A stretch of DNA of 64,000 bases from Pseudomonas sp. B33.4 (GCF_034555375.1 NZ_CP140706.1:2037001-2101000); one strand, 5' to 3'; shown: positions 1 to 64,000, counted from the first letter of the stretch. Translations and numbers: made by a program. Notes: generated by a model from the letters alone, not told the origin.

Positions 1-108
1 TACCGACGGTAGAGTAAATGGGCAAAGCTCACGGGATTTGCCACCAACGCCATATTGATATCCGCGCAAAAATGCTCTTTCCAACGGATCACGCTTAAGT
101 CTTCTCAT
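1..108 (-). CDS. rmf: Ribosome modulation factor Rmf (C-terminal part beyond window edge)
   Basis: The reverse strand from 108 reads MRRLKRDPLERAFLRGYQYG and continues in frame to base 1 (about 36 codons). This is the conserved N-terminus of Rmf, the small basic protein that dimerises 70S ribosomes into inactive 100S particles in stationary phase and stress. The family is about 55-72 residues long, so roughly half the gene lies outside the window. A purine-rich GAGGGAAA stretch just upstream serves as ribosome-binding site. Neighbouring rlmKL is divergent, as I recall for P. aeruginosa. The gene is too short for most ORF lists because it is cut. Identity is confident from the exact N-terminal signature. 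Confidence 0.9.
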   Translation of the reverse strand, partial: MRRLKRDPLERAFLRGYQYGVGGKSRELCPFTLPSV

Positions 109-640
109 AGGGTGTTTCCCTCACTTGTTGACTGTTTTGTGTCGCGTTGACCTCAACTGAGGTCTGGCAGAAGAAACCTGCCATGGTGCGGCTCGCTGCC
201 GGCGTGGCGAGCCAAGGTGTTGACGCCGTTGCGACGTCAACCTGTGTTCAGTTCTAACCAATGAGTCACACCGAGGGAATGATCGTTTTGTCATAAGGAC
301 GTAACGAAATTAGTGCTACAGCCATAAGTAACGACGGGTTTCATGCACGGTTTTTCAGCAAACCCCGGTATGATCGGCCCCGCGCTGCATGATGGGGTTA
401 ATTCTTTAGTGAGAATGACCCACGTTTGCGCTGGGGTATAAAGCGACGAAGGGTCGCTTCAAGACTTTTTGTTTCATCAACTTTTTTATCTGTTCCGGCA
501 TCTAAGCTCTTTTAACCCGAGCAGCGGAGATGGAACGGCACACCTTCGTGCCACGCGGGCGTTCTTTTAGAAAAGCGCCTGATTGAAAACCGGATCGGCA
601 ATGCGTTGCCGATTCACTAGCCAAAGGCTCTGGAAATACC
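109..640. other. Divergent intergenic region rmf / rlmKL
   Basis: No credible gene is seen in these 530 bases. A hairpin with 7-bp arms (AAGCGAC 441-447, GTCGCTT 453-459) is followed after a few bases by TTTTTG at 466-471. It could be a weak terminator or the end of a short RNA. The rest presumably carries the promoters of the two divergent genes. The small minus-strand open frame crossing into rlmKL has no family features and is taken as a shadow. Confidence 0.4.
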
Positions 641-2911
641 ATGTCCGACCGTTTCGAACTCTTCCTCACTTGCCCTAAAGGCCTTGAAGGCCTGCTCATC
701 GAGGAAGCCGTCGGGCTTGGCCTTGAAGAAGCGCGCGAGCACACTTCCGCCGTGCGTGGCATGGCGACCATGGAAACCGCTTATCGCCTGTGCCTCTGGT
801 CGCGTCTGGCCAACCGTGTGCTGCTGGTGCTCAAGCGCTTCCCGATGAAAGACGCTGAAGACCTGTACCACGGCGTGCTCGACATCGACTGGCAGGATCA
901 CATGCTCAGCGACGGCACCCTGGCCGTTGAATTCAGTGGCCACGGTTCTGGCATCGACAACACCCACTTCGGCGCCTTGAAAGTCAAAGACGCCATCGTC
1001 GACAAACTGCGCACGCCGCAGGGCGACCGTCCGTCGATCGACAAACTCAACCCGGATCTGCGCATTCACCTGCGTCTGGATCGCGGCGAAGCGATTCTCT
1101 CCCTCGACCTCTCCGGCCATAGCCTGCACCAGCGCGGTTATCGCTTGCAGCAAGGCGCAGCGCCGCTGAAAGAAAACCTCGCGGCGGCGATTCTGATCCG
1201 TTCCGGCTGGCCACGTATTGCCGCTGAAGGCGGCGCGCTGGCTGACCCGATGTGCGGTGTTGGTACGTTCCTCGTCGAAGCAGCGATGATCGCCGCCGAT
1301 ATGGCGCCGAACCTGCGTCGTGAGCAGTGGGGCTTCACTGCCTGGCTCGGTCATGTTCCGGCGTTGTGGAAAAAACTCCACGAAGAAGCCGTTGAACGCG
1401 CCGCTGCCGGTCTGGCCAGGCCACCGCTGTGGATTCGCGGTTACGAAGCCGACCCACGGCTGATTCAGCCGGGCCGCAACAACGTTGAACGTGCCGGCCT
1501 GAGCGAGTGGATCAAGATCTACCAGGGCGAAGTCGCGACCTTCGAGCCGCGCCCGGATCAGAACCAGAAAGGTCTGGTCATCTGCAACCCGCCGTACGGT
1601 GAGCGTCTCGGCGATGAAGCCAGCCTGCTGTATCTCTACCAGAACCTCGGCGAGCGCCTGCGTCAGGCCTGCCTGAACTGGGAAGCGGCGGTGTTCACCG
1701 GCGCGCCGGATCTGGGCAAGCGCATGGGCATCCGCAGCCACAAACAGTATTCGTTCTGGAACGGCGCGTTGCCGTGCAAACTGCTGTTGATCAAGGTGCT
1801 GCCGGATCAGTTCGTCACTGGCGAGCGGCGTACGCCGGAACAGCGTCAGGCCGAGCGCGAGCAAGCGGCTTACGATCAAACCCCGGACGAGCCGCAAGAG
1901 CGCAAGTTCAACAAGAACGGCAACCCGATCAAGCCGACGCCAGCCCCGGCACCGGTGATCGAGCAACCGCGCTTGAGCGAAGGCGGGCAGATGTTTGCCA
2001 ACCGTCTGCAAAAGAACCTCAAGGCCATGGGCAAGTGGGTCAAGCGCGAAGGCATCGATTGCTACCGTGTCTACGATGCCGACATGCCTGAGTACGCGAT
2101 GGCGATCGATCTGTATCACGACTGGGTGCACGTCCAGGAATACGCCGCACCGAAGTCGATCGACCCGGAAAAAGCCTCGGCGCGCATGTTTGACGCCCTG
2201 GCGGCGATTCCGCAGGCCTTGAACGTCGATAAGAGCCGCGTGGTGGTCAAACGCCGCGAGCGCCAGAGCGGCACCAAGCAGTACGAGCGTCAGGCTGCGC
2301 AAGGCAAGTTCAATGAAGTCAGCGAGGGTGGCGTGAAGTTGCTGGTCAACCTCACCGACTACCTCGACACCGGTCTGTTCCTCGATCACCGTCCGATGCG
2401 CATGCGCATTCAGAAAGAGGCCGCCGGCAAGCGCTTCCTCAATCTGTTCTGCTACACCGCGACCGCCAGCGTGCACGCGGCCAAGGGCGGCGCGCGCAGC
2501 ACCACCAGCGTCGACCTGTCGAAGACCTACCTTGATTGGGCACGCCGCAACCTGTCGCTGAACGGCTACTCGGACAAGAACCGTCTGGAGCAGGGCGATG
2601 TGATGGCGTGGCTGGAAAGCAGCCGTGACGAGTACGACCTGATCTTCATCGATCCGCCGACGTTCTCCAACTCCAAGCGCATGGAAGGCATCTTCGACGT
2701 GCAGCGTGATCAGGTGCAGTTGATTGACCTGGCCATGGCGCGTCTGGCGCCGGGTGGTGTGCTGTATTTCTCCAACAACTTCCGCAAGTTCCAGTTGGAA
2801 GAAAACCTCGCCGAGCGTTATGCGGTCGAGGAAATCAGCGCGCAAACCATCGATCCGGATTTTGCCCGCAACACCAAGATTCACCGCGCCTGGAAAATCA
2901 CGGCTCGTTGA
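641..2911 (+). CDS. rlmL: Bifunctional 23S rRNA methyltransferase RlmKL (m2G2445 / m7G2069)
   Basis: The 756-residue product has the length of full fused RlmKL. It modifies G2445 (N2) and G2069 (N7) of 23S rRNA with S-adenosylmethionine. The N-terminus (MSDRFELFLTCPKGLE) leads into a THUMP region to about residue 160. A first Rossmann methylase follows, with motif I DPMCGVGTF at 202-210 and the N2-amino-methylase motif NPPYGER at 316-322. The second methylase domain has FLDHRPMR, FLNLFCYT and the motif IDPPTFSNS near residue 670. A proline-rich linker around residues 400-440 separates the halves. ATG at 641 is the natural start. It is transcribed alone and away from rmf. Confidence 0.95.
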   Translation: MSDRFELFLTCPKGLEGLLIEEAVGLGLEEAREHTSAVRGMATMETAYRLCLWSRLANRVLLVLKRFPMKDAEDLYHGVLDIDWQDHMLSDGTLAVEFSGHGSGIDNTHFGALKVKDAIVDKLRTPQGDRPSIDKLNPDLRIHLRLDRGEAILSLDLSGHSLHQRGYRLQQGAAPLKENLAAAILIRSGWPRIAAEGGALADPMCGVGTFLVEAAMIAADMAPNLRREQWGFTAWLGHVPALWKKLHEEAVERAAAGLARPPLWIRGYEADPRLIQPGRNNVERAGLSEWIKIYQGEVATFEPRPDQNQKGLVICNPPYGERLGDEASLLYLYQNLGERLRQACLNWEAAVFTGAPDLGKRMGIRSHKQYSFWNGALPCKLLLIKVLPDQFVTGERRTPEQRQAEREQAAYDQTPDEPQERKFNKNGNPIKPTPAPAPVIEQPRLSEGGQMFANRLQKNLKAMGKWVKREGIDCYRVYDADMPEYAMAIDLYHDWVHVQEYAAPKSIDPEKASARMFDALAAIPQALNVDKSRVVVKRRERQSGTKQYERQAAQGKFNEVSEGGVKLLVNLTDYLDTGLFLDHRPMRMRIQKEAAGKRFLNLFCYTATASVHAAKGGARSTTSVDLSKTYLDWARRNLSLNGYSDKNRLEQGDVMAWLESSRDEYDLIFIDPPTFSNSKRMEGIFDVQRDQVQLIDLAMARLAPGGVLYFSNNFRKFQLEENLAERYAVEEISAQTIDPDFARNTKIHRAWKITAR

Positions 2912-2926
2912 CGCTTGGCGGAATTG

Positions 2927-2964
2927 GATCCACAGAGCCTTGATTTTTAAAGGCTCCGTGGATC
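2927..2964 (+). terminator. Hairpin downstream of rlmKL
   Basis: An inverted repeat of 15 bp with one mismatch (left arm 2927-2941, right arm 2950-2964) has a T-rich loop and starts 16 bases after the rlmKL stop. There is no T run after the stem, so it is either a factor-assisted terminator or an mRNA-stabilising hairpin. Confidence 0.45.
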
Positions 2965-3058
2965 TGCCCGCGCTAGCTAAATTAGTGGCTAATAGCTATA
3001 ACTCACACACGGTCAATGGGGTTTTCCCGTAAATGCTGGCGTAGTGTGAGTTGTCTTT

Positions 3059-5440
3059 ATGTCGTTGCACCCCGTGCGCCCAAAGATTCTGGGTTTTATC
3101 AGCGAAGACGTCTCGGCCTGGCTGGTCGCGATGCTGTTATTGCTCGCCGGCGGGATTCTCACGGGGCTGCTCGCCTGGGCTACCCTCAATCAGTATCAGC
3201 AACAAACCCGTCAGCGGTTTCAACTGCTGGCCAACGAACGTTACAGCCGCATCGAAGAACGCTTTCAGGATCAGGAGCAACGCCTCGATGGGCTGCGCCG
3301 TTTCTTCGCCAACTCTGAATCGGTGTCCCGCGCCGAATTCGACGGTTACACCCAACCCTTATTAATGCGTACCCAGGCCTACTCGTTTGCCCTCAAGGTC
3401 GATGGAGCCGAGCGCGCGGCGTTTGAACAGCGGGTGCGTGATGAAGGCCTGAGTAACTTCACCCTGCGTGAATTGAATGCCCAAGGCGAGCTGCAACTGG
3501 CTGGCGTGCGCGATGCCTACGTGCCGGTGCTCTACAGCCAGACGCAGAGTCGGCTCGGCTCACCGTTGGGTTATGACCTGCTCGCGCAACCTTTGCGTCG
3601 CGACACCCTGCAACGTGCTGACAAGCTCGGAGGTCTGGCGGTATCGCAACCCATGCATCTGGTCAGCATTGAGCCGTCCTACGCGCGCGGCGTGTTGCTG
3701 GTGGCACCGGTGAGCCGCAACGGCGAGCACCAGTCATTTGGCTACGTGATGGCGGTGATCAGCATGCGCCAGCTGCTGGCCGATGGTTTGCCGGATGCCT
3801 TCCATGACTATCTGTCGGTGCGCATTCTCGACATGTCGACCAATGATCAGCACGAGGTGTTGTTCGAGTCGACCAATGAACCGGCGCCGAGCGACCTGAC
3901 CGCCACGCGCCTGGTGCGCATGGCCGATCACGATTATCAGGTCGATATCCTGCCGAGCGAGGCGTTCGTCCAGGCCAATCATTCGTCGGTCGCCAGCGTG
4001 ATCATTCTGGGCAGCTTGCTCAGTTTGCTACTCAGCGCCTTGCTCTACGTGCTGGTCAGCCAGCGTCAGCGCGCTTTGCGCATGGTCGAGTTGCGCACGC
4101 AGGAGCTGCACGCCAGTGAGCAGGAGCTGCGCGGTACCCACGGGCAGTTGCGCGGCGTGCTGAATGCGGCGACGCAAGTGGCGATCATCGCCACCGACTT
4201 GCGCGGGGTGATCAACACTTTCAACCCCGGCGCCGAACAAATGCTCGGTTACAGCAGCGCCGAGGTGGTCGGGCACATGACCCTGGAAAACCTGCACCTG
4301 CCCCGCGAGCTGACGGCCCGTGCTGCCGAATTGAGTGCGCGCTACGGTAAAAGCATCCCGACCTGCCACGCGATGCTGGTCGAGGGCGGCGAAGTCGGCG
4401 GCCACGAGGCGCGCGAGTGGACGCTGGTGCGCAGCGATGGCAGCCATATTCCGGTGAACATGCTGGCCACCCCGGTACTGGATGAGCAGGGGTTGTGGGT
4501 CGGGCATCTGGCGATCTGCATCGACATCACCGAGCGCAAGCGCGTGCACGAGGTGCTGGCGGCGCGGGACGTGTTGCTGAAGAAGCTCAGCGCGCATGTG
4601 CCCGGCGGCATTTATCAATTCAAGATGGAATTCGACGGACGCTTCAGTGTGATCTACGCCAGTGACGGTATCCGCGAGATCTACGAGCTGGAGCCGGACG
4701 TGTTGCTGTTCAACGCCGAGGCGATCTTCACGCGCATTCATCCACAGGACGTTACCCGCGTGCGCTCTTCCATTCGCGCCTCGGCCGACAGCCTCAGCCC
4801 GTGGCGCGAGGAATACCGCGTGCAACTGCCCGAACGCGGTTTACGCTGGGTACGCGGCGAGGCGACGCCGGAGGAACTGCCGGGCGGCGGTGTACTGTGG
4901 CATGGCTATATCTCGGACATTTCCGACCTGAAACGCGTGGAAGAAGAACTGCGCGCGCTGTCGGTGACCGATTCGCTGACCGGCATTCATAACCGTCGCT
5001 ATTTTCAGGAACGCCTGACCACGGAAATGGCCCGGGTTGAGCGTGGCGGCGGCGAGCTGTCGGTGATCATGCTCGACATTGATCATTTCAAACGCATCAA
5101 CGACCAGTACGGGCATGCCGTGGGCGACCGGGTGCTGCAAGCGGTGTGCGAACGCATCGGCCATCGTTTGCGGCGCACCGATGTGTTCTGTCGGTTGGGC
5201 GGTGAGGAGTTCATGGTGCTGTGCCCGGACATCGACGGCGAGCACGCGTACATGCTGGCGGTTGAGCTGTGGCAGGGTTTGCGTGGTGCGCCGGTGGATG
5301 TGGTCGGCGTGGTCACGGCGAGTTTCGGTATTGCCAGTTGGCGGCCGGGGGAGGGCGCGGATGCGCTGTTGTTGCGGGCGGACTCGGGTGTGTATATGGC
5401 GAAGCAGCGCGGGCGCGATCGCGTCGAACAGATGAGCTAG
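3059..5440 (+). CDS. Membrane diguanylate cyclase: CHASE sensor, two PAS domains, GGDEF
   Basis: The 793-residue protein should make cyclic di-GMP from two GTP at the inner membrane. Two hydrophobic helices (about 20-42 and 308-330) bracket a periplasmic segment resembling a CHASE ligand-binding domain (RTQAYSFALKVDGAERAAFE). Two PAS-type domains follow (about 350-480 and 500-630). The C-terminus is a GGDEF domain with active-site GGEEF near residue 713. An RRTD inhibitory I-site lies exactly five residues upstream, so product inhibition is expected. No EAL domain is present. The start at 3059 puts the first helix near the N-terminus. The gene is flanked by unrelated genes and appears monocistronic. 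The ligand is unknown. Confidence 0.9.
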   Translation: MSLHPVRPKILGFISEDVSAWLVAMLLLLAGGILTGLLAWATLNQYQQQTRQRFQLLANERYSRIEERFQDQEQRLDGLRRFFANSESVSRAEFDGYTQPLLMRTQAYSFALKVDGAERAAFEQRVRDEGLSNFTLRELNAQGELQLAGVRDAYVPVLYSQTQSRLGSPLGYDLLAQPLRRDTLQRADKLGGLAVSQPMHLVSIEPSYARGVLLVAPVSRNGEHQSFGYVMAVISMRQLLADGLPDAFHDYLSVRILDMSTNDQHEVLFESTNEPAPSDLTATRLVRMADHDYQVDILPSEAFVQANHSSVASVIILGSLLSLLLSALLYVLVSQRQRALRMVELRTQELHASEQELRGTHGQLRGVLNAATQVAIIATDLRGVINTFNPGAEQMLGYSSAEVVGHMTLENLHLPRELTARAAELSARYGKSIPTCHAMLVEGGEVGGHEAREWTLVRSDGSHIPVNMLATPVLDEQGLWVGHLAICIDITERKRVHEVLAARDVLLKKLSAHVPGGIYQFKMEFDGRFSVIYASDGIREIYELEPDVLLFNAEAIFTRIHPQDVTRVRSSIRASADSLSPWREEYRVQLPERGLRWVRGEATPEELPGGGVLWHGYISDISDLKRVEEELRALSVTDSLTGIHNRRYFQERLTTEMARVERGGGELSVIMLDIDHFKRINDQYGHAVGDRVLQAVCERIGHRLRRTDVFCRLGGEEFMVLCPDIDGEHAYMLAVELWQGLRGAPVDVVGVVTASFGIASWRPGEGADALLLRADSGVYMAKQRGRDRVEQMS

Positions 5441-5458
5441 ACCGCGACGCGGTTCCCT

Positions 5459-5548
5459 TGTAGGAGTGAGCCTGCTCGCGATTGTGGTCTGTCAGTCACA
5501 CATGATGTATCTGGACTGACGCTATCGCGAGCAGGCTCACTCCTACAG
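5459..5548. repeat. REPIN, GTAGGAGTGAGCCTGCTCGCGA type
   Basis: Two inverted copies of a REP sequence (TGTAGGAGTGAGCCTGCTCG at 5459 onward, and its reverse complement ending near 5548) flank about 40 unrelated bases between the convergent cyclase and dacB genes. The arrangement is the REP doublet (REPIN) found throughout P. fluorescens chromosomes. Confidence 0.85.
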
Positions 5549-5560
5549 GAGGCGCGGTGA

Positions 5561-7021
5561 TCAGAGGACCGAAGCGGTCTGCGCCAGTTTCGGCTGCTTG
5601 TACAGATCCAGCAGCACCTGATCCAGCACCGACGACGCTCCGAACGGCGCCTTGTCGTTGAGGATCGCCACCACTGCCCAGGTGTTGCCATTCACATCAC
5701 GGCTGAAACCGGCAATTGCGCGCACGGTGTTCAGCGTGCCGGTCTTGACGTGGGCTTCACCGCGCATCGCCGTGGTCTTCAGGCGTTTACGCATGGTGCC
5801 GTCAGTGCCGGCGATCGGCAGCGAGCTGATGTATTCCGCGGCATACGGGCTGTGCCAGGCGGCCTGCAACATGCCGGCCATCTCACGGGCGCTGACACGT
5901 TCGGCACGGGACAGGCCGGAGCCGTTCTCCATCACCAGATGTGGCGCGGTGATGCCTTTTCTGGCCAGCCACTGGCGTACGACGCGTTGCGCAGCCTTGG
6001 CGTCGTCACCGTCGGCATCATTACGGAATTTCTGCCCCAGGCTCAGGAACAGCTGCTGGGCCATGGTGTTGTTACTGTACTTGTTGATGTCGCGGATGAT
6101 CTCCGCCAAGTCAGGCGAATAGGCGCGCGCCAGCAGTTTGGCATTGCCTGGCGTCGAGGCCAGACGATCCTTGCCCTGAATGCTGCCGCCCAGTTCTTTC
6201 CAGATCGCGCGTACGGCGCCAGCGGTGTAGGTCGCGTGGTCGAGCAGCGACAGGTACGTCTGCGAGCTGCAACCTTCGCCCAACTGGCCGGCAACGGTCA
6301 CGTTGACGCTGCCATCGGCCTGCGCCACCGGGTTGTAGCGCACGCCACCGGTGCATTGCTTGGAGGGCAGGGCTTTGACGGTGTTTTCGATGTGGATGCT
6401 GGCAATCGGCGGTTCTACCGAGATCAGCACGCGACCGCCGTCATTGCGCGCAACGAAGCGCAGGGCCTTGAGGTTGACCAGCAGCGAGTCCGGTTTGACC
6501 AGGAACGGTTTGTTCTCGTCATTGCCGTCATCGTTGAATTCCGGCAGCACCGGTTGCACGAAGAAATTGCGATCAAGCACCAGATCACCGGTGATCTGCG
6601 TCACGCCGTTGGCGCGCAGGTCGCGCATCAGCAGCCAGAGCTTCTCCATGTTCAGCTTCGGATCGCCGCCCCCCTTGAGGTAGAGGTTGCCGTTGAGGAT
6701 GCCGCCGCTCAGGTCGCCGTCAGTGTAGAACTCGGTTTTCCACTGGTGGTTGGGGCCGAGCATTTCCAGCGCCGCGTAGGTGGTGACCAGTTTCATGGTC
6801 GAGGCCGGGTTGACCGACACGTCGGCGTTGAACACGGTCGGCGTGCCCGGGCCGTCGAGCGGCACCATCACCAGCGACAAGGCGCTGGGCTGCAATTTGC
6901 TCGCTTTCAGGGCTTTTTCGACATTCGGGGTAAGTGAAGTATTGATGGTGGCAGCGGAAACAGGCAGGGCCAGAGGCAGAAGAAGGCCGGCGAGAAACAG
7001 TGGACGCAACGATTTGATCAT
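5561..7021 (-). CDS. dacB: D-alanyl-D-alanine carboxypeptidase/endopeptidase (PBP4, peptidase S13)
   Basis: The 486-residue secreted penicillin-binding protein trims or opens peptidoglycan cross-links in the periplasm. The N-terminus is a signal peptide (basic MIKSLRP, hydrophobic core, VSAA cleavage region near 24). All three serine-transferase motifs are present: SxxK as STMK with Ser74 and Lys77, SxN as SNN near residue 312, and KTG in HVKTGTLN near residue 425. A long insertion between motifs 1 and 2 is typical of S13/PBP4. In Pseudomonas, loss of the dacB product is known to induce chromosomal AmpC. That is family knowledge, not something this sequence shows. Confidence 0.95.
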   Translation of the reverse strand: MIKSLRPLFLAGLLLPLALPVSAATINTSLTPNVEKALKASKLQPSALSLVMVPLDGPGTPTVFNADVSVNPASTMKLVTTYAALEMLGPNHQWKTEFYTDGDLSGGILNGNLYLKGGGDPKLNMEKLWLLMRDLRANGVTQITGDLVLDRNFFVQPVLPEFNDDGNDENKPFLVKPDSLLVNLKALRFVARNDGGRVLISVEPPIASIHIENTVKALPSKQCTGGVRYNPVAQADGSVNVTVAGQLGEGCSSQTYLSLLDHATYTAGAVRAIWKELGGSIQGKDRLASTPGNAKLLARAYSPDLAEIIRDINKYSNNTMAQQLFLSLGQKFRNDADGDDAKAAQRVVRQWLARKGITAPHLVMENGSGLSRAERVSAREMAGMLQAAWHSPYAAEYISSLPIAGTDGTMRKRLKTTAMRGEAHVKTGTLNTVRAIAGFSRDVNGNTWAVVAILNDKAPFGASSVLDQVLLDLYKQPKLAQTASVL

Positions 7022-7254
7022 ATGAAATAAAACCCTACAGCCGAGGGGAAAAAGACGAGGACATGGATGAAAAGGTCCTCAGTGGTCACGAAAGTGTCGG
7101 CATTATGCCCCAACCTGTAACAGGTTGTGCCTTGTCCGGGCAGGCCAATACGTTATTTTTTTACAGGCGGTCAGTCGCTGTGTCCAGAGAGTCGGGCAAT
7201 CGATTGCTTAAACTGGTAAAGTGCCGGCCGTTATTACTTAAGAGGATTGTTCCA

Positions 7255-7599
7255 ATGGCGACTAACCGTTCCCAGCGTCTGCGCAAAAAACTGTGCGTTG
7301 ATGAATTTCAAGAGCTGGGTTTCGAACTGAACCTGGACTTCAAAGAAGACTTGTCCGAAGAAGCCATTGACGCTTTCCTCGAAGCCTTCATCAAAGAAGC
7401 CATGGAAGCCAATGGTCTGGGTTATGTTGGCGGCGACGACTTCGGTCTGGTATGCCTGCAGAAACGTGGCTCGGTCAACGAAGAGCAGCGTGCTGCCGTT
7501 GAAGCCTGGCTGAAAACCCGCTCCGAGCTGACCAAGTATGAAGTCAGCCCGTTGCTGGACGTGTGGTATCCGGAAAAGCCGATCAACGCGGCCAAGTGA
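7255..7599 (+). CDS. YggL family protein (DUF469)
   Basis: The 114-residue soluble acidic protein starts MATNRSQRLRKKLCVDEFQE and ends with the SPLLDVWYPEK segment, recognisable as YggL (formerly DUF469). Some YggL proteins have been found on the 50S ribosome, but the role is not settled. The start at 7255 is preferred over an in-frame start at 7063. It is preceded by AGAGGA, matches the family N-terminus, and the upstream extension has no conserved character. A strong terminator follows five bases after the stop, so the gene is monocistronic. Confidence 0.88.
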   Translation: MATNRSQRLRKKLCVDEFQELGFELNLDFKEDLSEEAIDAFLEAFIKEAMEANGLGYVGGDDFGLVCLQKRGSVNEEQRAAVEAWLKTRSELTKYEVSPLLDVWYPEKPINAAK

Positions 7600-7604
7600 T
7601 ACTG

Positions 7605-7639
7605 AAAAAAACGGCGACCTGAGGGTCGCCGTTTTTTTT
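7605..7639 (+). terminator. Rho-independent terminator of the yggL-family gene
   Basis: An 11-bp stem AAACGGCGACC/GGTCGCCGTTT with loop TGAG is followed by a run of eight T. Its 5' side is an A run, so it would also work on the opposite strand. Confidence 0.93.
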
Positions 7640-7690
7640 CGTCTGGTGGTTGGGTGTTTGGGTGTTCGGTTTGGGATTTGTGGTGAGTCT

Positions 7691-7841
7691 GCCCCTCACC
7701 CCAGCCCTCTCCCGGAGGAGAGGGAGCCGATTTGCGAGCTATTCAATACCTGAGTTCGACTCGGTATCCCACGTCGGCGTATTTCTTCCAAGCACCTCGG
7801 TCAGTCCCCTCTCCCCCGGGGAGAGGGTTAGGGTGAGGGGC
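7691..7841. repeat. Dispersed repeat pair, CCCCTCACCC...CTCTCCC type
   Basis: The left copy (CCCCTCACCCCAGCCCTCTC from 7692) and an inverted right copy (GGGGAGAGGGTTAGGGTGAG ending 7841) enclose about 90 bases. The same pair occurs at 40133, 51901 and 52865. It is an intergenic mobile-repeat family distinct from the TGTAGGAG and TGTGGGAG REPs. Confidence 0.8.
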
Positions 7842-7849
7842 TTTTGACC

Positions 7850-9040
7850 TTAAGCTTTACGCCAATTCAAGATCACCAGCGTCAAAACACCCGCAACAAT
7901 CCCCCAGAACGCCGAACCAATGGAAAACAACGTCAACCCCGACGCCGTGACCATAAAGGTAATCAACGCCGCCTCACGTTCCTTCACCTCGGACATGGCA
8001 ATGCTCAAGCCATTGATGATCGAGCCAAACAGCGCCAGCGCGGCAATCGATAGCACCAGTTCCTTCGGCAACGCGGCAAACAATGCCGCCAACGTGGCGC
8101 CGAACACCCCGGCAATCCCGTAGAAAATCCCGCACCAGACCGCAGCGGTGTAGCGCTTGTTGCGATCTTCATGGGCGTGCGGCCCGGTGCAGATCGCCGC
8201 GCTGATGGCCGCGAGGTTGATGCCGTGGGAGCCGAACGGCGCCAGCAACAGCGAAGCGATGCCGGTGGTGGTGATCAGCGGCGAGGCCGGGACGTTGTAG
8301 CCGTCGGCGCGTAACACGGCGATGCCGGGCATGTTCTGCGAGGTCATCGCCACCACAAACAATGGAATGCCGATGCTGATGGTCGCCGCCAGCGAGAAGT
8401 GCGGCGTGGTCCACACCGGTGTTGCCACTTCCAGATGAAAACCGCTGAAATCCAGCAACCCCATGAAGCCCGACAGTGCCGTGCCGATCAGCAGCGCGGC
8501 GAGCACCGCATAACGCGGCGACAGGCGTTTGATCAGCAGATAAGTGAAGAACATCCCCAACACCAGCCCGGTGCGATGTTGCGCGGCGACGAAAATTTCA
8601 CTGCCGATCTTGAACAAAATCCCGGCCAGCAACGCCGCCGCCAGTGACGCCGGGATCTTTTTCACCAGCCGTTCGAAGCTGCCGGTCAGCCCGCAGATCG
8701 TCACCAGCACGGCGCAAGTGATGTAGGCGCCGATGGCCTCGCCATAACTGACGCCGCCCAGACTGGTGATCAGCAAGGCCGCGCCGGGTGTTGACCAGGC
8801 GATAGTGATCGGCGTGCGATAACGCAACGACAAGCCGATCGAGCACACCGCCATGCCGATCGAAATCGCCCAGATCCACGAAGAAATCTGCCCGCTGGTC
8901 AGGCCTGCCGCTTGCCCGGCCTGGAACATCAGCACCAGCGAGCTGGTGTAACCGGTCATCATTGCGATGAACCCGGCGACGATGGCTGAAGGCGAAGTGT
9001 CGGCCAGTGGGCGGAGTCGGGTGTGGGTGGCGTCGTTCAT
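7850..9040 (-). CDS. BenE-family membrane transporter (benzoate/nucleobase-type permease)
   Basis: The 396-residue hydrophobic protein has about 11-12 membrane segments. Conserved BenE stretches include TGYTSSLVLMFQAGQAAGLT near the N-terminus and PITIAWSTPGAALL. BenE proteins are proton symporters, founded on a benzoate permease, and are related to the nucleobase-ascorbate transporter fold. Here the gene is divergent from a GntR regulator and close to guanine deaminase and xanthine dehydrogenase, and no benzoate gene is nearby, so a purine-related substrate is a reasonable inference. The start at 9040 (MNDATHTRLRP) is chosen because the longer frame to 9136 is a translated REP element. Confidence 0.8.
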   Translation of the reverse strand: MNDATHTRLRPLADTSPSAIVAGFIAMMTGYTSSLVLMFQAGQAAGLTSGQISSWIWAISIGMAVCSIGLSLRYRTPITIAWSTPGAALLITSLGGVSYGEAIGAYITCAVLVTICGLTGSFERLVKKIPASLAAALLAGILFKIGSEIFVAAQHRTGLVLGMFFTYLLIKRLSPRYAVLAALLIGTALSGFMGLLDFSGFHLEVATPVWTTPHFSLAATISIGIPLFVVAMTSQNMPGIAVLRADGYNVPASPLITTTGIASLLLAPFGSHGINLAAISAAICTGPHAHEDRNKRYTAAVWCGIFYGIAGVFGATLAALFAALPKELVLSIAALALFGSIINGLSIAMSEVKEREAALITFMVTASGLTLFSIGSAFWGIVAGVLTLVILNWRKA

Positions 9041-9092
9041 GACAACGGTGTTCCTTATACCAATGAAGATGTCCGCCACAACAAAGAACCCA

Positions 9093-9183
9093 TGTGGGAG
9101 CGAGCCTGCTCGCGAAAGCGGTGTGTCAGTCAACATTCATATTGAATGTGAAATGGCTTTCGCGAGCAGGCTCGCTCCCACAG
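9093..9183. repeat. REPIN, TGTGGGAGCGAGCCTGCTCGCGA type
   Basis: Two inverted copies of the REP lie in the gap between the BenE-type transporter and its divergent GntR regulator. The left copy reads TGTGGGAGCGAGCCTGCTCG at 9093. The doublet pushes the apparent transporter frame upstream, which is why that longer start was rejected. Confidence 0.88.
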
Positions 9184-9294
9184 GGGATCACAGTCATTCG
9201 GCGGATTCTGCGATCAAGCCTAAACTCAAACGTAACGGATCGTTGCAATACAGCCGAAGTCACAAACAGCCGTACAGTCGTGTTGCCACCTTTC

Positions 9295-9306
9295 ATTGTG
9301 TACAAT
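9295..9306. promoter_or_regulatory. GntR/FadR-type operator candidate
   Basis: ATTGTGTACAAT has 5-bp inverted arms (ATTGT/ACAAT) around a 2-base centre. This matches the half-site architecture used by FadR/VanR-type GntR regulators. It lies about 93 bases before the gntR start and 255 bases before the transporter start, in their shared divergent gap. It is therefore a likely site for autoregulation and transporter control. Confidence 0.5.
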
Positions 9307-9398
9307 CGCGCTGTTTTTTACGCGATACTTGCCAGCGACCTACTGTGCCGTATTACAGTCACGGTCTATTCGCCGCAGTTCTCCCGACTCGAGTGCCC

Positions 9399-10163
9399 AT
9401 GAACGAACAGTTGCAACCCCTCAAGAAACAACCGCGAGCAGGCAAAGCCGGCCGCAGCGGAACCCAGGACGATATTGTCTACGCGCATATCTTCGAGGCC
9501 ATCCTCGAACAGCGTCTGGCGCCCGGCACAAAATTGAGCGAAGAAGCGCTGGGGGAAATCTTTGGGGTCAGTCGCACCATCATTCGCCGCGCGCTGTCGC
9601 GTCTGGCCCATGAAGGCGTCGTGCTGTTGCGGCCGAACCGTGGCGCCGTGGTCGCCAGCCCGAGTGTTGAAGAAGCCCGTCAGGTGTTTCTCGCCCGTCG
9701 TCTGGTCGAACGCGCGATCACTGAGCTGGCGGTGCAACACGCCACCGCCGAGCAGATCGCCGAATTGCGGCAGATGGTCAATGACGAACGCGACAGCTTC
9801 TCCCGTGGTGATCGTGGCGCCGGTATTCGTCTGTCGGGCGAATTCCACCTGAAACTGGCGGAAGCGGCGATGAACGCACCGTTGATCAGCTTCCAGCGCA
9901 GCCTCGTGTCGCAAACGTCGCTGATCATTGCCCAGTATGAAAGCGGCAACCGCTCGCACTGCTCGTACGATGAACATACCCAGTTGATCGACGCGATCGA
10001 GAAGCGTGACGGTGAATTGGCGGTGAATCTGATGATGCACCACATGGATCACATCGACAGCAAGCTCAACCTCGACGAGGAAGGCGCGTCGGATGATCTG
10101 CATGCGGTGTTCTCGCATTTGCTGCAGACCAAGAAGCCTGGGCGCCCGAGCGCCAAGCTCTAA
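9399..10163 (+). CDS. GntR-family (FadR subfamily) transcriptional regulator
   Basis: The 254-residue protein has an N-terminal winged helix-turn-helix (about 25-85, ILEQRLAPGTKLSEEALGEI then SRTIIRRALSRLAHEGVV). An all-helical FCD ligand domain follows, with the metal-site residues typical of the subfamily in the region LSGEFHLKLAE and later DEHTQLIDAI...MMHHMDH. The start at 9399 is chosen over an upstream in-frame start that runs back through REP and promoter DNA. It is divergent from the BenE-type transporter and convergent with guaD. By gene order it corresponds to the regulator next to P. aeruginosa purine-catabolism genes, so purine-linked control is likely but not shown. Confidence 0.85.
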   Translation: MNEQLQPLKKQPRAGKAGRSGTQDDIVYAHIFEAILEQRLAPGTKLSEEALGEIFGVSRTIIRRALSRLAHEGVVLLRPNRGAVVASPSVEEARQVFLARRLVERAITELAVQHATAEQIAELRQMVNDERDSFSRGDRGAGIRLSGEFHLKLAEAAMNAPLISFQRSLVSQTSLIIAQYESGNRSHCSYDEHTQLIDAIEKRDGELAVNLMMHHMDHIDSKLNLDEEGASDDLHAVFSHLLQTKKPGRPSAKL

Positions 10164-10182
10164 GTAAGACCGAGTCGCCCCA

Positions 10183-10274
10183 ATCGCTGGCAAGCCAGCT
10201 CCCACAGGTTTCTCGGCGTATCGCAGATTTGGTAAACCCCACAAATCCCTGTGGGAGCTGGCTTGCCAGCGATA
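10183..10274. repeat. REPIN, TGTGGGAGCTGGCTTGCCAGCGAT type
   Basis: Inverted copies ATCGCTGGCAAGCCAGCTCC (10184) and its complement (ending near 10274) sit between the convergent gntR and guaD genes. The core differs from the GAGCCTGCTCG family elsewhere in the window. Confidence 0.88.
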
Positions 10275-10291
10275 GCAATCTGACAGGCAAT

Positions 10292-10330
10292 AAAAATCCC
10301 CCGGACTGAAAAGTGCCGGGGGATTTTTTT
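10292..10330. terminator. Bidirectional terminator between gntR and guaD
   Basis: A stem AATCCCCCGG/CCGGGGGATT has a short loop, an A run on the left and a T run on the right. It serves the convergent gntR and guaD operons. Confidence 0.92.
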
Positions 10331-10344
10331 GCCTTGGGAAAAAC

Positions 10345-11649
10345 TCAGCGCTGATGCACCAAAGCACCCGCCGCATACGTCTGCTGCACCGTGCGGTCAT
10401 CTCCCAGTGTCATCAACACAAACAATGTCTCGGCAATGTTGTTGGCCTGCTTCAAACGATAGCTCAGCAGCGGCGTAGCGTTGTAATCGAGCACCAGGAA
10501 GTCGGCGTCGGAACCCGGTTGCAGGTTACCGATCTTGTCTTCCAGACGCAGCGCCCGCGCGCCACCCAGCGTCGCCAGGTACAGCGACTTGAATGGGCTC
10601 AGTCGCGCACCTTGCAGTTGCATCACCTTGTACGCTTCGTTCAGCGTCTGCAGCAGCGAGAAACTGGTGCCGCCGCCGACGTCAGTGCCCAGACCGACAT
10701 TCAGCTTGTGCTTCTCGGCCATCGGCAGGTTGAACAGCCCGCTGCCGAGGAACAGGTTCGAGGTCGGGCAGAACGAGATCGCCGAGCCGGTTTCTGCCAG
10801 GCGCGCGCATTCGTCGTCGCACAGGTGCACGCCGTGAGCGAATACCGAGCGCTCGCCGAGCAGTTGGTAGTGATCGTAAACGTCGAGGTAGCCCTTGCGC
10901 TCCGGGAACAGCTCCTTGACCCACTCGATTTCCTTGAGGTTCTCGCTGATGTGGGTCTGCATGTACAGATCCGGGTATTCGGTCAGCAGTTGCCCGGCGA
11001 GGGTCAGTTGTTCCGGAGTGCTGGTCGGCGCGAAGCGCGGGGTCACTGCGTAGTGCAAACGGCCCTTGCCGTGCCAGCGCTCGATCAGCGCCTTGCTTTC
11101 GACGTAGCTGGATTCGGCGGTATCGGTCAGATAGTCCGGTGCGTTGCGGTCCATCATCACCTTGCCGGCGATCATCCGCAGGTCGAGCTGCTCGGCCTTT
11201 TCGAAGAACGAGTTCACCGACTGCGGGTGCACGCTGCCGAACACCAGCGCGGTGGTGGTGCCGTTACGTAGCAATTCCTTGATGAAGATGTCCGCGACCT
11301 CGTCGGCGTGGGCCTTGTCGCCGAACTGGCTTTCGCACGGAAAGGTATAGGTGTTGAGCCAGTCGAGCAGTTGTTCACCGTAGGCACCGACCATGCCGGT
11401 TTGCGGCAGGTGGATGTGGGTGTCGATGAAGCCCGGGGTGATCAGCGCGTCTTGGTAATGCTCGATTTCGATGTCCGCCGGCAGCGTCGGCAGCAAATCA
11501 CTGGCGTGGCCGAGGGCGCTGATCTTGCCGCCATCGACCACCAGCAGGCCATCCTCGAAATACTCGTAGGAGGCTTCGATGCCGACTTCGGCGGGGTCGG
11601 CGATGCTGTGCAGGATGGCGGCGCGGTAGGCTTTGCGAGTCAGAGGCAT
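10345..11649 (-). CDS. guaD: Guanine deaminase
   Basis: The 434-residue amidohydrolase converts guanine to xanthine, feeding the xanthine dehydrogenase encoded just upstream. Metal-ligand motifs are visible: PGFIDTHIHLPQTG (HxH), a central THISENLKEI, HGVHL, and the C-terminal GTDVGGGTS with the metal-binding aspartate. FCPTSNLFLGSG is also characteristic of guanine deaminases. The length is normal for the bacterial/eukaryotic GuaD type. The start at 11649 lies 14 bases after the xdhC stop, so the gene is the last member of the xdhABC-guaD operon. A terminator follows. Confidence 0.95.
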   Translation of the reverse strand: MPLTRKAYRAAILHSIADPAEVGIEASYEYFEDGLLVVDGGKISALGHASDLLPTLPADIEIEHYQDALITPGFIDTHIHLPQTGMVGAYGEQLLDWLNTYTFPCESQFGDKAHADEVADIFIKELLRNGTTTALVFGSVHPQSVNSFFEKAEQLDLRMIAGKVMMDRNAPDYLTDTAESSYVESKALIERWHGKGRLHYAVTPRFAPTSTPEQLTLAGQLLTEYPDLYMQTHISENLKEIEWVKELFPERKGYLDVYDHYQLLGERSVFAHGVHLCDDECARLAETGSAISFCPTSNLFLGSGLFNLPMAEKHKLNVGLGTDVGGGTSFSLLQTLNEAYKVMQLQGARLSPFKSLYLATLGGARALRLEDKIGNLQPGSDADFLVLDYNATPLLSYRLKQANNIAETLFVLMTLGDDRTVQQTYAAGALVHQR

Positions 11650-11662
11650 GAGGGTTCTCTAA

Positions 11663-12520
11663 TCAGTTTGAGGCTTTGAGTTTGGTCGCCTGACTGCGCC
11701 GCGAAACCGGCAGCAGTTTGGCAATCGGTTCGGCGCTGGCGGTCTGCTGGCCGAAGTTGGCGTTATAGGTGGCGATGATTTCGCCGGCGATGGAGATGGC
11801 AATTTCCACAGGCAGTTTGCCTTTGACTTCGCCGATGCCCATCGGGCAGCGCATGCGTTGCACGACGCCGCTGTCGAAGCCGCGATCACGCAAACGGTGT
11901 TCGAACTTGGCGCGTTTTGTCTTTGAACCAATCAGGCCGAAGTACGCGAAGTCGTTGCGCTTGAGAATCGCGGCAGTGAGTTCAAGGTCGAGCTGATGGT
12001 TGTGGGTCATGACGATGCAGTAACTGCCGGCGGGCAGCTCATCGATTTCATCCACGGGCTCTTCGGCGACGATTTTACGCACGCCGTGGGGCATCTGTTC
12101 GGGGAATTCGGCCTCGCGCGAATCGATCCAGCGCACCCGGCAGGGCAGGCTGGCGAGCAGCGGCACCAAAGCTCGGCCGACGTGACCGGCACCGAACACG
12201 GCGATTTGCGCCTGCACCTGGCCCATCGGTTCGAACAGCAATACGGTGGCGCCACCGCAGCACTGGCCCAGGCTGGCGCCGAGGCTGAAGCGCTCCAGAT
12301 GGGTGTCCTGCTTGCCGCTGGCGAGCATCTCGCGGGCGATCTGCATGGCTTTGTATTCCAGATGCCCGCCACCGATGGTGTCGAAACTCTGCTTGGCGCT
12401 GATGACCATTTTCGAGCCGGCGTTGCGTGGCGTCGAGCCGAGTTCTTCGATGATCGTCACCAGAACGCAGGGTTCGCCCTGGTTCTGCAGGTCGGCGAGG
12501 GCGTCGATCCAGTTGTACAT
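11663..12520 (-). CDS. xdhC: Xanthine dehydrogenase accessory protein XdhC
   Basis: The 285-residue protein binds and delivers sulfurated molybdenum cofactor to xanthine dehydrogenase. The N-terminal XdhC/CoxI domain begins MYNWIDALADLQNQGEPCVL with the conserved VTIIEELGSTPRNAG. The C-terminal part has a Rossmann-like segment (IAVFGAGHVGRALVPLLA) and YFGLIGSKTKRAKFEHRL. It lies between xdhB and guaD on the same strand. About 117 bases separate it from xdhB, and these contain a REP doublet. The family length is normal. Confidence 0.94.
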   Translation of the reverse strand: MYNWIDALADLQNQGEPCVLVTIIEELGSTPRNAGSKMVISAKQSFDTIGGGHLEYKAMQIAREMLASGKQDTHLERFSLGASLGQCCGGATVLLFEPMGQVQAQIAVFGAGHVGRALVPLLASLPCRVRWIDSREAEFPEQMPHGVRKIVAEEPVDEIDELPAGSYCIVMTHNHQLDLELTAAILKRNDFAYFGLIGSKTKRAKFEHRLRDRGFDSGVVQRMRCPMGIGEVKGKLPVEIAISIAGEIIATYNANFGQQTASAEPIAKLLPVSRRSQATKLKASN

Positions 12521-12556
12521 AGTTCACCCCTACAACATCGTTGTCTGTTCGGGCCT

Positions 12557-12623
12557 CATCGCGAGCAGGCTCACTCCTACATTTGGAATGCGTTCTCCTG
12601 TAGGAGTGAGCCTGCTCGCGATG
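12557..12623. repeat. REPIN, GTAGGAGTGAGCCTGCTCGCGA type, inside the xdh operon
   Basis: Inverted REP copies 12557-12580 and 12600-12623 with a short spacer lie between xdhB and xdhC. Inside an operon such a hairpin can protect or attenuate the message. Confidence 0.88.
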
Positions 12624-12637
12624 GCCGCGCCTCGGTC

Positions 12638-15037
12638 CTAGAGCGGAGCCAACTCGGTTTCAGCTGCAACCGCTTTCACGGTCTTGAGCTGACGCATCTG
12701 CTCACAGCCCCACAACACCCGCTCCGGCGTCGCCGGCGCATCGATCTGCGGCTGATGCTTGTAGTCACCCAGGCTCGCCACCGCATCCTTGATTGCACAC
12801 CACGACGCAATCCCGAGCATGAACGGCGGCTCACCGACAGCCTTGGAATGGAACACCGTGTCTTCCGGGTTCTTGCGGTTTTCCACCAGCTTGACCCGCA
12901 GGTCGAGCGGCATGTCCGCCACGGCCGGGATCTTGTAGCTCGCCGGGCCGTTGGTCATCAGCTTGCCTTTGTTGTTCCAGACCAGCTCTTCCATGGTCAG
13001 CCAGCCCATGCCCTGAATGAAACCACCCTCGACCTGACCGATGTCGATGGACGGGTTCAGCGAGGCGCCGACGTCGTGAAGGATGTCGGTGCGCAGCATT
13101 TTGTATTCGCCGGTCATGGTGTCGACGATCACTTCGCAGCACGCCGCGCCGAAGGCGAAGTAGTAGAACGGACGGCCACGCGCCTGGCTGCGGTCGTAGT
13201 AGATTTTCGGGGTCTTGTAGAAGCCGGTGCTCGACAGCGACACCTGATTGAAATACGCCTGCTGGATCAGCGCTTCGAAGGTCAGGATATGGTCGCGAAC
13301 ACGCACGTGACCGTTGTGGAATTCGACGTCTTCTTCAGTGACTTTGAAGTGACGCGCAGCGAATTCGACCAGACGTTTCTTGATGATTTCCGCCGCGTTC
13401 TGCGCCGCTTTACCGTTCAGGTCAGCACCGCTGGACGCTGCGGTCGGCGAGGTGTTTGGCACCTTGTCGGTGTTGGTTGCGGTGATCTGCACGCGGTCCA
13501 TTTCAACTTGGAACACTTCAGCCACAACCTGCGCGACTTTGGTGTTCAGGCCCTGTCCCATTTCCGTGCCGCCATGGTTCAGGTGGATGCTGCCGTCGGT
13601 GTAGATGTGGATCAGCGCGCCGGCCTGGTTCAAGAAGCTCGCGGTGAAGGAAATGCCGAATTTCACCGGGGTCAGCGCCAGACCTTTTTTCAGGATCGGG
13701 CTGTTGGCGTTGTAGCGACGAATCGCTTCACGGCGTTCGTGATACTGGCTGCTTTCTTCCAGTTCAGCGGTCATTTCCTCGAGCATGTTGTGCTCGACAG
13801 TCTGGTAGTAGTGGGTGACGTTGCGTTCGGTCTTGCCGTAATAGTTGGCCTTGCGCACAGCAAGAGGATCGAGTTGCAGGTGACGGGCAATCGCGTCCAT
13901 CACTTCTTCGATCGCGACCATGCCTTGCGGGCCACCGAAACCCCGGTAAGCGGTGTTCGACGCGGTGTTGGTCTTGCAGCGGTGACCATTGATGGTCGCA
14001 TCGCCCAGGTAGTACGAGTTGTCCGAGTGGAACATCGCCCGGTCAACGATCGACGCGGACAGGTCCGGCGAGCAGCCGCAGTTGCCGGCCAGATCCATGT
14101 TGATCCCGTGCAGGCGCCCGGTGCTGTCGAAGCCGACGTCGTACTCGACGTAGAACGGGTGACGCTTGCCGGTCATCAGCATGTCTTCGACGCGCGGCAG
14201 GCGCATCTTGGTCGGCTGGCCGGTGAGGTGCGCGACTACCGCGCACAAGCACGCCGGGCTCGCGGCTTGAGTTTCCTTGCCGCCGAAACCACCGCCCATG
14301 CGGCGCATGTCGACGACGATTTTGTTCATCGACACGTCGAGCACTTCGGCGACCAGTTTCTGCACTTCGGTCGGGTTCTGCGTCGAGCAGTAGACGATCA
14401 TGCCGCCGTCTTCAGTCGGCATCACCGAGGAGATTTGTGTCTCCAGATAGAAGTGTTCCTGACCGCCAATGTGCAGCGTGCCTTGAATGCGGTGTTCAGC
14501 GGTCGCCAGTGCAGAGACTGAATCGCCGCGCTGATGGGTGTGGCTGTCGAGCACGAAGTGGCGTTTGCGCAGGGCTTCGACCACGTCCAGCACCGGCTCA
14601 AGGTCTTCATATTCGATGATCGCGGCCATGGCGGCTTTGCGCGCGGTTTCCAGATCTTTCGCCGCGACGGCGAGCACCGGTTGACCGACGAATTGTACGT
14701 CATCGATGGCCAGCAGCGGATCGCCCGGCATCAACGGGCCGATGTCTTTCAGGCCCGGCACGTCTTCGTGGGTGATGGCGATGCGCACGCCTTCGAAGGC
14801 GTAGCACGGCGAAGTGTCGATGCTGATGATTTTCGCGTGGGCGCGGTCCGACATGCGTGCATACAGGTGCAACTGGTTGGGAAATTCCAGACGATCATCG
14901 ATGTACTGCGCTTCACCGGACACGTGCTTGGCGGCGCTGTCGTGTTTGACGCTGCGGCCGACGCCGGAGGTCAAGTCCTGGGCGAACAATTCAGCCAGTT
15001 CAGCTTGAGTTTTCTCTACGCCGTGATGGTTAGACAT
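12638..15037 (-). CDS. xdhB: Xanthine dehydrogenase, molybdopterin-binding large subunit
   Basis: The 799-residue subunit oxidises hypoxanthine and xanthine to urate at the Mo centre. It carries the GGGFGGKET loop that contacts the cofactor, the segment RGFGGPQGM, and the C-terminal VGEPPFMLGIA containing the catalytic glutamate. All are in the right order for the bacterial XdhB. The length is typical. Its start overlaps the xdhA stop by 8 bases, showing tight translational coupling. Neighbours are xdhA upstream and xdhC then guaD downstream. Confidence 0.96.
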   Translation of the reverse strand: MSNHHGVEKTQAELAELFAQDLTSGVGRSVKHDSAAKHVSGEAQYIDDRLEFPNQLHLYARMSDRAHAKIISIDTSPCYAFEGVRIAITHEDVPGLKDIGPLMPGDPLLAIDDVQFVGQPVLAVAAKDLETARKAAMAAIIEYEDLEPVLDVVEALRKRHFVLDSHTHQRGDSVSALATAEHRIQGTLHIGGQEHFYLETQISSVMPTEDGGMIVYCSTQNPTEVQKLVAEVLDVSMNKIVVDMRRMGGGFGGKETQAASPACLCAVVAHLTGQPTKMRLPRVEDMLMTGKRHPFYVEYDVGFDSTGRLHGINMDLAGNCGCSPDLSASIVDRAMFHSDNSYYLGDATINGHRCKTNTASNTAYRGFGGPQGMVAIEEVMDAIARHLQLDPLAVRKANYYGKTERNVTHYYQTVEHNMLEEMTAELEESSQYHERREAIRRYNANSPILKKGLALTPVKFGISFTASFLNQAGALIHIYTDGSIHLNHGGTEMGQGLNTKVAQVVAEVFQVEMDRVQITATNTDKVPNTSPTAASSGADLNGKAAQNAAEIIKKRLVEFAARHFKVTEEDVEFHNGHVRVRDHILTFEALIQQAYFNQVSLSSTGFYKTPKIYYDRSQARGRPFYYFAFGAACCEVIVDTMTGEYKMLRTDILHDVGASLNPSIDIGQVEGGFIQGMGWLTMEELVWNNKGKLMTNGPASYKIPAVADMPLDLRVKLVENRKNPEDTVFHSKAVGEPPFMLGIASWCAIKDAVASLGDYKHQPQIDAPATPERVLWGCEQMRQLKTVKAVAAETELAPL

Positions 15038-16484
15038 AAGCGGTCACCCGAGTCTCGATGTGCGGTGTTTGCAGTTCGATGAAGTATTTGCGCAGCAGGT
15101 TTTGCGCGCTGAGCAGGCGATATTCCTTGCTGGCGCGGAAGTCCGAGAGCGGCGTGAAGTCTTCGGCGAGTGCGGCGCAAGCGCGTTCGACCACGGTGTT
15201 GTTGAACGGCGCACCGATCAGCGCAGCCTCGCAGTGGGCGGCGCGTTTCGGGATCGCGGCCATGCCGCCAAACGCCATGCGCGCATCGGTGATCACACCG
15301 TTTTCCACTCGCAGATTGAAGGCGGCGCAGACGGCGGAGATGTCGTCGTCCAGACGCTTGGAGACTTTGTAGGCGCGGAACAACTGCTCGGCGCTGGCAC
15401 GCGGGACGATGATCTTCTCGATGAACTCACTTTCCTGACGGGCAGTGACTTTGTAATCGATGAAGTAATCGTCGAGGTTCAGGGTGCGGCGGGTTTCGCC
15501 TTTGCACAGCACAACCTGTGCGCCGAGGGCGATCAGCAGCGGTGGCGAGTCACCGATCGGCGAGGCGTTGCCGATGTTGCCGCCGAGGGTGCCCTGGTTG
15601 CGGATTTGCAGCGAGGCGAAGCGGTGCAGCAGTTCGCCGAAGTCCGGGTACTCGGCGTTCAACGCTTCGTAGCAGTCGGAGAGGGCAGTGGCGGCACCGA
15701 TTTCGATGCGATCATCGAAGGTTTCGATGCGCTTCATTTCCGCAACGTTACCGACGTAGATCATCACCGGCAGGGTGCGGTGGAACTGGGTGACTTCCAG
15801 TGCCAGGTCAGTACCGCCAGCGAGAAGCCGTGCTTGTGGATAAGCGTCATAAAGATCGGCCAGATCAGCGACGGTCAGCGGTACCAGACAGCGCTTGTCG
15901 CCGCTGTTCAGTTCGCCGATATCGGTCGGGGCGATGGCTTTGAGGCGCGCGATGGTGTCCGCTTCGCGGGCATCGAACTGATCCGGTTGCTTGCCGCAGC
16001 AGGATTGCTCGGCAGCCGCCAGAATAGGGCGGTAGCCGGTGCATCGGCAGAGGTTGCCGGCCAGCGCTTCGTGGGCCTTGGCCTGATCCGGTGCATCGCT
16101 GTTCTTTTGCAGGGCGAACAGCGACATGACGAAACCGGGGGTGCAGAAACCGCACTGCGAGCCATGGCACTCGACCATGGCTTTCTGCACGCTGTGCAGT
16201 TCGCCTTGGTGTTTGAGGTCTTCGACGCTGATCAGTTGTTTGCCGTGCAGCGACGAGACAAAGGTCAGGCACGAATTGAGGCTGCGATAGCGAATGTGTT
16301 CGCGGCCGGCGTCATCCGTTTGCAACTCGCCGACCACCACGGTGCAGGCGCCGCAGTCACCGCTGGCGCAACCTTCTTTGGTGCCGGACTTGCCCACGTG
16401 TTCACGCAGGTAATTGAGCACAGTCAGATTCGGGTCCAGGGCGTGCTCGCTACGGAGTTCCTGGTTAAGTAAAAACTGGATCAC
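15030..16484 (-). CDS. xdhA: Xanthine dehydrogenase small subunit (2Fe-2S and FAD)
   Basis: The 484-residue subunit carries electrons from the Mo site to NAD. It has a ferredoxin-like 2Fe-2S domain (Cys39, Cys44, Cys47 in CASGDCGAC, and Cys72). A helical 2Fe-2S domain follows (CGFCTPGFVMS, then CRCTGYRPI). After a linker comes the FAD domain with LLAGGTDLALEV and TLGGNIGNASPIGD. It is first in the xdhABC-guaD operon. The intergenic region upstream holds two tandem dyads likely to be operator sites. Confidence 0.96.
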   Translation of the reverse strand: MIQFLLNQELRSEHALDPNLTVLNYLREHVGKSGTKEGCASGDCGACTVVVGELQTDDAGREHIRYRSLNSCLTFVSSLHGKQLISVEDLKHQGELHSVQKAMVECHGSQCGFCTPGFVMSLFALQKNSDAPDQAKAHEALAGNLCRCTGYRPILAAAEQSCCGKQPDQFDAREADTIARLKAIAPTDIGELNSGDKRCLVPLTVADLADLYDAYPQARLLAGGTDLALEVTQFHRTLPVMIYVGNVAEMKRIETFDDRIEIGAATALSDCYEALNAEYPDFGELLHRFASLQIRNQGTLGGNIGNASPIGDSPPLLIALGAQVVLCKGETRRTLNLDDYFIDYKVTARQESEFIEKIIVPRASAEQLFRAYKVSKRLDDDISAVCAAFNLRVENGVITDARMAFGGMAAIPKRAAHCEAALIGAPFNNTVVERACAALAEDFTPLSDFRASKEYRLLSAQNLLRKYFIELQTPHIETRVTAYV

Positions 16485-16542
16485 GGAAGGCCTCGCAGAC
16501 TCATTATTGTTGTTAACCGACTTGAGCCGAATTTAGCAGGTC

Positions 16543-16579
16543 TGACTTTTCGGTCAATGGTTTTCTGACTTAAAGGTCA
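16543..16579. promoter_or_regulatory. Tandem dyad operators upstream of xdhA
   Basis: Two near-identical dyads occur 23 bases apart: TGACTTTTCGGTCA (16543-16556) and TGACTTAAAGGTCA (16566-16579). Each has TGAC/GTCA arms around six bases. They lie 59-95 bases before the xdhA start and about 175 bases before the divergent gntR start. The adjacent GntR protein is the obvious candidate ligand. This is inferred from position and symmetry only. Confidence 0.55.
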
Positions 16580-16752
16580 GGAAAAAGCATTTCGTCGATC
16601 AACAACGTGTCTATTCAGTATTGACCCTCAATGGATCTCCTGCTTTTTTGCGGGAATCGTGCCAAAAACCGCTGAGTGGGCACTCCGCCATGACCGTGCA
16701 TTTGCGCTACACTGCGCCGCTTGTGCAGATCGATAGAGTTTGAAGGACAACC

Positions 16753-17412
16753 ATGACGTTCAAGGCGCCGGACAGCCTCGCCGAGCAAATTGCTCACCAC
16801 CTCGCCGAACGCATCATTCGTGGCGAAATGAAGCCGGGAGAGCGCATCCAGGAACAGAAGGTCACGCTGGCACTGAATGTCAGCCGCGGCTCGGTCCGCG
16901 AAGCCCTGCTGATCCTCGAACGCCGTCACCTGATCGCGATCCTGCCGCGTCGTGGCGCGCACGTCACCGAGCTGACGCCGCACAAGGTGCAGAGCCTGTG
17001 CACGCTGATGAGCGAGCTGTACATCCTGCTCGGCAATTCGGTGGCCAATGGCTGGCAAGTGCAGTCGGACATGGCGCCGTTCGTGCAGATCCAGCAACGC
17101 CTGACCGCCAGCTTCGAGCGTCAGGACATCCGCAGCTTTGTCGATGACAGCTTCGCGGTGATGCGCGCCGCTTATCCGTTCGCCAACAATCCGTACCTGC
17201 AAGAAACCGTCGAGAACCTGCAGCCGGCCATGAGCCGCGCCTACTTTCTCGCCCTCGAACAGCGCAAGGCTTCAATGAGCGAGTTCCTCGAACTGTTCGA
17301 ACGCCTGCTGGCCGCCGTGCTCGCCCGTGATTTGCCGCAGATCCGCATCGTGCTGACGGCTTACGCCCAGCGCAGCTGCGATCTGGTGGTCTCCGCCCTG
17401 ACGGTTGCCTAA
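16753..17412 (+). CDS. GntR-family regulator divergent from xdhA
   Basis: The 219-residue protein has an N-terminal winged HTH (about 8-72; LAERIIRGEMKPGERIQEQK, then SRGSVREALLILERRHLI) and an FCD-type helical ligand domain. Its divergent placement next to xdhABC-guaD, with tandem dyads in between, suggests it controls purine degradation. The equivalent gene sits here in P. aeruginosa by my recollection of gene order. The ATG at 16753 follows AAGGACAACC. Its stop is two bases before the smc start, so smc may be co-transcribed. It differs in sequence from the other GntR protein at 9399. Confidence 0.87.
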   Translation: MTFKAPDSLAEQIAHHLAERIIRGEMKPGERIQEQKVTLALNVSRGSVREALLILERRHLIAILPRRGAHVTELTPHKVQSLCTLMSELYILLGNSVANGWQVQSDMAPFVQIQQRLTASFERQDIRSFVDDSFAVMRAAYPFANNPYLQETVENLQPAMSRAYFLALEQRKASMSEFLELFERLLAAVLARDLPQIRIVLTAYAQRSCDLVVSALTVA

Positions 17413-17414
17413 GC

Positions 17415-20400
17415 GTGCGGCTCAAGTGCATCAAACTGGCGGGGTTCAAATCCTTCGTCGACCCGACCACGGTGAACTTCCCCAGTAACATGGCGGCGGT
17501 CGTCGGGCCGAATGGTTGCGGCAAGTCGAACATCATCGACGCCGTGCGCTGGGTGATGGGCGAAAGTTCGGCGAAGAACCTCCGTGGCGAGTCGATGACC
17601 GACGTCATCTTCAACGGTTCGACCAGCCGCAAACCGGTGAGTCAGGCCAGCATCGAGCTGGTCTTCGACAACTCCGACGGCACGCTGCTGGGCGAGTACG
17701 CGGCTTACGCCGAGATCTCGATTCGCCGCAAAGTGACCCGCGACAGCCAGACCACCTATTACCTCAACGGCACCAAATGCCGTCGTCGCGACATCACCGA
17801 TATCTTCCTCGGCACCGGCCTCGGCCCGCGCAGCTATTCGATCATCGAGCAGGGGATGATCTCCAAGCTGATCGAATCCAAACCGGAAGACCTGCGTAAC
17901 TTCATCGAAGAGGCAGCGGGCATTTCCAAGTACAAGGAGCGCCGCCGCGAGACCGAAAACCGTATCCGCCGCACCCATGAAAACCTTGCCCGTCTGACCG
18001 ACCTGCGCGAAGAGCTGGAGCGGCAACTCGAACGGCTGCACCGCCAGGCCGAAGCGGCGAAGAAATATCAGGAATTCAAAGCCGAAGAGCGCCAGCTCAA
18101 GGCGCAACTGTCGGCCCTGCGCTGGCAGGATCTCAACGATCAGGTCGGCCAGCGCGAGTCGATCATCGGCACTCAGGAAATCAGCTTCGAAGCGCTGGTC
18201 GCCGAGCAGCGAAACGCTGACGCGGCCATCGAGCGCTTGCGCGACGGTCACCATGACCTGTCCGAACGCTTCAATCTGGTGCAGGGGCGCTTCTATTCGG
18301 TCGGCGGCGACATTGCCCGGGTCGAGCAGAGCATCCAGCACGGCCAGCAACGTTTGCGTCAATTGCAGGACGACTTGAAAGAAGCCGAACGCGCGCGCCT
18401 CGAAACCGAGTCGCATCTGGGCCACGACCGCACCTTGCTGCTGACCCTCGGTGAAGAGCTGGACATGCTCACCCCCGAGCAGGAAGTCACCAGCGCCGCC
18501 GCCGAAGAAGCCGCCGCTGCGCTGGAAGACTCCGAATCCGTCATGCACGGCTGGCAGGAACAGTGGGACGCCTTCAACCTGACCGCCGCCGAACCGCGCC
18601 GTCAGGCCGAAGTGCAGCAGTCGCGCATTCAGCAGCTGGAAACCAGCATGGAGCGCCTCGCTGACCGGCAGAAACGCCTCGGCGAAGAGCGCGCGTTGCT
18701 CTCGGCTGATCCGGAAGACGCGGCGATCATGGAGCTCAACGAGCAGCTCGCCGAGTCCGAAGCGACCCTCGAAGATTTGCAGACCAGCGAAGAAGCCCAA
18801 GTCGAAAAACTCGAACAACTGCGTCAGGAATTGCAGCAAGCGCTGACCGCGCAGCAACAGGCGCAGGGCGATTTGCAGCGCCTCAACGGTCGTCTCGCAT
18901 CCCTCGAAGCCTTGCAGCAAGCCGCGCTCGATCCAGGCACCGGCACCGCCGAATGGCTGAAGGAACACAACCTCGCCGAGCGTCCGCGTCTGGCCGAAGG
19001 CCTGAAGGTCGAAGCCGGTTGGGAACTGGCGGTGGAAACCGTGCTCGGCGCCGATCTGCAAGCGGTGCTGGTTGACGATTTCAGCGGTTTCGATTTATCC
19101 GGTTTCACCCAAGGTGATCTGCGCCTGCTCAGCCCCGGCAATGATGGTGTGCGAGCGGCGGGCAGCTTGCTGGATAAAGTCGACGCGCAGATCGATCTGT
19201 CGCCGTGGCTCGGTCAGGTCAAACCGGTCGACAGCCTCGAGCAGGCGTTGTCCTTGCGTGGGCAATTGAGCGCCGGCGAGAGCCTGATCAGCCGCGACGG
19301 TTACTGGATCGGTCGGCACTTTTTGCGTGTGCGTCGGGCCAGCGAAGCGGAAAGCGGCATGCTCGCTCGTGGTCAGGAAATCGAAGCGCTGCACCTTGAG
19401 CGCGAAGAGAAAGAAGCCACGGTCGAGGCCATGGAAACCCGTCTGCAAACCTTGCGCGCGCAACAGCGTCAACAGGAAAACGGCCGCGAGCATTTGCGTC
19501 GTTTGCTGCAAGACGAAGCGCGTCAGCAGGGCGAATTGAAAGCACAGCTGTCCGCCGGCAAAGCCAAGGCCGAACAGCTGACCTTGCGCCGCAAACGCCT
19601 CGATGAAGAACTGGTCGAACTCGGCGAACAGCGCGAGCTTGAGCACGAACAAATCGGCGAAGCGCGCATGCAACTGCAGGACGCGCTGGATGCCATGGCG
19701 CTGGACACCGAGCAACGCGAGTTGCTGTTGGCCCAGCGCGACAGTTTGCGCGAACGCCTTGATCAGGTGCGTCAGGAAGCGCGGCAACACAAGGATCACG
19801 CCCATCAATTGGCCGTGCGTCTTGGCTCGTTGCGCGCGCAGCACGATTCCACGCGTCAGGCGCTGGAGCGTCTGGAAATGCAGGCCGAGCGTCTCACTGA
19901 GAAGCGCGAACAGTTGAGTCTCAATCTGGAGGAGGGCGAGGCACCGCTGGAAGAGCTGCGCCTGAAACTCGAAGAGCTGCTCGACAAGCGCATGACCGTC
20001 GACGAAGAACTGAAGACTGCGCAGATCGCCCTCGAAGACGCCGACCGCGAATTGCGCGATGCAGAAAAGCGCCGCAATCAGGCCGAGCAGCAATCGCAGC
20101 TGATTCGCGGTCAGCTCGAACAGCAGCGTATGGAATGGCAAGCGCTGACCGTGCGCCGCAAGGCCTTGCAGGATCAACTGCTCGAAGATGGCTACGATCT
20201 CAATGGCGTGCTCGCGACATTGACTGCGCAAGCCAGTGAACGCGAAGCCGAAGAAGAACTCGAACGCATCAACGCGCGGATTCAGCGCCTGGGCGCGATC
20301 AACCTCGCGGCCATCGACGAATACACGCAACAATCCGAGCGTAAACGTTATCTGGATGCCCAGGACGCCGATCTGGTCGAGGCACTGGAAACGCTTGAAA

Positions 20401-20903
20401 ACGTAATCCGCAAGATCGACAAGGAAACCCGTAACCGTTTCAAAGATACCTTTGATCAGATCAACGGTGGTTTACAGGCACTTTTTCCAAAAGTTTTCGG
20501 TGGCGGGCGCGCGTATTTGGAACTGACGGGCGAAGATCTACTCGATACAGGGGTAACGATCATGGCGCAGCCGCCAGGGAAGAAGAACAGCACCATCCAT
20601 TTGCTCTCCGGCGGGGAAAAAGCCCTGACCGCACTGGCACTGGTGTTTGCCATCTTCAAATTGAACCCGGCGCCGTTCTGCATGCTCGATGAGGTTGACG
20701 CGCCACTGGATGACGCTAACGTTGGACGCTACGCACGCTTGGTCAAAGAGATGTCGCAAACCGTGCAATTCATCTATATCACCCACAACAAGATCGCCAT
20801 GGAAATGGCCGAGCAGTTGATGGGCGTAACGATGCATGAGCCGGGTTGTTCGCGACTGGTAGCCGTGGATGTCGAGGAGGCGATGGCGATGGTGGACGCC
20901 TAG
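17415..20903 (+). CDS. smc: Chromosome segregation ATPase SMC
   Basis: The 1162-residue protein condenses and organises sister chromosomes with its ScpA/ScpB partners. The N-terminal ATPase half has Walker A GPNGCGKSNIID near residue 32-43. Two long coiled coils (about 170-500 and 660-1000, rich in E, Q, L, R) flank a hinge near 515-640. The C-terminal half carries the ABC signature LSGGEKALTALAL and Walker B FCMLDEVDAPLDDAN. The start is GTG at 17415, two bases after the gntR stop, since the conserved MRLKCIKLAGFKSFVDPT N-terminus begins there. The length is typical. Confidence 0.97.
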   Translation: MRLKCIKLAGFKSFVDPTTVNFPSNMAAVVGPNGCGKSNIIDAVRWVMGESSAKNLRGESMTDVIFNGSTSRKPVSQASIELVFDNSDGTLLGEYAAYAEISIRRKVTRDSQTTYYLNGTKCRRRDITDIFLGTGLGPRSYSIIEQGMISKLIESKPEDLRNFIEEAAGISKYKERRRETENRIRRTHENLARLTDLREELERQLERLHRQAEAAKKYQEFKAEERQLKAQLSALRWQDLNDQVGQRESIIGTQEISFEALVAEQRNADAAIERLRDGHHDLSERFNLVQGRFYSVGGDIARVEQSIQHGQQRLRQLQDDLKEAERARLETESHLGHDRTLLLTLGEELDMLTPEQEVTSAAAEEAAAALEDSESVMHGWQEQWDAFNLTAAEPRRQAEVQQSRIQQLETSMERLADRQKRLGEERALLSADPEDAAIMELNEQLAESEATLEDLQTSEEAQVEKLEQLRQELQQALTAQQQAQGDLQRLNGRLASLEALQQAALDPGTGTAEWLKEHNLAERPRLAEGLKVEAGWELAVETVLGADLQAVLVDDFSGFDLSGFTQGDLRLLSPGNDGVRAAGSLLDKVDAQIDLSPWLGQVKPVDSLEQALSLRGQLSAGESLISRDGYWIGRHFLRVRRASEAESGMLARGQEIEALHLEREEKEATVEAMETRLQTLRAQQRQQENGREHLRRLLQDEARQQGELKAQLSAGKAKAEQLTLRRKRLDEELVELGEQRELEHEQIGEARMQLQDALDAMALDTEQRELLLAQRDSLRERLDQVRQEARQHKDHAHQLAVRLGSLRAQHDSTRQALERLEMQAERLTEKREQLSLNLEEGEAPLEELRLKLEELLDKRMTVDEELKTAQIALEDADRELRDAEKRRNQAEQQSQLIRGQLEQQRMEWQALTVRRKALQDQLLEDGYDLNGVLATLTAQASEREAEEELERINARIQRLGAINLAAIDEYTQQSERKRYLDAQDADLVEALETLENVIRKIDKETRNRFKDTFDQINGGLQALFPKVFGGGRAYLELTGEDLLDTGVTIMAQPPGKKNSTIHLLSGGEKALTALALVFAIFKLNPAPFCMLDEVDAPLDDANVGRYARLVKEMSQTVQFIYITHNKIAMEMAEQLMGVTMHEPGCSRLVAVDVEEAMAMVDA

Positions 20904-20970
20904 CGGCGCAGCTTTGAGCGACAAGCTTTGAGCTACAAGCTAGAAGCTTACGGCTCGAAGCCTGAGCGAA
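20904..20970. repeat. AGCTT-rich short repeat array after smc
   Basis: Imperfect short repeats of the form AGCTTTGAGCKACAAGCT recur between 20909 and 20970, starting a few bases after the smc stop. Similar GCTTGTAGCTT arrays are common between Pseudomonas genes. The remaining 190 bases to zipA are AT-richer and presumably carry the zipA promoter. No gene is visible. Confidence 0.5.
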
Positions 20971-21163
20971 GCGAGCCCACAATTTGCGCAGTGATTTCGA
21001 CAGACGGTGTAAAGTTGTCTTTGGTCGTGCTAGTTTAATGTCAATTTTTCGTATACGTGGGCAAAACGCCTGTCAGAACATAGAGTTGGCGCCACGTTTT
21101 AAAGCGGTTTGCACAATGTAAACCCCTTATTTTTCAGCATTTTTTATAGAGGCACGGGATTAC

Positions 21164-22027
21164 ATGGAAATCGGTCTGCGCGAGTGGCTGATCGTCATCG
21201 GCATCATTGTGATAGCCGGTATTCTTTTCGATGGCTGGCGCCGTATGCGCGGCGGCAAGGGAAAACTGAAATTCCGCCTTGACCGAAGTCTGTCCAACCT
21301 GCCGGACGAGGACACCAGCGCTGAGCTGTTGGGCCCGGCCCGTGTACTGGATACGCATCAAGAGCCGCAACTGGATGAACACGATCTGCCGTCGGTGAGC
21401 ATGCCGGCCCGTGAAGCACGCGAGCCTCGCGAATCCGGCTCGAAACGTGGCAAGCGTGGCGGCAATGGCCCGGCTCAGGGCGACCTGAACCTCGACCTGG
21501 ATCTGGACGGTGGCCCGAGCTTCAGCAGCCGTGACGGCGATTTCGCCGAAGACACCAAGCCTTCGCCGGCGGTGGTCGACAAAGACCAGCCGCAAGCTGA
21601 AGAAGTCCTGGTGATCAGCGTGATCTGCCGCGACGCTGCCGGCTTCAAAGGCCCGGCACTGTTGCAGAACATTCTGGAAAGCGGTCTGCGTTTTGGCGAG
21701 ATGGATATTTTCCACCGTCACGAAAGCATGGCCGGCAACGGTGAAGTGCTGTTCTCCATGGCCAATGCGGTCAAGCCGGGTATCTTCGATCTGGACGACA
21801 TCGACCATTTCAGCACCCCGGCGGTGAGCTTCTTCCTCGGCCTGCCAGGCCCGCGTCATCCGAAGCAGGCCTTCGACGTGATGGTGGCGGCAGCACGCAA
21901 GCTGTCTCAGGAATTGAATGGCGAACTGAAAGATGACCAGCGCAGCGTTCTGACCGCGCAGACCATCGAGCACTACCGTCAGCGCATCGTTGAATTCGAA
22001 CGTCGCGCCCTGACCCAGAAGCGCTAA
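21164..22027 (+). CDS. zipA: Cell division protein ZipA
   Basis: The 287-residue protein tethers FtsZ to the inner membrane at mid-cell. The N-terminal anchor is [21 protein letters not shown] charged, low-complexity linker follows (about 30-145, rich in R, P, G, D). The C-terminal ZipA domain that binds the FtsZ tail starts near [20 protein letters not shown] (about 146). Length and order (smc-zipA-ligA) are as in other pseudomonads. The start is ATG at 21164. Confidence 0.96.
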
Positions 22028-22033
22028 GGCCAA

Positions 22034-22119
22034 GATCAAAAGATCGCAGCCTCGTTTCACTCGACAGCTCCTACAGGATTGCGATGTCTGTAGGAGCTGC
22101 CGAAGGCTGCGATCTTTTG
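22034..22119. repeat. REPIN, GATCAAAAGATCGCAGCC...AGCTCCTACAG type
   Basis: A third REP family appears. GATCAAAAGATCGCAGCCT at 22034 is paired with its inverse GGCTGCGATCTTTTG ending near 22119, with AGCTCCTACA/TGTAGGAGCT inside. It lies between zipA and ligA. Confidence 0.87.
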
Positions 22120-22142
22120 CTTCTGCTGCCAGAGATAGATGA

Positions 22143-24545
<2,403 letters not shown>

Positions 24546-24657
24546 GATCAAAAGATCGCAGCCTGCGGCAGCTCCTACAGGGCTAGTGTTCCACCACGAT
24601 AGCGCGGGTGTCCACTGAACTCCTGTAGGAGCTGCCGAAGGCTGCGATCTTTTGATT
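24546..24657. repeat. REPIN, GATCAAAAGATCGCAGCC type, after ligA
   Basis: The left copy begins directly after the ligA stop and the inverted right copy ends near 24657, with about 40 bases between. It belongs to the same family as 22034, 29810 and 36640. Confidence 0.87.
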
Positions 24658-24732
24658 TATCCCAAGCAAAGCGCGGGAACGATGTTGTCACGGGAATGAT
24701 CTAGTCTTGGCAAGCCCCAGGGAGAGATCGCC

Positions 24733-25896
24733 ATGCACCGTTTTTTCGAGCAGCTCAGTTCCCGCATCATCGCGCCGTTCATGGGCGAATCCTCACGCAA
24801 CAGCAAAGTCTGGCCGTGCCGCTGCGGCCAGTCGCTGTTCTTTCGCAACAGCCAGTGCCTGGCGTGCAATGCCTTGCTCGGTTATCAACCCGAGGAAAGT
24901 CGCCTGACCTCGCTGCAACCGGGGCCATACGCGGGCACCTGGACGCTCGACGCCGATCCCGACTCGGGATTGTTCCGCCGCTGCGCCAACCTCGACACAG
25001 CCGCCGCGTGCAACTGGCTGCTGCCGGCCAACGATCACGACAGCCTGTGCATCGCTTGCAGCCTCAACCGGACCATCCCCGACCTGTCTGATCCGGACAA
25101 CCCTGAGCGCTGGCGCAAAGTCGAAATCGCCAAGCGCCGTCTCGTCGCGCAACTGATCACCCTCGGCCTGCAAGTCGTCCCGAAAACCGTCGATGATGAC
25201 AGCGGGCTGGCTTTCGATTTCATCGGCGTCGACCTCGAAGGCAACGCGCCGATGACCGGCCACGCCAACGGCCTGATCACCCTCGACATCAAAGAAGCCG
25301 ACGATGCTCACCGTGAGCAGGTGAGGGCGGCGATGCACGAACCCTATCGCACGTTGCTTGGGCATTTCCGTCATGAGGTCGGCCATTATTACTGGGATCG
25401 CCTGATCGCCAACGGCCCGTGGCTCGATTCATTCCGTAGCCTGTTCGGCGACGAACGCGCCAGTTACGCCGAGGCGCTCGATCGCCACTACCAACAAGGC
25501 GCACCGCTCGATTGGCCGCAGCACTACGTCAGCGCCTACGCAACCATGCACCCGTGGGAAGACTGGGCGGAAACCTGGGCGCATTACCTGCACATGATGG
25601 ATGCCGTGGACACAGCGCTGGGATTTGGCATGAGCGCTCGGGAAATGGATTTTGATTACCAGCCGTTTCCCACCAGCACGCTGTACGACCCGGAGCATCC
25701 CGGCGGCGCGGCGTTTCTGTCGTTCGTCAACGCGTGGATCGAGTTGGCGGGCATGCTCAATGAGTTGTCACGGAGCATGGGCCAGCCGGATTTCTACCCG
25801 TTCGTGCTGCCGGCGGCGGCGATTGCCAAGCTGCACTTCATTCATCTGGTGATCCAGCAAGCGGGCGGCAGGGCGGACGAGGTGCTGGCCCTGTAG
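24733..25896 (+). CDS. Putative zinc-binding metallopeptidase with N-terminal zinc ribbon
   Basis: The 387-residue protein begins with a zinc-ribbon-like CRCGQSLFFRNSQCLACNAL (about residues 31-50). Near the middle it has a metallopeptidase-type HEVGH (His214 to His218) followed by YYWDRL. A downstream EDWAETWAHYLHM segment could supply a third ligand. This layout matches a family of putative zinc-binding metallo-peptidases (DUF2248-like) found in many proteobacteria. No substrate is known to me. There is no signal peptide, so it is probably cytoplasmic. It follows ligA in the same orientation, separated by a REPIN. RBS GGGAGAG precedes ATG 24733. Confidence 0.78.
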   Translation: MHRFFEQLSSRIIAPFMGESSRNSKVWPCRCGQSLFFRNSQCLACNALLGYQPEESRLTSLQPGPYAGTWTLDADPDSGLFRRCANLDTAAACNWLLPANDHDSLCIACSLNRTIPDLSDPDNPERWRKVEIAKRRLVAQLITLGLQVVPKTVDDDSGLAFDFIGVDLEGNAPMTGHANGLITLDIKEADDAHREQVRAAMHEPYRTLLGHFRHEVGHYYWDRLIANGPWLDSFRSLFGDERASYAEALDRHYQQGAPLDWPQHYVSAYATMHPWEDWAETWAHYLHMMDAVDTALGFGMSAREMDFDYQPFPTSTLYDPEHPGGAAFLSFVNAWIELAGMLNELSRSMGQPDFYPFVLPAAAIAKLHFIHLVIQQAGGRADEVLAL

Positions 25897-25962
25897 GCGC
25901 TGCCGCAGGCTGCGATCTTTATGTCTTTGACCTTGTTCATATTTTTAATCTGAAACCAACGG

Positions 25963-25990
25963 TTGTAACTTCGTCTCAGATAGGTACAAT
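25963..25990 (+). promoter_or_regulatory. Sigma-70 promoter of ffs
   Basis: TTGTAA (25963-25968) and TACAAT (25985-25990) are separated by 16 bases. They predict a start around 25997, just before the 4.5S RNA fold begins. A degenerate single REP (25893-25919) lies upstream. Confidence 0.65.
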
Positions 25991-26022
25991 GGCGCGGCTC
26001 GCCGACAGGCAAGCGTCGTTAT

Positions 26023-26135
26023 GGTGACCCCATCGGTCCCCCCGCAACGATTACCCGTGAACCTGGTCAGAGCCGGAAGGCAGCAGCCACAGCGGGAACA
26101 TTGTGTGCCGGGGTGTGGCTGGTGGGGTTACCACC
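26023..26135 (+). ncRNA. ffs: Signal recognition particle 4.5S RNA
   Basis: The RNA is the scaffold of the bacterial SRP with Ffh. The apical loop motif GGTCAGAGCCGGAAGGCAGC is the universally conserved 4.5S core. The terminal stem is clear: GGTGACCCCA at 26023-26032 pairs with TGGGGTTACC at 26123-26132 (one G-U). The gene lies upstream of dnaX, as I recall for P. aeruginosa. The ends are set from the helix and could differ by some bases, since precursor transcription may start near 25997. Confidence 0.93.
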
Positions 26136-26167
26136 TTAACGAACAATCGAACGCTTCAACCAGAACT

Positions 26168-26196
26168 GCATGGGTTTCGCCCACTGCGGTTTTTTT
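26168..26196 (+). terminator. Terminator of ffs
   Basis: GCATGGG/CCCACTGC can pair with one bulged base, and a run of seven T follows at 26190-26196. It is placed about 30 bases after the 4.5S fold. Confidence 0.7.
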
Positions 26197-26244
26197 GTGC
26201 CTGCGATTTACCAAACCGAGACAAATCCCACTGCTGATGAGGAT

Positions 26245-26335
26245 CCTGTGGGAGCTGGCTTGCCAGCGATAGCGGTGGGTCCGGTTCATCTATTTCACTG
26301 AAAATCCGCAATCGCTGGCAAGCCAGCTCCCACAA
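26245..26335. repeat. REPIN, TGTGGGAGCTGGCTTGCCAGCGAT type
   Basis: Inverted copies (CTGTGGGAGCTGGCTTGCCA from 26246; its complement ending 26335) lie between ffs and the convergent binding-protein gene. Confidence 0.88.
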
Positions 26336-26337
26336 GG

Positions 26338-27087
26338 TTATGGGGTGTTGTCGGAGTGGCCGGTGTAGAGCCGGATAATCTCATCAATCTCCCCCGACAT
26401 TTTCATCCGCAACAACGTGCGCAAAATCCGCTGCACTGGCACCTTTGGGTCATTCCGCACATAGCAGCCGACTTTCTGCTCCTGCAACACCGCTACCCCT
26501 TGCAGTTGTTGCTCCGGCATCAAGCGCTGGTTAAACCAGTCCAGCGTCCACTGATTGCTCACCGCATAGCGATAACGCCCGGCCAGCAGTTTCTCCAGCA
26601 CCTGCTCCTGATTTCGCGCGTCCTCGCGTTGCAGCCGATCAGCGTCGAACAGCGGTTGCAGGGTGGGGTAGGTGTAGCCGAGGACGGTGCCGATGGATTG
26701 GCGGGGCAGAAGCGCGGGGTCGGCGCTGGCGGGTTGATCCTGGCGGCTGATCAACAGATCACGCTGAAACAACAGCGGCAGACTCCAGATGTAATCCCCC
26801 GACTGATTCGGCAGCCACGACTGTGCGGCATAGCAGCGCACGTCGATCTCGCCGTGCTCCATCGCCGTCTGCACACGGGCGCGGGGCAGGACGTGAAACT
26901 CGGCCGGTACGCCGACCTGCGTGGCCAGGCTGAGCATCAGGTCGTAGAGAATGCCTTGGGTCGGGCGACCGCGTTCGAATTGCACCATCGGCATCGCCCA
27001 GCTGTCGGGCATGGCGAAGCGCAACGGGGTTTCCGCTGCCGTCACGTTCAGGCTTATTCCCAGCAACGTCCCCACGGCCCACCGCAT
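26338..27087 (-). CDS. Periplasmic substrate-binding protein (SBP_bac_3-like)
   Basis: The 249-residue protein has a signal peptide (MRWAVGTLLGISLNVTAAE). The fold signature of family-3 solute-binding proteins follows (LRFAMPDSWAMPM, GILYDLMLSLATQVGVPAEF, GEIDVRCYAAQSW). There is no adjacent permease or ATPase, so it may be an orphan binding protein or a sensor-like protein rather than part of an ABC importer. The ligand is not predictable. It is divergent from dnaX and ends against a REPIN. Start at 27087 gives a proper signal peptide. Confidence 0.75.
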   Translation of the reverse strand: MRWAVGTLLGISLNVTAAETPLRFAMPDSWAMPMVQFERGRPTQGILYDLMLSLATQVGVPAEFHVLPRARVQTAMEHGEIDVRCYAAQSWLPNQSGDYIWSLPLLFQRDLLISRQDQPASADPALLPRQSIGTVLGYTYPTLQPLFDADRLQREDARNQEQVLEKLLAGRYRYAVSNQWTLDWFNQRLMPEQQLQGVAVLQEQKVGCYVRNDPKVPVQRILRTLLRMKMSGEIDEIIRLYTGHSDNTP

Positions 27088-27232
27088 AAACGCTCCGGTA
27101 ATTCCCGATCCCGAGCCGATAAAAGCCTCTGCTCATGCAGCTTAGCCATATTAGACGAGGACACCGGATGCAATTTTGCCCCTGCTCCGCTAGCATTAGC
27201 CGCTTCTGCTTCCTTCGCTGCGACGGTTTTCG

Positions 27233-29320
27233 ATGAGTTATCAGGTTCTTGCACGTAAATGGCGTCCGCGCTCGTTCCGCGAAATGGTCGGCCAGACCCA
27301 TGTGCTCAAAGCTCTGATCAATGCCTTGGACAGCCAGCGGCTGCACCACGCGTACCTGTTCACCGGTACGCGCGGAGTGGGTAAAACCACGATTGCGCGG
27401 ATTATTGCCAAATGCCTGAACTGTGAGACAGGTATCACTTCCAGCCCGTGCGGCGAGTGCTCGGTGTGCCGTGAAATTGATGAGGGGCGCTTCGTCGACC
27501 TGATCGAGATCGACGCCGCGAGCCGCACTAAGGTCGAAGACACCCGCGAATTGCTCGACAACGTGCAGTACGCCCCGAGCCGTGGGCGCTTCAAGGTCTA
27601 CCTGATCGACGAAGTGCACATGCTTTCCAGCCATTCCTTCAATGCGCTGCTGAAAACCCTCGAAGAGCCGCCTCCTTACGTCAAGTTCATCCTGGCGACG
27701 ACTGACCCGCAGAAACTTCCGGCAACGATTTTGTCGCGCTGCCTGCAGTTCTCGCTGAAGAACATGACGCCCGAGCGTGTGGTCGAGCATTTGACCCACG
27801 TCCTCACTGCCGAAAACGTGCCATTCGAAGACGATGCACTGTGGCTGCTCGGTCGCGCCGCTGACGGTTCGATGCGTGACGCCATGAGCCTGACCGATCA
27901 GGCGATTGCCTTCGGTGAAGGCAAGGTTCTGGCTACCGACGTGCGGGCGATGCTCGGCACGCTGGATCACGGTCAGGTCTACGACGTCCTGCATTCGTTG
28001 ATCGAAGGCGACGCGAAGGCGTTGCTCGAAGCCGTGCGTCATCTGGCCGAGCAGGGCCCGGACTGGAACGGCGTGCTCTCGGAAATTCTCAACGTGCTGC
28101 ACCGCGTGGCCATCGCTCAGGCGTTGCCGGAAGGCGTCGACAACGGCCATGGCGACCGCGATCGCGTGTTGGCGCTGGCTCAGGCTTTGCCCGCTGAAGA
28201 CGTGCAGTTTTATTACCAGATGGGCCTGATCGGCCGCCGCGATTTGCCGCTGGCGCCGGACCCGCGTGGTGGCTTCGAGATGGTCCTGCTGCGGATGCTC
28301 GCCTTCCGGCCGGCAGATACGGCGGACGCCCCGAGGCAACCGCTAAAGCCAGTGGGGATCAGCCAGGCCACAGTTGATTCCGCAAACTCCGTGGCTGCCG
28401 CGTCCAAGCCTGCGCCGGTAGTCGCTGCGGCTGCTGCGCCGGCTCCAGCTCCGGCAGCTGTAACCCCCGCACCGGCTCCTGAGCCTGTGCCGGTTGCTCC
28501 TGTTGCCGCACCAGAACCTGCGCCTGTCGTCGCCGAAGCCGTCGTCGATCTGCCGTGGAATGACCCGGTGGAGCCCGAGGCGGAGCCTGAGCCCGAACCC
28601 GCGCAGCAACCTGCCGTCGAGCCAGTGCTGGAAACCACCGCCGAGCAACCCGAGTTGCCGCCGATGCCGTTGCCGACCCCGGACAGCGTCGTCCCGGAAG
28701 CGCCTGAGTGGGCTGCCGCGCCGATCCCCGAGCCATCGGTCGCCGAGGTCGATGCCGCTACACCAGGCGTGGACATGGACGACGAGCCGCCGCTGGACGA
28801 GGACTACATCGAGCCGGACATGGATTCGGCGTACAGCTACCTCGACGAACTGGCCATCGAACACGCCGCCGAACCTGCCCCGGAACCCGAGCCAGAACCG
28901 GCTGCGGCACCGGCAACAGGTCTGGCGTTGCAATGGCTGGAGCTGTTCCCGAAACTGCCGATCTCCGGCATGACCGGCAGCATCGCCGCCAACTGCACGC
29001 TGATCGCGGTGGATGGCGACCATTGGCTGATGCACCTCGACCCGGCGCACAGCGCACTGTTCAACGCCACGCAGCAGCGGCGTCTGAACGATGCGTTGAA
29101 CCAGTTCCACGGTCGCACGCTGGGCCTGACCATCGAACTGATCAAGCCCGAGCAGGAAACCCCGGCCCAGGCCGCGTCCCGCCGTCGTGCCAATCGTCAG
29201 CGCGAGGCGGAGGAGTCGATCCACGGCGATCCGTTCATCCAGCAGATGGTTCAGCAGTTCGGCGCGGTGGTGCGACACGATACTATTGAACCTGTCGAGG
29301 CCCTGGTCACTCAGGGCTAA
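27233..29320 (+). CDS. dnaX: DNA polymerase III subunits gamma/tau
   Basis: The 695-residue AAA+ clamp-loader subunit opens with MSYQVLARKWRPRSFREMVG. Walker A GTRGVGKTT, the zinc-module cysteines (CLNCETG...CGECSVC) and Walker B/DExx YLIDEVHMLS all lie within the first 130 residues. An unusual A/P/E-rich linker (about 385-560, with APEP- and PEPEP-like repeats) joins the C-terminal tau domain that contacts DnaB and the polymerase alpha subunit. I looked for, but cannot point to, a clear E. coli-like A AAA AAG frameshift site. It is followed by ybaB and recR as in most bacteria. Confidence 0.95.
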   Translation: MSYQVLARKWRPRSFREMVGQTHVLKALINALDSQRLHHAYLFTGTRGVGKTTIARIIAKCLNCETGITSSPCGECSVCREIDEGRFVDLIEIDAASRTKVEDTRELLDNVQYAPSRGRFKVYLIDEVHMLSSHSFNALLKTLEEPPPYVKFILATTDPQKLPATILSRCLQFSLKNMTPERVVEHLTHVLTAENVPFEDDALWLLGRAADGSMRDAMSLTDQAIAFGEGKVLATDVRAMLGTLDHGQVYDVLHSLIEGDAKALLEAVRHLAEQGPDWNGVLSEILNVLHRVAIAQALPEGVDNGHGDRDRVLALAQALPAEDVQFYYQMGLIGRRDLPLAPDPRGGFEMVLLRMLAFRPADTADAPRQPLKPVGISQATVDSANSVAAASKPAPVVAAAAAPAPAPAAVTPAPAPEPVPVAPVAAPEPAPVVAEAVVDLPWNDPVEPEAEPEPEPAQQPAVEPVLETTAEQPELPPMPLPTPDSVVPEAPEWAAAPIPEPSVAEVDAATPGVDMDDEPPLDEDYIEPDMDSAYSYLDELAIEHAAEPAPEPEPEPAAAPATGLALQWLELFPKLPISGMTGSIAANCTLIAVDGDHWLMHLDPAHSALFNATQQRRLNDALNQFHGRTLGLTIELIKPEQETPAQAASRRRANRQREAEESIHGDPFIQQMVQQFGAVVRHDTIEPVEALVTQG

Positions 29321-29386
29321 TAACTGAAGGCGCTCGGCTTTATTGGCCGGGCGCTGTTTTGATCCAAGTACTTTGAGGTGATTCCC

Positions 29387-29725
29387 ATGATGAAAGGTGG
29401 CATGGCCGGCCTGATGAAGCAGGCGCAGCAGATGCAGGAAAAAATGGCCAAGATGCAGGAAGAACTGGCCAACGCCGAAGTCACCGGTAAGGCCGGCGGC
29501 GATATGGTCACCGTGGTGATGACCGGTCGTCACGACGTCAAGAGCGTGAGCATCGACCCAAGCCTGGTTGAAGGCATGAGCGAAGACGACAAAGAAATGC
29601 TGGAGGCGGTGATCGCTTCCGCCGTCAATGACGCTGTACGCAAGATCGAAAAGAACAGCCAGGACAAAATGGGCAACATGACCGCCGGCATGAACCTGCC
29701 AGCTGGTATGAAACTGCCATTCTGA
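29387..29725 (+). CDS. ybaB: YbaB/EbfC nucleoid-associated protein
   Basis: The 112-residue DNA-binding protein starts [20 protein letters not shown] and contains the conserved [20 protein letters not shown]. It forms dimers that bind and may condense DNA. The gene sits between dnaX and recR as in most genomes. The ATG at 29387 is chosen over a GTG three codons earlier because GAGGTG is then well placed as RBS. A terminator follows. Confidence 0.93.
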
Positions 29726-29754
29726 TTCGCCAATCGGCGGCAGATGAGCTACAC

Positions 29755-29786
29755 AAAATGCCAGGCATTGCGCCTGGCATTTTTGT
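29755..29786 (+). terminator. Terminator after ybaB
   Basis: Stem AAAATGCCAGGC/GCCTGGCATTTTT with short loop ATTGC and a T run ends the dnaX-ybaB unit. Confidence 0.92.
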
Positions 29787-29809
29787 TTCTGCTTCATTAA
29801 CACCGCACC

Positions 29810-29910
29810 CTGTAGGAGCTGTCGAGTGAAACGAGGCTGCGATCTTTTGATCCTGTTCTTTAAAACAAAAATCAAGATCAAAAGATCGCAGCGTGCCGCA
29901 GCTCCTACAG
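29810..29910. repeat. REPIN, GATCAAAAGATCGCAG type
   Basis: The left copy reads CTGTAGGAGCTGTCGAGTGA and the right copy is an inverted GATCAAAAGATCGCAGCGTG. They lie between ybaB and the oxidoreductase gene. Confidence 0.85.
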
Positions 29911-30000
29911 GTCGTGCAGTGAATAAACATCGAACGCGCAAAAGCCACAACGGTCTGCTCCCTATACCCGCTGAATTCATCATTCACAGGAGACGCTGAC

Positions 30001-31035
30001 ATGTCCGACCCTCTCACGCTCAACCAACGTTTCGTCCTCGCCTCGCGCCCCGTCGGCGCGCCGACCCCGGAAAACTTCCGCCTCGAACGCGAAGCGCTGC
30101 CGGATCTGCAGGATGGCGAGGTATTGTTGAAAACTCTCTACCTGTCCCTCGATCCCTACATGCGCGGACGCATGAGCGACGCCCCTTCCTACGCCGCCCC
30201 GGTACAAATCGGCGAAGTGATGACCGGTGGTGCTGTCAGCCGTGTCGAGGATTCGCGTCATCCGAAATTCCATAAAGGCGATCTGGTGGTCGGCGCCACC
30301 GGTTGGCAGAGCCACAGCATCAGCGACGGGCGCAACATCATTCCAATCCCGTCCGGGCTGCCGAGCCCGTCGATGGCCCTGGGTGTGCTGGGCATGCCGG
30401 GGATGACTGCCTACATGGGTTTGATGGATATCGGCCAGCCGAAATCTGGCGAGACGCTGGTGGTGGCAGCTGCGTCCGGTGCGGTGGGCTCGGTGGTCGG
30501 CCAAGTGGCGAAGATCAAAGGCCTGCGTACGGTCGGTGTGGCCGGCGGTGCCGAAAAGTGCAAATACGTGGTCGAGGAACTGGGCTTTGACGCTTGCATC
30601 GATCACAAGGCGCCCGATTTTGCTGAGCAATTGGCCAAGGCCTGCCCCGACGGCATCGACATCTATTACGAAAATGTCGGTGGTCATGTGTTCGACGCGG
30701 TAGTGCCGCTGCTTAACGCCAAGGCGCGAATCCCGCTGTGCGGGCTGATCGCCGGTTACAACGCTTCTGAAGCGCCGCAAGGCCCGGATCGCCTGCCGAT
30801 GCTGCAGCGCACATTGCTGACCAAGCGCGTGCGTATTCAGGGCTTCATCGTGTTCGACGATTACGGTGATCGGCAGCCGGAATTCATCAGCCACATGGTG
30901 CCGTGGGTGCGCGACGGCAAGGTCAAGTTCCGCGAGGACGTGGTGGAAGGCCTGGAGCAGGCGCCCGAGGCGTTTATCGGACTGCTGGAGGGGCGCAACT
31001 TCGGCAAACTGGTGGTTAAGGTCGCAGCAGACTGA
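30001..31035 (+). CDS. Zinc-independent MDR oxidoreductase, CurA-like (NADP-dependent)
   Basis: The 344-residue medium-chain dehydrogenase/reductase lacks the zinc ligands of alcohol dehydrogenases. It has the nucleotide-binding AASGAVGSVVGQVAKIKG and AGGAEKCKYVVEELGFD. The N-terminus has SLDPYMRGRMSD, the signature of the leukotriene-B4 dehydrogenase/curcumin reductase subgroup, which reduces carbon-carbon double bonds of enones. The natural substrate here is unknown. It sits between ybaB and recR, where P. aeruginosa has no such gene by my recollection, so it is a local insertion. RBS GGAGA precedes ATG 30001. Confidence 0.82.
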   Translation: MSDPLTLNQRFVLASRPVGAPTPENFRLEREALPDLQDGEVLLKTLYLSLDPYMRGRMSDAPSYAAPVQIGEVMTGGAVSRVEDSRHPKFHKGDLVVGATGWQSHSISDGRNIIPIPSGLPSPSMALGVLGMPGMTAYMGLMDIGQPKSGETLVVAAASGAVGSVVGQVAKIKGLRTVGVAGGAEKCKYVVEELGFDACIDHKAPDFAEQLAKACPDGIDIYYENVGGHVFDAVVPLLNAKARIPLCGLIAGYNASEAPQGPDRLPMLQRTLLTKRVRIQGFIVFDDYGDRQPEFISHMVPWVRDGKVKFREDVVEGLEQAPEAFIGLLEGRNFGKLVVKVAAD

Positions 31036-31101
31036 GAATTTGACGCTGGCCAGAGGCGCGGGTATAAACCGCGTCTCGTTGTTTTGTCGGACTTTTTACC
31101 C

Positions 31102-31704
31102 ATGAGCTTCAGCCCTTTGATTCGCCAACTGATCGACGCGCTGCGCACCTTGCCGGGCGTGGGTCAGAAAACCGCCCAGCGCATGGCGTTGCAGTTGCTC
31201 GAGCGTGACCGCAGCGGCGGTTTGCGTCTGGCCCAGGCCCTCAGCCAGGCCATGGAAGGGGTCGGTCACTGTCGCCAGTGCCGCACGCTGACCGAAGACG
31301 ACCTGTGCCCGCAATGCGCCGATACCCGCCGCGACGACACGTTGCTGTGCGTGGTCGAAGGGCCGATGGATGTGTATGCGGTGGAGCAAACCGGTTTCCG
31401 CGGGCGTTATTTTGTGCTCAAGGGGCATTTGTCGCCGCTCGATGGCTTGGGGCCGGAGGCGATCGGCATTCCGCAGTTGATGGCACGGATTGAGGAGGCG
31501 GGGACTTTTGCTGAAGTCATTCTTGCGACCAACCCGACCGTGGAAGGCGAGGCGACGGCGCATTACATCGCGCAATTGCTGAGCAACAAAGGCCTGATCG
31601 CTTCGCGGATCGCCCACGGCGTGCCGTTGGGTGGCGAGCTGGAGCTGGTCGATGGCGGCACACTGGCGCATTCGTTTGCCGGGCGTAAACCGATCGCTCT
31701 CTGA
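31102..31704 (+). CDS. recR: Recombination mediator RecR
   Basis: The 200-residue protein acts with RecO and RecF to load RecA at gaps. It has an N-terminal helix-hairpin-helix ([16 protein letters not shown]) and a four-cysteine zinc site (Cys57, Cys60, Cys69, Cys72). A TOPRIM domain follows ([15 protein letters not shown] onward; [15 protein letters not shown]). The length is normal. ATG 31102 is used because the upstream in-frame codons add only MSDFLP, which is not conserved. It has no terminator before the following REPIN. Confidence 0.95.
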
Positions 31705-31729
31705 GTTTGCGGCGTCTGAACTGACGCCT

Positions 31730-31800
31730 TCGCGAGCAGGCTCGCTCCCACATTGGTTTTGTCGTTCACAAATCCCCTGTGGGAGCGAGCCTGCTCGCGA
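31730..31800. repeat. REPIN, TGTGGGAGCGAGCCTGCTCGCGA type
   Basis: Inverted copies TTCGCGAGCAGGCTCGCTCC (31729) and TGTGGGAGCGAGCCTGCTCG ending near 31800 have about 25 bases between them, between recR and the acyl-CoA dehydrogenase. Confidence 0.88.
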
Positions 31801-31894
31801 ATGGCGCACCTCGGTCAATCTGATTCACACAATTGAGTTGAAAACCAAGCAAGCGCTCGGTTAAGTTCGGCGAACCCTTCCGTGGAGCTCGCCC

Positions 31895-33043
31895 ATGCCT
31901 GCCTTTCAGGAATACTTCGACCCCAGCCACCAATTGGTCCGTGACAGCGTCCGACGCTTCGTCGAACGCGAGGTCCTGCCGGACATCGATCAGTGGGAAG
32001 AAGCCGAAAGCTTCCCCCGCGAGCTGTACCTGAAGGCCGGCGCGGCGGGCATCCTCGGCATTGGCTACCCGGAAACGCTGGGTGGCAGCCATGAAGGCGA
32101 TCTGTTCGCCAAGGTCGCCGCCAGTGAGGAGTTGATGCGCTGTGGCTCTGGCGGGCTGGTAGCGGGGCTCGGCTCGCTGGATATCGGCCTGCCGCCGATC
32201 GTCAAATGGGCGCGTCCCGAGGTACGTGAGCGTGTTGTGCCCCAGGTGCTCAGTGGCGAGAAAATCAGCGCCCTGGCGGTTACCGAGTCGGGCGGCGGTT
32301 CCGACGTCGCCAACCTGCAAACCCGTGCCGTGCGTGACGGCGATTTCTATCGGGTCAGTGGCAGCAAAACCTTTATCACCAGTGGCGTGCGCGCGGATTT
32401 CTACACCGTCGCGGTGCGCACCGGTGCGCCGGGTTTCGGCGGCATCAGTCTGTTATTGATCGAGAAGGGCACGCCCGGTTTCACCGTGGGCCGGCAGTTG
32501 AAGAAAATGGGCTGGTGGGCGTCGGACACCGCCGAATTGTTCTTCGACGATTGCCGCGTGCCTGCAGGAAACCTGATCGGCGCCGAGAACATGGGCTTCG
32601 CCTGCATCATGGGCAACTTTCAGAGCGAACGACTGGCGCTGGCACTGATGGCCAACATGACCTCACAGCTTGCGCTGGAACAAAGCCTGAAATGGGCGCG
32701 CGAGCGTGAGGCGTTTGGCAAGCCGATCGGCAAGTTTCAAGTGATCAAACATCGCCTCGCCGAGATGGCCACGGCGCTGGAGGTCTCGCGGGAATTCACT
32801 TACCGGCAAGCGGCGAAGATGGCGGCGGGGCAGAGCGTGATCAAGGAGATTTCCATGGCCAAGAACTTTGCCACGGACACTTCGGACCGAATCACCACCG
32901 AAGCGGTGCAGATTCTTGGCGGGCTCGGTTATATGCGCGAGAGTCTGGTGGAACGGCTGTATCGGGATAACCGTATTCTGTCGATTGGCGGCGGGACTCG
33001 GGAGGTGATGAACGAGATCATCAGCAAGCAGATGGGGCTTTAA
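31895..33043 (+). CDS. Acyl-CoA dehydrogenase
   Basis: The 382-residue FAD enzyme introduces the alpha-beta double bond into an acyl-CoA. Family segments are in order: ALAVTESGGGSDVANLQTRA (FAD/substrate loop), TFITSGVRADFYTVAVRTG, the helix region ERLALALMANMTSQ, and QILGGLGYMRESLVERLYRD near the C-terminus. The final loop reads LSIGGGTREVMNE. The usual short/medium-chain catalytic glutamate of YEGTSE is a glycine here, as in isovaleryl/long-chain types where the base lies elsewhere. The substrate is unknown. It lies alone between two REPINs. Confidence 0.9.
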   Translation: MPAFQEYFDPSHQLVRDSVRRFVEREVLPDIDQWEEAESFPRELYLKAGAAGILGIGYPETLGGSHEGDLFAKVAASEELMRCGSGGLVAGLGSLDIGLPPIVKWARPEVRERVVPQVLSGEKISALAVTESGGGSDVANLQTRAVRDGDFYRVSGSKTFITSGVRADFYTVAVRTGAPGFGGISLLLIEKGTPGFTVGRQLKKMGWWASDTAELFFDDCRVPAGNLIGAENMGFACIMGNFQSERLALALMANMTSQLALEQSLKWAREREAFGKPIGKFQVIKHRLAEMATALEVSREFTYRQAAKMAAGQSVIKEISMAKNFATDTSDRITTEAVQILGGLGYMRESLVERLYRDNRILSIGGGTREVMNEIISKQMGL

Positions 33044-33066
33044 ATAATTGGTGAAGCAACTGGCGT

Positions 33067-33159
33067 CATCGCTGGCAAGCCAGCTCCCACAGTGATTTCG
33101 GTCGTTCACAAATTTTGTGTACGCCAAAGACACCTGTGGGAGCTGGCTTGCCAGCGATG
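33067..33159. repeat. REPIN, TGTGGGAGCTGGCTTGCCAGCGAT type
   Basis: Inverted copies at 33067-33091 and 33135-33159 lie between the convergent acyl-CoA dehydrogenase and apt genes. Confidence 0.88.
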
Positions 33160-33178
33160 GCGTCAGTGAAATCGCCGC

Positions 33179-33727
33179 TTACTTATCAGTCAGGGCAAAC
33201 TGCGTCAGGCAGAAAGTAGGGATACCCATGTCTTCCAGGCGCTGCGACCCACCCAGCTCCGGCAAGTCAATAATCGCCGCTGCCTCATGCACCCGCGCAC
33301 CCATGCGGCGAATCAGGTTGGCCGCTGCGATCAGCGTGCCGCCCGTGGCGATCAAGTCATCGAACATCACCACCGAGTCGCCTTCACACAGGCTGTCGGC
33401 GTGCACTTCGAGGAACGCTTCGCCGTACTCGGTCGCGTAACCTTCGGCCAGCACGTCCGCCGGCAGCTTGCCCTGTTTGCGGAACAGTACCAGCGGCTTG
33501 TTCAACTGATAGGCCAGCACCGAGCCGATCAGAAAACCGCGCGCATCCATAGCACCGATGTGGGTGAAATCAGCTTCCACATAGCGGTGGGCGAAGCTGT
33601 CCATCACCAGACGCAGGGCCTTGGGCGATTGAAACAGCGGGGTGATGTCGCGAAAGATCACACCCGGTTTCGGGAAGTCGATCACTGGGCGGATAAGCGA
33701 TTTGATGTCGAAGGAGTCGAAGACCAT
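33179..33727 (-). CDS. apt: Adenine phosphoribosyltransferase
   Basis: The 182-residue salvage enzyme makes AMP from adenine and PRPP. The PRPP-binding motif is [17 protein letters not shown]. The N-terminal [20 protein letters not shown], then [12 protein letters not shown] and FRKQGKLPA, match Apt in order and spacing. The start at 33727 (MVFDSFDIK) is preferred to the more distal start at 33754, which adds nine unconserved residues. It lies next to anr on the same strand, as in P. aeruginosa gene order. Confidence 0.95.
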
Positions 33728-33805
33728 CGTCGAGGTGTCCTGGCAGGGCTGCAAACGGCGCAGTATACCCGCGGCTGAAACGCTTCGCTCAACCGCGGAT
33801 CGACA

Positions 33806-34540
33806 TTAACCTTCGAGCGAGCCACCGGCCAGCGCGCAGAGCTGGATCGGGTCGAGGATGTGAATCTCCTTGCCCTCGGCGGCGATCAGCTCGTTTTGCT
33901 GGAAGCGCGTGAACACGCGAGACACGGTTTCCACGGCCAGGCCGAGGTAGTTGCCGATTTCGTTACGCGACATTGCCAGACGGAACTGGTTGGCCGAGAA
34001 GCCGCGGGCGCGGAAGCGTGCGGACAGGTTGACCAGGAACGTGGCGATGCGCTCGTCGGCGGTTTTCTTCGACAGCAACAGCATCATTTGCTGGTCATCG
34101 CGGATTTCACGGCTCATCACGCGCATCAACTGGCGGCGCAACTGCGGCAGTTGCAGGGCCAGTTCGTCGAGGCGTTCAAAGGGGATTTCGCAGACCGAGG
34201 TGGTTTCCAGCGCCTGCGCCGACACCGGGTGTTTCTCGGTGTCCATGCCGGACAGACCGACCAGTTCGCTCGGCAGGTGGAAGCCGGTCAGTTGTTCTTC
34301 GCCGCTGTCGCTCAGGCTGAAGGTTTTCAGGGCGCCGGAGCGTACTGCATAAACGGAATCGAACGTGTCGCCCTGGCGGAACAGGAACTCGCCTTTTTTC
34401 AACGGGCGGCCGCGTTTAACGATTTCGTCCAGCGCATCCATGTCTTCCAGATTCAGAGAAAGTGGCAGGCAGAGAGGGGCCAGGCTGCAATCCTTGCAAT
34501 GGGCCTGGTTGTGAGCGCGCAGTTTGACTGGCTCGGACAT
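33806..34540 (-). CDS. anr: Oxygen-sensing transcriptional regulator Anr (FNR/CRP family)
   Basis: The 244-residue regulator activates anaerobic and low-oxygen genes through a [4Fe-4S] cluster. The four cluster cysteines are present (Cys15, Cys18, Cys24 in [11 protein letters not shown], and Cys117). The cyclic-nucleotide-like beta barrel runs about 30-150. The C-terminal HTH is [20 protein letters not shown], with the E...SR recognition pattern of FNR-type proteins that read TTGAT-N4-ATCAA. Predicted targets lie in this window: hemN and the two cbb3 operons. Confidence 0.95.
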
Positions 34541-34694
34541 TTCTTAAATCCTTGTGGGAAAACACACATAAGCCGTAAGGGTAACCCACAGGAGGACATT
34601 CAGGCCAGTCCGTGGCGACTTTGTCCCACAGCCATAAAGCCGCAGCGCCAGCAGCCGATAAACAGGTATCAGAACGCATACAAGGAACGAATCG

Positions 34695-35177
34695 ATGGCC
34701 TCGATTGGCACGCTGAGCCCCGGTAGCAGCGACGTTGCCGCATTGCCGGAGACGTTTAAAACTTCGTCCGGCAATGCACGCGACCCAGACTTGACCGAAG
34801 AGGCAACCCCGACCTTGGTCGAAGGCGTCAAAGTGTCGCTGTCCGGTGCATCGATTGAAAAATCCGCCAGTGTCGGTGGCGAAAACCGCGACATCGAAGA
34901 CAGCGGATTGCCGGAGAACATCCAGCAATTGCTGAAAATGATTCGCAAGTTGCAAAAACAGATTGCCGAGAAAAAGGCGCTTATCGAAACGGTCATGGCC
35001 GACAAGCGCCTTTCCAACGAAGAAAAGATCATCAAGGTGGCCGCTCTGCGCGGCGCCATCGCCGCGTTGAATACGGGTCTGATCACCGCCAACCTGGCCT
35101 TGTCCAAAGTGGTGGGGCAGTCGGGCCTGACGGCGGATCAGAATATGAAGGTCGGTTCGCTGCTGATGAAAAACTAG
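34695..35177 (+). CDS. Hypothetical coiled-coil protein between anr and hemN
   Basis: The 160-residue protein is acidic and disordered-looking to about residue 70. A heptad-rich charged helix follows (QQLLKMIRKLQKQIAEKKAL then LSNEEKIIKVAALRGAIAAL). There is no signal peptide, membrane helix or catalytic motif. I do not recognise a named family. A gene occupies the same place in P. aeruginosa by recollection. Its stop overlaps the convergent hemN stop by 4 bases (35174-35177). The codon pattern is like its neighbours. Confidence 0.7.
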   Translation: MASIGTLSPGSSDVAALPETFKTSSGNARDPDLTEEATPTLVEGVKVSLSGASIEKSASVGGENRDIEDSGLPENIQQLLKMIRKLQKQIAEKKALIETVMADKRLSNEEKIIKVAALRGAIAALNTGLITANLALSKVVGQSGLTADQNMKVGSLLMKN

Positions 35178-36556
35178 ATCACCCGCGAAAAACGCTGGCG
35201 GTTCTGCTGTTCCAGGTACGCATCGAACACCATGCACACCGAGCGCACCAGCAAACGTCCCGCCGGCAACACTTCAATCCGCTCACGATCGAGTTCGATC
35301 AGGCCATCGTTGGCCATGCCTTGCAGCTGCGGCCAAAGCGCGCCGAAATAGCCCTGAAAATCGATGTTGAACTGTTGCTCGATCTCGGCGAATTGGAGGC
35401 TGAAGTTGCAGATCAGTTGCTGGATCACCGCGCGGCGCAAGCGATCATCGGCGTTGCACAGCAAACCCCGGCTGGTCGCCAGTTGCGCGGCGGCCAGGGT
35501 GTTCTGGTACTCGTTGAGATCGCTGCTGTTCTGGCAGTACAGATCGCCGATCTGGCTGATCGCGGAAACCCCCAGACCAATCAGATCGCAATGGCCGTGA
35601 GTGGTGTAACCCTGGAAGTTGCGTTGCAGGGTTTCTTCTTCCTGAGCAATCGCCAACTCATCATCGGGCAGGGCGAAGTGATCCATGCCGATATAGCGAT
35701 AGCCAGCGGCGGTGAGCTGTTCGATGGTGCGTTCGAGCATTTCCAGTTTCTGCGCGGGCGCCGGCAACTCATTGCCATTGATCCGCCGCTGCGGCATGAA
35801 GCGTTCCGGCAGGTGCGCATAGTTGAACACCGAGAGCCGGTCCGGTTGCAGGCTGATGACTTCCTCGACGGTGCGGGCGAAGTTTTCCGGGGTCTGCTTG
35901 GGTAGACCGTAGATCAGATCGATATTGATCGAGCGAAATTGCAGGGTGCGCGCGGCATCGATCACCGCACGGGTTTCTTCCAGGCTTTGCAGGCGATTGA
36001 CCGCGCGCTGCACCGCCGGATCGAGGTCTTGCAGACCGATGCTGACCCGATTGAAACCGAGTTCGCGCAGCAGGCCCATGGTCGACCAGTCGGCTTCGCG
36101 CGGGTCGATCTCGATACCGTAATCGCCGGAGTCGTCATCCAGCAGATTGAAATGTTTGCGCAGGTGCGCCATCAACTGCCGCAGTTCGTCATGACTGAGA
36201 AAGGTCGGCGTGCCGCCGCCAAAGTGCAGTTGCTCGACTTTCTGGGCCGGGTCGAGATGACAGGCGATCAGCTGGATTTCCTGCTCCAGCCGCTGCAAGT
36301 AAGGCAGCGCGCGGCCGCGATCCTTGGTGATGACCTTGTTGCAGGCGCAGTAGTAGCAAATGTTCGCGCAGAACGGCACATGCACGTACAGCGACAGCGG
36401 GCGTAGAGCCTTGCGGCTGTCGCGCAGGGCATGGAACAGGTCAAAGGTGCCGACCTGACCGTGAAATTGCACGGCCGTCGGATAGGAGGTGTAGCGCGGC
36501 CCCGCCAGGTCGTAGCGGCGGATCAGATCAGAGTCCCAACGAATGGCGTCGAGCAT
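35174..36556 (-). CDS. hemN: Oxygen-independent coproporphyrinogen III dehydrogenase
   Basis: The 460-residue radical-SAM enzyme makes protoporphyrinogen IX for heme without oxygen. The iron-sulfur motif CxxxCxxC is present (Cys63, Cys67, Cys70 in CANICYYC). It is followed by FGGGTPTFLSHDELRQL, EIDPREADWSTM, NRVSIGLQDLDPAVQRAVNR and LIYGLPKQTPENFARTV, in the HemN order. The length is typical. It has a perfect Anr box 64-77 bases upstream, so low-oxygen induction is expected, which fits its location between anr and the heme-rich cbb3 oxidase genes. Confidence 0.96.
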   Translation of the reverse strand: MLDAIRWDSDLIRRYDLAGPRYTSYPTAVQFHGQVGTFDLFHALRDSRKALRPLSLYVHVPFCANICYYCACNKVITKDRGRALPYLQRLEQEIQLIACHLDPAQKVEQLHFGGGTPTFLSHDELRQLMAHLRKHFNLLDDDSGDYGIEIDPREADWSTMGLLRELGFNRVSIGLQDLDPAVQRAVNRLQSLEETRAVIDAARTLQFRSINIDLIYGLPKQTPENFARTVEEVISLQPDRLSVFNYAHLPERFMPQRRINGNELPAPAQKLEMLERTIEQLTAAGYRYIGMDHFALPDDELAIAQEEETLQRNFQGYTTHGHCDLIGLGVSAISQIGDLYCQNSSDLNEYQNTLAAAQLATSRGLLCNADDRLRRAVIQQLICNFSLQFAEIEQQFNIDFQGYFGALWPQLQGMANDGLIELDRERIEVLPAGRLLVRSVCMVFDAYLEQQNRQRFSRVI

Positions 36557-36619
36557 GCGGGCATTCCCCCGGATAGGCTGGCAGTGTGGCGAGTCTATCG
36601 GGGGGCGGCTGAGGGCCTC

Positions 36620-36633
36620 TTGATTTGCATCAA
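36620..36633 (-). promoter_or_regulatory. Perfect Anr box upstream of hemN
   Basis: TTGATTTGCATCAA is an exact match to the FNR/Anr consensus TTGAT-N4-ATCAA. It ends 64 bases before the hemN start, with room for a sigma-70 promoter between them, a class II-like position. Confidence 0.85.
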
Positions 36634-36639
36634 CAGCAT

Positions 36640-36726
36640 AAGATCAAAAGATCGCAGCCTTCGGCAGCTCCTACCTTTGGAATGCGTTTCCCTGTAGGAG
36701 CAGCCGAAGGCTGCGATCTTTTGATC
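36640..36726. repeat. REPIN, GATCAAAAGATCGCAGCC type
   Basis: Inverted copies at 36640-36663 and 36690-36726 separate the hemN promoter from the stop codon of the SafE-like gene, which begins at the next base. Confidence 0.87.
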
Positions 36727-37410
36727 TTAATGGCCCATCAACCAATGTTGATGCGGCCCGGGCAATGTCCAGATGCCGAACAGGATCACCAGCAATCCAC
36801 CGGCCATGCGCACGCTGCGTTTGCGCAAAATGGCGGTGACGCGTTCTGCCGCAAGCCCCGTGGCGAGCAGCACCGGCCAGGTGCCTAGGCCAAACGCAAG
36901 CATCAACAACGCACTGTCCAGCGCGTTGCCCTGACTCGCCGACCACAGCAACGTGCTGTAAACCAGTCCGCAGGGCAGCCAGCCCCACAGCGCACCCAGC
37001 AATAACGCGCGAGGCAAACTCGACACTGGCAACAAGCGATTGGCCACCGGCTGAATGTAGCGCCACAGACCGCGACCCAAACGTTCAATGCGCGTCAGCC
37101 CGCTCCACCAACCGGCCAGATACAAACCCATGGCAATCAGCAGCAACCCGGCCAGCACCCGCATGAACAGCGCCGCCGGACTGTTGGCCACTGCCCAGCC
37201 CGCCAAGCCGATCAGCAGTCCGGCCGTGGCATAGCTGAGAATTCGCCCAAGGTTGTACGCCAGCAGCAAACGAAAGCGTCGGCTGCGCTGTTCCTTGGGA
37301 ATCGCCAGAGTCAGCGCGCCCATCAGACCGCCGCACATGCCCAGGCAATGACCGCCACCGAGCAGGCCGAGGATCAATGCCGAGACCAGCAATGGCGCCA
37401 GTTCAAGCAT
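36727..37410 (-). CDS. TauE/SafE-like six-TM protein of the cbb3 assembly cluster
   Basis: The 227-residue hydrophobic protein has about six membrane helices and an N-terminal GGGHCLGMCGGLMGAL, a cysteine-pair motif in the first helix region. Such 'sulfite exporter TauE/SafE' proteins often sit beside ccoGHIS genes and are related to DsbD-like membrane proteins. A role in copper or redox handling during oxidase assembly is an inference from context and the CxxxC pair. The start at 37410 (MLELAPLL) overlaps the end of ccoS by 8 bases, so they are one operon. Confidence 0.75.
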   Translation of the reverse strand: MLELAPLLVSALILGLLGGGHCLGMCGGLMGALTLAIPKEQRSRRFRLLLAYNLGRILSYATAGLLIGLAGWAVANSPAALFMRVLAGLLLIAMGLYLAGWWSGLTRIERLGRGLWRYIQPVANRLLPVSSLPRALLLGALWGWLPCGLVYSTLLWSASQGNALDSALLMLAFGLGTWPVLLATGLAAERVTAILRKRSVRMAGGLLVILFGIWTLPGPHQHWLMGH

Positions 37411-37615
37411 GAGGAGGCGCCTTGTCGTCCGGTTTGTTGGCGCGGGCTTCGTCCACCGCCGCGGTGTGGTTCGGATCCTGATCATCGAACAGGATGCTGT
37501 GCGCCGGGCCGTCGAGGTCGTCGTACTGACCGCTGTCCACCGCCCAGAAGAAGATGTACACGGCGATGGCCACGATCAGCAGGGCGGCCGGGATCATCAC
37601 GTAGAGAGCTGGCAT
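37403..37615 (-). CDS. ccoS: cbb3 oxidase maturation protein CcoS
   Basis: The 70-residue protein has one membrane helix (VMIPAALLIVAIAVYIFFWAV) followed by SGQYDDLDGPAHSILFDDQ, the recognisable CcoS signature. The family is needed for cofactor insertion into cbb3 oxidase. It lies immediately downstream of ccoI, and its stop overlaps the start of the next gene. Confidence 0.92.
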   Translation of the reverse strand: MPALYVMIPAALLIVAIAVYIFFWAVDSGQYDDLDGPAHSILFDDQDPNHTAAVDEARANKPDDKAPPHA

Positions 37616-37637
37616 CTGTACTCCAGGCCCGCGCGGC

Positions 37638-40088
37638 TCAGGCCGGCAGCGGACGGGTTTGCGAGCGGGTGCTGGCGGGCGGCGGACTCGGCAGGCGAGT
37701 CAGGCGCAAAGCATTGAGCACCACGGTCAACGAACTGATCGACATGCCGACGGCGGCCCACACCGGAGTGATCCAGCCGAGCGCGGCGAACGGCAACATG
37801 AGGCCATTGTACAGTGCCGCCCACAGCAGGTTCTCGATGATCACCCGCCGCGTGCGCCGTGCCAGCGTAAAAGCCTGCACCAAGGCGTCGAGGCGATTGG
37901 ACAGCAGCACCGCATCGGCGCTGGTTTTCGCCAGATCGGTGGCCGAGCCCATGGCCACGCTGATGTCAGCCGCCGCCAGTACTGGCACGTCATTGACGCC
38001 GTCGCCGAGCATCAGCACTTTACGGCCTTCCTTGTGCAGTTGCTGCAAGACTTGCAGCTTGTCGTCCGGACGCAAGCCGCCACGGGCCTCGTCGATACCG
38101 AGTTCGGCGGCGACGCTGGCGACCATCGGCGAGCTGTCGCCGGACAACAGCAAAGTGCGCCAGCCGCGTGCCTTGCAGGCGGCGAGCAGGGCGGGAGCGT
38201 CGTCACGCAAACGGTCGTCGAGGACGAACCACGCCAGCGGCCCTTGAGTGTCGCCGAGCAGCAGCCATTGACCCGCCTCGTCGGGCATTGCAGGCATAGC
38301 CGCGCCGCTGAGGGCGCAGACGAATTCTGCCTGGCCAATGCGCAAGCGCTGTCCGCCGACCAACCCTTCGAGGCCAAGCCCCGGCGTGCTGTGGACGTCT
38401 TCAGCGGCCAGCGGCGCACGGCCGAAGGCGCGGGCAATCGGGTGCTCCGAACGGTTTTCCAGAGCGGCGGCGAGGCTCAGGCATTGATCACTGTCGAGCG
38501 TCGCGAGTGGACGAATCGAGCGCAGCACCAACCGACCTTCGGTGAGCGTGCCGGTTTTGTCGAAGATCACCGTGTCGATCTGATTCAAACCTTCCAGCAC
38601 GTGACCGCGAGTCAGCAGCAAACCGAGTTTGTGCAGGGTGCCAGTGGCGGCCGTCAGCGCGGTCGGCGTCGCCAGCGACAGCGCGCACGGGCAGGTCGCG
38701 ACGAGCATGGCGAGGACGATCCAGAACGCGCGCGACGAATCCAGTTCCCACCACAACAGGCCAATGGCCGCTGCGGCGATCAGTGATAACAGCAGGAACC
38801 ATTGCGCAGCGCGGTCGGCGATTTCCGCCAGGCGCGGTTTTTCCGCTTGGGCACGATCAAGCAGACGGACGATGGCCGACAGGCGTGTGTCTTGTCCGAG
38901 AGCCTGAACTTCCACGGTCAACGCGCCTTCGACGTTGAGCGTGCCGGCAGTGACCGTATCGCCCCGCGTCCGCGGTTGCGGCAGGTACTCGCCGGTGAGC
39001 AGCGATTCATCGATGCTCGACTGGCCGTCGATGATTTTGCCGTCGGCCGGGAGGATCGATCCGGCTTGCACCAGAATCTTGTCGCCCAGGCGCAATTCGC
39101 TAAGCAGGATGCGCTCGCTCTGGCCGTTGTTGTCCAGACGCAGACATGAAGCGGGCAACAGATTCACTAACTGAGCCGTGGCGGCGGCGGTGCGTTCGCG
39201 GGCGCGGCGCTCCAGATAACGCCCGGCGAGCAGGAACAGCGCAAACATGCCGACCGCATCGAAATACAACTCACCGACCCCGGTGATCGACGTCCAGATC
39301 CCGGCGATGTAAGCGCTGCCGATCGCCAGTGATACCGAGACATCCATGGTCAGGTGGCGCGTGCGCAGATCGCGCATCGCGCCTTTGAAGAACGGCGCGC
39401 AGCTGTAGAACACGATCGGCGTGGTCAGGAACAGCGCGACCCAGCGCAGGATCGTGTGCAGCTCGGGGCTGAGGTCGATGTTGAATTCCGGCCAAGTGGC
39501 CATGGTCGCCATCATTGCCTGGAACCACAGCAGTCCGGCCACGCCGAGCTGGCGCAGGGCCAGACGGTTTTCACTGGCCAGTTGTTCGCTGGCACGGTCG
39601 GCCTGATACGGATGGGCGGCGTAACCGATGTGGCGCAGTTCGGCGAGGATCTGGCTCAGCGGCAATTGCGCATCGGCCCAGCTCACGTGCAAGCGATGGT
39701 TGGACAGATTCAAGCGTGCTTCGGCCACGGCGGGCAGCGTGCGCAGGTGTTTCTCGATCAGCCAGCCGCACGCCGCGCAACTGATGCCTTCCATCAACAG
39801 CGTGGTTTCAGCCAGATCGCCTTCGTGACGGACGAAGGGTTGCTGGACATCGGCGCGGTCGTACAGTGCCAATTCGTCGGTCAGTTGCACTGGCAGCGCT
39901 TCCGGATTGGCTGAAGCTTCGCTGCGATGTTGGTAGTAGCTTTCCAGGCCGCCGGCGACGATGGCTTCGGCCACGGCCTGGCAACCCGGGCAGCAGAACT
40001 CGCGGGATTGCCCGAGCACGACGGCGGTGAAGCGGCTGCCGGACGGGACGGGCAGGGCGCAGTGGTAGCAGGGGATTGGGGTGGTCAT
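37638..40088 (-). CDS. ccoI: Copper-translocating P-type ATPase CcoI (FixI)
   Basis: The 816-residue inner-membrane pump supplies copper for cbb3 oxidase. The N-terminus has a cysteine-rich YHCALPV...CCPGC segment and a heavy-metal domain GISCAACGWLIEKH. Membrane motif CPC is in ATCPCALSLATPTAL. The phosphorylation motif is DKTGTLTEG and the ATP-domain motif is GDGVNDVPVLA. The actuator has LTGEYLPQ. The length is typical of CcoI. It lies between ccoH and ccoS on the same strand, separated from ccoH by a repeat doublet. Confidence 0.96.
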   Translation of the reverse strand: MTTPIPCYHCALPVPSGSRFTAVVLGQSREFCCPGCQAVAEAIVAGGLESYYQHRSEASANPEALPVQLTDELALYDRADVQQPFVRHEGDLAETTLLMEGISCAACGWLIEKHLRTLPAVAEARLNLSNHRLHVSWADAQLPLSQILAELRHIGYAAHPYQADRASEQLASENRLALRQLGVAGLLWFQAMMATMATWPEFNIDLSPELHTILRWVALFLTTPIVFYSCAPFFKGAMRDLRTRHLTMDVSVSLAIGSAYIAGIWTSITGVGELYFDAVGMFALFLLAGRYLERRARERTAAATAQLVNLLPASCLRLDNNGQSERILLSELRLGDKILVQAGSILPADGKIIDGQSSIDESLLTGEYLPQPRTRGDTVTAGTLNVEGALTVEVQALGQDTRLSAIVRLLDRAQAEKPRLAEIADRAAQWFLLLSLIAAAAIGLLWWELDSSRAFWIVLAMLVATCPCALSLATPTALTAATGTLHKLGLLLTRGHVLEGLNQIDTVIFDKTGTLTEGRLVLRSIRPLATLDSDQCLSLAAALENRSEHPIARAFGRAPLAAEDVHSTPGLGLEGLVGGQRLRIGQAEFVCALSGAAMPAMPDEAGQWLLLGDTQGPLAWFVLDDRLRDDAPALLAACKARGWRTLLLSGDSSPMVASVAAELGIDEARGGLRPDDKLQVLQQLHKEGRKVLMLGDGVNDVPVLAAADISVAMGSATDLAKTSADAVLLSNRLDALVQAFTLARRTRRVIIENLLWAALYNGLMLPFAALGWITPVWAAVGMSISSLTVVLNALRLTRLPSPPPASTRSQTRPLPA

Positions 40089-40132
40089 GGCATCGTTGAG
40101 GGGGTAAGCCCTTGCATTGGGGTTGTCCGCTT

Positions 40133-40267
40133 GCCCTCACCCCAACTCTCTCCCGGAAGGAGAGGGAGCCGATCAGTGCGAGCCTGGATCTTCACTGTCA
40201 TACACAAAACGTGCAAACGCTCGAGATCAGTTCCCTCTCCTGGGGGGGAGGGCTAGGGTGAGGGGGC
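40133..40267. repeat. Dispersed repeat pair, CCCTCACCC...CTCTCCC type, inside the cco assembly operon
   Basis: CCCTCACCCCAACTCTCTCC at 40134 and an inverted GGGGAGGGCTAGGGTGAGGG ending 40266 lie between ccoH and ccoI. It is the same family as at 7691, 51901 and 52865. Confidence 0.82.
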
Positions 40268-40279
40268 TTTTGAAGTTGT

Positions 40280-40819
40280 TTACTTCTTCAGGTCTTCCGC
40301 ACCTTGCAGCGGTTCATCACCGAGCAGCAGATCCTTGTCATGGCTGACCAGCTCTTCTTCGAACATGCGCCACACGTGATCATCCTGACTGCCGAGCAAT
40401 TCGACAAAACGGCGACCTTCGACCTTGTCACCCAATTGACCGATGTAGCGGCCCGTTTCAGTCTCGCTGCGGGTCAGCACAATCTTGCGATCTTTCTCTG
40501 GTTGCGTCGGCGAAATCAGGTTCAGTTCCAGTGTCTTCGGCTGACTGTCACCGCTCAAACGCAGATCAACCTCACCAGTAACATCATCCAGATGCACCGC
40601 CGCACGCATCTTCAGATTCTGCGCCAACAGCTCACGGTCCAGCGAACGGTTGATGCCTTTGCCGGCCTCGTAATAGTTGTCGTTGACCAGGTTGTCCGGG
40701 TTGTTCACCGCGATGGTCACCATCGACAGGGTCAGGGTCACCGAGCAGGCCAGAATCCCGATGATGATCCATGGCCAAAGGTGCTTGTACCAAGGGCTTG
40801 CGGCGTTTGCTGCGGGCAT
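40280..40819 (-). CDS. ccoH: cbb3 oxidase assembly protein CcoH (FixH family)
   Basis: The 179-residue protein has a single N-terminal membrane helix (WPWIIIGILACSVTLTLSMV) and a periplasmic domain with NYYEAGKGINRSLDRE, the FixH signature. It interacts with CcoP in known systems. The ATG at 40819 is chosen, though a TTG at 40834 would overlap the ccoG stop. Either way it is translationally close to ccoG. Confidence 0.9.
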   Translation of the reverse strand: MPAANAASPWYKHLWPWIIIGILACSVTLTLSMVTIAVNNPDNLVNDNYYEAGKGINRSLDRELLAQNLKMRAAVHLDDVTGEVDLRLSGDSQPKTLELNLISPTQPEKDRKIVLTRSETETGRYIGQLGDKVEGRRFVELLGSQDDHVWRMFEEELVSHDKDLLLGDEPLQGAEDLKK

Positions 40820-40830
40820 GTTCAGTTCTC

Positions 40831-42246
40831 TCAACGGATTTGTGGGCCGATGAATCGGCTCTTGGCTTCAACGTGGACGCTGTCGTCATCGGCATCCTTG
40901 AGGATGAATTTCACCTCGTTGGTGCTCGATGGCAGTTGTTCCGGCGCGCTCGACAATTCGACCGGCATGCTGACGATATCGCCGGCCGCGACTTTGATCT
41001 CGCGCTTGCCTTGCAGGCGCAGATCCGGCAACCCGGCGGCTTCCAGCACATAAGTGTGATCGCGCTGGTCCTTGTTCATGATCTTCAGGCTGTAAACGTT
41101 TTCGATCCGGCCTTCAGCGTTTTCGCGGTACAGCACACGGTCCTTGCTGACATCGAAACCGACCAGTGAACGCATGACGAACGCGGTAACCAATAGGCTG
41201 ATCATCGCCAGCAACACCACGGCATAGCCGATCAGGCGCGGGCGCAGTTTATGGGTTTTCTGCCCCGACAGGTTGTGTTCGGTGGTGTAGCTGATCAACC
41301 CACGCGGGTAGTCCATTTTGTCCATGATGCTGTCGCAGGCGTCGATGCACGCGGCGCAGCCGATGCACTCGATCTGCAGGCCGTCGCGGATGTCGATGCC
41401 GGTCGGGCAGACCTGCACGCACATGGTGCAATCGATGCAATCACCGAGACCCTGGGCCTTGTAGTCGACGCCTTTCTTGCGCGGGCCACGGCTTTCACCG
41501 CGACGCGGATCGTAGGAAACGATCAGCGTGTCCTTGTCGAACATCACGCTCTGGAAGCGCGCGTACGGACACATGTAAATGCACACTTGCTCGCGCAACC
41601 AGCCGGCGTTGCCGTAGGTGGCGAGGGTGAAGAAACCGACCCAGAAGTACGACCAGCCATCAGCCTGGCCGGTGAAGAATTCGAAAACCAGTTCGCGGAT
41701 CGGTGAAAAATAACCGACAAAGGTCATGCCGGTGACAAAACCGATCAGCAGCCACAGCGAATGTTTGGCGACTTTGCGCAGGAATTTGTTGGCGCTCATC
41801 GGCGCCTTGTCGAGCTTGATGCGCTGGTTGCGGTCGCCTTCAGTGACTTTCTCGCACCACATGAAAATCCACGTCCACACACTTTGCGGGCAGGTATAAC
41901 CACACCAGACACGGCCGGCATACACGGTAATGAAGAACAGGCCGAACGCGGCAATGATCAACAGGCCGGAAAGCAGGATGAAATCCTGCGGCCAGAAGGT
42001 GGCGCCGAAAATGAAGAATTTGCGCTCTGGCAAGTTCCACCATACGGCCTGATGGCCGCTCCAGTTCAGCCACACCGTACCGAAATACAGCAGGAACAAG
42101 GCAGCACCGCCCATCATCCGCAGATTACGGAACAGGCCGGTGAAGGCACGGGTGTAGATTTTTTCTCGAGAGGCGTAAAGGTCGACGCTGTTGTTCGCGT
42201 TTTTGCTCGGTGGTGTGACGTCGTGTACCGGAATCTGGTTGCTCAT
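40831..42246 (-). CDS. ccoG: Cytochrome c oxidase accessory protein CcoG (RdxA/FixG)
   Basis: The 471-residue membrane ferredoxin is a copper/iron-sulfur reductase of cbb3 assembly. The N-terminus is MSNQIPVHDVTPPSKN. Several membrane helices follow, with VWCGYTCPQSVWTWIFMWCE. Two [4Fe-4S] clusters are marked by CIDCTMCVQVCPTGIDI and CIGCAACIDACD. The C-terminus is an Ig-like domain. The start at 42246 (or the adjacent ATG at 42249) is chosen over one at 42294 to fit the family N-terminus. It is first of ccoG-H-I-S. A degenerate Anr-like site lies upstream. Confidence 0.96.
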   Translation of the reverse strand: MSNQIPVHDVTPPSKNANNSVDLYASREKIYTRAFTGLFRNLRMMGGAALFLLYFGTVWLNWSGHQAVWWNLPERKFFIFGATFWPQDFILLSGLLIIAAFGLFFITVYAGRVWCGYTCPQSVWTWIFMWCEKVTEGDRNQRIKLDKAPMSANKFLRKVAKHSLWLLIGFVTGMTFVGYFSPIRELVFEFFTGQADGWSYFWVGFFTLATYGNAGWLREQVCIYMCPYARFQSVMFDKDTLIVSYDPRRGESRGPRKKGVDYKAQGLGDCIDCTMCVQVCPTGIDIRDGLQIECIGCAACIDACDSIMDKMDYPRGLISYTTEHNLSGQKTHKLRPRLIGYAVVLLAMISLLVTAFVMRSLVGFDVSKDRVLYRENAEGRIENVYSLKIMNKDQRDHTYVLEAAGLPDLRLQGKREIKVAAGDIVSMPVELSSAPEQLPSSTNEVKFILKDADDDSVHVEAKSRFIGPQIR

Positions 42247-42413
42247 CATTGCATCCCACGGCAGTGGAAAAATGCCTCGGTCGATACGTGCCAACCAAGG
42301 TCAAAAAGGGCTGTTGCAGTGGCGCAATGATACGCCGGTCGCTCTGGCTCAAGGGTGCGACCTTTGGTCGCGTTGGGTAAAAAACCTGAATGGTGTAGCG
42401 AATGCAGCAAAGC

Positions 42414-42427
42414 CTGATGCAGGTCAA
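42414..42427 (-). promoter_or_regulatory. Degenerate Anr-like site upstream of ccoG
   Basis: On the minus strand it reads TTGACCTGCATCAG, two differences from TTGAT-N4-ATCAA. It is 168 bases before the ccoG start, after the terminator-proximal end of the toxin gene. It is plausible only because neighbouring genes have better boxes. Confidence 0.35.
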
Positions 42428-42503
42428 TTGACTTGTTGAGTATGGACGGTTTTGGCCTGAGGGCTAATCCAGGGTTGCTCACCTCGCTGGGGCTCGCCAT
42501 CAT

Positions 42504-42532
42504 AAAAAAACCCCGTCAGTGATCTGGCGGGA
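42504..42532 (-). terminator. Terminator of the toxin-antitoxin operon
   Basis: On the minus strand CCCGCCAG/CTGACGGG with loop ATCA is followed by TTTTTTT. It isolates the toxin-antitoxin pair from ccoG downstream. Confidence 0.85.
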
Positions 42533-42541
42533 CTTTCACGA

Positions 42542-42964
42542 TCAGTTATTGGCCGCGATCCATGGGTTGATCAGAGGAACGCCGCTCAGTTGAAAGTCCG
42601 AAACGTTACGGGTAACCAAGGTCAGTCCATGGACAAGTGCGGTGGCGGCAATCAAGGCGTCGCATTCATTGCTGCGATCAGGCACATGCAGCTGTGCGCA
42701 TCGGGTCGCGACGACGGTATCGACCGAGAGGATTCTTCCCGAGAATGCGGGTTTGACATGACGCTCAAGCCAGTGGCGGAGCATCCCTCCTTGCGGTGGG
42801 TCGCGGCGTTCGATACGCAGAATGCCGATTTCCAGCTCCAGCACGGTGATAGCCGATAAATACAGGCTGGCCGGGGCGACGCTGTTTGCCCAGGTCACCA
42901 CCTGTTTGTCGGCCTGGGGTTTTCGCAGTTCGGAAACCACGTTGGTATCAAGTAGAAACATCAA
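42542..42964 (-). CDS. PIN-domain toxin (VapC/FitB-like)
   Basis: The 140-residue PIN nuclease carries the acidic residues in order: Asp6 in LLDTNVVSELR, Glu in VLELEIGI, Asp in NECDALIAATAL and Asp in TRNVSDF. VapC-type toxins cut RNA, often initiator tRNA, but the target here is unknown. Its start overlaps the antitoxin stop by 4 bases, the standard coupled layout. It lies in the cbb3 cluster but transcription should end at the terminator before ccoG. Confidence 0.88.
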   Translation of the reverse strand: MMFLLDTNVVSELRKPQADKQVVTWANSVAPASLYLSAITVLELEIGILRIERRDPPQGGMLRHWLERHVKPAFSGRILSVDTVVATRCAQLHVPDRSNECDALIAATALVHGLTLVTRNVSDFQLSGVPLINPWIAANN

Positions 42965-43218
42965 GACAGATCCACGCTACGAGGGCTGATGACGGCGCGC
43001 TCAGGTTCGAATTCGATGTCAGGCGCATTCGGCATGACCAGAAGATCGACGATGCTGGTCTGGCTGCCGGTCAGTTTCTGGTACTCCTCGATGCTCAGCA
43101 GTACATGAGCAGGCTTGCCACGATCGGTAATGATGACCGGACCCTGATGCGCGGCTTTTTTGGCAGCACTGGTGTCCTGATTGAACTCGCGGCTGGAAAT
43201 GGTCGTGATGGCCATCAT
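42961..43218 (-). CDS. Antitoxin of the Phd/YefM family
   Basis: The 85-residue protein begins MMAITTISSREFNQDTSAAK and has GPVIITDRGKPAHVLLSIEE, the Phd/YefM DNA-binding signature. The C-terminal tail (about 60-85) would wrap the PIN toxin. The start at 43218 is supported by GGAGG a few bases upstream. The longer frame to 43317 lacks family residues and reads promoter DNA. The antitoxin-first order is typical for autorepressed pairs. Confidence 0.88.
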   Translation of the reverse strand: MMAITTISSREFNQDTSAAKKAAHQGPVIITDRGKPAHVLLSIEEYQKLTGSQTSIVDLLVMPNAPDIEFEPERAVISPRSVDLS

Positions 43219-43402
43219 GTTTGGCCTCCAGATATTTGGGTGTAGAAACGTTACTACCTTGGAGTTTGCGCGGCAATCGAAAAGGTGGATTGCGGACGAT
43301 CGGTTTATCACTGTCATAACGGCACCGTCGAAAGCGCCCCTGCCAAACCGCAGGGGCGCAGGGTATTGGGCAAATGTTCGCTGTGTTTTGCTGGCCTGTC
43401 TG

Positions 43403-43576
43403 TCAGGGCAATCGTCCGCCGCCGAGACCGTCCAGACCGCCCCCGTTACCTGGATGGCCCACGGTGTCTGCCGAAAGTGAGCGTGCGGGCGCCTCAGGCG
43501 TTTTTACCGGCGTCGCATCATGATCAGGGCGGGGCTGCAAACGTTTTGACAGTGTGCTTTCGTCATTCTTTGGCAT
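43403..43576 (-). CDS. Possible small hypothetical protein (57 aa)
   Basis: A short frame begins MPKNDESTLSKRLQPRPDHD and ends GGLDGLGGGRLP. AAGGATG sits about nine bases before the ATG, a good ribosome-binding site. It is polar and proline/glycine-rich with no membrane helix. It lies in the gap between the antitoxin and ccoP1. No family is recognised, and it could be non-coding. An in-frame earlier start at 43615 is possible. Confidence 0.4.
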   Translation of the reverse strand: MPKNDESTLSKRLQPRPDHDATPVKTPEAPARSLSADTVGHPGNGGGLDGLGGGRLP

Positions 43577-43691
43577 GTAGGCTTCATCCTTGAAGGTTGA
43601 CCCGATGCTGCTCATCGGGGTGGGAAAAACCTACAGGGGGCTGCTGTTCAGGTCTATTGGGCAAACGTTTCAAGTCATGAATGCCGGCATG

Positions 43692-43729
43692 AAAAAAGGC
43701 CCCGCCAATCAACATTGGCGGGGCCTTTT
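43692..43729 (-). terminator. Terminator after ccoP1
   Basis: A long stem AAAAGGCCCCGCCAAT/ATTGGCGGGGCCTTTT with a CAAC loop lies 19 bases after the ccoP1 stop, with A/T runs on both sides. It ends the ccoNOQP-1 operon and would also stop plus-strand transcription. Confidence 0.92.
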
Positions 43730-43747
43730 GTGCTTCAAGCGTTGGCC

Positions 43748-44731
43748 TTACTCGGCGTTCGCTTCCGGTGCTTTTTCACCGTGGGACAGGCTGTAAACAT
43801 ACGCCGCCAGCAGGTGAACCTTGTCGTTGCCTTGCAGTTGTTCCTGCGCCGGCATCTGGCCCTGGCGGCCGTAACGGATGGTCTGCTGCAGTTGCGCGAA
43901 GCTCGAACCGTAGATGAAAGCACCCGGGTGGGTCAGGTCAGGCGCGCCCATGGCGGGAGTGCCTTTGCCGGCCGGACCGTGGCAGGCCACGCAGTTGGCG
44001 GCGAACAGTTTGCCGCCGTTGGCCGGATCAGCCTTGGTGCCTTCCGGCAGTTTGCGGCCATCCAGGTTGGTCACGACAAACGCTGCCACGTCGGCAACGC
44101 CTTGCTCGCCAATCACTTCAGCCCAGGCCGGCATCACCGCGTGACGACCGCCCATGATCGTGGTCTTGATGGTTTCCGGCTCGCCACCCCAGCGCCAGTC
44201 GGCGTCGGTCAGGTTCGGGAAACCGTAAGCGCCCTTGGCGTCGGAACCGTGGCACACCGAGCAGTTGGAGGCGAACAGGCGGCCACCCATTTTCAGGGCT
44301 TGCGGATCTTTGGCGACTTCTTCGATTGGCATGGCAGCGAACTTGGCGAAGATCGGACCGAATTTGGCGTCCGAGCGAGCCATTTCCTTTTCCCACTCGT
44401 GCACGCCGGTCCAGCCGGTCTGGCCGTTGGCGAACGCGGTCTGCTTGTCGTTATCGAGGTAGTTGTAGCCCGGCAGCAGGCCTTTCCAGTTGCCCAGGCC
44501 CGGGTACAGCACTAGGTAACCCAAGGCAAAAATGATGGTGCCGACAAACAGCATGAACCACCATTTTGGCAGTGGGTTGTCGTACTCCTCGATCCCGTCG
44601 AAGGAGTGCCCGACCGTCTCGTCCGTCTGTTCGCTGCGCTGGCCCTTACGGGTCGACAGCAGCAGCCAGGTCAGGGAAAAGATCGTACCGAGACTGAGGA
44701 CTGTGACGTACAGACTCCAGAATGTAGTCAT
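43748..44731 (-). CDS. ccoP1: cbb3 oxidase diheme subunit CcoP (copy 1)
   Basis: The 327-residue subunit has an N-terminal membrane helix ([20 protein letters not shown]), a second helix, and two c-type heme motifs CSVCHG and CVACHG in periplasmic domains. Its start overlaps the ccoQ1 stop by 4 bases. It is last in ccoN1-O1-Q1-P1 and has the extra segment [15 protein letters not shown] (near residue 95) that copy 2 lacks. Confidence 0.95.
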
Positions 44732-44913
44732 TCTTTGTTACTCCTAGAAGCTTGCTCGACGTGCTTGATGGCTTCGGGATCATCCGCGAAAGGCAGCAAG
44801 GTCGCGTCTTCAAACTCCGACTTGCGCTTGGGGCTGAACACCCACAGCGCCAGACCGATGAAGGCCACCATCACAACAACGGTGCCCAGGCCACGAATCA
44901 TCCCGATATCCAT
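44728..44913 (-). CDS. ccoQ1: cbb3 oxidase subunit CcoQ (copy 1)
   Basis: The 61-residue protein has one membrane helix ([20 protein letters not shown]) and a charged tail [14 protein letters not shown], as in CcoQ/FixQ. It sits between ccoO1 and ccoP1 with the usual tight spacing. Confidence 0.9.
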
Positions 44914-44918
44914 CTAAT

Positions 44919-45527
44919 TCACCGTTTGCTTTTGATGATGGTGCCCAGGCCTTGCAGGTAGGCCACCAGCGCGTCCATTTCGGTTTTGCCCTTCACGGCA
45001 TCCTGTGCACCGGCGATGTCTTCGTCGGTGTAAGGGACGCCAAGGGTGCGCAAAACCTCCATTTTCTTGGCGGTTTCCTTGCCGTCGAGCTTGTTTTCCA
45101 CGAGGAACGGGTAAGCCGGCATTTTCGATTCAGGCACCACGTTGCGCGGGTTGTACAAGTGCGCACGTTGCCAGTCATCGGAGTAACGACCGCCCACGCG
45201 AGCAAGGTCTGGACCGGTACGCTTGGAACCCCACAGGAACGGGTGATCCCAGACGCTTTCACCGGCGACCGAGTAGTGGCCGTAGCGTTCGGTTTCAGCA
45301 CGGAACGGACGGATCATCTGCGAGTGGCAGCCGACGCAACCGTTGGCGATGTAAACGTCGCGGCCTTCCAGTTCCAGCGCCGACCGCGGCTTCATGCCTT
45401 CGACCGGCTTGTTGGTGACGTCCTGGAAAAACAGCGGAACGATTTGGGTCAGGCCGCCAACGCTGACGGCGATGACCATGAAGAAGGCCAGCAGGCCAAT
45501 ATTCTTCTCGACAGCTTCATGCTTCAT
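44919..45527 (-). CDS. ccoO1: cbb3 oxidase monoheme subunit CcoO (copy 1)
   Basis: The 202-residue subunit starts [20 protein letters not shown] (membrane anchor) and has the heme-c motif [12 protein letters not shown] followed by [20 protein letters not shown]. It passes electrons from CcoP to CcoN. Its start overlaps the ccoN1 stop by one base. Confidence 0.96.
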
Positions 45528-46969
45528 CAGTGAGCTCCAACGACAGCGATCTGGGCAGCGGCTTCAGCTTCAACCGGGTTCGAGGCGCGCACGGTGCGCC
45601 ACACGTTGTAAGCCATCAGGAACATGCCGCTGGCGAAGAATGCACCGCCCAGCGCACGAACGATGTAGCCCGGGTGGCTGGCTTGCAGCGCCTCAACGAA
45701 CGAGTAGGTGAGGGTGCCGTCATCGTTGATTGCACGCCACATCAGGCCCTGAGTGATGCCGTTGACCCACATCGACGCGATGTACAGCACGGTGCCGATG
45801 GTCGCGAGCCAGAAGTGTGCGTTGATCAGACCGACACTGTGCATCTGCGCCCGGCCGAACAGTTTCGGGATCATGTGGTAGATCGCGCCGATCGAAATCA
45901 TTGCCACCCAACCGAGAGCGCCGGCGTGTACGTGGCCGATGGTCCAGTCGGTGTAGTGCGAGAGCGAGTTGACGGTCTTGATCGCCATCATCGGACCTTC
46001 GAAGGTCGACATGCCGTAGAACGCCAGCGAGACCACGAGGAAGCGCAGGATCGGGTCGGTGCGCAGCTTATGCCAGGCGCCCGACAGGGTCATCATGCCG
46101 TTGATCATGCCGCCCCAGCTTGGCGCCAGGAGGATGATCGACATCGCCATGCCCAGCGATTGTGCCCAATCCGGCAGGGCGGTGTAGTGCAAGTGGTGCG
46201 GGCCGGCCCAGATGTACAGGGTGATCAGTGCCCAGAAGTGCACGATCGACAGGCGATACGAGTAGATCGGACGTTCGGCCTGTTTCGGCACGAAGTAGTA
46301 CATCATCCCGAGGAAACCGGTGGTGAGGAAGAAGCCTACGGCGTTGTGGCCGTACCACCACTGGATCATCGCATCGGTCGCGCCCGAGTAGGCGGAGTAG
46401 GACTTGAACAGGTTCACCGGCAGCGACATGTGGTTGACGATGTGCAGCATCGCCGTGACCACGATGAACGCACCGTAGAACCAGTTACCCACGTAGATGT
46501 GCTTGGTTTTGCGCTTGGTGATGGTGCCGAAGAACACCAGACCGTAGGTGACCCAGACAATGGCCAGCAAAATGGCGATCGGCCATTCCAGTTCCGCGTA
46601 TTCCTTGGTGGTGGTGTAACCCAGCGGCAAGGTAATGATTGCGCCGACGATCACCGCTTGCCAGCCCCAGAAGGTGAAGGCGGCGAGGCTGTCGGAGATC
46701 AGTCGCGTCTGGCAGGTTCGCTGCACGACATAGTAGGAAGTGGCAAATAGTGCACAACCACCGAAGGCGAAAATCACCAGGTTTGTGTGCAACGGGCGCA
46801 GGCGTCCAAAGCTCGTCCACGGCAGACCGAAGTTCAATTCCGGCCAGACCAGTTGCGAGGCGATGAAGACACCGAGCCCCATGCCAAGGATCCCCCAGAC
46901 CACCGTCATGATGGCGAACTGGCGGACTACCTTATAGTTATAAGCAGTCGGACTGATTGCTGTGCTCAT
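45527..46969 (-). CDS. ccoN1: cbb3 oxidase catalytic subunit CcoN (copy 1)
   Basis: The 480-residue heme-copper oxidase subunit has 12 membrane helices. Conserved segments include [11 protein letters not shown], the CuB/heme histidine regions ([27 protein letters not shown]) and [18 protein letters not shown]. It reduces oxygen to water with high affinity. It is first in ccoNOQP-1. A weak Anr-like dyad lies about 85 bases upstream, so this copy may be less oxygen-regulated than copy 2. Confidence 0.97.
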
Positions 46970-47053
46970 TCTAAGGTTCCACGGTTTGGGTGTTTTATTA
47001 GGATTAAAATCGGCCGCAAGTATGCAGAGAGCAGGGGGTCATTGCAACGCGCC

Positions 47054-47067
47054 ATGACCTGGGTCAA
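47054..47067 (-). promoter_or_regulatory. Degenerate Anr-like dyad upstream of ccoN1
   Basis: On the minus strand TTGACCCAGGTCAT keeps a symmetric TTGAC-N4-GTCA form but departs from ATCAA. It lies 85-98 bases before ccoN1. A weaker box than at ccoN2 would fit the constitutive copy of other pseudomonads. Confidence 0.4.
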
Positions 47068-47380
47068 TGCTTTCCAACGCTGATTCTGCGGCCTTTCCAT
47101 GCGCCGCGTAAGGACAAAATCGGCCTCGGACAAAATGTCGCAGCGGACGAAAAAAGCGAGGGGTTCAGGTCGCTTGTAACGGGGTGTGTTCAAACGCTCG
47201 GTTCGGGTGACGGACGGTGAATGGCACGACAGCCGGTATCTACCGGCGTTTGCGGCCACATCAGTCAGCCGGTTCGCGGAACACAGCAGTCAGCGTTGAC
47301 CTGGAACCGGCACAAGCCAGTCCGCATCGAGCAAGCGTAGACCCGAATCAGAGGAACCGAAAGGAGAGGGTGCGAAGGGG

Positions 47381-47436
47381 TGCGACAATGCGTCGCAAAG
47401 GGGCTGGATGCTGCCGCACCGAGAATGGTGCGGCAG
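47381..47436 (-). terminator. Two hairpins downstream of ccoP2
   Basis: CTGCCGCACC/GGTGCGGCAG (47411-47436) begins 16 bases after the ccoP2 stop. A second palindrome TGCGAC...GTCGCA lies at 47381-47397. Neither is followed by a T run. They may be a Rho-assisted end or an mRNA-protecting structure. The rest of the 480-base gap to ccoN1 is promoter and leader DNA with no gene visible. Confidence 0.45.
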
Positions 47437-47451
47437 AGGTGTACGCAATGA

Positions 47452-48405
47452 CTACTTATTGTTGTCTTCAGTAATAAGTTTTTCTGTATTCAATCCGTGC
47501 GACAAGCTGTACACATAAGCGGCCAGCAATTGCACTTTATCGTTACCCAACAGTTCGTTCTGCGCCGGCATGTGGCCCTGGCGACCATGGCGAATGGTCT
47601 GCTCGAGTTGAGTCAGGCTGGTGCCATAGATAAACCCGGCCGGGTGCGTCAGATTCGGCGCACCCATGGCTTCAGTGCCGTGGCCGGTTGCCCCATGACA
47701 GGCTACGCAGGTGGTACTGAACGCTTGCTGTCCGGCTTGCAGGTCGGCCTTGCTGTCGGCGGGCAATGGCAGACCGGCCAGTTCATGACGCACGTAAGCG
47801 GCCACGTTTTTCACCCCGGCCTCGCCCAACACTTCGCCCCATGCTGGCATCGCCGCCATCCGGCCACCCATGATAGTGGTCTTGATGGTCTCGGCATCGC
47901 CGCCCCAGCGCCAGTCACTGTCGGCGAGGTTCGGGAAACCGAACGCACCTTTGGCGTCGGAGCCGTGGCACACCGAGCAGTTGGAGGCGAACAAGCGGCC
48001 ACCCATTTTCAGCGCCTGCGGATCCTTCGCCACTTCTTCCACCGGCATGGCGGCGAACTTGGCGAAAATCGGCCCGAACCTGGCGTCGGCCTTGTTCATT
48101 TCCTTTTCCCACTCGTGCACGCCGGTCCAGCCATCCTCGTAACCCGGCAGGATGCCTTTCCAGTTGCCCAGGCCCGGATAGAGGATCAGATAACCCACGG
48201 AAAACACCAGCGTGCCGGCGAACAGCATGAACCACCACTGTGGCAGCGGGTTGTCGTACTCCTCGATGCCGTCGAAGCTGTGGCCCATGGTCTGGTCGAC
48301 GCTGCCCTTGGTCTCGCCCCGGCGGGTGCCGATCAGCAGCCACGTCAGGCCGATCAGGCTGCCGATGGTCAGTACGCAGATCCACGTACTCCAGAAGGTG
48401 GTCAT
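47452..48405 (-). CDS. ccoP2: cbb3 oxidase diheme subunit CcoP (copy 2)
   Basis: The 317-residue subunit starts [20 protein letters not shown], with two membrane helices and heme motifs CSVCHG and CVACHG. It is clearly a paralogue of ccoP1 but shorter near residue 95, where copy 1 has an insertion. The tail ([12 protein letters not shown]) is unlike copy 1. The start overlaps the ccoQ2 stop by 4 bases. Confidence 0.95.
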
Positions 48406-48599
48406 GGCCGGGTACTCCTTGTCTCATTTGCTTGGGTTGTTTCGGCTTGCGGTTCGTCGGCGAACGGCAGCAGACGTGCTTCGGCAAACTCCGGGGTGCG
48501 CTTGCGGTTGAACACCCAAAGCGTCAAACCAACGAAGGCGACGAACACCACGACCGTGCCGAGGCCGCGAATCAGGCCTGCACTCATTTCAATGACCAT
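48402..48599 (-). CDS. ccoQ2: cbb3 oxidase subunit CcoQ (copy 2)
   Basis: The 65-residue protein has one helix ([20 protein letters not shown]) and the tail [17 protein letters not shown]. It is homologous to CcoQ1 and lies between ccoO2 and ccoP2. Confidence 0.9.
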
Positions 48600-48602
48600 G
48601 GC

Positions 48603-49211
48603 TCACCTCTTGCTCTTGATCGCAGTGCCGAGCACTTGCAGGTAGGAGACGAGGGCGTCCATTTCGGTCTTGCCCTTGAGGCTGGCCACCGCGCCGCTGA
48701 TGTCGTCGTCGGTGTACGGCACGCCGAGGGTGCGCATGACTTTGAGCTTGGTTTCGGTGTGGCTGCTGTCGACCGCCTGCGTGACCAGCCATGGGTAGGC
48801 CGGCATTTTCGATTCCGGTACGACGTTGCGCGGGTTGTACAAGTGCGCGCGGTGCCAGTCATCCGAGTAGCGCGCGCCGACCCGGGCGAGGTCCGGACCG
48901 GTACGTTTCGAACCCCAGAGGAATGGGTGATCCCAAACGCTTTCGCCCGCTACCGAGTAGTGCCCGTAGCGCTCGGTTTCGGCGCGGAACGGGCGGATCA
49001 TCTGCGAGTGACAGCCGACGCAGCCTTCGCGGATATAGATGTCGCGGCCTTCCAGTTGCAGCGCGGTGTAGGGCTTCATGCCTTCCACCGGTTTGTTGGT
49101 GACGTCCTGGAAGAACAGCGGGACGATCTGGGTCAGGCCGCCGATGCTCACGGCAAAGACCATGAGCAACATCAACAGGCCGACGTTCTTTTCAATCGTT
49201 TCGTGTTTCAT
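48603..49211 (-). CDS. ccoO2: cbb3 oxidase monoheme subunit CcoO (copy 2)
   Basis: The 202-residue subunit starts [20 protein letters not shown] and carries [12 protein letters not shown]. It matches CcoO1 in length and most of its sequence. The start at 49211 is chosen over 49244 because it aligns with copy 1 and GAGGAG sits upstream. The end lies 3 bases before ccoQ2. Confidence 0.96.
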
Positions 49212-49221
49212 GGCGAACTCC

Positions 49222-50646
49222 TCAGGCCATCTGCGCGGCGGCAACGACGTCAGCAGGCTGCGAGGCCCGCACGGTGCGCCAGGTGTTGTAAGCCATCAGG
49301 AACATGCCGCTGAGGAAGATCGCCCCACCAATCAGCCGCACGACGAAGCCTGGGTGGCTGGCCACCAGGGTTTCGACGAAGGAGTAGGTCAGCGTGCCGT
49401 CCTCGTTGACTGCGCGCCACATCAGGCCCTGGGCGATGCCGTTGACCCACATCGAGGCGATGTAGAGCACGGTGCCGATGGTTGCGAGCCAGAAGTGCGC
49501 GTTGATCAGGCCGACGCTGTGCATCTGCGCCTTGCCGAAGATTTTCGGGATCATGTGGTACAGCGCACCGATGGAAATCATCGCCACCCAGCCGAGGGCG
49601 CCAGCGTGGACGTGGCCGATGGTCCAGTCGGTGTAGTGGGAGAGGGCGTTTACAGTCTTGATCGCCATCATCGGACCTTCGAAGGTCGACATGCCGTAGA
49701 ACGCCAGCGACACCACGAGGAAGCGCAGGATCGGGTCGCTGCGCAACTTATGCCAGGCGCCCGAGAGGGTCATCATGCCGTTGATCATGCCGCCCCAGCT
49801 CGGCGCCAGCAGAATCAGCGACATCACCATGCCCAGCGACTGTGCCCAGTCCGGCAGTGCGGTGTAGTGCAAGTGGTGCGGGCCGGCCCAGATGTACAGG
49901 GTGATCAAGGCCCAGAAGTGCACGATCGACAGGCGATACGAATACACCGGACGTTCGGCCTGTTTCGGCACGAAGTAGTACATCATCCCGAGAAAACCGG
50001 CGGTGAGGAAAAAGCCTACGGCGTTGTGGCCGTACCACCATTGCACCATCGCGTCGGTTGCACCGGCGTACACCGAGTAGGACTTGGTGAAACTCACCGG
50101 CAACTCAAGGTTGTTGACGATGTGCAGAATCGCCACGGTGATGATGAACGCGCCGAAGAACCAGTTGCCCACATAAATGTGCTTGGTCTTGCGCTGCATG
50201 ATCGTGCCGAAGAACACGATGGCGTAGGCGACCCAGACGATGGTGATCAGGATGTCGATCGGCCATTCCAGCTCGGCGTATTCCTTGGAGCTGGTGTAAC
50301 CCAGTGGCAGGCTGATCGCCGCCAGCAGGATCACCAGTTGCCAGCCCCAGAAGCAGAACGCGGCGATTTTTGGTGCAAACAACTGGGTTTGGCAGGTGCG
50401 TTGCACCGAGTAGAACGAACTGGCGAACAGCGCACAGCCACCGAACGCGAAGATCACCGCGTTGGTGTGCAGCGGGCGCAGACGGCCGAAACTGGTCCAG
50501 GGCAAATTGAAGTTGAGTTCGGGCCAGACCAATTGGGCCGCGAGAAAAACCCCGAGCCCCATGCCGACGATGCCCCACACCACCGTCATAATGGCGAATT
50601 GGCGGACCACCTTGTAGTTGTAGGCGGTACTGATAGAAGTGTTCAT
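49222..50646 (-). CDS. ccoN2: cbb3 oxidase catalytic subunit CcoN (copy 2)
   Basis: The 474-residue catalytic subunit starts [20 protein letters not shown] and has the same histidine segments as copy 1 ([38 protein letters not shown]). The start at 50646 is preferred over one 15 codons upstream, since it matches copy 1 and the family. It leads ccoNOQP-2. A strong Anr box lies 121-134 bases upstream, so induction at low oxygen is expected. Confidence 0.97.
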
Positions 50647-50741
50647 GGTTCCCCATCCACGGTTCAGCCGAAGTGAGCGCGCGCAAGACACGCGGCGAAT
50701 CCTTCGTCTGGAGTTATAGGCAGACTAAAAGCGAGGCAAGC

Positions 50742-51422
50742 ATGGACAAACAGCACAAGGCCAGTATTGACGGGGATCAATGGGCGCAGTGCGTGCTCGA
50801 TCATGGATGGCTTTGGAACGCCGCCAGTGGTGAGGCTTCAGCGACGTTGATCCTTGCCCACGGTGCTGGTGCGCCGATGGATAGCGAGTGGATGAACGAT
50901 ATGGCTCGGCGCCTTGCCGGGCTTGGGGTGAATGTGTTGCGGTTTGAGTTTCCGTATATGGCGCAGCGGCGGGTGGATGGGGTGAAGCGGCCGCCGAATC
51001 CTGCGGGGAAATCGCAGGAATGTTGGCGTGAGGTGTATGCCGAGGTGCGGCGTCATGTCACTGGGGTTTTGGCCATTGGCGGGAAGTCCATGGGTGGGCG
51101 GATGGCGAGTCTTTTGGCTGACGAATTGGGTGCCGATGCGGTGGTGTGTCTGGGCTATCCGTTTTATGCGGTGGGGAAGCCGGAGAAGCCTCGGGTTGAG
51201 CATTTGGCTTCTTTGCAGGCGCGGACGTTGATTGTGCAGGGGGAGCGGGATGCGCTGGGCAATCGGGAGGCGGTTGAGGCTTATACCTTGTCACCGAGTA
51301 TTGAGGTGGCGTGGCTCGCGGCCGGGGATCATGACCTCAAGCCATTAAAGGTTTCCGGGTTTACCCATGAGCAGCATTTGGCCAGCGCCGCGCAGAAAGT
51401 GTCCGTGTTTCTCAGCAAGTGA
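50742..51422 (+). CDS. Alpha/beta hydrolase (KANL3/Tex30-like family)
   Basis: The 226-residue cytosolic protein has the fold signatures ATLILAHGAGAPMDSEWM (oxyanion region), nucleophile elbow GGKSMGGRMAS with the serine, VQGERDALGN (acid) and GDHDLKP (histidine). It belongs to the small dienelactone-hydrolase-like group of unknown substrate. ATG 50742 is preferred over an upstream start at 50673. Divergent from ccoN2, its first codons contain the Anr box of the oxidase. No operon partner follows. Confidence 0.82.
   Translation: MDKQHKASIDGDQWAQCVLDHGWLWNAASGEASATLILAHGAGAPMDSEWMNDMARRLAGLGVNVLRFEFPYMAQRRVDGVKRPPNPAGKSQECWREVYAEVRRHVTGVLAIGGKSMGGRMASLLADELGADAVVCLGYPFYAVGKPEKPRVEHLASLQARTLIVQGERDALGNREAVEAYTLSPSIEVAWLAAGDHDLKPLKVSGFTHEQHLASAAQKVSVFLSK
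50767..50780. promoter_or_regulatory. Anr box of the ccoNOQP-2 promoter (inside the hydrolase 5' coding end)
   Basis: TTGACGGGGATCAA matches TTGAT-N4-ATCAA with one difference (C for T at position 5). It lies 121-134 bases upstream of ccoN2, and 25 bases inside the hydrolase reading frame. Its placement is normal for an Anr-activated cco promoter. Confidence 0.72.
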
Positions 51423-51460
51423 CCGAGCCGGGCTGAGATTTTGAACTGCATGAAGATCTG

Positions 51461-51509
51461 CTCCCTTTCCCCTCGCCCCCATGGGGGAGAGGGCTGGGGT
51501 GAGGGGGAT
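51461..51509. repeat. Dispersed CTCTCCC/GGGTGAGGG repeat, single copy
   Basis: CTCCCTTTCCCCTCGCCCCC... GAGAGGGCTGGGGTGAGGG is a compact, imperfectly palindromic copy of the CCCTCACCC family. It lies 38 bases after the hydrolase stop. Confidence 0.7.
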
Positions 51510-51529
51510 CGATTTCAGCTACGACATAT

Positions 51530-51800
51530 CTTTTGGGTAGATATCCATTGCTGCGGTAACGGCCACTTAGGGTTCCGCCCTTACGGCGGGTCACCTTTTC
51601 CAAACGCCGAAAAGGTAACCCAAAAGGCTTGCTCCTACGTCCGGCCCGCTCGCTAAAGCTCGGGGTTCCTTCGCTCCGGGATCGATCCGGGCGCAGCGCC
51701 TACGGTTTGCTTCGCTGCACCTCCTCTCGCTGTGTTTGGCTGCGCCAAACGGTCGCTGCGCTCCCACGCCCGGATCAATCCCTCCACTCAGCCTTCCGAC
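51530..51800. repeat. Long dispersed intergenic repeat with several inverted segments
   Basis: The segment has short inverted motifs such as ACCTTTTCCAAACGCC facing GGCGTTTGG-like complements (51591-51614 GCCGAAAAGGTAACCCAAAA), and CGGCCCGCTCGCTAAAGCTC. I recognise this type of sequence as recurring between genes in fluorescens-group genomes. Its boundaries are estimated. No gene is seen. Confidence 0.55.
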
Positions 51801-51900
51801 GTCGCCTGTGGATCAAGATCAAAAGCAGGCGAGCTGACACTCGGCCTATTGAGTGGTTAAGGGCCCAGCGGTGTTCGGCTGTTAATTTGTGTTGTGACTG

Positions 51901-52063
51901 CCCCTCATCGGAACGCCGCCCGCCCAGCCCTCTCCCGAGGGAGAGGGAGCCGATTTGTGAGCTTTTCAAAGCCTGAGTTCAACGCGCTATTGCACGTCGG
52001 CGTACCTCTCCCAAACACCTCGATCAGTCCCCTCTCCCTCTGGGAGAGGGCTAGGGTGAGGGG
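51901..52063. repeat. Dispersed repeat pair, CTCTCCC...GGGTGAGGG type
   Basis: A diverged left copy (CCCCTCATCGGAACGCCGCC, then CCCTCTCCCGAGGGAGAGGG) and an inverted right copy (TCTGGGAGAGGGCTAGGGTG) flank about 80 bases. It is related to 7691 and 40133, with inserted bases in the left copy. Confidence 0.75.
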
Positions 52064-52249
52064 CGATTTCGCTGACACGATAAAAAACTGGAAGCCCTCA
52101 CTACCCAGCATTTCCTGTGCGTAAACATGATTCCGTTAGCGTGTTTAAAGTACACAGCCCGTTACGCCATGGGGCCTACAACACCTTGCGCCGTTACCTA
52201 CGCGTACGCCAGAATCCGCCTGCTTACGCGGCTATGAGGTGGGTTGTAT

Positions 52250-52487
52250 CGTGTCCCTGTCACTGAAAAGCAGTGATCGGGTTTGGTAGCCCGCTTCGAA
52301 ACCGTATGGCGTCACCGTATGCAGTCCCTTTTTGGGGGCTCAGATTTTTATGGTGGGCATGCGTGGGGCTCATTCGTGAGCGCCGGGTTTCCCGTTTCGA
52401 CCGGTCTACCAACCCACGTATGGCCACCACCCACTCGTTTGGTAGCGAGGGTGATGGCTCCTAATATTCGAAACTGGAGTTACACCT
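52250..52487 (+). ncRNA. Structured leader upstream of the DUF6124-type gene
   Basis: The 240 bases contain four clear hairpins: TCACTG/CAGTGA (52260-52276), CGGG/CCCG around 52278-52293, GCTCA/TGAGC at about 52368-52382, and CGGG/CCCG near 52383-52394. A long-range inverted pair GGGTTTGGTAG (52279-52289) and CTACCAACCC (52409-52418) closes them into one domain. The GTTTGGTAGC motif recurs at 52438. The 5' edge and the RNA status are inferences. It ends at the ribosome-binding site region (GGAGTT) of the next gene. Confidence 0.5.
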
Positions 52488-52853
52488 ATGTTCAAAATCA
52501 CACCAAACCCGCCCGTTACCGATCCAATCCCACACGACCCCGCGATTAGCCCGCAAAAGATCAAAGAAGCAACCGACCGCGCCCTCGACTACTACCTCCG
52601 ACCCGAAGCCCTGGGTGCTCCGCCAAGCTCGCCCAAGTTTCGCCCGGTCTATCTCGTCGACCCCACGCTGGATGACGAAACGCTGCTGGTCGAGGCGAGC
52701 GAGTCGCTTTCATACGCCCATGCCATGGCCGGAAACATCGCCAACTCAATCGGCGGCCCGGAGCGCAAACCGCTGCTGGCGCTGCAACAGGTGATCATGC
52801 TCAACGAGCTGTTGGTCAATCGGCTGCTGGATAAATTGAAGCTGCCTCAGTAG
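52488..52853 (+). CDS. DUF6124-like Pseudomonas small protein
   Basis: The 121-residue soluble protein begins MFKITPNPPVTDPIPHDPAI. It includes ATDRALDYYLRPE, LLVEASESLSYAHAMAGNIA and ends KPLLALQQVIMLNELLVNRL. This layout is that of a Pseudomonas-restricted family of unknown function (I recall it as DUF6124, often in several copies per genome). No catalytic motif or membrane segment is present. It is preceded by a structured leader and followed by a dispersed repeat pair. Confidence 0.72.
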   Translation: MFKITPNPPVTDPIPHDPAISPQKIKEATDRALDYYLRPEALGAPPSSPKFRPVYLVDPTLDDETLLVEASESLSYAHAMAGNIANSIGGPERKPLLALQQVIMLNELLVNRLLDKLKLPQ

Positions 52854-52864
52854 TTATGGGGCCA

Positions 52865-53040
52865 GCCCTCACCCTAACCCTCTCCCAGAGGTAGAGGGGA
52901 CTGACCGAGGTGAATGTGCGAGGTACATCGACTTGAGATTCCGAGTCGAACTCAAATTCTGAAATGCACAGAGATCGACTCCCTTTCCCCCTCGCCCCTT
53001 GGGGGCGGTCCGACGTTTCGGGAGGGCTGGGGTGAGGGGG
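52865..53040. repeat. Dispersed repeat pair, CCCTCACCC type
   Basis: CCCTCACCCTAACCCTCTCC (52867) and an inverted GGGAGGGCTGGGGTGAGGGG ending 53040 flank about 120 bases. The right copy has a short inserted segment (GGTCCGACGTTTCGGG). Confidence 0.75.
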
Positions 53041-53058
53041 AAATGTTCACTGACACAA

Positions 53059-53095
53059 CAAAAAACCCGGAAGCTCTCGCTCTCCGGGTTTTTTG
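53059..53095. terminator. Bidirectional terminator after aer
   Basis: AAAAAACCCGGA/TCCGGGTTTTTT stem with a 13-base loop lies 15 bases from the aer stop, with A/T runs on both sides. Confidence 0.9.
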
Positions 53096-53110
53096 TTATC
53101 GCCAGTTCAA

Positions 53111-54676
53111 TCAGCGGTTAAACCGCTCCACCAACGAGTACTGCGTATTCGCCGTCTTCGTCAGCTCTTCACTCAACAACGCCGAGTTATGCGCTTGCTC
53201 GGAAGTCTGATCCGCCAGCTCCGAAATATTGCTGATGTTGCGGCTGATCTCTTCAGCCACCGCACTTTGCTCTTCGGTCGCGGCAGCGATTTGCGTGGTC
53301 ATGTCGGTGATATTAGCCACCGCTTCACTGATCCCGACCAGCGCCTGATCCGCCTCCAGCACCCGCGCCACACCTTCTTCCGCCTGGCGATGCCCGGCTT
53401 CCATGGTTTGCACGGCGCTGGACGCCGTTTGCTGCAACTTGGCGATCAGGGCGTGAATCTGCCCGGTCGATTCGCTGGTGCGTTGCGCCAGTTGGCGAAC
53501 TTCATCGGCCACTACCGCGAAACCACGGCCCATCTCACCGGCACGCGCTGCTTCAATCGCAGCGTTCAGTGCCAGCAGGTTGGTCTGATCGGCGATGCCT
53601 TTGATCACATCCACCACACCGCCGATTTCGTCGCTGTCCTTGGCCAGTTGGGTGACGGTCAAACCGGTTTCCCCAACAACTACGGACAGACGCTGAATGG
53701 CTTCGCGGGTTTCCCCGGCGATGTCACGACCGCGACCGGTCAGGCGATTGGCTTCCTGTGTCGCGTCAGCGGTGCGCTGTACGTGGCTCGCCACTTCCTG
53801 AGTAGTGGCGGCCATCTGGTTGACGGCGGTGGCGACCTGTTCGGTTTCCACGCGCTGACGTTCCAGACCGGTGGAGCTGTTGTGCGCCAGGGCGTCGGAC
53901 TGCTTGGCCTGATCGGTCAGGTGTTCGGCGGTGTCCTGCAGGCGGGTCAGGCAGGTTTTCAGGCGTGCTTCCTGGCTGAGGATCGACATTTCCAGACGTG
54001 CCTGCGCGCCACGGCTGTCGGTGTACATCTGTGCGATCAACGGGTCGGAAGTGGTCTGCTCGGCCAGACGCAGCAGGCGTTTGAGCCCGCGTTGCTGCCA
54101 TTGCAGGCCCATCAGGCCCAATGGCACCGACAGACCGGCGGCGAGGGCAAAACCCCACTGCGAGTTCAGGGTCGCGCCGATTATGAAACTCAACTGGCTG
54201 ACCAGAATGAACGGCAGCCAGTCCTGCAACACCGGCAGCCATTTATCAGTGGAAGGGATCGCCGACTTGCCCTGGTTGATGCGTTGGTAGAGCGCTTCGG
54301 CACGGCGGATCTGTTCGGCAGTGGGTTTGACCCGCACTGACTCGTAACCGACCACCTGATTGCCGTCGAACACCGGTGTGACATAGGCGTTAACCCAGTA
54401 ATGGTCACCGGTCTTGCAGCGATTCTTGACAATGCCCATCCATGGCAAGCCTTGTTTCAGTGTGCCCCACATGTGCGAAAACACCGCAGCCGGGACGTCG
54501 GGGTGACGGACCAGGTTGTGCGGCGCACGGATCAGTTCCTCACGCGAAAACCCGCTGATTTCGACGAAAGCGTCGTTGCAGTAGGTGATCACGCCCTTGG
54601 CGTCGGTTGTGGAAATCAACCGCTGCTGAGCCGGGAAAGTCCGTTCGCGTTGTGTAATGGGCTGGTTATTACGCAT
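53111..54676 (-). CDS. aer: Aerotaxis receptor Aer (PAS-domain methyl-accepting protein)
   Basis: The 521-residue receptor reports redox state or oxygen to the chemotaxis kinase. An N-terminal FAD-binding PAS domain (about 20-120; [20 protein letters not shown], then [20 protein letters not shown]) is followed by a hydrophobic anchor near 165-200. The cytoplasmic signalling region has the highly conserved hairpin ending [18 protein letters not shown]. The order next to cbb3-2 agrees with aer of P. aeruginosa, which sits in the same place by recollection. There is no clear consensus Anr box upstream. Confidence 0.92.
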
Positions 54677-54725
54677 GGTTTTTCAATCCGCAAGGCTTTG
54701 AAAGGTTGTCGGCGGTGACAGCTTT

Positions 54726-54748
54726 TTATTGAAGTTTTTTTTCAATAA
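54726..54748. repeat. AT-rich inverted repeat upstream of aer
   Basis: TTATTGAA and TTCAATAA (8-bp perfect arms, 7-base spacer GTTTTTT) lie 50 bases before the aer start and 31 bases from the CPBP-gene stop. It could be an operator or a weak terminator of the upstream same-strand gene. Confidence 0.5.
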
Positions 54749-54778
54749 TCAGCACGGCGTCGCAAAACGGCGCTTGCT

Positions 54779-55570
54779 TCAGCCCGCGAGCATCGGATAG
54801 GTGAACAGACCGAAATGCAGCAGATTCAGGCCGAAATGCGTGGCGATGGCCGCGCCGAGTCCGCCAAAACGGTAGGCCAGACCATAGCCGACCCCGGCCA
54901 GCCCTGCCAGCAACACCCAGGTCCAGCCTGCGCCGGCGTGCACCAGACCAAACAGCAGCGAGGCCAGCAGCAGGGCGAGGTTTTCACCGTAAGGCAGGGG
55001 TTTGAGGCGCTGGCTGAGGCCGCCCTGTATATAGCCGCGAAACAGCGCTTCCTCGACCAAGGTCACCAGCAGCAGATTATTGAGCACCCACAGCCACGCC
55101 TGATCCGGCCACTTCGGCGCCCAGGCAATCACACCCAGCAACAGCGCGCCGCCGAGGGCGAGAACCGCGCTCAGCGTCAGGGCGAGGGCGGTGGCGTAGA
55201 CGCTCAGGCGCAACGAACGGCGCCCGACAATCCACGGGCACACCAGCAGCAGCCAGAAACCAATCAGCGGTTTATCCAGATTCAGGTACATCGAGAACGG
55301 CACGGCGTTGTCGGTGAAGCGCTGCGGATCGATAGCCCGACCGTTGGCGAAACCCGGTAACCAGTGCAGCGCCAACGCCACGGCCAACACGATGAACAGC
55401 CCATGACCAAGAAAACGCGCGACTGGCACCTGTTGCTGGCGCACGGCAAAACCGGCGAACACCAGCAGCCCCACGGAAATCAAAGCGAGCCAGCCGAGGT
55501 GGCCGTAGCTCAGCGCCCATCCATAACCGAGGCTGAGAAGCGCCAGATAGAGCCATGGCAAAGCCTTCAT
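54779..55570 (-). CDS. CPBP-family intramembrane metalloprotease
   Basis: The 263-residue multi-span protein has the CPBP/Abi active-site motifs in its C-terminal half: EEALFRGYIQGG (EExxxR), FGLVHAGAG (FxxxH) and THFGLNLLHFG (third motif). It has about eight membrane helices. Such proteases act on prenylated or other membrane proteins, or serve immunity in some bacteria. The role here is unknown. The start at 55570 (MKALPWLYLALL) is preferred to a TTG 26 codons upstream, which adds non-conserved residues. Confidence 0.85.
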   Translation of the reverse strand: MKALPWLYLALLSLGYGWALSYGHLGWLALISVGLLVFAGFAVRQQQVPVARFLGHGLFIVLAVALALHWLPGFANGRAIDPQRFTDNAVPFSMYLNLDKPLIGFWLLLVCPWIVGRRSLRLSVYATALALTLSAVLALGGALLLGVIAWAPKWPDQAWLWVLNNLLLVTLVEEALFRGYIQGGLSQRLKPLPYGENLALLLASLLFGLVHAGAGWTWVLLAGLAGVGYGLAYRFGGLGAAIATHFGLNLLHFGLFTYPMLAG

Positions 55571-55686
55571 CGAAAGTCCCTGTGCAAATTTGTGGAAGGG
55601 CTTTCTACACGGGTGAAGGCGTGGGGACAAGTGAAGGTGTGGCGGCAAATCGGGGTAGTGGACAAACCTGTGGTCAACACAGATAC

Positions 55687-55779
55687 CTGTGGGAGCTGGC
55701 TTGCCAGCGATGAGGCCTGTACATCCGACATCTTCATCGACTGATCCACCGCTATCGCTGGCAAGCCAGCTCCCACAGG
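55687..55779. repeat. REPIN, TGTGGGAGCTGGCTTGCCAGCGAT type
   Basis: Inverted copies at 55687-55711 and 55753-55779 lie between the CPBP protease and inhA genes. Confidence 0.88.
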
Positions 55780-55800
55780 GTGTTGTATTTGCCTGAGGAA

Positions 55801-56487
55801 TCAGTGCAAGTTGAGTTTCGCTGCCGCACGCTCGGTGATTTCCGTGCGCAGCTTCAGCGATGGCGCTGCACGCAAACGGGCTTCAGCGACAACCGCTCCC
55901 GGCGCAGTCTCCGGGCTGCCGGAATTGAACGGCGGCGCCGGCGCGTATTCCAATTGCAACTGGATCAGTTGCGCCGTATCGGCACCCACCAACTCTTCCG
56001 CCAGCACCAAGGCAAAATCAATCCCCGCTGTTATCCCGCCACCGGTAAACAGATTGCCGTCACGCACCACCCGATCCTTTACCGCAATCGCCCCCAGCGT
56101 CGGCAGCAAATCGTGATAGGCCCAATGCGTGGTTGCGCGCTTGCCTTGCAGCAAGCCCGCCGCGCCGAGCACCAGCGAGCCGGTGCACACCGATGTCACG
56201 TACTTCGCCTGCGCAGCCTGACGCTTGATGAAGGCCAGCGTTACCTCGTCTTCCATCAACGCGCCGACGCCACCGCCACCGGGGATGCAGATCACATCCA
56301 GACACGGGCAATCCTCGAACGTGGTGGTCGGTTTCAGCAGCAGCCCGGTGCTGGCGGTGACCGGCATCAGATCCTTCCAGATCAGATGCACCTGTACGTC
56401 CGGCAACGAGGCAAGCACGTCATAAGGGCCGGTCAGGTCGAGTTGCTGAACCTGCGGAAACAACAGAAAACCGATCTGCAACGTCAT
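55801..56487 (-). CDS. inhA: Isonitrile hydratase InhA (DJ-1/PfpI family)
   Basis: The 228-residue protein hydrates isonitriles to N-substituted formamides in the characterised P. putida homologue, whose sequence I recall closely matching (QIGFLLFPQVQQLDLTGPYD; DVICIPGGGGVGALME; YVTSVCTGSLVLGAAGLLQG). The nucleophile cysteine lies in SVCTGS, preceded by the E/D-rich pocket. Start 56487 (MTLQIGFLL) is chosen over 56559 to match the family N-terminus. It is divergent from an AraC-type regulator with its own DJ-1 domain. Confidence 0.85.
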   Translation of the reverse strand: MTLQIGFLLFPQVQQLDLTGPYDVLASLPDVQVHLIWKDLMPVTASTGLLLKPTTTFEDCPCLDVICIPGGGGVGALMEDEVTLAFIKRQAAQAKYVTSVCTGSLVLGAAGLLQGKRATTHWAYHDLLPTLGAIAVKDRVVRDGNLFTGGGITAGIDFALVLAEELVGADTAQLIQLQLEYAPAPPFNSGSPETAPGAVVAEARLRAAPSLKLRTEITERAAAKLNLH

Positions 56488-56576
56488 CGTTCTTGCTCCA
56501 TGAAAAGGGGTGGACGGGTTCACTGTAGGCGCGTAGGTTCTGGCGCATACGCCAATCACCCCACGAATTACGCCAA

Positions 56577-57548
56577 ATGCCCAAAGCCATCCACGTACTC
56601 GCGTTCGCCAACATGCAGATCCTCGACGTCACCGGGCCCTTGCAGGTGTTTGCCTCGGCCAATGACCTCGCCCGTCAGCGCGGCTTGCCGATGCCTTACG
56701 CGCCGAGCGTGATCGCCTGCGGCGGCGGGGCGGTGATGTCGTCGGCGGGTTTGGCGGTGTTGGCCGAGCCGTTGCCCGAAGCGCCCAGCGACACCTTGAT
56801 CATCGCCGGTGGCTGGGGCATTTATCCGGCGGCTGAAGATGTGTTGTTGGTGGATTGGGTGCGCGAACACGCCGCCAAATGTCGACGGGTAGCCTCGGTC
56901 TGCACCGGCGCGTTTCTGTTGGCCGCGAGTGGCTGGCTCGACGGCCGCCGCGTGGTCACCCACTGGACCCGCTGCGAACAACTGGCGCAGCAACATCCGA
57001 ATTTGCACGTCGAGGCCAATCCGATTTTCATTAATGACGGCCCGGTGTGGACGTCGGCGGGTGTCACCGCCGGCATCGATCTGGCGTTGGCGATGGTTGA
57101 AGAAGATCTGGGCAGCGACATCGCCCTGGACGTCGCCCGGCATCTTGTGGTGTTTCTCAAACGTCCGGGCGGACAGTCGCAGTTCAGCGTGACCCTGTCG
57201 TTGCAAAATCAGGGCAATCGCTTTGATGAGTTGCACGCGTGGATCGCCGAAAATCTTACCTGCGACCTCGGCATTCCGACCCTCGCCGAGCAGGCGGGCA
57301 TGAGCGAACGCAGTTTCGTCCGCCACTACCGAGCCGACACGGGGCAGACCCCGGCGCGAGCGATCGAACTGATCCGCGTCGAGACGGCGCGGCGCCTGCT
57401 CAGCGACACTGGCCTGCCAGTCAAACGCATCGCGGCCAATTGCGGGTTTGGTAGCGAAGAAACGCTACGGCGCAGTTTCCTGCGCGCCATCGGGGTGACG
57501 CCGCAGGCGTATCGGGAGCGGTTTTCGGTCACTGTGGCAGCAGATTAG
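56577..57548 (+). CDS. GlxA-family AraC-type regulator
   Basis: The 323-residue protein joins an N-terminal DJ-1/PfpI domain (about 1-185; ASVCTGAFLLAASGWLDGRR has the nucleophile elbow with Cys) to a C-terminal AraC HTH pair (about 215-315; LAEQAGMSERSFVRHYRADT and RIAANCGFGSEETLRRSFLR). It is divergent from inhA with an 89-base gap and probably controls it, possibly by sensing an isonitrile-related ligand; the target is an inference. The start is at 56577 (MPKAIHVLAFANMQIL). Confidence 0.87.
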   Translation: MPKAIHVLAFANMQILDVTGPLQVFASANDLARQRGLPMPYAPSVIACGGGAVMSSAGLAVLAEPLPEAPSDTLIIAGGWGIYPAAEDVLLVDWVREHAAKCRRVASVCTGAFLLAASGWLDGRRVVTHWTRCEQLAQQHPNLHVEANPIFINDGPVWTSAGVTAGIDLALAMVEEDLGSDIALDVARHLVVFLKRPGGQSQFSVTLSLQNQGNRFDELHAWIAENLTCDLGIPTLAEQAGMSERSFVRHYRADTGQTPARAIELIRVETARRLLSDTGLPVKRIAANCGFGSEETLRRSFLRAIGVTPQAYRERFSVTVAAD

Positions 57549-57572
57549 ACCGCGAGGGGAGGCGAGTCGGAA

Positions 57573-57601
57573 AAGCGTCATGCCGTTACGGCATGACGCT
57601 T
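57573..57601. terminator. Perfect 13-bp palindrome between GlxA-like gene and the RADAR operon
   Basis: AAGCGTCATGCCG and CGGCATGACGCTT flank a TTA loop. It lies 25 bases after the regulator stop and 45 bases after it comes the end of the SLATT gene, so it separates convergent units. There is no T run, so it is a terminator candidate only. It could instead be a protein-binding or recombination site. Confidence 0.5.
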
Positions 57602-57645
57602 GCTCTGCGGAAACAGGGCGTTCAGTACTTGGCGGTAATGCGAAA

Positions 57646-58287
57646 TCAAACAGGGTCCTTCGAGGCGTCGGACTTGGTTTGCGAGTTTTGCCCAATCAGG
57701 TTTTTCAGCTCCTGCATGTCTTCCACTACAGCGATGCCCCATACGGCAGTTTCGGCCATAACGATCTCATGAGCACGGTCGACGAATGTTTGCAGAAGTG
57801 CCTCGACTTCCTTCAGTTGGTGTGGCTGAAGTTGTTCTTGAGGGTTATTGGCTAGCCACAACGACCACTGCACTTGGAAGTTGGTCATCAGGTGCTTTAG
57901 TTCCAGGCGCGCGATCACATAGCGAATATGGCCTCGGGTGTAGCCAAAAGAGCGATCTGCCAACATTGCCGCACCTGCGATTGCGAGGGCGGGATAGCCC
58001 CACCCAACCAGGCCTTTGAAGCAGTCATTGATTCCGCCTAACAAAGGGGCAAGCACACCGATTGTGCCGAACACGATGGCAGTCCAACGCGTTATGGTTG
58101 CTCTTGAACTATGTCTTTTACCTACTCTGGCGTAATAGTCGACATTGTTATGAATGAGCGTGTTCATTTCTTCGACGATGCGTTTGAGAGAAGCTTTGTC
58201 TTGTTTCGCTCCGTGGATCGATTTAAGCGCGTCAAGGAATGCCTTGAAGGGCTCTGGTTTCTGCTGATCGTTTTCTGGCGCTGGCAT
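57646..58287 (-). CDS. SLATT-like two-TM accessory protein of RADAR (RdrD-type)
   Basis: The 213-residue protein has two membrane helices (about 66-85 and 92-112). They are preceded by a helical N-terminus with NNVDYYARVGKRHSSRATIT and followed by YTRGHIRYVIARLELKHLMT and a long cytosolic helical region (about 115-205). This is the layout of the SLATT (SMODS/SLOG-associated two-TM) effectors. It is last in the rdrA-rdrB operon, 62 bases downstream of rdrB. AAGGA precedes the ATG. RADAR loci with a SLATT protein, rather than Csx27, are a known variant. The assignment rests on topology, context and the YYARVGKRH-like segment, so a distinct two-TM family cannot be excluded. Confidence 0.72.
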   Translation of the reverse strand: MPAPENDQQKPEPFKAFLDALKSIHGAKQDKASLKRIVEEMNTLIHNNVDYYARVGKRHSSRATITRWTAIVFGTIGVLAPLLGGINDCFKGLVGWGYPALAIAGAAMLADRSFGYTRGHIRYVIARLELKHLMTNFQVQWSLWLANNPQEQLQPHQLKEVEALLQTFVDRAHEIVMAETAVWGIAVVEDMQELKNLIGQNSQTKSDASKDPV

Positions 58288-58349
58288 TTATAGTCCTTAC
58301 TGTCCCTGTTGATCGTTTTTGTACGCGGGTCAAACGTTGATGAGCCGGC

Positions 58350-60995
58350 CTATCCCCACAGCGATTCATGTTTTTGATGAAACTGCTCAAGACCGAACAG
58401 GCGAATGCGTTCCAGCCATTTCTCCGCCTGAGTGCGAGAGACATCATGCGTCTGTGCCGCTTCTCGCAGTAGTGCAAACTCGGTGCGTAATGTGGTTGGC
58501 ATGATGCCGGGATCATCGGTGTTGATGCAGAACTTGATGGGGCCGCGCCGCAAACCGAACAGATTGTTTTTGGCACCCTTGAGCAACGTGCTTTCGTCGG
58601 GTGGATACCATCGAAAAACGGGATGTTCGCTGTGACATTTCAAGCGGGCGATATAAACGTTCGATGTCGGGTTGGCTTCAATAACCAACCCAAGTCGGTC
58701 GTACCTGTCCAACAGCCAGTCTTGAAGTGCGTGCATGAACAAAACTTCGCTCGAAGTTTCGGTGACGGTAATCAGGTTCAAATCGGCTTCCGTCCGATAG
58801 TGGCTGTCGAATTCATGATCCGATTGGCGAATTCGAACCTTGCAAGGCACTTGTTGTTCATGATTTATGGGCGGCCAAAGCGCGTCATTCAAACCATTTC
58901 GCCGGTTCGAAAGTGCTCGCCATCGCTGCAGATAGAGTTTGACGGGGTGGGTAGAGTTTTTTTCGGCGTATTGCTCGAACTCCTGTCGGTCAGGCACGGC
59001 AATGTTGAATTTGGCGTCTTCAAAAGGGGCAATTTTGTTCCGCGTCACATAGTGATAGCAGTTGCGCCGCATCCGCCATGCGTCAAAAAGCGCTTCCATT
59101 GTCGGGTGAGATTGTTCTTTACCTCGCCAGGAAAGGTAGGGAATGAGTCGACGCAACGTTCGTTCGAGTTTCGGAACAATCTGTGCGGCCAGGTCCAGGT
59201 GGGGACTCATTTCGCAAGCGTGATGCCAGGCCCAGACTAGGTTGTCGACATGTTCATCGAGTGGCAGCACGGCTTCACCGTGCCGTTCCAGCCACATTTT
59301 CGGTTCTACGCCGATGGCAAGGGCATGGCCGAGTCGATCCCCCGAACGCATACCACAGAACACCACCGTTTCATCGATATGGCGCATTCCCGAGAGAGGG
59401 TGTGCGTAATCTTCCCCGGCATGAACACTCAGGTGCAAACCCGTCGTCGGCGCCGCTAGCAAAGGTTTGCATTGCAGCCCCTGACGCAGCCATCTGATAG
59501 CGGGCGCGAACACTTCGGTTTTTACCGCATTTTCGTCACCTGCGACGTCCAGTCCTCTAATCCATCGGGCTGGCTGCAAACGACCGGACCACAGTGATGA
59601 AGTGTTGATGAGTTCTTCACGTTCCCAGGAGGCGTTACTGGAAAGCTTACTTTCGAGCTTGCTCGCCTCCAGCCAGACATTTGAAGGATTGTCACGGCTG
59701 AGTTCGTCACGAATGAGATGAATGCAAAAGTGCCAGCGCTCAAAGGAATCGCGCATGGCCAGTTGTTTAGCCAAGGGTACTTGCCGAAGTTTCGGAGCGG
59801 CCTCAAGACCGATGGCCTTGCCCAAGTGGCTCAACCACTGAATAACCGCTTGAGGTGTAAACAGTTGATGGACAACCTTGATCTCCGCCACATCGCCATC
59901 GCCGTGAAAGATCCGTCGCGCGGCATCGGTGTACTGTTGATGCCAACCGAGATTACGACGTGCGTGATTGTTGTAGACGTCGACGAAACGGGTTAACCCC
60001 TGACCGTCCATCAATAGTTGGCGGCGCATATGAGTCAACGAGTTGAGCAGGAAGAACAGGGCCATGCGCAGTTCGCTGCTGCATTCAGGATCCTGATACC
60101 GGGTCCAGCACCAGATGACGAACCATAGCCAGGCCTTGCCGGTGTCCCCTTTGACCAGGGCACGGGCAATTTTTTGTCGTTGCCAGTGCGGGTGTAGAAC
60201 ATCTGCCGGTTCCATTTGTTTTTCGGCAAGCCATCGCCAGTTGATGGAAATCGGCGGCTCTATTTTCCAGCCGCTACCCAAGGTCTCCGTGCAGATTTTT
60301 CGAATAGCCTGGTTTTCAAGAGGGGTGGTGCCAATATCCATCAGCAGCCTTTGCGCCAATCGCTGCAAGGATGGAAGGACCTTGAGTGCCGGTTCGTTTG
60401 CCAACTCTTTGAGCGGGGCAGTCAATCCCGACATCAACACCAGTCCGTCGTAATGAACACCCCCCAAGTGCACATGATTTTCCGCAAAGGCTTTGCCTGT
60501 CTGCGGCCGGGGACTGAAGAACGGTTGCTGAGCCTCGACGATGCGCAACAAATCACTGCAACCCAGCCTCGGTTGTTCTCTCAAACGTTTGGCGATCCGC
60601 CAACCGGCCAGCAACGCCGGATCGATGCGCGCTGCGCAACGTACATACGCCTGCACACGGTCATCACGGTATTGGATGACGTCACCGTTTTCGAAAAACA
60701 GCTGATCGAACAAGCCATCAAGCATGTCCAGACGCCCGCTCTGTGACTCCAGAAAGATATTGCTGGGCCACAGGGTCTTGAGCGCCAGATCCATGTCATT
60801 GATTCGAAACCGGCGCGGATAGTCGGCATCGAGATCAAGCCGCAGATTGCGCAGGCAGGTCTCATGGAACGAGTCGTGCCGGGTCGGATCTCCGAGGTCC
60901 GGTGCGGACAAAAGTCGTGCGCGCAGAGTCTGCGCCAGCGATGTGCTGGAGAAGCAGGTGGCGCTGGCGAGTTCGAATAGCGTTTGGTCGAGCAT
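58350..60995 (-). CDS. rdrB: RADAR adenosine deaminase-like protein RdrB
   Basis: The 881-residue protein carries every hallmark of the adenosine deaminase fold in a large scaffold. The zinc HxH is in ENHVHLGG (His174, His176). HAGED starts at His525 with the catalytic glutamate Glu528. GH in RLGHA is near 557. The ADA-like NPTSN is at 775-779. NTDDPG at 825-830 has the two aspartates. Classical ADA is 330-350 residues, so the long N-terminal and internal insertions fit RdrB, which forms a large shell. In described systems RADAR converts A to I on RNA or ATP to ITP during infection. Which nucleotide is used here cannot be read. The start overlaps the rdrA stop by one base (TGATG). Confidence 0.88.
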   Translation of the reverse strand: MLDQTLFELASATCFSSTSLAQTLRARLLSAPDLGDPTRHDSFHETCLRNLRLDLDADYPRRFRINDMDLALKTLWPSNIFLESQSGRLDMLDGLFDQLFFENGDVIQYRDDRVQAYVRCAARIDPALLAGWRIAKRLREQPRLGCSDLLRIVEAQQPFFSPRPQTGKAFAENHVHLGGVHYDGLVLMSGLTAPLKELANEPALKVLPSLQRLAQRLLMDIGTTPLENQAIRKICTETLGSGWKIEPPISINWRWLAEKQMEPADVLHPHWQRQKIARALVKGDTGKAWLWFVIWCWTRYQDPECSSELRMALFFLLNSLTHMRRQLLMDGQGLTRFVDVYNNHARRNLGWHQQYTDAARRIFHGDGDVAEIKVVHQLFTPQAVIQWLSHLGKAIGLEAAPKLRQVPLAKQLAMRDSFERWHFCIHLIRDELSRDNPSNVWLEASKLESKLSSNASWEREELINTSSLWSGRLQPARWIRGLDVAGDENAVKTEVFAPAIRWLRQGLQCKPLLAAPTTGLHLSVHAGEDYAHPLSGMRHIDETVVFCGMRSGDRLGHALAIGVEPKMWLERHGEAVLPLDEHVDNLVWAWHHACEMSPHLDLAAQIVPKLERTLRRLIPYLSWRGKEQSHPTMEALFDAWRMRRNCYHYVTRNKIAPFEDAKFNIAVPDRQEFEQYAEKNSTHPVKLYLQRWRALSNRRNGLNDALWPPINHEQQVPCKVRIRQSDHEFDSHYRTEADLNLITVTETSSEVLFMHALQDWLLDRYDRLGLVIEANPTSNVYIARLKCHSEHPVFRWYPPDESTLLKGAKNNLFGLRRGPIKFCINTDDPGIMPTTLRTEFALLREAAQTHDVSRTQAEKWLERIRLFGLEQFHQKHESLWG

Positions 60996-63748
60996 CAGGC
61001 GGAACTCGCGCCAGAATTATTTCGGACGAGAGTGTAATGGTTATGCATGACTTGAAGATGGCGCTCAGGGGTGCCGCTAATAACTTTCGCGCCGTTTATT
61101 ATTCTGTGGAACTCTAGAGCCTGTGCTTTTTCACAGCGTGCAAGAACAGCGTTTAAAAAATTAAGCATCGCGGTATTGTCGAGTGTTTTTATCGTTTTGA
61201 CGTTTAGAGTTATGCCTTGTTCTTTGGCCGTGACGTTGATGGTCTGTCTCAGTCTTGTTGATGCGGGTTCCACCGTCGGGGAATTGGCGGTTTTGTTATT
61301 AGTATTGTTGTTTTTTGGTTTGTATTTGTCGTTGTTGAGTAGCTCGAGTAGTAGTTTTCGCAGTGGGTGTGACTCCAGTGCGTAAGTATATGATCCGGTT
61401 TTGAAGTTGTGATGCTGTCCTCGTTCACTGATTTTTTGCAGGAAAGGCAATATATTTTGTCGGTAATGCATGTTTTGTTCGAAGTTGTGGCTGGAGCTCG
61501 ACATGTTGATGTAGGCAATGATTCTCGGTAGTCCAAAGGTTTCACCTTTTTCAAAGCTGCCAAAAGCAGACCACACGGAATTAAACATCCGCATGCCCGA
61601 GTCGATGATCTCCAATAGGGAATAGTTGGCCGGCTTCTTGGTAGGCGTAGAAATGCTTATTTGATTGAACGCTTTAGTCATGACGTTATAAATCAACCAA
61701 CTGTGCGGAACTTGAATGTTGTTCTGTCGGCGCCAGTTGTTTATTTCAGCGGTGAAGGCGGATATCGTATCCTTGGATTTCTGATCGCCCTTAAGTGCCT
61801 CTTCTGTGCTTACTTCCTCTTTGGACTCATCTTCAGACGCTTCGAAGGCTTCCGAGAGGTTCAGTGTCTTGGTATGGGCCAGCGACGCCATAGAGTGGAA
61901 TGGAGGGCGGTTAATGATGTCGACGATTTCGACTTCTGAAATATCTCGAACCAGGCTGGCGACCACAAGTTCAAAAATGCGGCCGTGAAATACAAGATTT
62001 GCACGCTGGTTAGGCGAAAAGAAGCTCCAGTGCACTAACAGTTGTCGTGCAAACTCGGCTTTGCCGTGCAGAGGCTCAGGGGTAAGTGCGTTCAAGGACC
62101 AACTTGAGGATGGTTTTACTGGAATTCTTTGACCTTTTTCTGGCACTGGGAAAGGCAAAATCGTTGACTCCGGAATTCGCTCCATCCAGGCTTGTGGAAC
62201 TACCGACTTATAGTCTTCGGACCACGATTGTTTGACACCGGTGATGCTTTCAAAGTTTTCGTATTTTTTAACGTTCTGTTCCAAAGGTTGGAACATGTCA
62301 TAGGCCAATACAGACGCCTTTTTGCTTTCGTTATTTGCGGTTAGCCATTTTTCATTGGTGAAAGCAGTGAAGTAAGCAGCCCCACCTTTGCGGTGATACT
62401 GGAAATAATCCGAAATGACCTTGAACCATTCCTGAATATAGGGGAGGAAGTCACTCTTGAGTGTGTTGGGTAGGTCAGCAGTACTTGCCCCCAAGGCCCG
62501 ATAGGCGCGCTCTTTACCCGTTCTCGCGTCGCGTCGATGGGGTTCGCTGCTGAAGGTGGCCTTGTTGAAGGCCTCTTCAAAGTCTTGCACAGCCATGGCA
62601 ACGTCCAAGGGCATGAAAAGCAGACGCTTGAGCATGGTCGGAAGTATCTGAAGCGACGTGGTATTCAGGTCGAGGTTCAGGTGCTCTTGGAGTGTCGGAA
62701 TTAGATGCTTGCATCCATTAATGAACTGAGTCATTTCCCGTACAGTCTGCAATGGAAGTTCCAGGCGACTGTTTTCTTCTCCGTTCACACGCTCGTTTAA
62801 CAGGGCGTTGAGCCAATGTTGGAGGGTGGCGAGCGGGAACAGCTTGGAATTATTGTTTGTCAGTATGATTTTCTGGTTTTGTAGGTAGCTGGTCAGCGCG
62901 GGTAATTTAATCCTGCGAGGCAATGGAAGAATTTTACGTTGATATTCTTCTGCCAGATCCTTTGCTCTGGTTTCGGCGTTTTTTTCTATGGCCGATTTTT
63001 TATGCGTCAGCCTTCCGTGAAATTCTCGCCAGATAACTTCGTCATACAGGCTTAGATCGCCGCTGATCAGGGGCACGACAAAAGGTGATGTGAGGTACTT
63101 GCGAACGACTTCTATGTTTTCAAACGCTAGTTGCAGGGAGGTGTCGACATCATCAATAGGTAGAACAACAAGCCTTCTTCCTGTCAGCGTCAACGTCTTT
63201 TTCAGCAGGATGTGAACATGTTCTGCGAGAGACTGGTTTCCCATGAATGCTCGAAGTTTATCCAAGCCATATTGCTCTTTCTGTTTCTGGATACCCTCCA
63301 GTGCTGCGCCCAATTTATGCAGCTGCTCGTAAAAGGCTTCGGCTTCTTTCTCACGGTTTTCCAGAGCCCCGCGAACGGTCTTGTCTCGCATCAGCGCCGC
63401 CACAATCACGTTGAGCAGAAGGTCATCGCCGTTTTCCAGCAGAGTCGGATCCACTGGCTTGAGGATCAGCAGATTCTTGTTATCTTTGAGATACGTCGTG
63501 AGATTGACCAGAACTGAACTTTTGCCAGTGCCTCGACCGCCGTCGATCAGGATCGCTTCATGGCTTCGATAATCATCAAGGTCGTCAGACTGACTGTCGA
63601 GAGAGGGTGTTTTTCCCAGACTGTGGTTCAGGTGCTCGACAATTTTCTTATAGACGTCCTGCGCCAACAGGTTTTTTGGTGTCGGCTGATGAGCCTGTTC
63701 GCCTTGATCGATTGGCAGTTCGATTTCGATGCCGGGATTCTCGCCCAT
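60995..63748 (-). CDS. rdrA: RADAR P-loop ATPase RdrA
   Basis: The 917-residue ATPase has Walker A GGRGTGKSSVL at 70-80 (lysine 76) and Walker B VVLPIDDVD near 194-202. The sequence is weakly like KAP or STAND ATPases. The region about 820-845 is asparagine-rich (KYKPKNNNTNNKTANSPTV), and the DNA is AT-richer than its surroundings, suggesting transfer. RdrA forms an ATP-binding ring that works with RdrB in the RADAR complex. It is first in the operon. AAGGA precedes the ATG at 63748, and its stop overlaps the rdrB start. Identity comes from size, motifs and operon; the sequence alone is only moderately diagnostic. Confidence 0.82.
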   Translation of the reverse strand: MGENPGIEIELPIDQGEQAHQPTPKNLLAQDVYKKIVEHLNHSLGKTPSLDSQSDDLDDYRSHEAILIDGGRGTGKSSVLVNLTTYLKDNKNLLILKPVDPTLLENGDDLLLNVIVAALMRDKTVRGALENREKEAEAFYEQLHKLGAALEGIQKQKEQYGLDKLRAFMGNQSLAEHVHILLKKTLTLTGRRLVVLPIDDVDTSLQLAFENIEVVRKYLTSPFVVPLISGDLSLYDEVIWREFHGRLTHKKSAIEKNAETRAKDLAEEYQRKILPLPRRIKLPALTSYLQNQKIILTNNNSKLFPLATLQHWLNALLNERVNGEENSRLELPLQTVREMTQFINGCKHLIPTLQEHLNLDLNTTSLQILPTMLKRLLFMPLDVAMAVQDFEEAFNKATFSSEPHRRDARTGKERAYRALGASTADLPNTLKSDFLPYIQEWFKVISDYFQYHRKGGAAYFTAFTNEKWLTANNESKKASVLAYDMFQPLEQNVKKYENFESITGVKQSWSEDYKSVVPQAWMERIPESTILPFPVPEKGQRIPVKPSSSWSLNALTPEPLHGKAEFARQLLVHWSFFSPNQRANLVFHGRIFELVVASLVRDISEVEIVDIINRPPFHSMASLAHTKTLNLSEAFEASEDESKEEVSTEEALKGDQKSKDTISAFTAEINNWRRQNNIQVPHSWLIYNVMTKAFNQISISTPTKKPANYSLLEIIDSGMRMFNSVWSAFGSFEKGETFGLPRIIAYINMSSSSHNFEQNMHYRQNILPFLQKISERGQHHNFKTGSYTYALESHPLRKLLLELLNNDKYKPKNNNTNNKTANSPTVEPASTRLRQTINVTAKEQGITLNVKTIKTLDNTAMLNFLNAVLARCEKAQALEFHRIINGAKVISGTPERHLQVMHNHYTLVRNNSGASSA

Positions 63749-64000
63749 GTAAACCGTTCCTTGTCATGCGCATAGCGCCTGCCCGACGGTGGGAAGGCGA
63801 AGATTTGATTGAATGGATCCAAGAAGAGTAGCTATGTGCTACTACAAATGCCAGTCAAACACTTGCATGGCTATGCGTTATCAAGAGGCCTTCATTTACG
63901 TTGCAACAGATCCCAATGCCCTGAGTTTTTCCCTTCGGCGCCTCCTTGGGTATATTGTGCGCGATACCCCCAGCACCCGCCGCTCGTAAGGGCCGCTGAA
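63749..64000. other. Region upstream of rdrA to the window edge
   Basis: No complete gene is seen. The first 150 bases upstream of rdrA should carry its promoter, but no strong consensus is visible. A TATATT motif lies at 63953-63958, and no reading frame here was tied to a known family. Any gene reaching the edge would be partial. Confidence 0.3.

Follow-up and report, generated by a model that had tools for sequence, protein, structure and literature searches.

Pseudomonas sp. B33.4 carries an intact rdrA-rdrB-SLATT operon whose two enzymes are, with near certainty, those of the RADAR system and whose third gene encodes a SLATT_2-domain protein that we lean towards reading as an effector. 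For the explanation as a whole, namely RADAR defence against phage supplemented by a membrane effector, the balance seems to us about even. The core system is already known and was correctly recognised in the initial annotation of this DNA, and the SLATT partner lies outside the curated RdrD family. RADAR and its variants were first described by Gao et al. 2020 (cited in PMC7699616 and PMC11676413).

The operon and its reading frames

The operon lies on the minus strand at positions 57646-63748 of the window, by which we mean the whole stretch of 64,000 nucleotides that was analysed (2037001-2101000 of a single-contig chromosome of 6,604,192 bases, ~6.6 Mb). The genome holds one RdrB match and one RdrA match. 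Three minus-strand genes had been proposed here, and frames of 917, 881 and 213 aa were recovered at those positions in the order rdrA, rdrB, SLATT (Table 1), together with the single base said to be shared by the first two, where the TGA of rdrA and the ATG of rdrB overlap (TGATG). SLATT follows rdrB after 62 bp; an AAGGA stands ahead of rdrA and likewise ahead of the SLATT ATG. Between SLATT and the convergent araC-type gene there is a hairpin with an 11-bp stem followed by TTTT, which likely marks the end of the operon. This hairpin is absent from the list produced by our terminator scan, which required five T in eight, and the promoter/terminator scan of the region gave fewer matches than were found in shuffles. 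No RNA element reaches the Rfam gathering score within 57646-63748.

Stop-free runs extended to at most 222 codons in 200 mononucleotide shuffles of 57601-63800, so the 881- and 917-codon frames are not due to chance. The 213-codon SLATT frame by itself would fail this test; its reality is supported by its relatives, its SLATT domain scores and its dN/dS of 0.089-0.161. GC3 is 0.54-0.61 in the operon, against 0.72-0.78 in four neighbour genes.

Table 1. Positions in the window of the operon genes, the putative operon-end hairpin and the surrounding features.
Feature	Position	Strand	Description
rdrA	60995..63748	-	917-aa AAA+ ATPase; NF041743 730 bits, cut-off 600; Walker A 70-77 (K76), IDDVD 198-202 (D199, D200)
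rdrB	58350..60995	-	881-aa adenosine deaminase; NF041744 956 bits, cut-off 800; H174, H176, H525, E528, H557, D827, D828
SLATT	57646..58287	-	213-aa SLATT_2-domain protein; NF033633 93 bits, cut-off 40; PF18183 47.8 bits, cut-off 25
Likely operon-end hairpin	57575..57599	-	11-bp stem, 3-base loop, then TTTT on the minus strand; read from the sequence
Approximate inserted segment	57546..63898		alignment to RADAR-free relatives ends near 57545 and restarts near 63899 (blastn against L050, L051, L053, L056)
Flanking araC-type regulator	56577..57548	+	DJ-1/PfpI + HTH (Pfam); host gene, outside the system

The two RADAR enzymes

The proposed RADAR layout is borne out by the curated models NF041743 and NF041744, whose cut-offs are exceeded by RdrA and RdrB, respectively. 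The RdrA and RdrB models of PADLOC concur (688 and 799 bits); those matched are PDLC02216 and PDLC02219, not the second RdrA/RdrB pair. Pfam is weak for these enzymes, with A_deaminase at 23.0 bits, below its cut-off of 27, and KAP_NTPase at 21.5 against 20. All the deaminase motifs attributed to the 881-aa protein are present (HVHL at 174, HAGED at 525, GH at 556, NPTSN at 775 and NTDDPG at 825), and the P-loop ATPase has a Walker A, GGRGTGKS, at 70 and IDDVD at 198. It had been suggested that the assignment would fall if HMM scores placed the large protein with ordinary metabolic deaminases. That search, now run, does not place it there, because the adenosine deaminase models give only 12.7-28.0 bits against cut-offs of 217-459, while the RADAR models are passed; an ordinary metabolic deaminase was therefore rejected.

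The RdrB residues listed in Table 1 are invariant among 30 aligned RdrB-like proteins, 29 of them chosen from 78 found. Counted along the PDB-match alignment, H525, E528 and H557 align with H498, E501 and H530 of E. coli RdrB, which are described as zinc and catalytic residues (PMC9994260). Among solved structures, the sole significant matches are RADAR chains over partial length, with E values of 2e-20 for RdrB and 4e-13 for RdrA. The enzymes of RADAR are known to assemble, RdrA as a heptamer and RdrB as a dodecamer, into a giant complex. The C-terminus of RdrA is its fastest-changing part: comparison of the window with the related loci L002 or L003 gives 89-97% identity over residues 1-300 and only 48-49% over residues 826-900. 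It is this C-terminus that has been suggested to be the phage sensor (PMC9994260).

In the relatives described in PMC9994260, RdrB is enhanced by the ATPase RdrA and converts ATP and dATP to ITP and dITP during infection. From the conserved residues, we infer that RdrA-enhanced RdrB would make ITP and dITP in this copy as well. A different proposal, put forward first for C. rodentium, is that RdrB mainly edits RNA (A-to-I), in which case SLATT would be secondary. Editing was the first published claim (PMC7699616, PMC9994260), and since PADLOC places the window in PDLC02216/PDLC02219 and not in the second pair, its RdrB may differ from the E. coli protein with the measured chemistry. However, according to PMC9994260, the A-to-G signal is weak or absent with C. 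rodentium and E. coli RADAR, ITP and dITP accumulate with both, and hairpin RNA is not edited in vitro; the active-site residues, in turn, are those of mononucleotide deaminases. We regard editing as improbable.

The SLATT protein

The third protein had been described as SLATT-like with two transmembrane segments. Its membership of the SLATT_2 family stands (Table 1), but the two segments are only partly borne out by hydropathy, which in 19-residue windows reaches 1.80 around residue 68 and only 1.44 around residue 92; given this weak value, the second segment rests on the family match. Structure models are of low confidence (pLDDT 52 with 7 alignment rows, 66 with 10 rows), the one at pLDDT 66 having predicted helices at 31-86 and 88-114. 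There is no PDB match at E<=0.001, and the protein is without a separate ligand domain. The label "SLATT variant" is right in a broad sense; the protein is not, however, an RdrD equivalog, as it gives no NF041745 match at E<=1 and its four relatives score 12.1-14.2 bits against 230, with positive controls for the model at 279 and 260 bits. SLATT and RdrD do have in common a short DRxFGYTR core (38 columns, probability 56%). The PADLOC matches of the SLATT protein (Cas11e, 14.0 bits; RT_UG22, 11.3 bits) look like chance, and no PADLOC model fits.

SLATT is present in all four loci of one RdrB clade, including one from Undibacterium (72.7 bits for SLATT_2) at 0.50 RdrB identity. In these four loci, from two genera, it follows rdrB on the same strand and in the same order at a spacing of 16-63 bp, and among the 398 genomes of the genus, own included, no SLATT copy without RADAR was found. 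This constancy bears on the possibility that SLATT merely neighbours rdrAB in the insertion, as a bystander whose role is unrelated. Its 62-bp separation and own AAGGA site would suit a bystander, as would its divergence, which is faster than that of rdrB (72-76% against 87% identity). Yet strand, order and spacing are constant across two genera, the gene is under purifying selection, and the putative operon-ending hairpin is located after it, so that an unrelated role seems very unlikely.

A functional role for SLATT within the operon is suggested by its family, whose members are predicted to be membrane effectors (PMC7159879, PMC12632851, PMC12483538) and, elsewhere, nucleotide-responsive pores (PMC7159879). 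As reported in PMC12632851, DRT10 defence requires its SLATT gene, and the model proposed there has SLATT toxicity restrained in uninfected cells.

Accessory genes at RdrB loci

To the side of rdrAB, the gene content varies. The comparison set comprises 28 RdrB loci, from which L061 (rdrB broken, with RdrD), L109 (the same plasmid as L014), L115 (a fragment) and the three plasmid matches H4-H6 were excluded. SLATT_2 follows rdrB in four of them (the window, L002, L003 and Undibacterium L004) and RdrD in one (L106); a membrane protein of 227-241 aa is encoded 7 bp before rdrA in four (L111-L114), and a HAM1-SIR2 pair follows rdrB in one (L006, Enterovibrio). No accessory was found in the other 18, meaning that ORF list, hydropathy count and HMMs gave no short membrane gene or HAM1-SIR2-type pair beside rdrAB; contig ends truncate L004 and L080, and rdrA is missing from L060. 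SLATT-type or other membrane genes adjoin rdrAB in 9/28 loci. The upstream membrane proteins resemble SLATT weakly, two of them scoring 21.5 and 19.1 bits on SLATT_1 against 41, and their alignment with RdrD spans 184 columns at 92% probability. The RdrB tree, whose output warns of long branches elsewhere, groups the four SLATT_2 loci in one clade (support 97/96) and the four loci with the upstream protein in a second (100/100); it makes L106 the sister of L006 (100/99), the two having 77% RdrB identity.

Because the accessory gene varies among these loci, up to a HAM1-SIR2 pair opposite a sister with RdrD, we favour SLATT as an effector, and the membrane protein may serve as a second weapon that can be swapped for another. 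The role of membrane effector is drawn by analogy from the SLATT family and from what occupies the same position elsewhere; we put its probability slightly above even, set against a brake, a tether and a bystander together. It is also apparent that SLATT is dispensable for RADAR as such, since 18 loci are without an accessory that we could find and the published two-gene systems protect unaided (PMC9994260).

The initial annotation had asked whether SLATT is an effector or a brake. As a brake or membrane tether, SLATT would hold RdrA-RdrB at the membrane, or inactive until infection. This would suit a short separate gene that is always with rdrAB here (4/4 loci) and that has no RADAR-free copy in the genus, and a brake would be useful because RdrB overexpression without phage is toxic (PMC9994260); the DRT10 model, in which SLATT toxicity is held in check before infection, also lends itself to a restraining arrangement. 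However, the 18 loci with no accessory indicate that RADAR manages without a brake, and a brake leaves unexplained the HAM1-SIR2 pair where the sister locus has RdrD. We therefore consider a brake or tether unlikely on balance and retain the effector as the preferred reading.

The HAM1-SIR2 pair of Enterovibrio

A Vibrio plasmid carries a deaminase-HAM1-SIR2 trio, with whose HAM1 and SIR2 proteins those of L006 share 57% and 75% identity, respectively. The trio also occurs in E. coli PSJ-07, and the HAM1-SIR2 stretch matches 80/5426 E. coli genomes, 79 of them over at least 80%. At 326 aa, its deaminase has an ordinary size. We equate the deaminase with KomA, the HAM1 protein with KomB and the SIR2 protein with KomC, and on this assignment the trio is read as Kongming and the L006 pair as KomB-KomC. 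In Kongming, dITP binds KomB, which leads to activation of KomC and NAD+ depletion, as described in PMC12948488 and PMC12774641. The other deaminases found in the Enterovibrio genome are only 24-30% identical to that of the Vibrio trio, close to the 24-27% seen in a relative that lacks the pair. The pair is therefore a likely dITP-reading effector, placed immediately behind a RADAR that makes dITP, at the position taken by a membrane protein in the sister locus.

Alternatively, the pair and rdrAB may be distinct systems that share a defence island, in which case the pair is uninformative on accessory genes; to us this is as probable as its contrary. It is a single locus (1/28), the gap from rdrB is 303 bp with no RdrD remnant between rdrB and the HAM1 gene, and the pair lacks an adjacent deaminase in the one Pantoea plasmid inspected. 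In addition, the DNA common to L006 and L106 is limited to rdrA-rdrB, so that the two are at different sites. On the other hand, the pair shares the strand of rdrB and is the next gene after it, the low identity of the other Enterovibrio deaminases leaves none close to that of the trio among those found, and the reported activator, dITP, is a RADAR product. A search of the genome of B33.4 at 1e-5 gave no match to the L006 SIR2 protein, an empty answer that alone shows little. Among the open-licence PMC papers listed, none was found that links RADAR with Kongming, or HAM1, deaminase and SIR2 in phage defence.

Insertion site, history and distribution

RADAR stands at the same site beside the araC-type gene in the window, L002 and L003. 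L002 has an intact 300-aa hydrolase gene immediately beyond the operon on the far side; alignment of the window to the L050 hydrolase gene covers only some 146 bp. In all ten relatives, the stretch fetched around the araC gene is free of RADAR. The araC-type gene is kept beside the site in all ten, and the far-side neighbours are recognisable in eight: two have 30 and 80 bp between araC and a 166-aa gene (G021 and G002), five have the hydrolase gene at the far side (G016, G011, G005, G010, G019), and one has it at the site with different genes behind (G017). In G006 and G023, matches are limited to the araC and DJ-1 genes.

Flanking proteins of the window and their counterparts in L002 (Pseudomonas sp. 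CROZ-RG-20F-R04-15) have 94-99.8% identity. Synonymous divergence between the window and L002 is 1.11-1.66 for the three operon genes and 0.14-0.58 for seven flanking genes, and against L003 it is 1.47-1.89 and 0.31-0.79 (six flanking genes), values above 1 being near saturation. Since the operon far exceeds its flanks, the window alleles are much older than the flanks, a pattern that fits allele-for-allele replacement at a fixed site. Between L002 and L003, rdrA (1.23) and SLATT (1.32) are again high, but rdrB is at 0.56, inside the 0.28-0.74 of the flanks, which counts against a uniform older-allele rule. All three operon genes are under purifying selection, with dN/dS of 0.055-0.068 for rdrB and 0.083-0.091 for rdrA, SLATT having the values given above. 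Identities suggest a separate exchange of SLATT between alleles; because the trees fail to resolve it, we do not claim one.

RdrB-like matches occur in 9/398 genomes of the genus (own included), two of them above the family cut-off, and in 3/369 of the class (own included), where the other two matches are short and fall in frames of 327 and 335 codons, such as ordinary deaminases have. The family of Enterovibrio has 12/329 at 1e-15. The rdrB DNA of the window matches 2/5426 E. coli genomes, which is no prevalence estimate because distant copies escape a DNA-level search; the first match has rdrB in three pieces, and in the second an IS1 element precedes rdrB, where no rdrA is annotated. No RdrB match was found in 50,697 phage records, and pattern scans of IMG/VR, by which close relatives only are detectable, gave none confirmed for SLATT or RdrB. 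Seven plasmid records match RdrB, none of the seven over 80% of its length, and no plasmid record matches SLATT.

A proposed mechanism

We propose that in this copy the variable C-terminus of RdrA would sense a phage feature, that RdrA would then turn RdrB on, and that the resulting inosine nucleotides would block phage replication. One step further removed, SLATT would reside in the inner membrane and make it permeable upon activation of the system, providing a second route to abortive infection. It is possible but doubtful that SLATT is triggered by an inosine nucleotide and not through contact with either enzyme.

It is tempting to propose, more broadly, that RADAR, besides poisoning nucleotide pools, is a signalling machine in which the (d)ITP made by RdrB serves as a second messenger for interchangeable effectors at the accessory position: the dITP-gated KomB-KomC NADase in Enterovibrio, a SLATT_2 pore in Pseudomonas and Undibacterium, and RdrD in those E. 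coli and Vibrionaceae loci that have it. We offer this as a speculation and think it rather unlikely. If true, messenger reading would join RADAR and Kongming as one family of inosine-signal immunity. The discussion of PMC9994260 states that the cause of abortive infection after the rise in ITP and dITP is unknown, and the parts of the literature that we found hold no test of RADAR's membrane partners. The natural rdrAB-SLATT and rdrAB-HAM1-SIR2 loci are two ready constructs for asking whether inosine nucleotides, besides being poisons, act as signals, and the comparative clue makes the choice between effector and brake directly testable by experiment.

Comparison with known systems

DRT10, CBASS-like and NTP-dependent conflict systems share with this operon a SLATT_2 domain as predicted membrane effector, as described for them in the papers cited above, but here the partner of SLATT is RADAR and not a reverse transcriptase or cyclase. 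Kongming (KomA-KomB-KomC) is alike in that a deaminase makes an inosine nucleotide in infection and in that a HAM1-SIR2 pair follows rdrAB in L006; it differs in the 326-aa size of the trio deaminase, and the 1e-5 search with the SIR2 protein of L006 found nothing in the genome of B33.4. RADAR with RdrD (NF041745) also has a membrane protein directly after rdrB, with the DRxFGYTR core in common, but RdrD is longer (242-245 aa), has about four hydrophobic segments, and its model does not recognise the window protein or its relatives. With RADAR itself (NF041743/NF041744), the window has in common both enzymes above the curated cut-offs, the same gene order and the same active-site residues, while it differs in belonging to a distinct clade, whose best PDB matches to solved RADAR chains are only 2e-20 and 4e-13, and in having SLATT_2 as its third gene.

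Sequences upstream of rdrA and around the insertion site

Upstream of rdrA in the window lies a short inverted repeat (Table), which is conserved in one of the two Pseudomonas that have RADAR at the same site (L002) and has one mismatch in the other (L003); it is possible that the repeat is an operator. A match to C4 antisense RNA, a family of P1/P7-type phages, lies about 5 kb away from the operon (52346-52434, plus strand; 76 bits vs. an Rfam gathering score of 45). In the RADAR-free close relative G019, the araC-type gene adjoining the insertion site is broken across two frames (L056:3051-4018).

In four related Vibrionaceae RADAR loci (L111-L114), a membrane protein of 227-241 aa is encoded 7 bp upstream of rdrA, and its resemblance to SLATT and RdrD is weak.

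Features of the window and of other loci
Locus	Coordinates	Feature	Remarks
Window	63827-63843	Inverted repeat AGTAGC/GCTACT	6 bp, 5-base loop; ~80 bp upstream of rdrA
L111	2670-3353	Membrane protein gene	
L112	12128-12847	Membrane protein gene	
L113	2878-3603	Membrane protein gene	
L114	11222-11920	Membrane protein gene	
L006	8001-12424	rdrB and HAM1-SIR2	Enterovibrio sp. ZSDZ35, NZ_JAJUBB010000004.1
L006	11082-11636	HAM1-family gene	
L006	11636-12424	SIR2 gene	Overlaps HAM1-family gene
L083	5001-6352	HAM1 and SIR2 genes	Pantoea stewartii plasmid; no deaminase adjoining

RADAR in E. coli

In L061:3650-9861, rdrB is annotated as three pieces, and in L060:5722-9270 an IS1 element is present and rdrA is absent from the annotation. 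RADAR thus looks damaged in both E. coli genomes whose DNA matches the window rdrB.

HAM1-SIR2 pairs and Kongming

In Enterovibrio, 303 bp separate rdrB from a downstream HAM1-family gene, which is followed by a SIR2 gene. A HAM1-SIR2 layout with no deaminase next to it was seen in L083, the sole plasmid record of the Pantoea set examined; the HAM1 protein has matches in 106 plasmid records, of which 95 come from Pantoea. By sequence comparison, the Enterovibrio pair is similar to the HAM1 and SIR2 genes of the deaminase-HAM1-SIR2 trio, which we read as the KomA-KomB-KomC defence system, Kongming.
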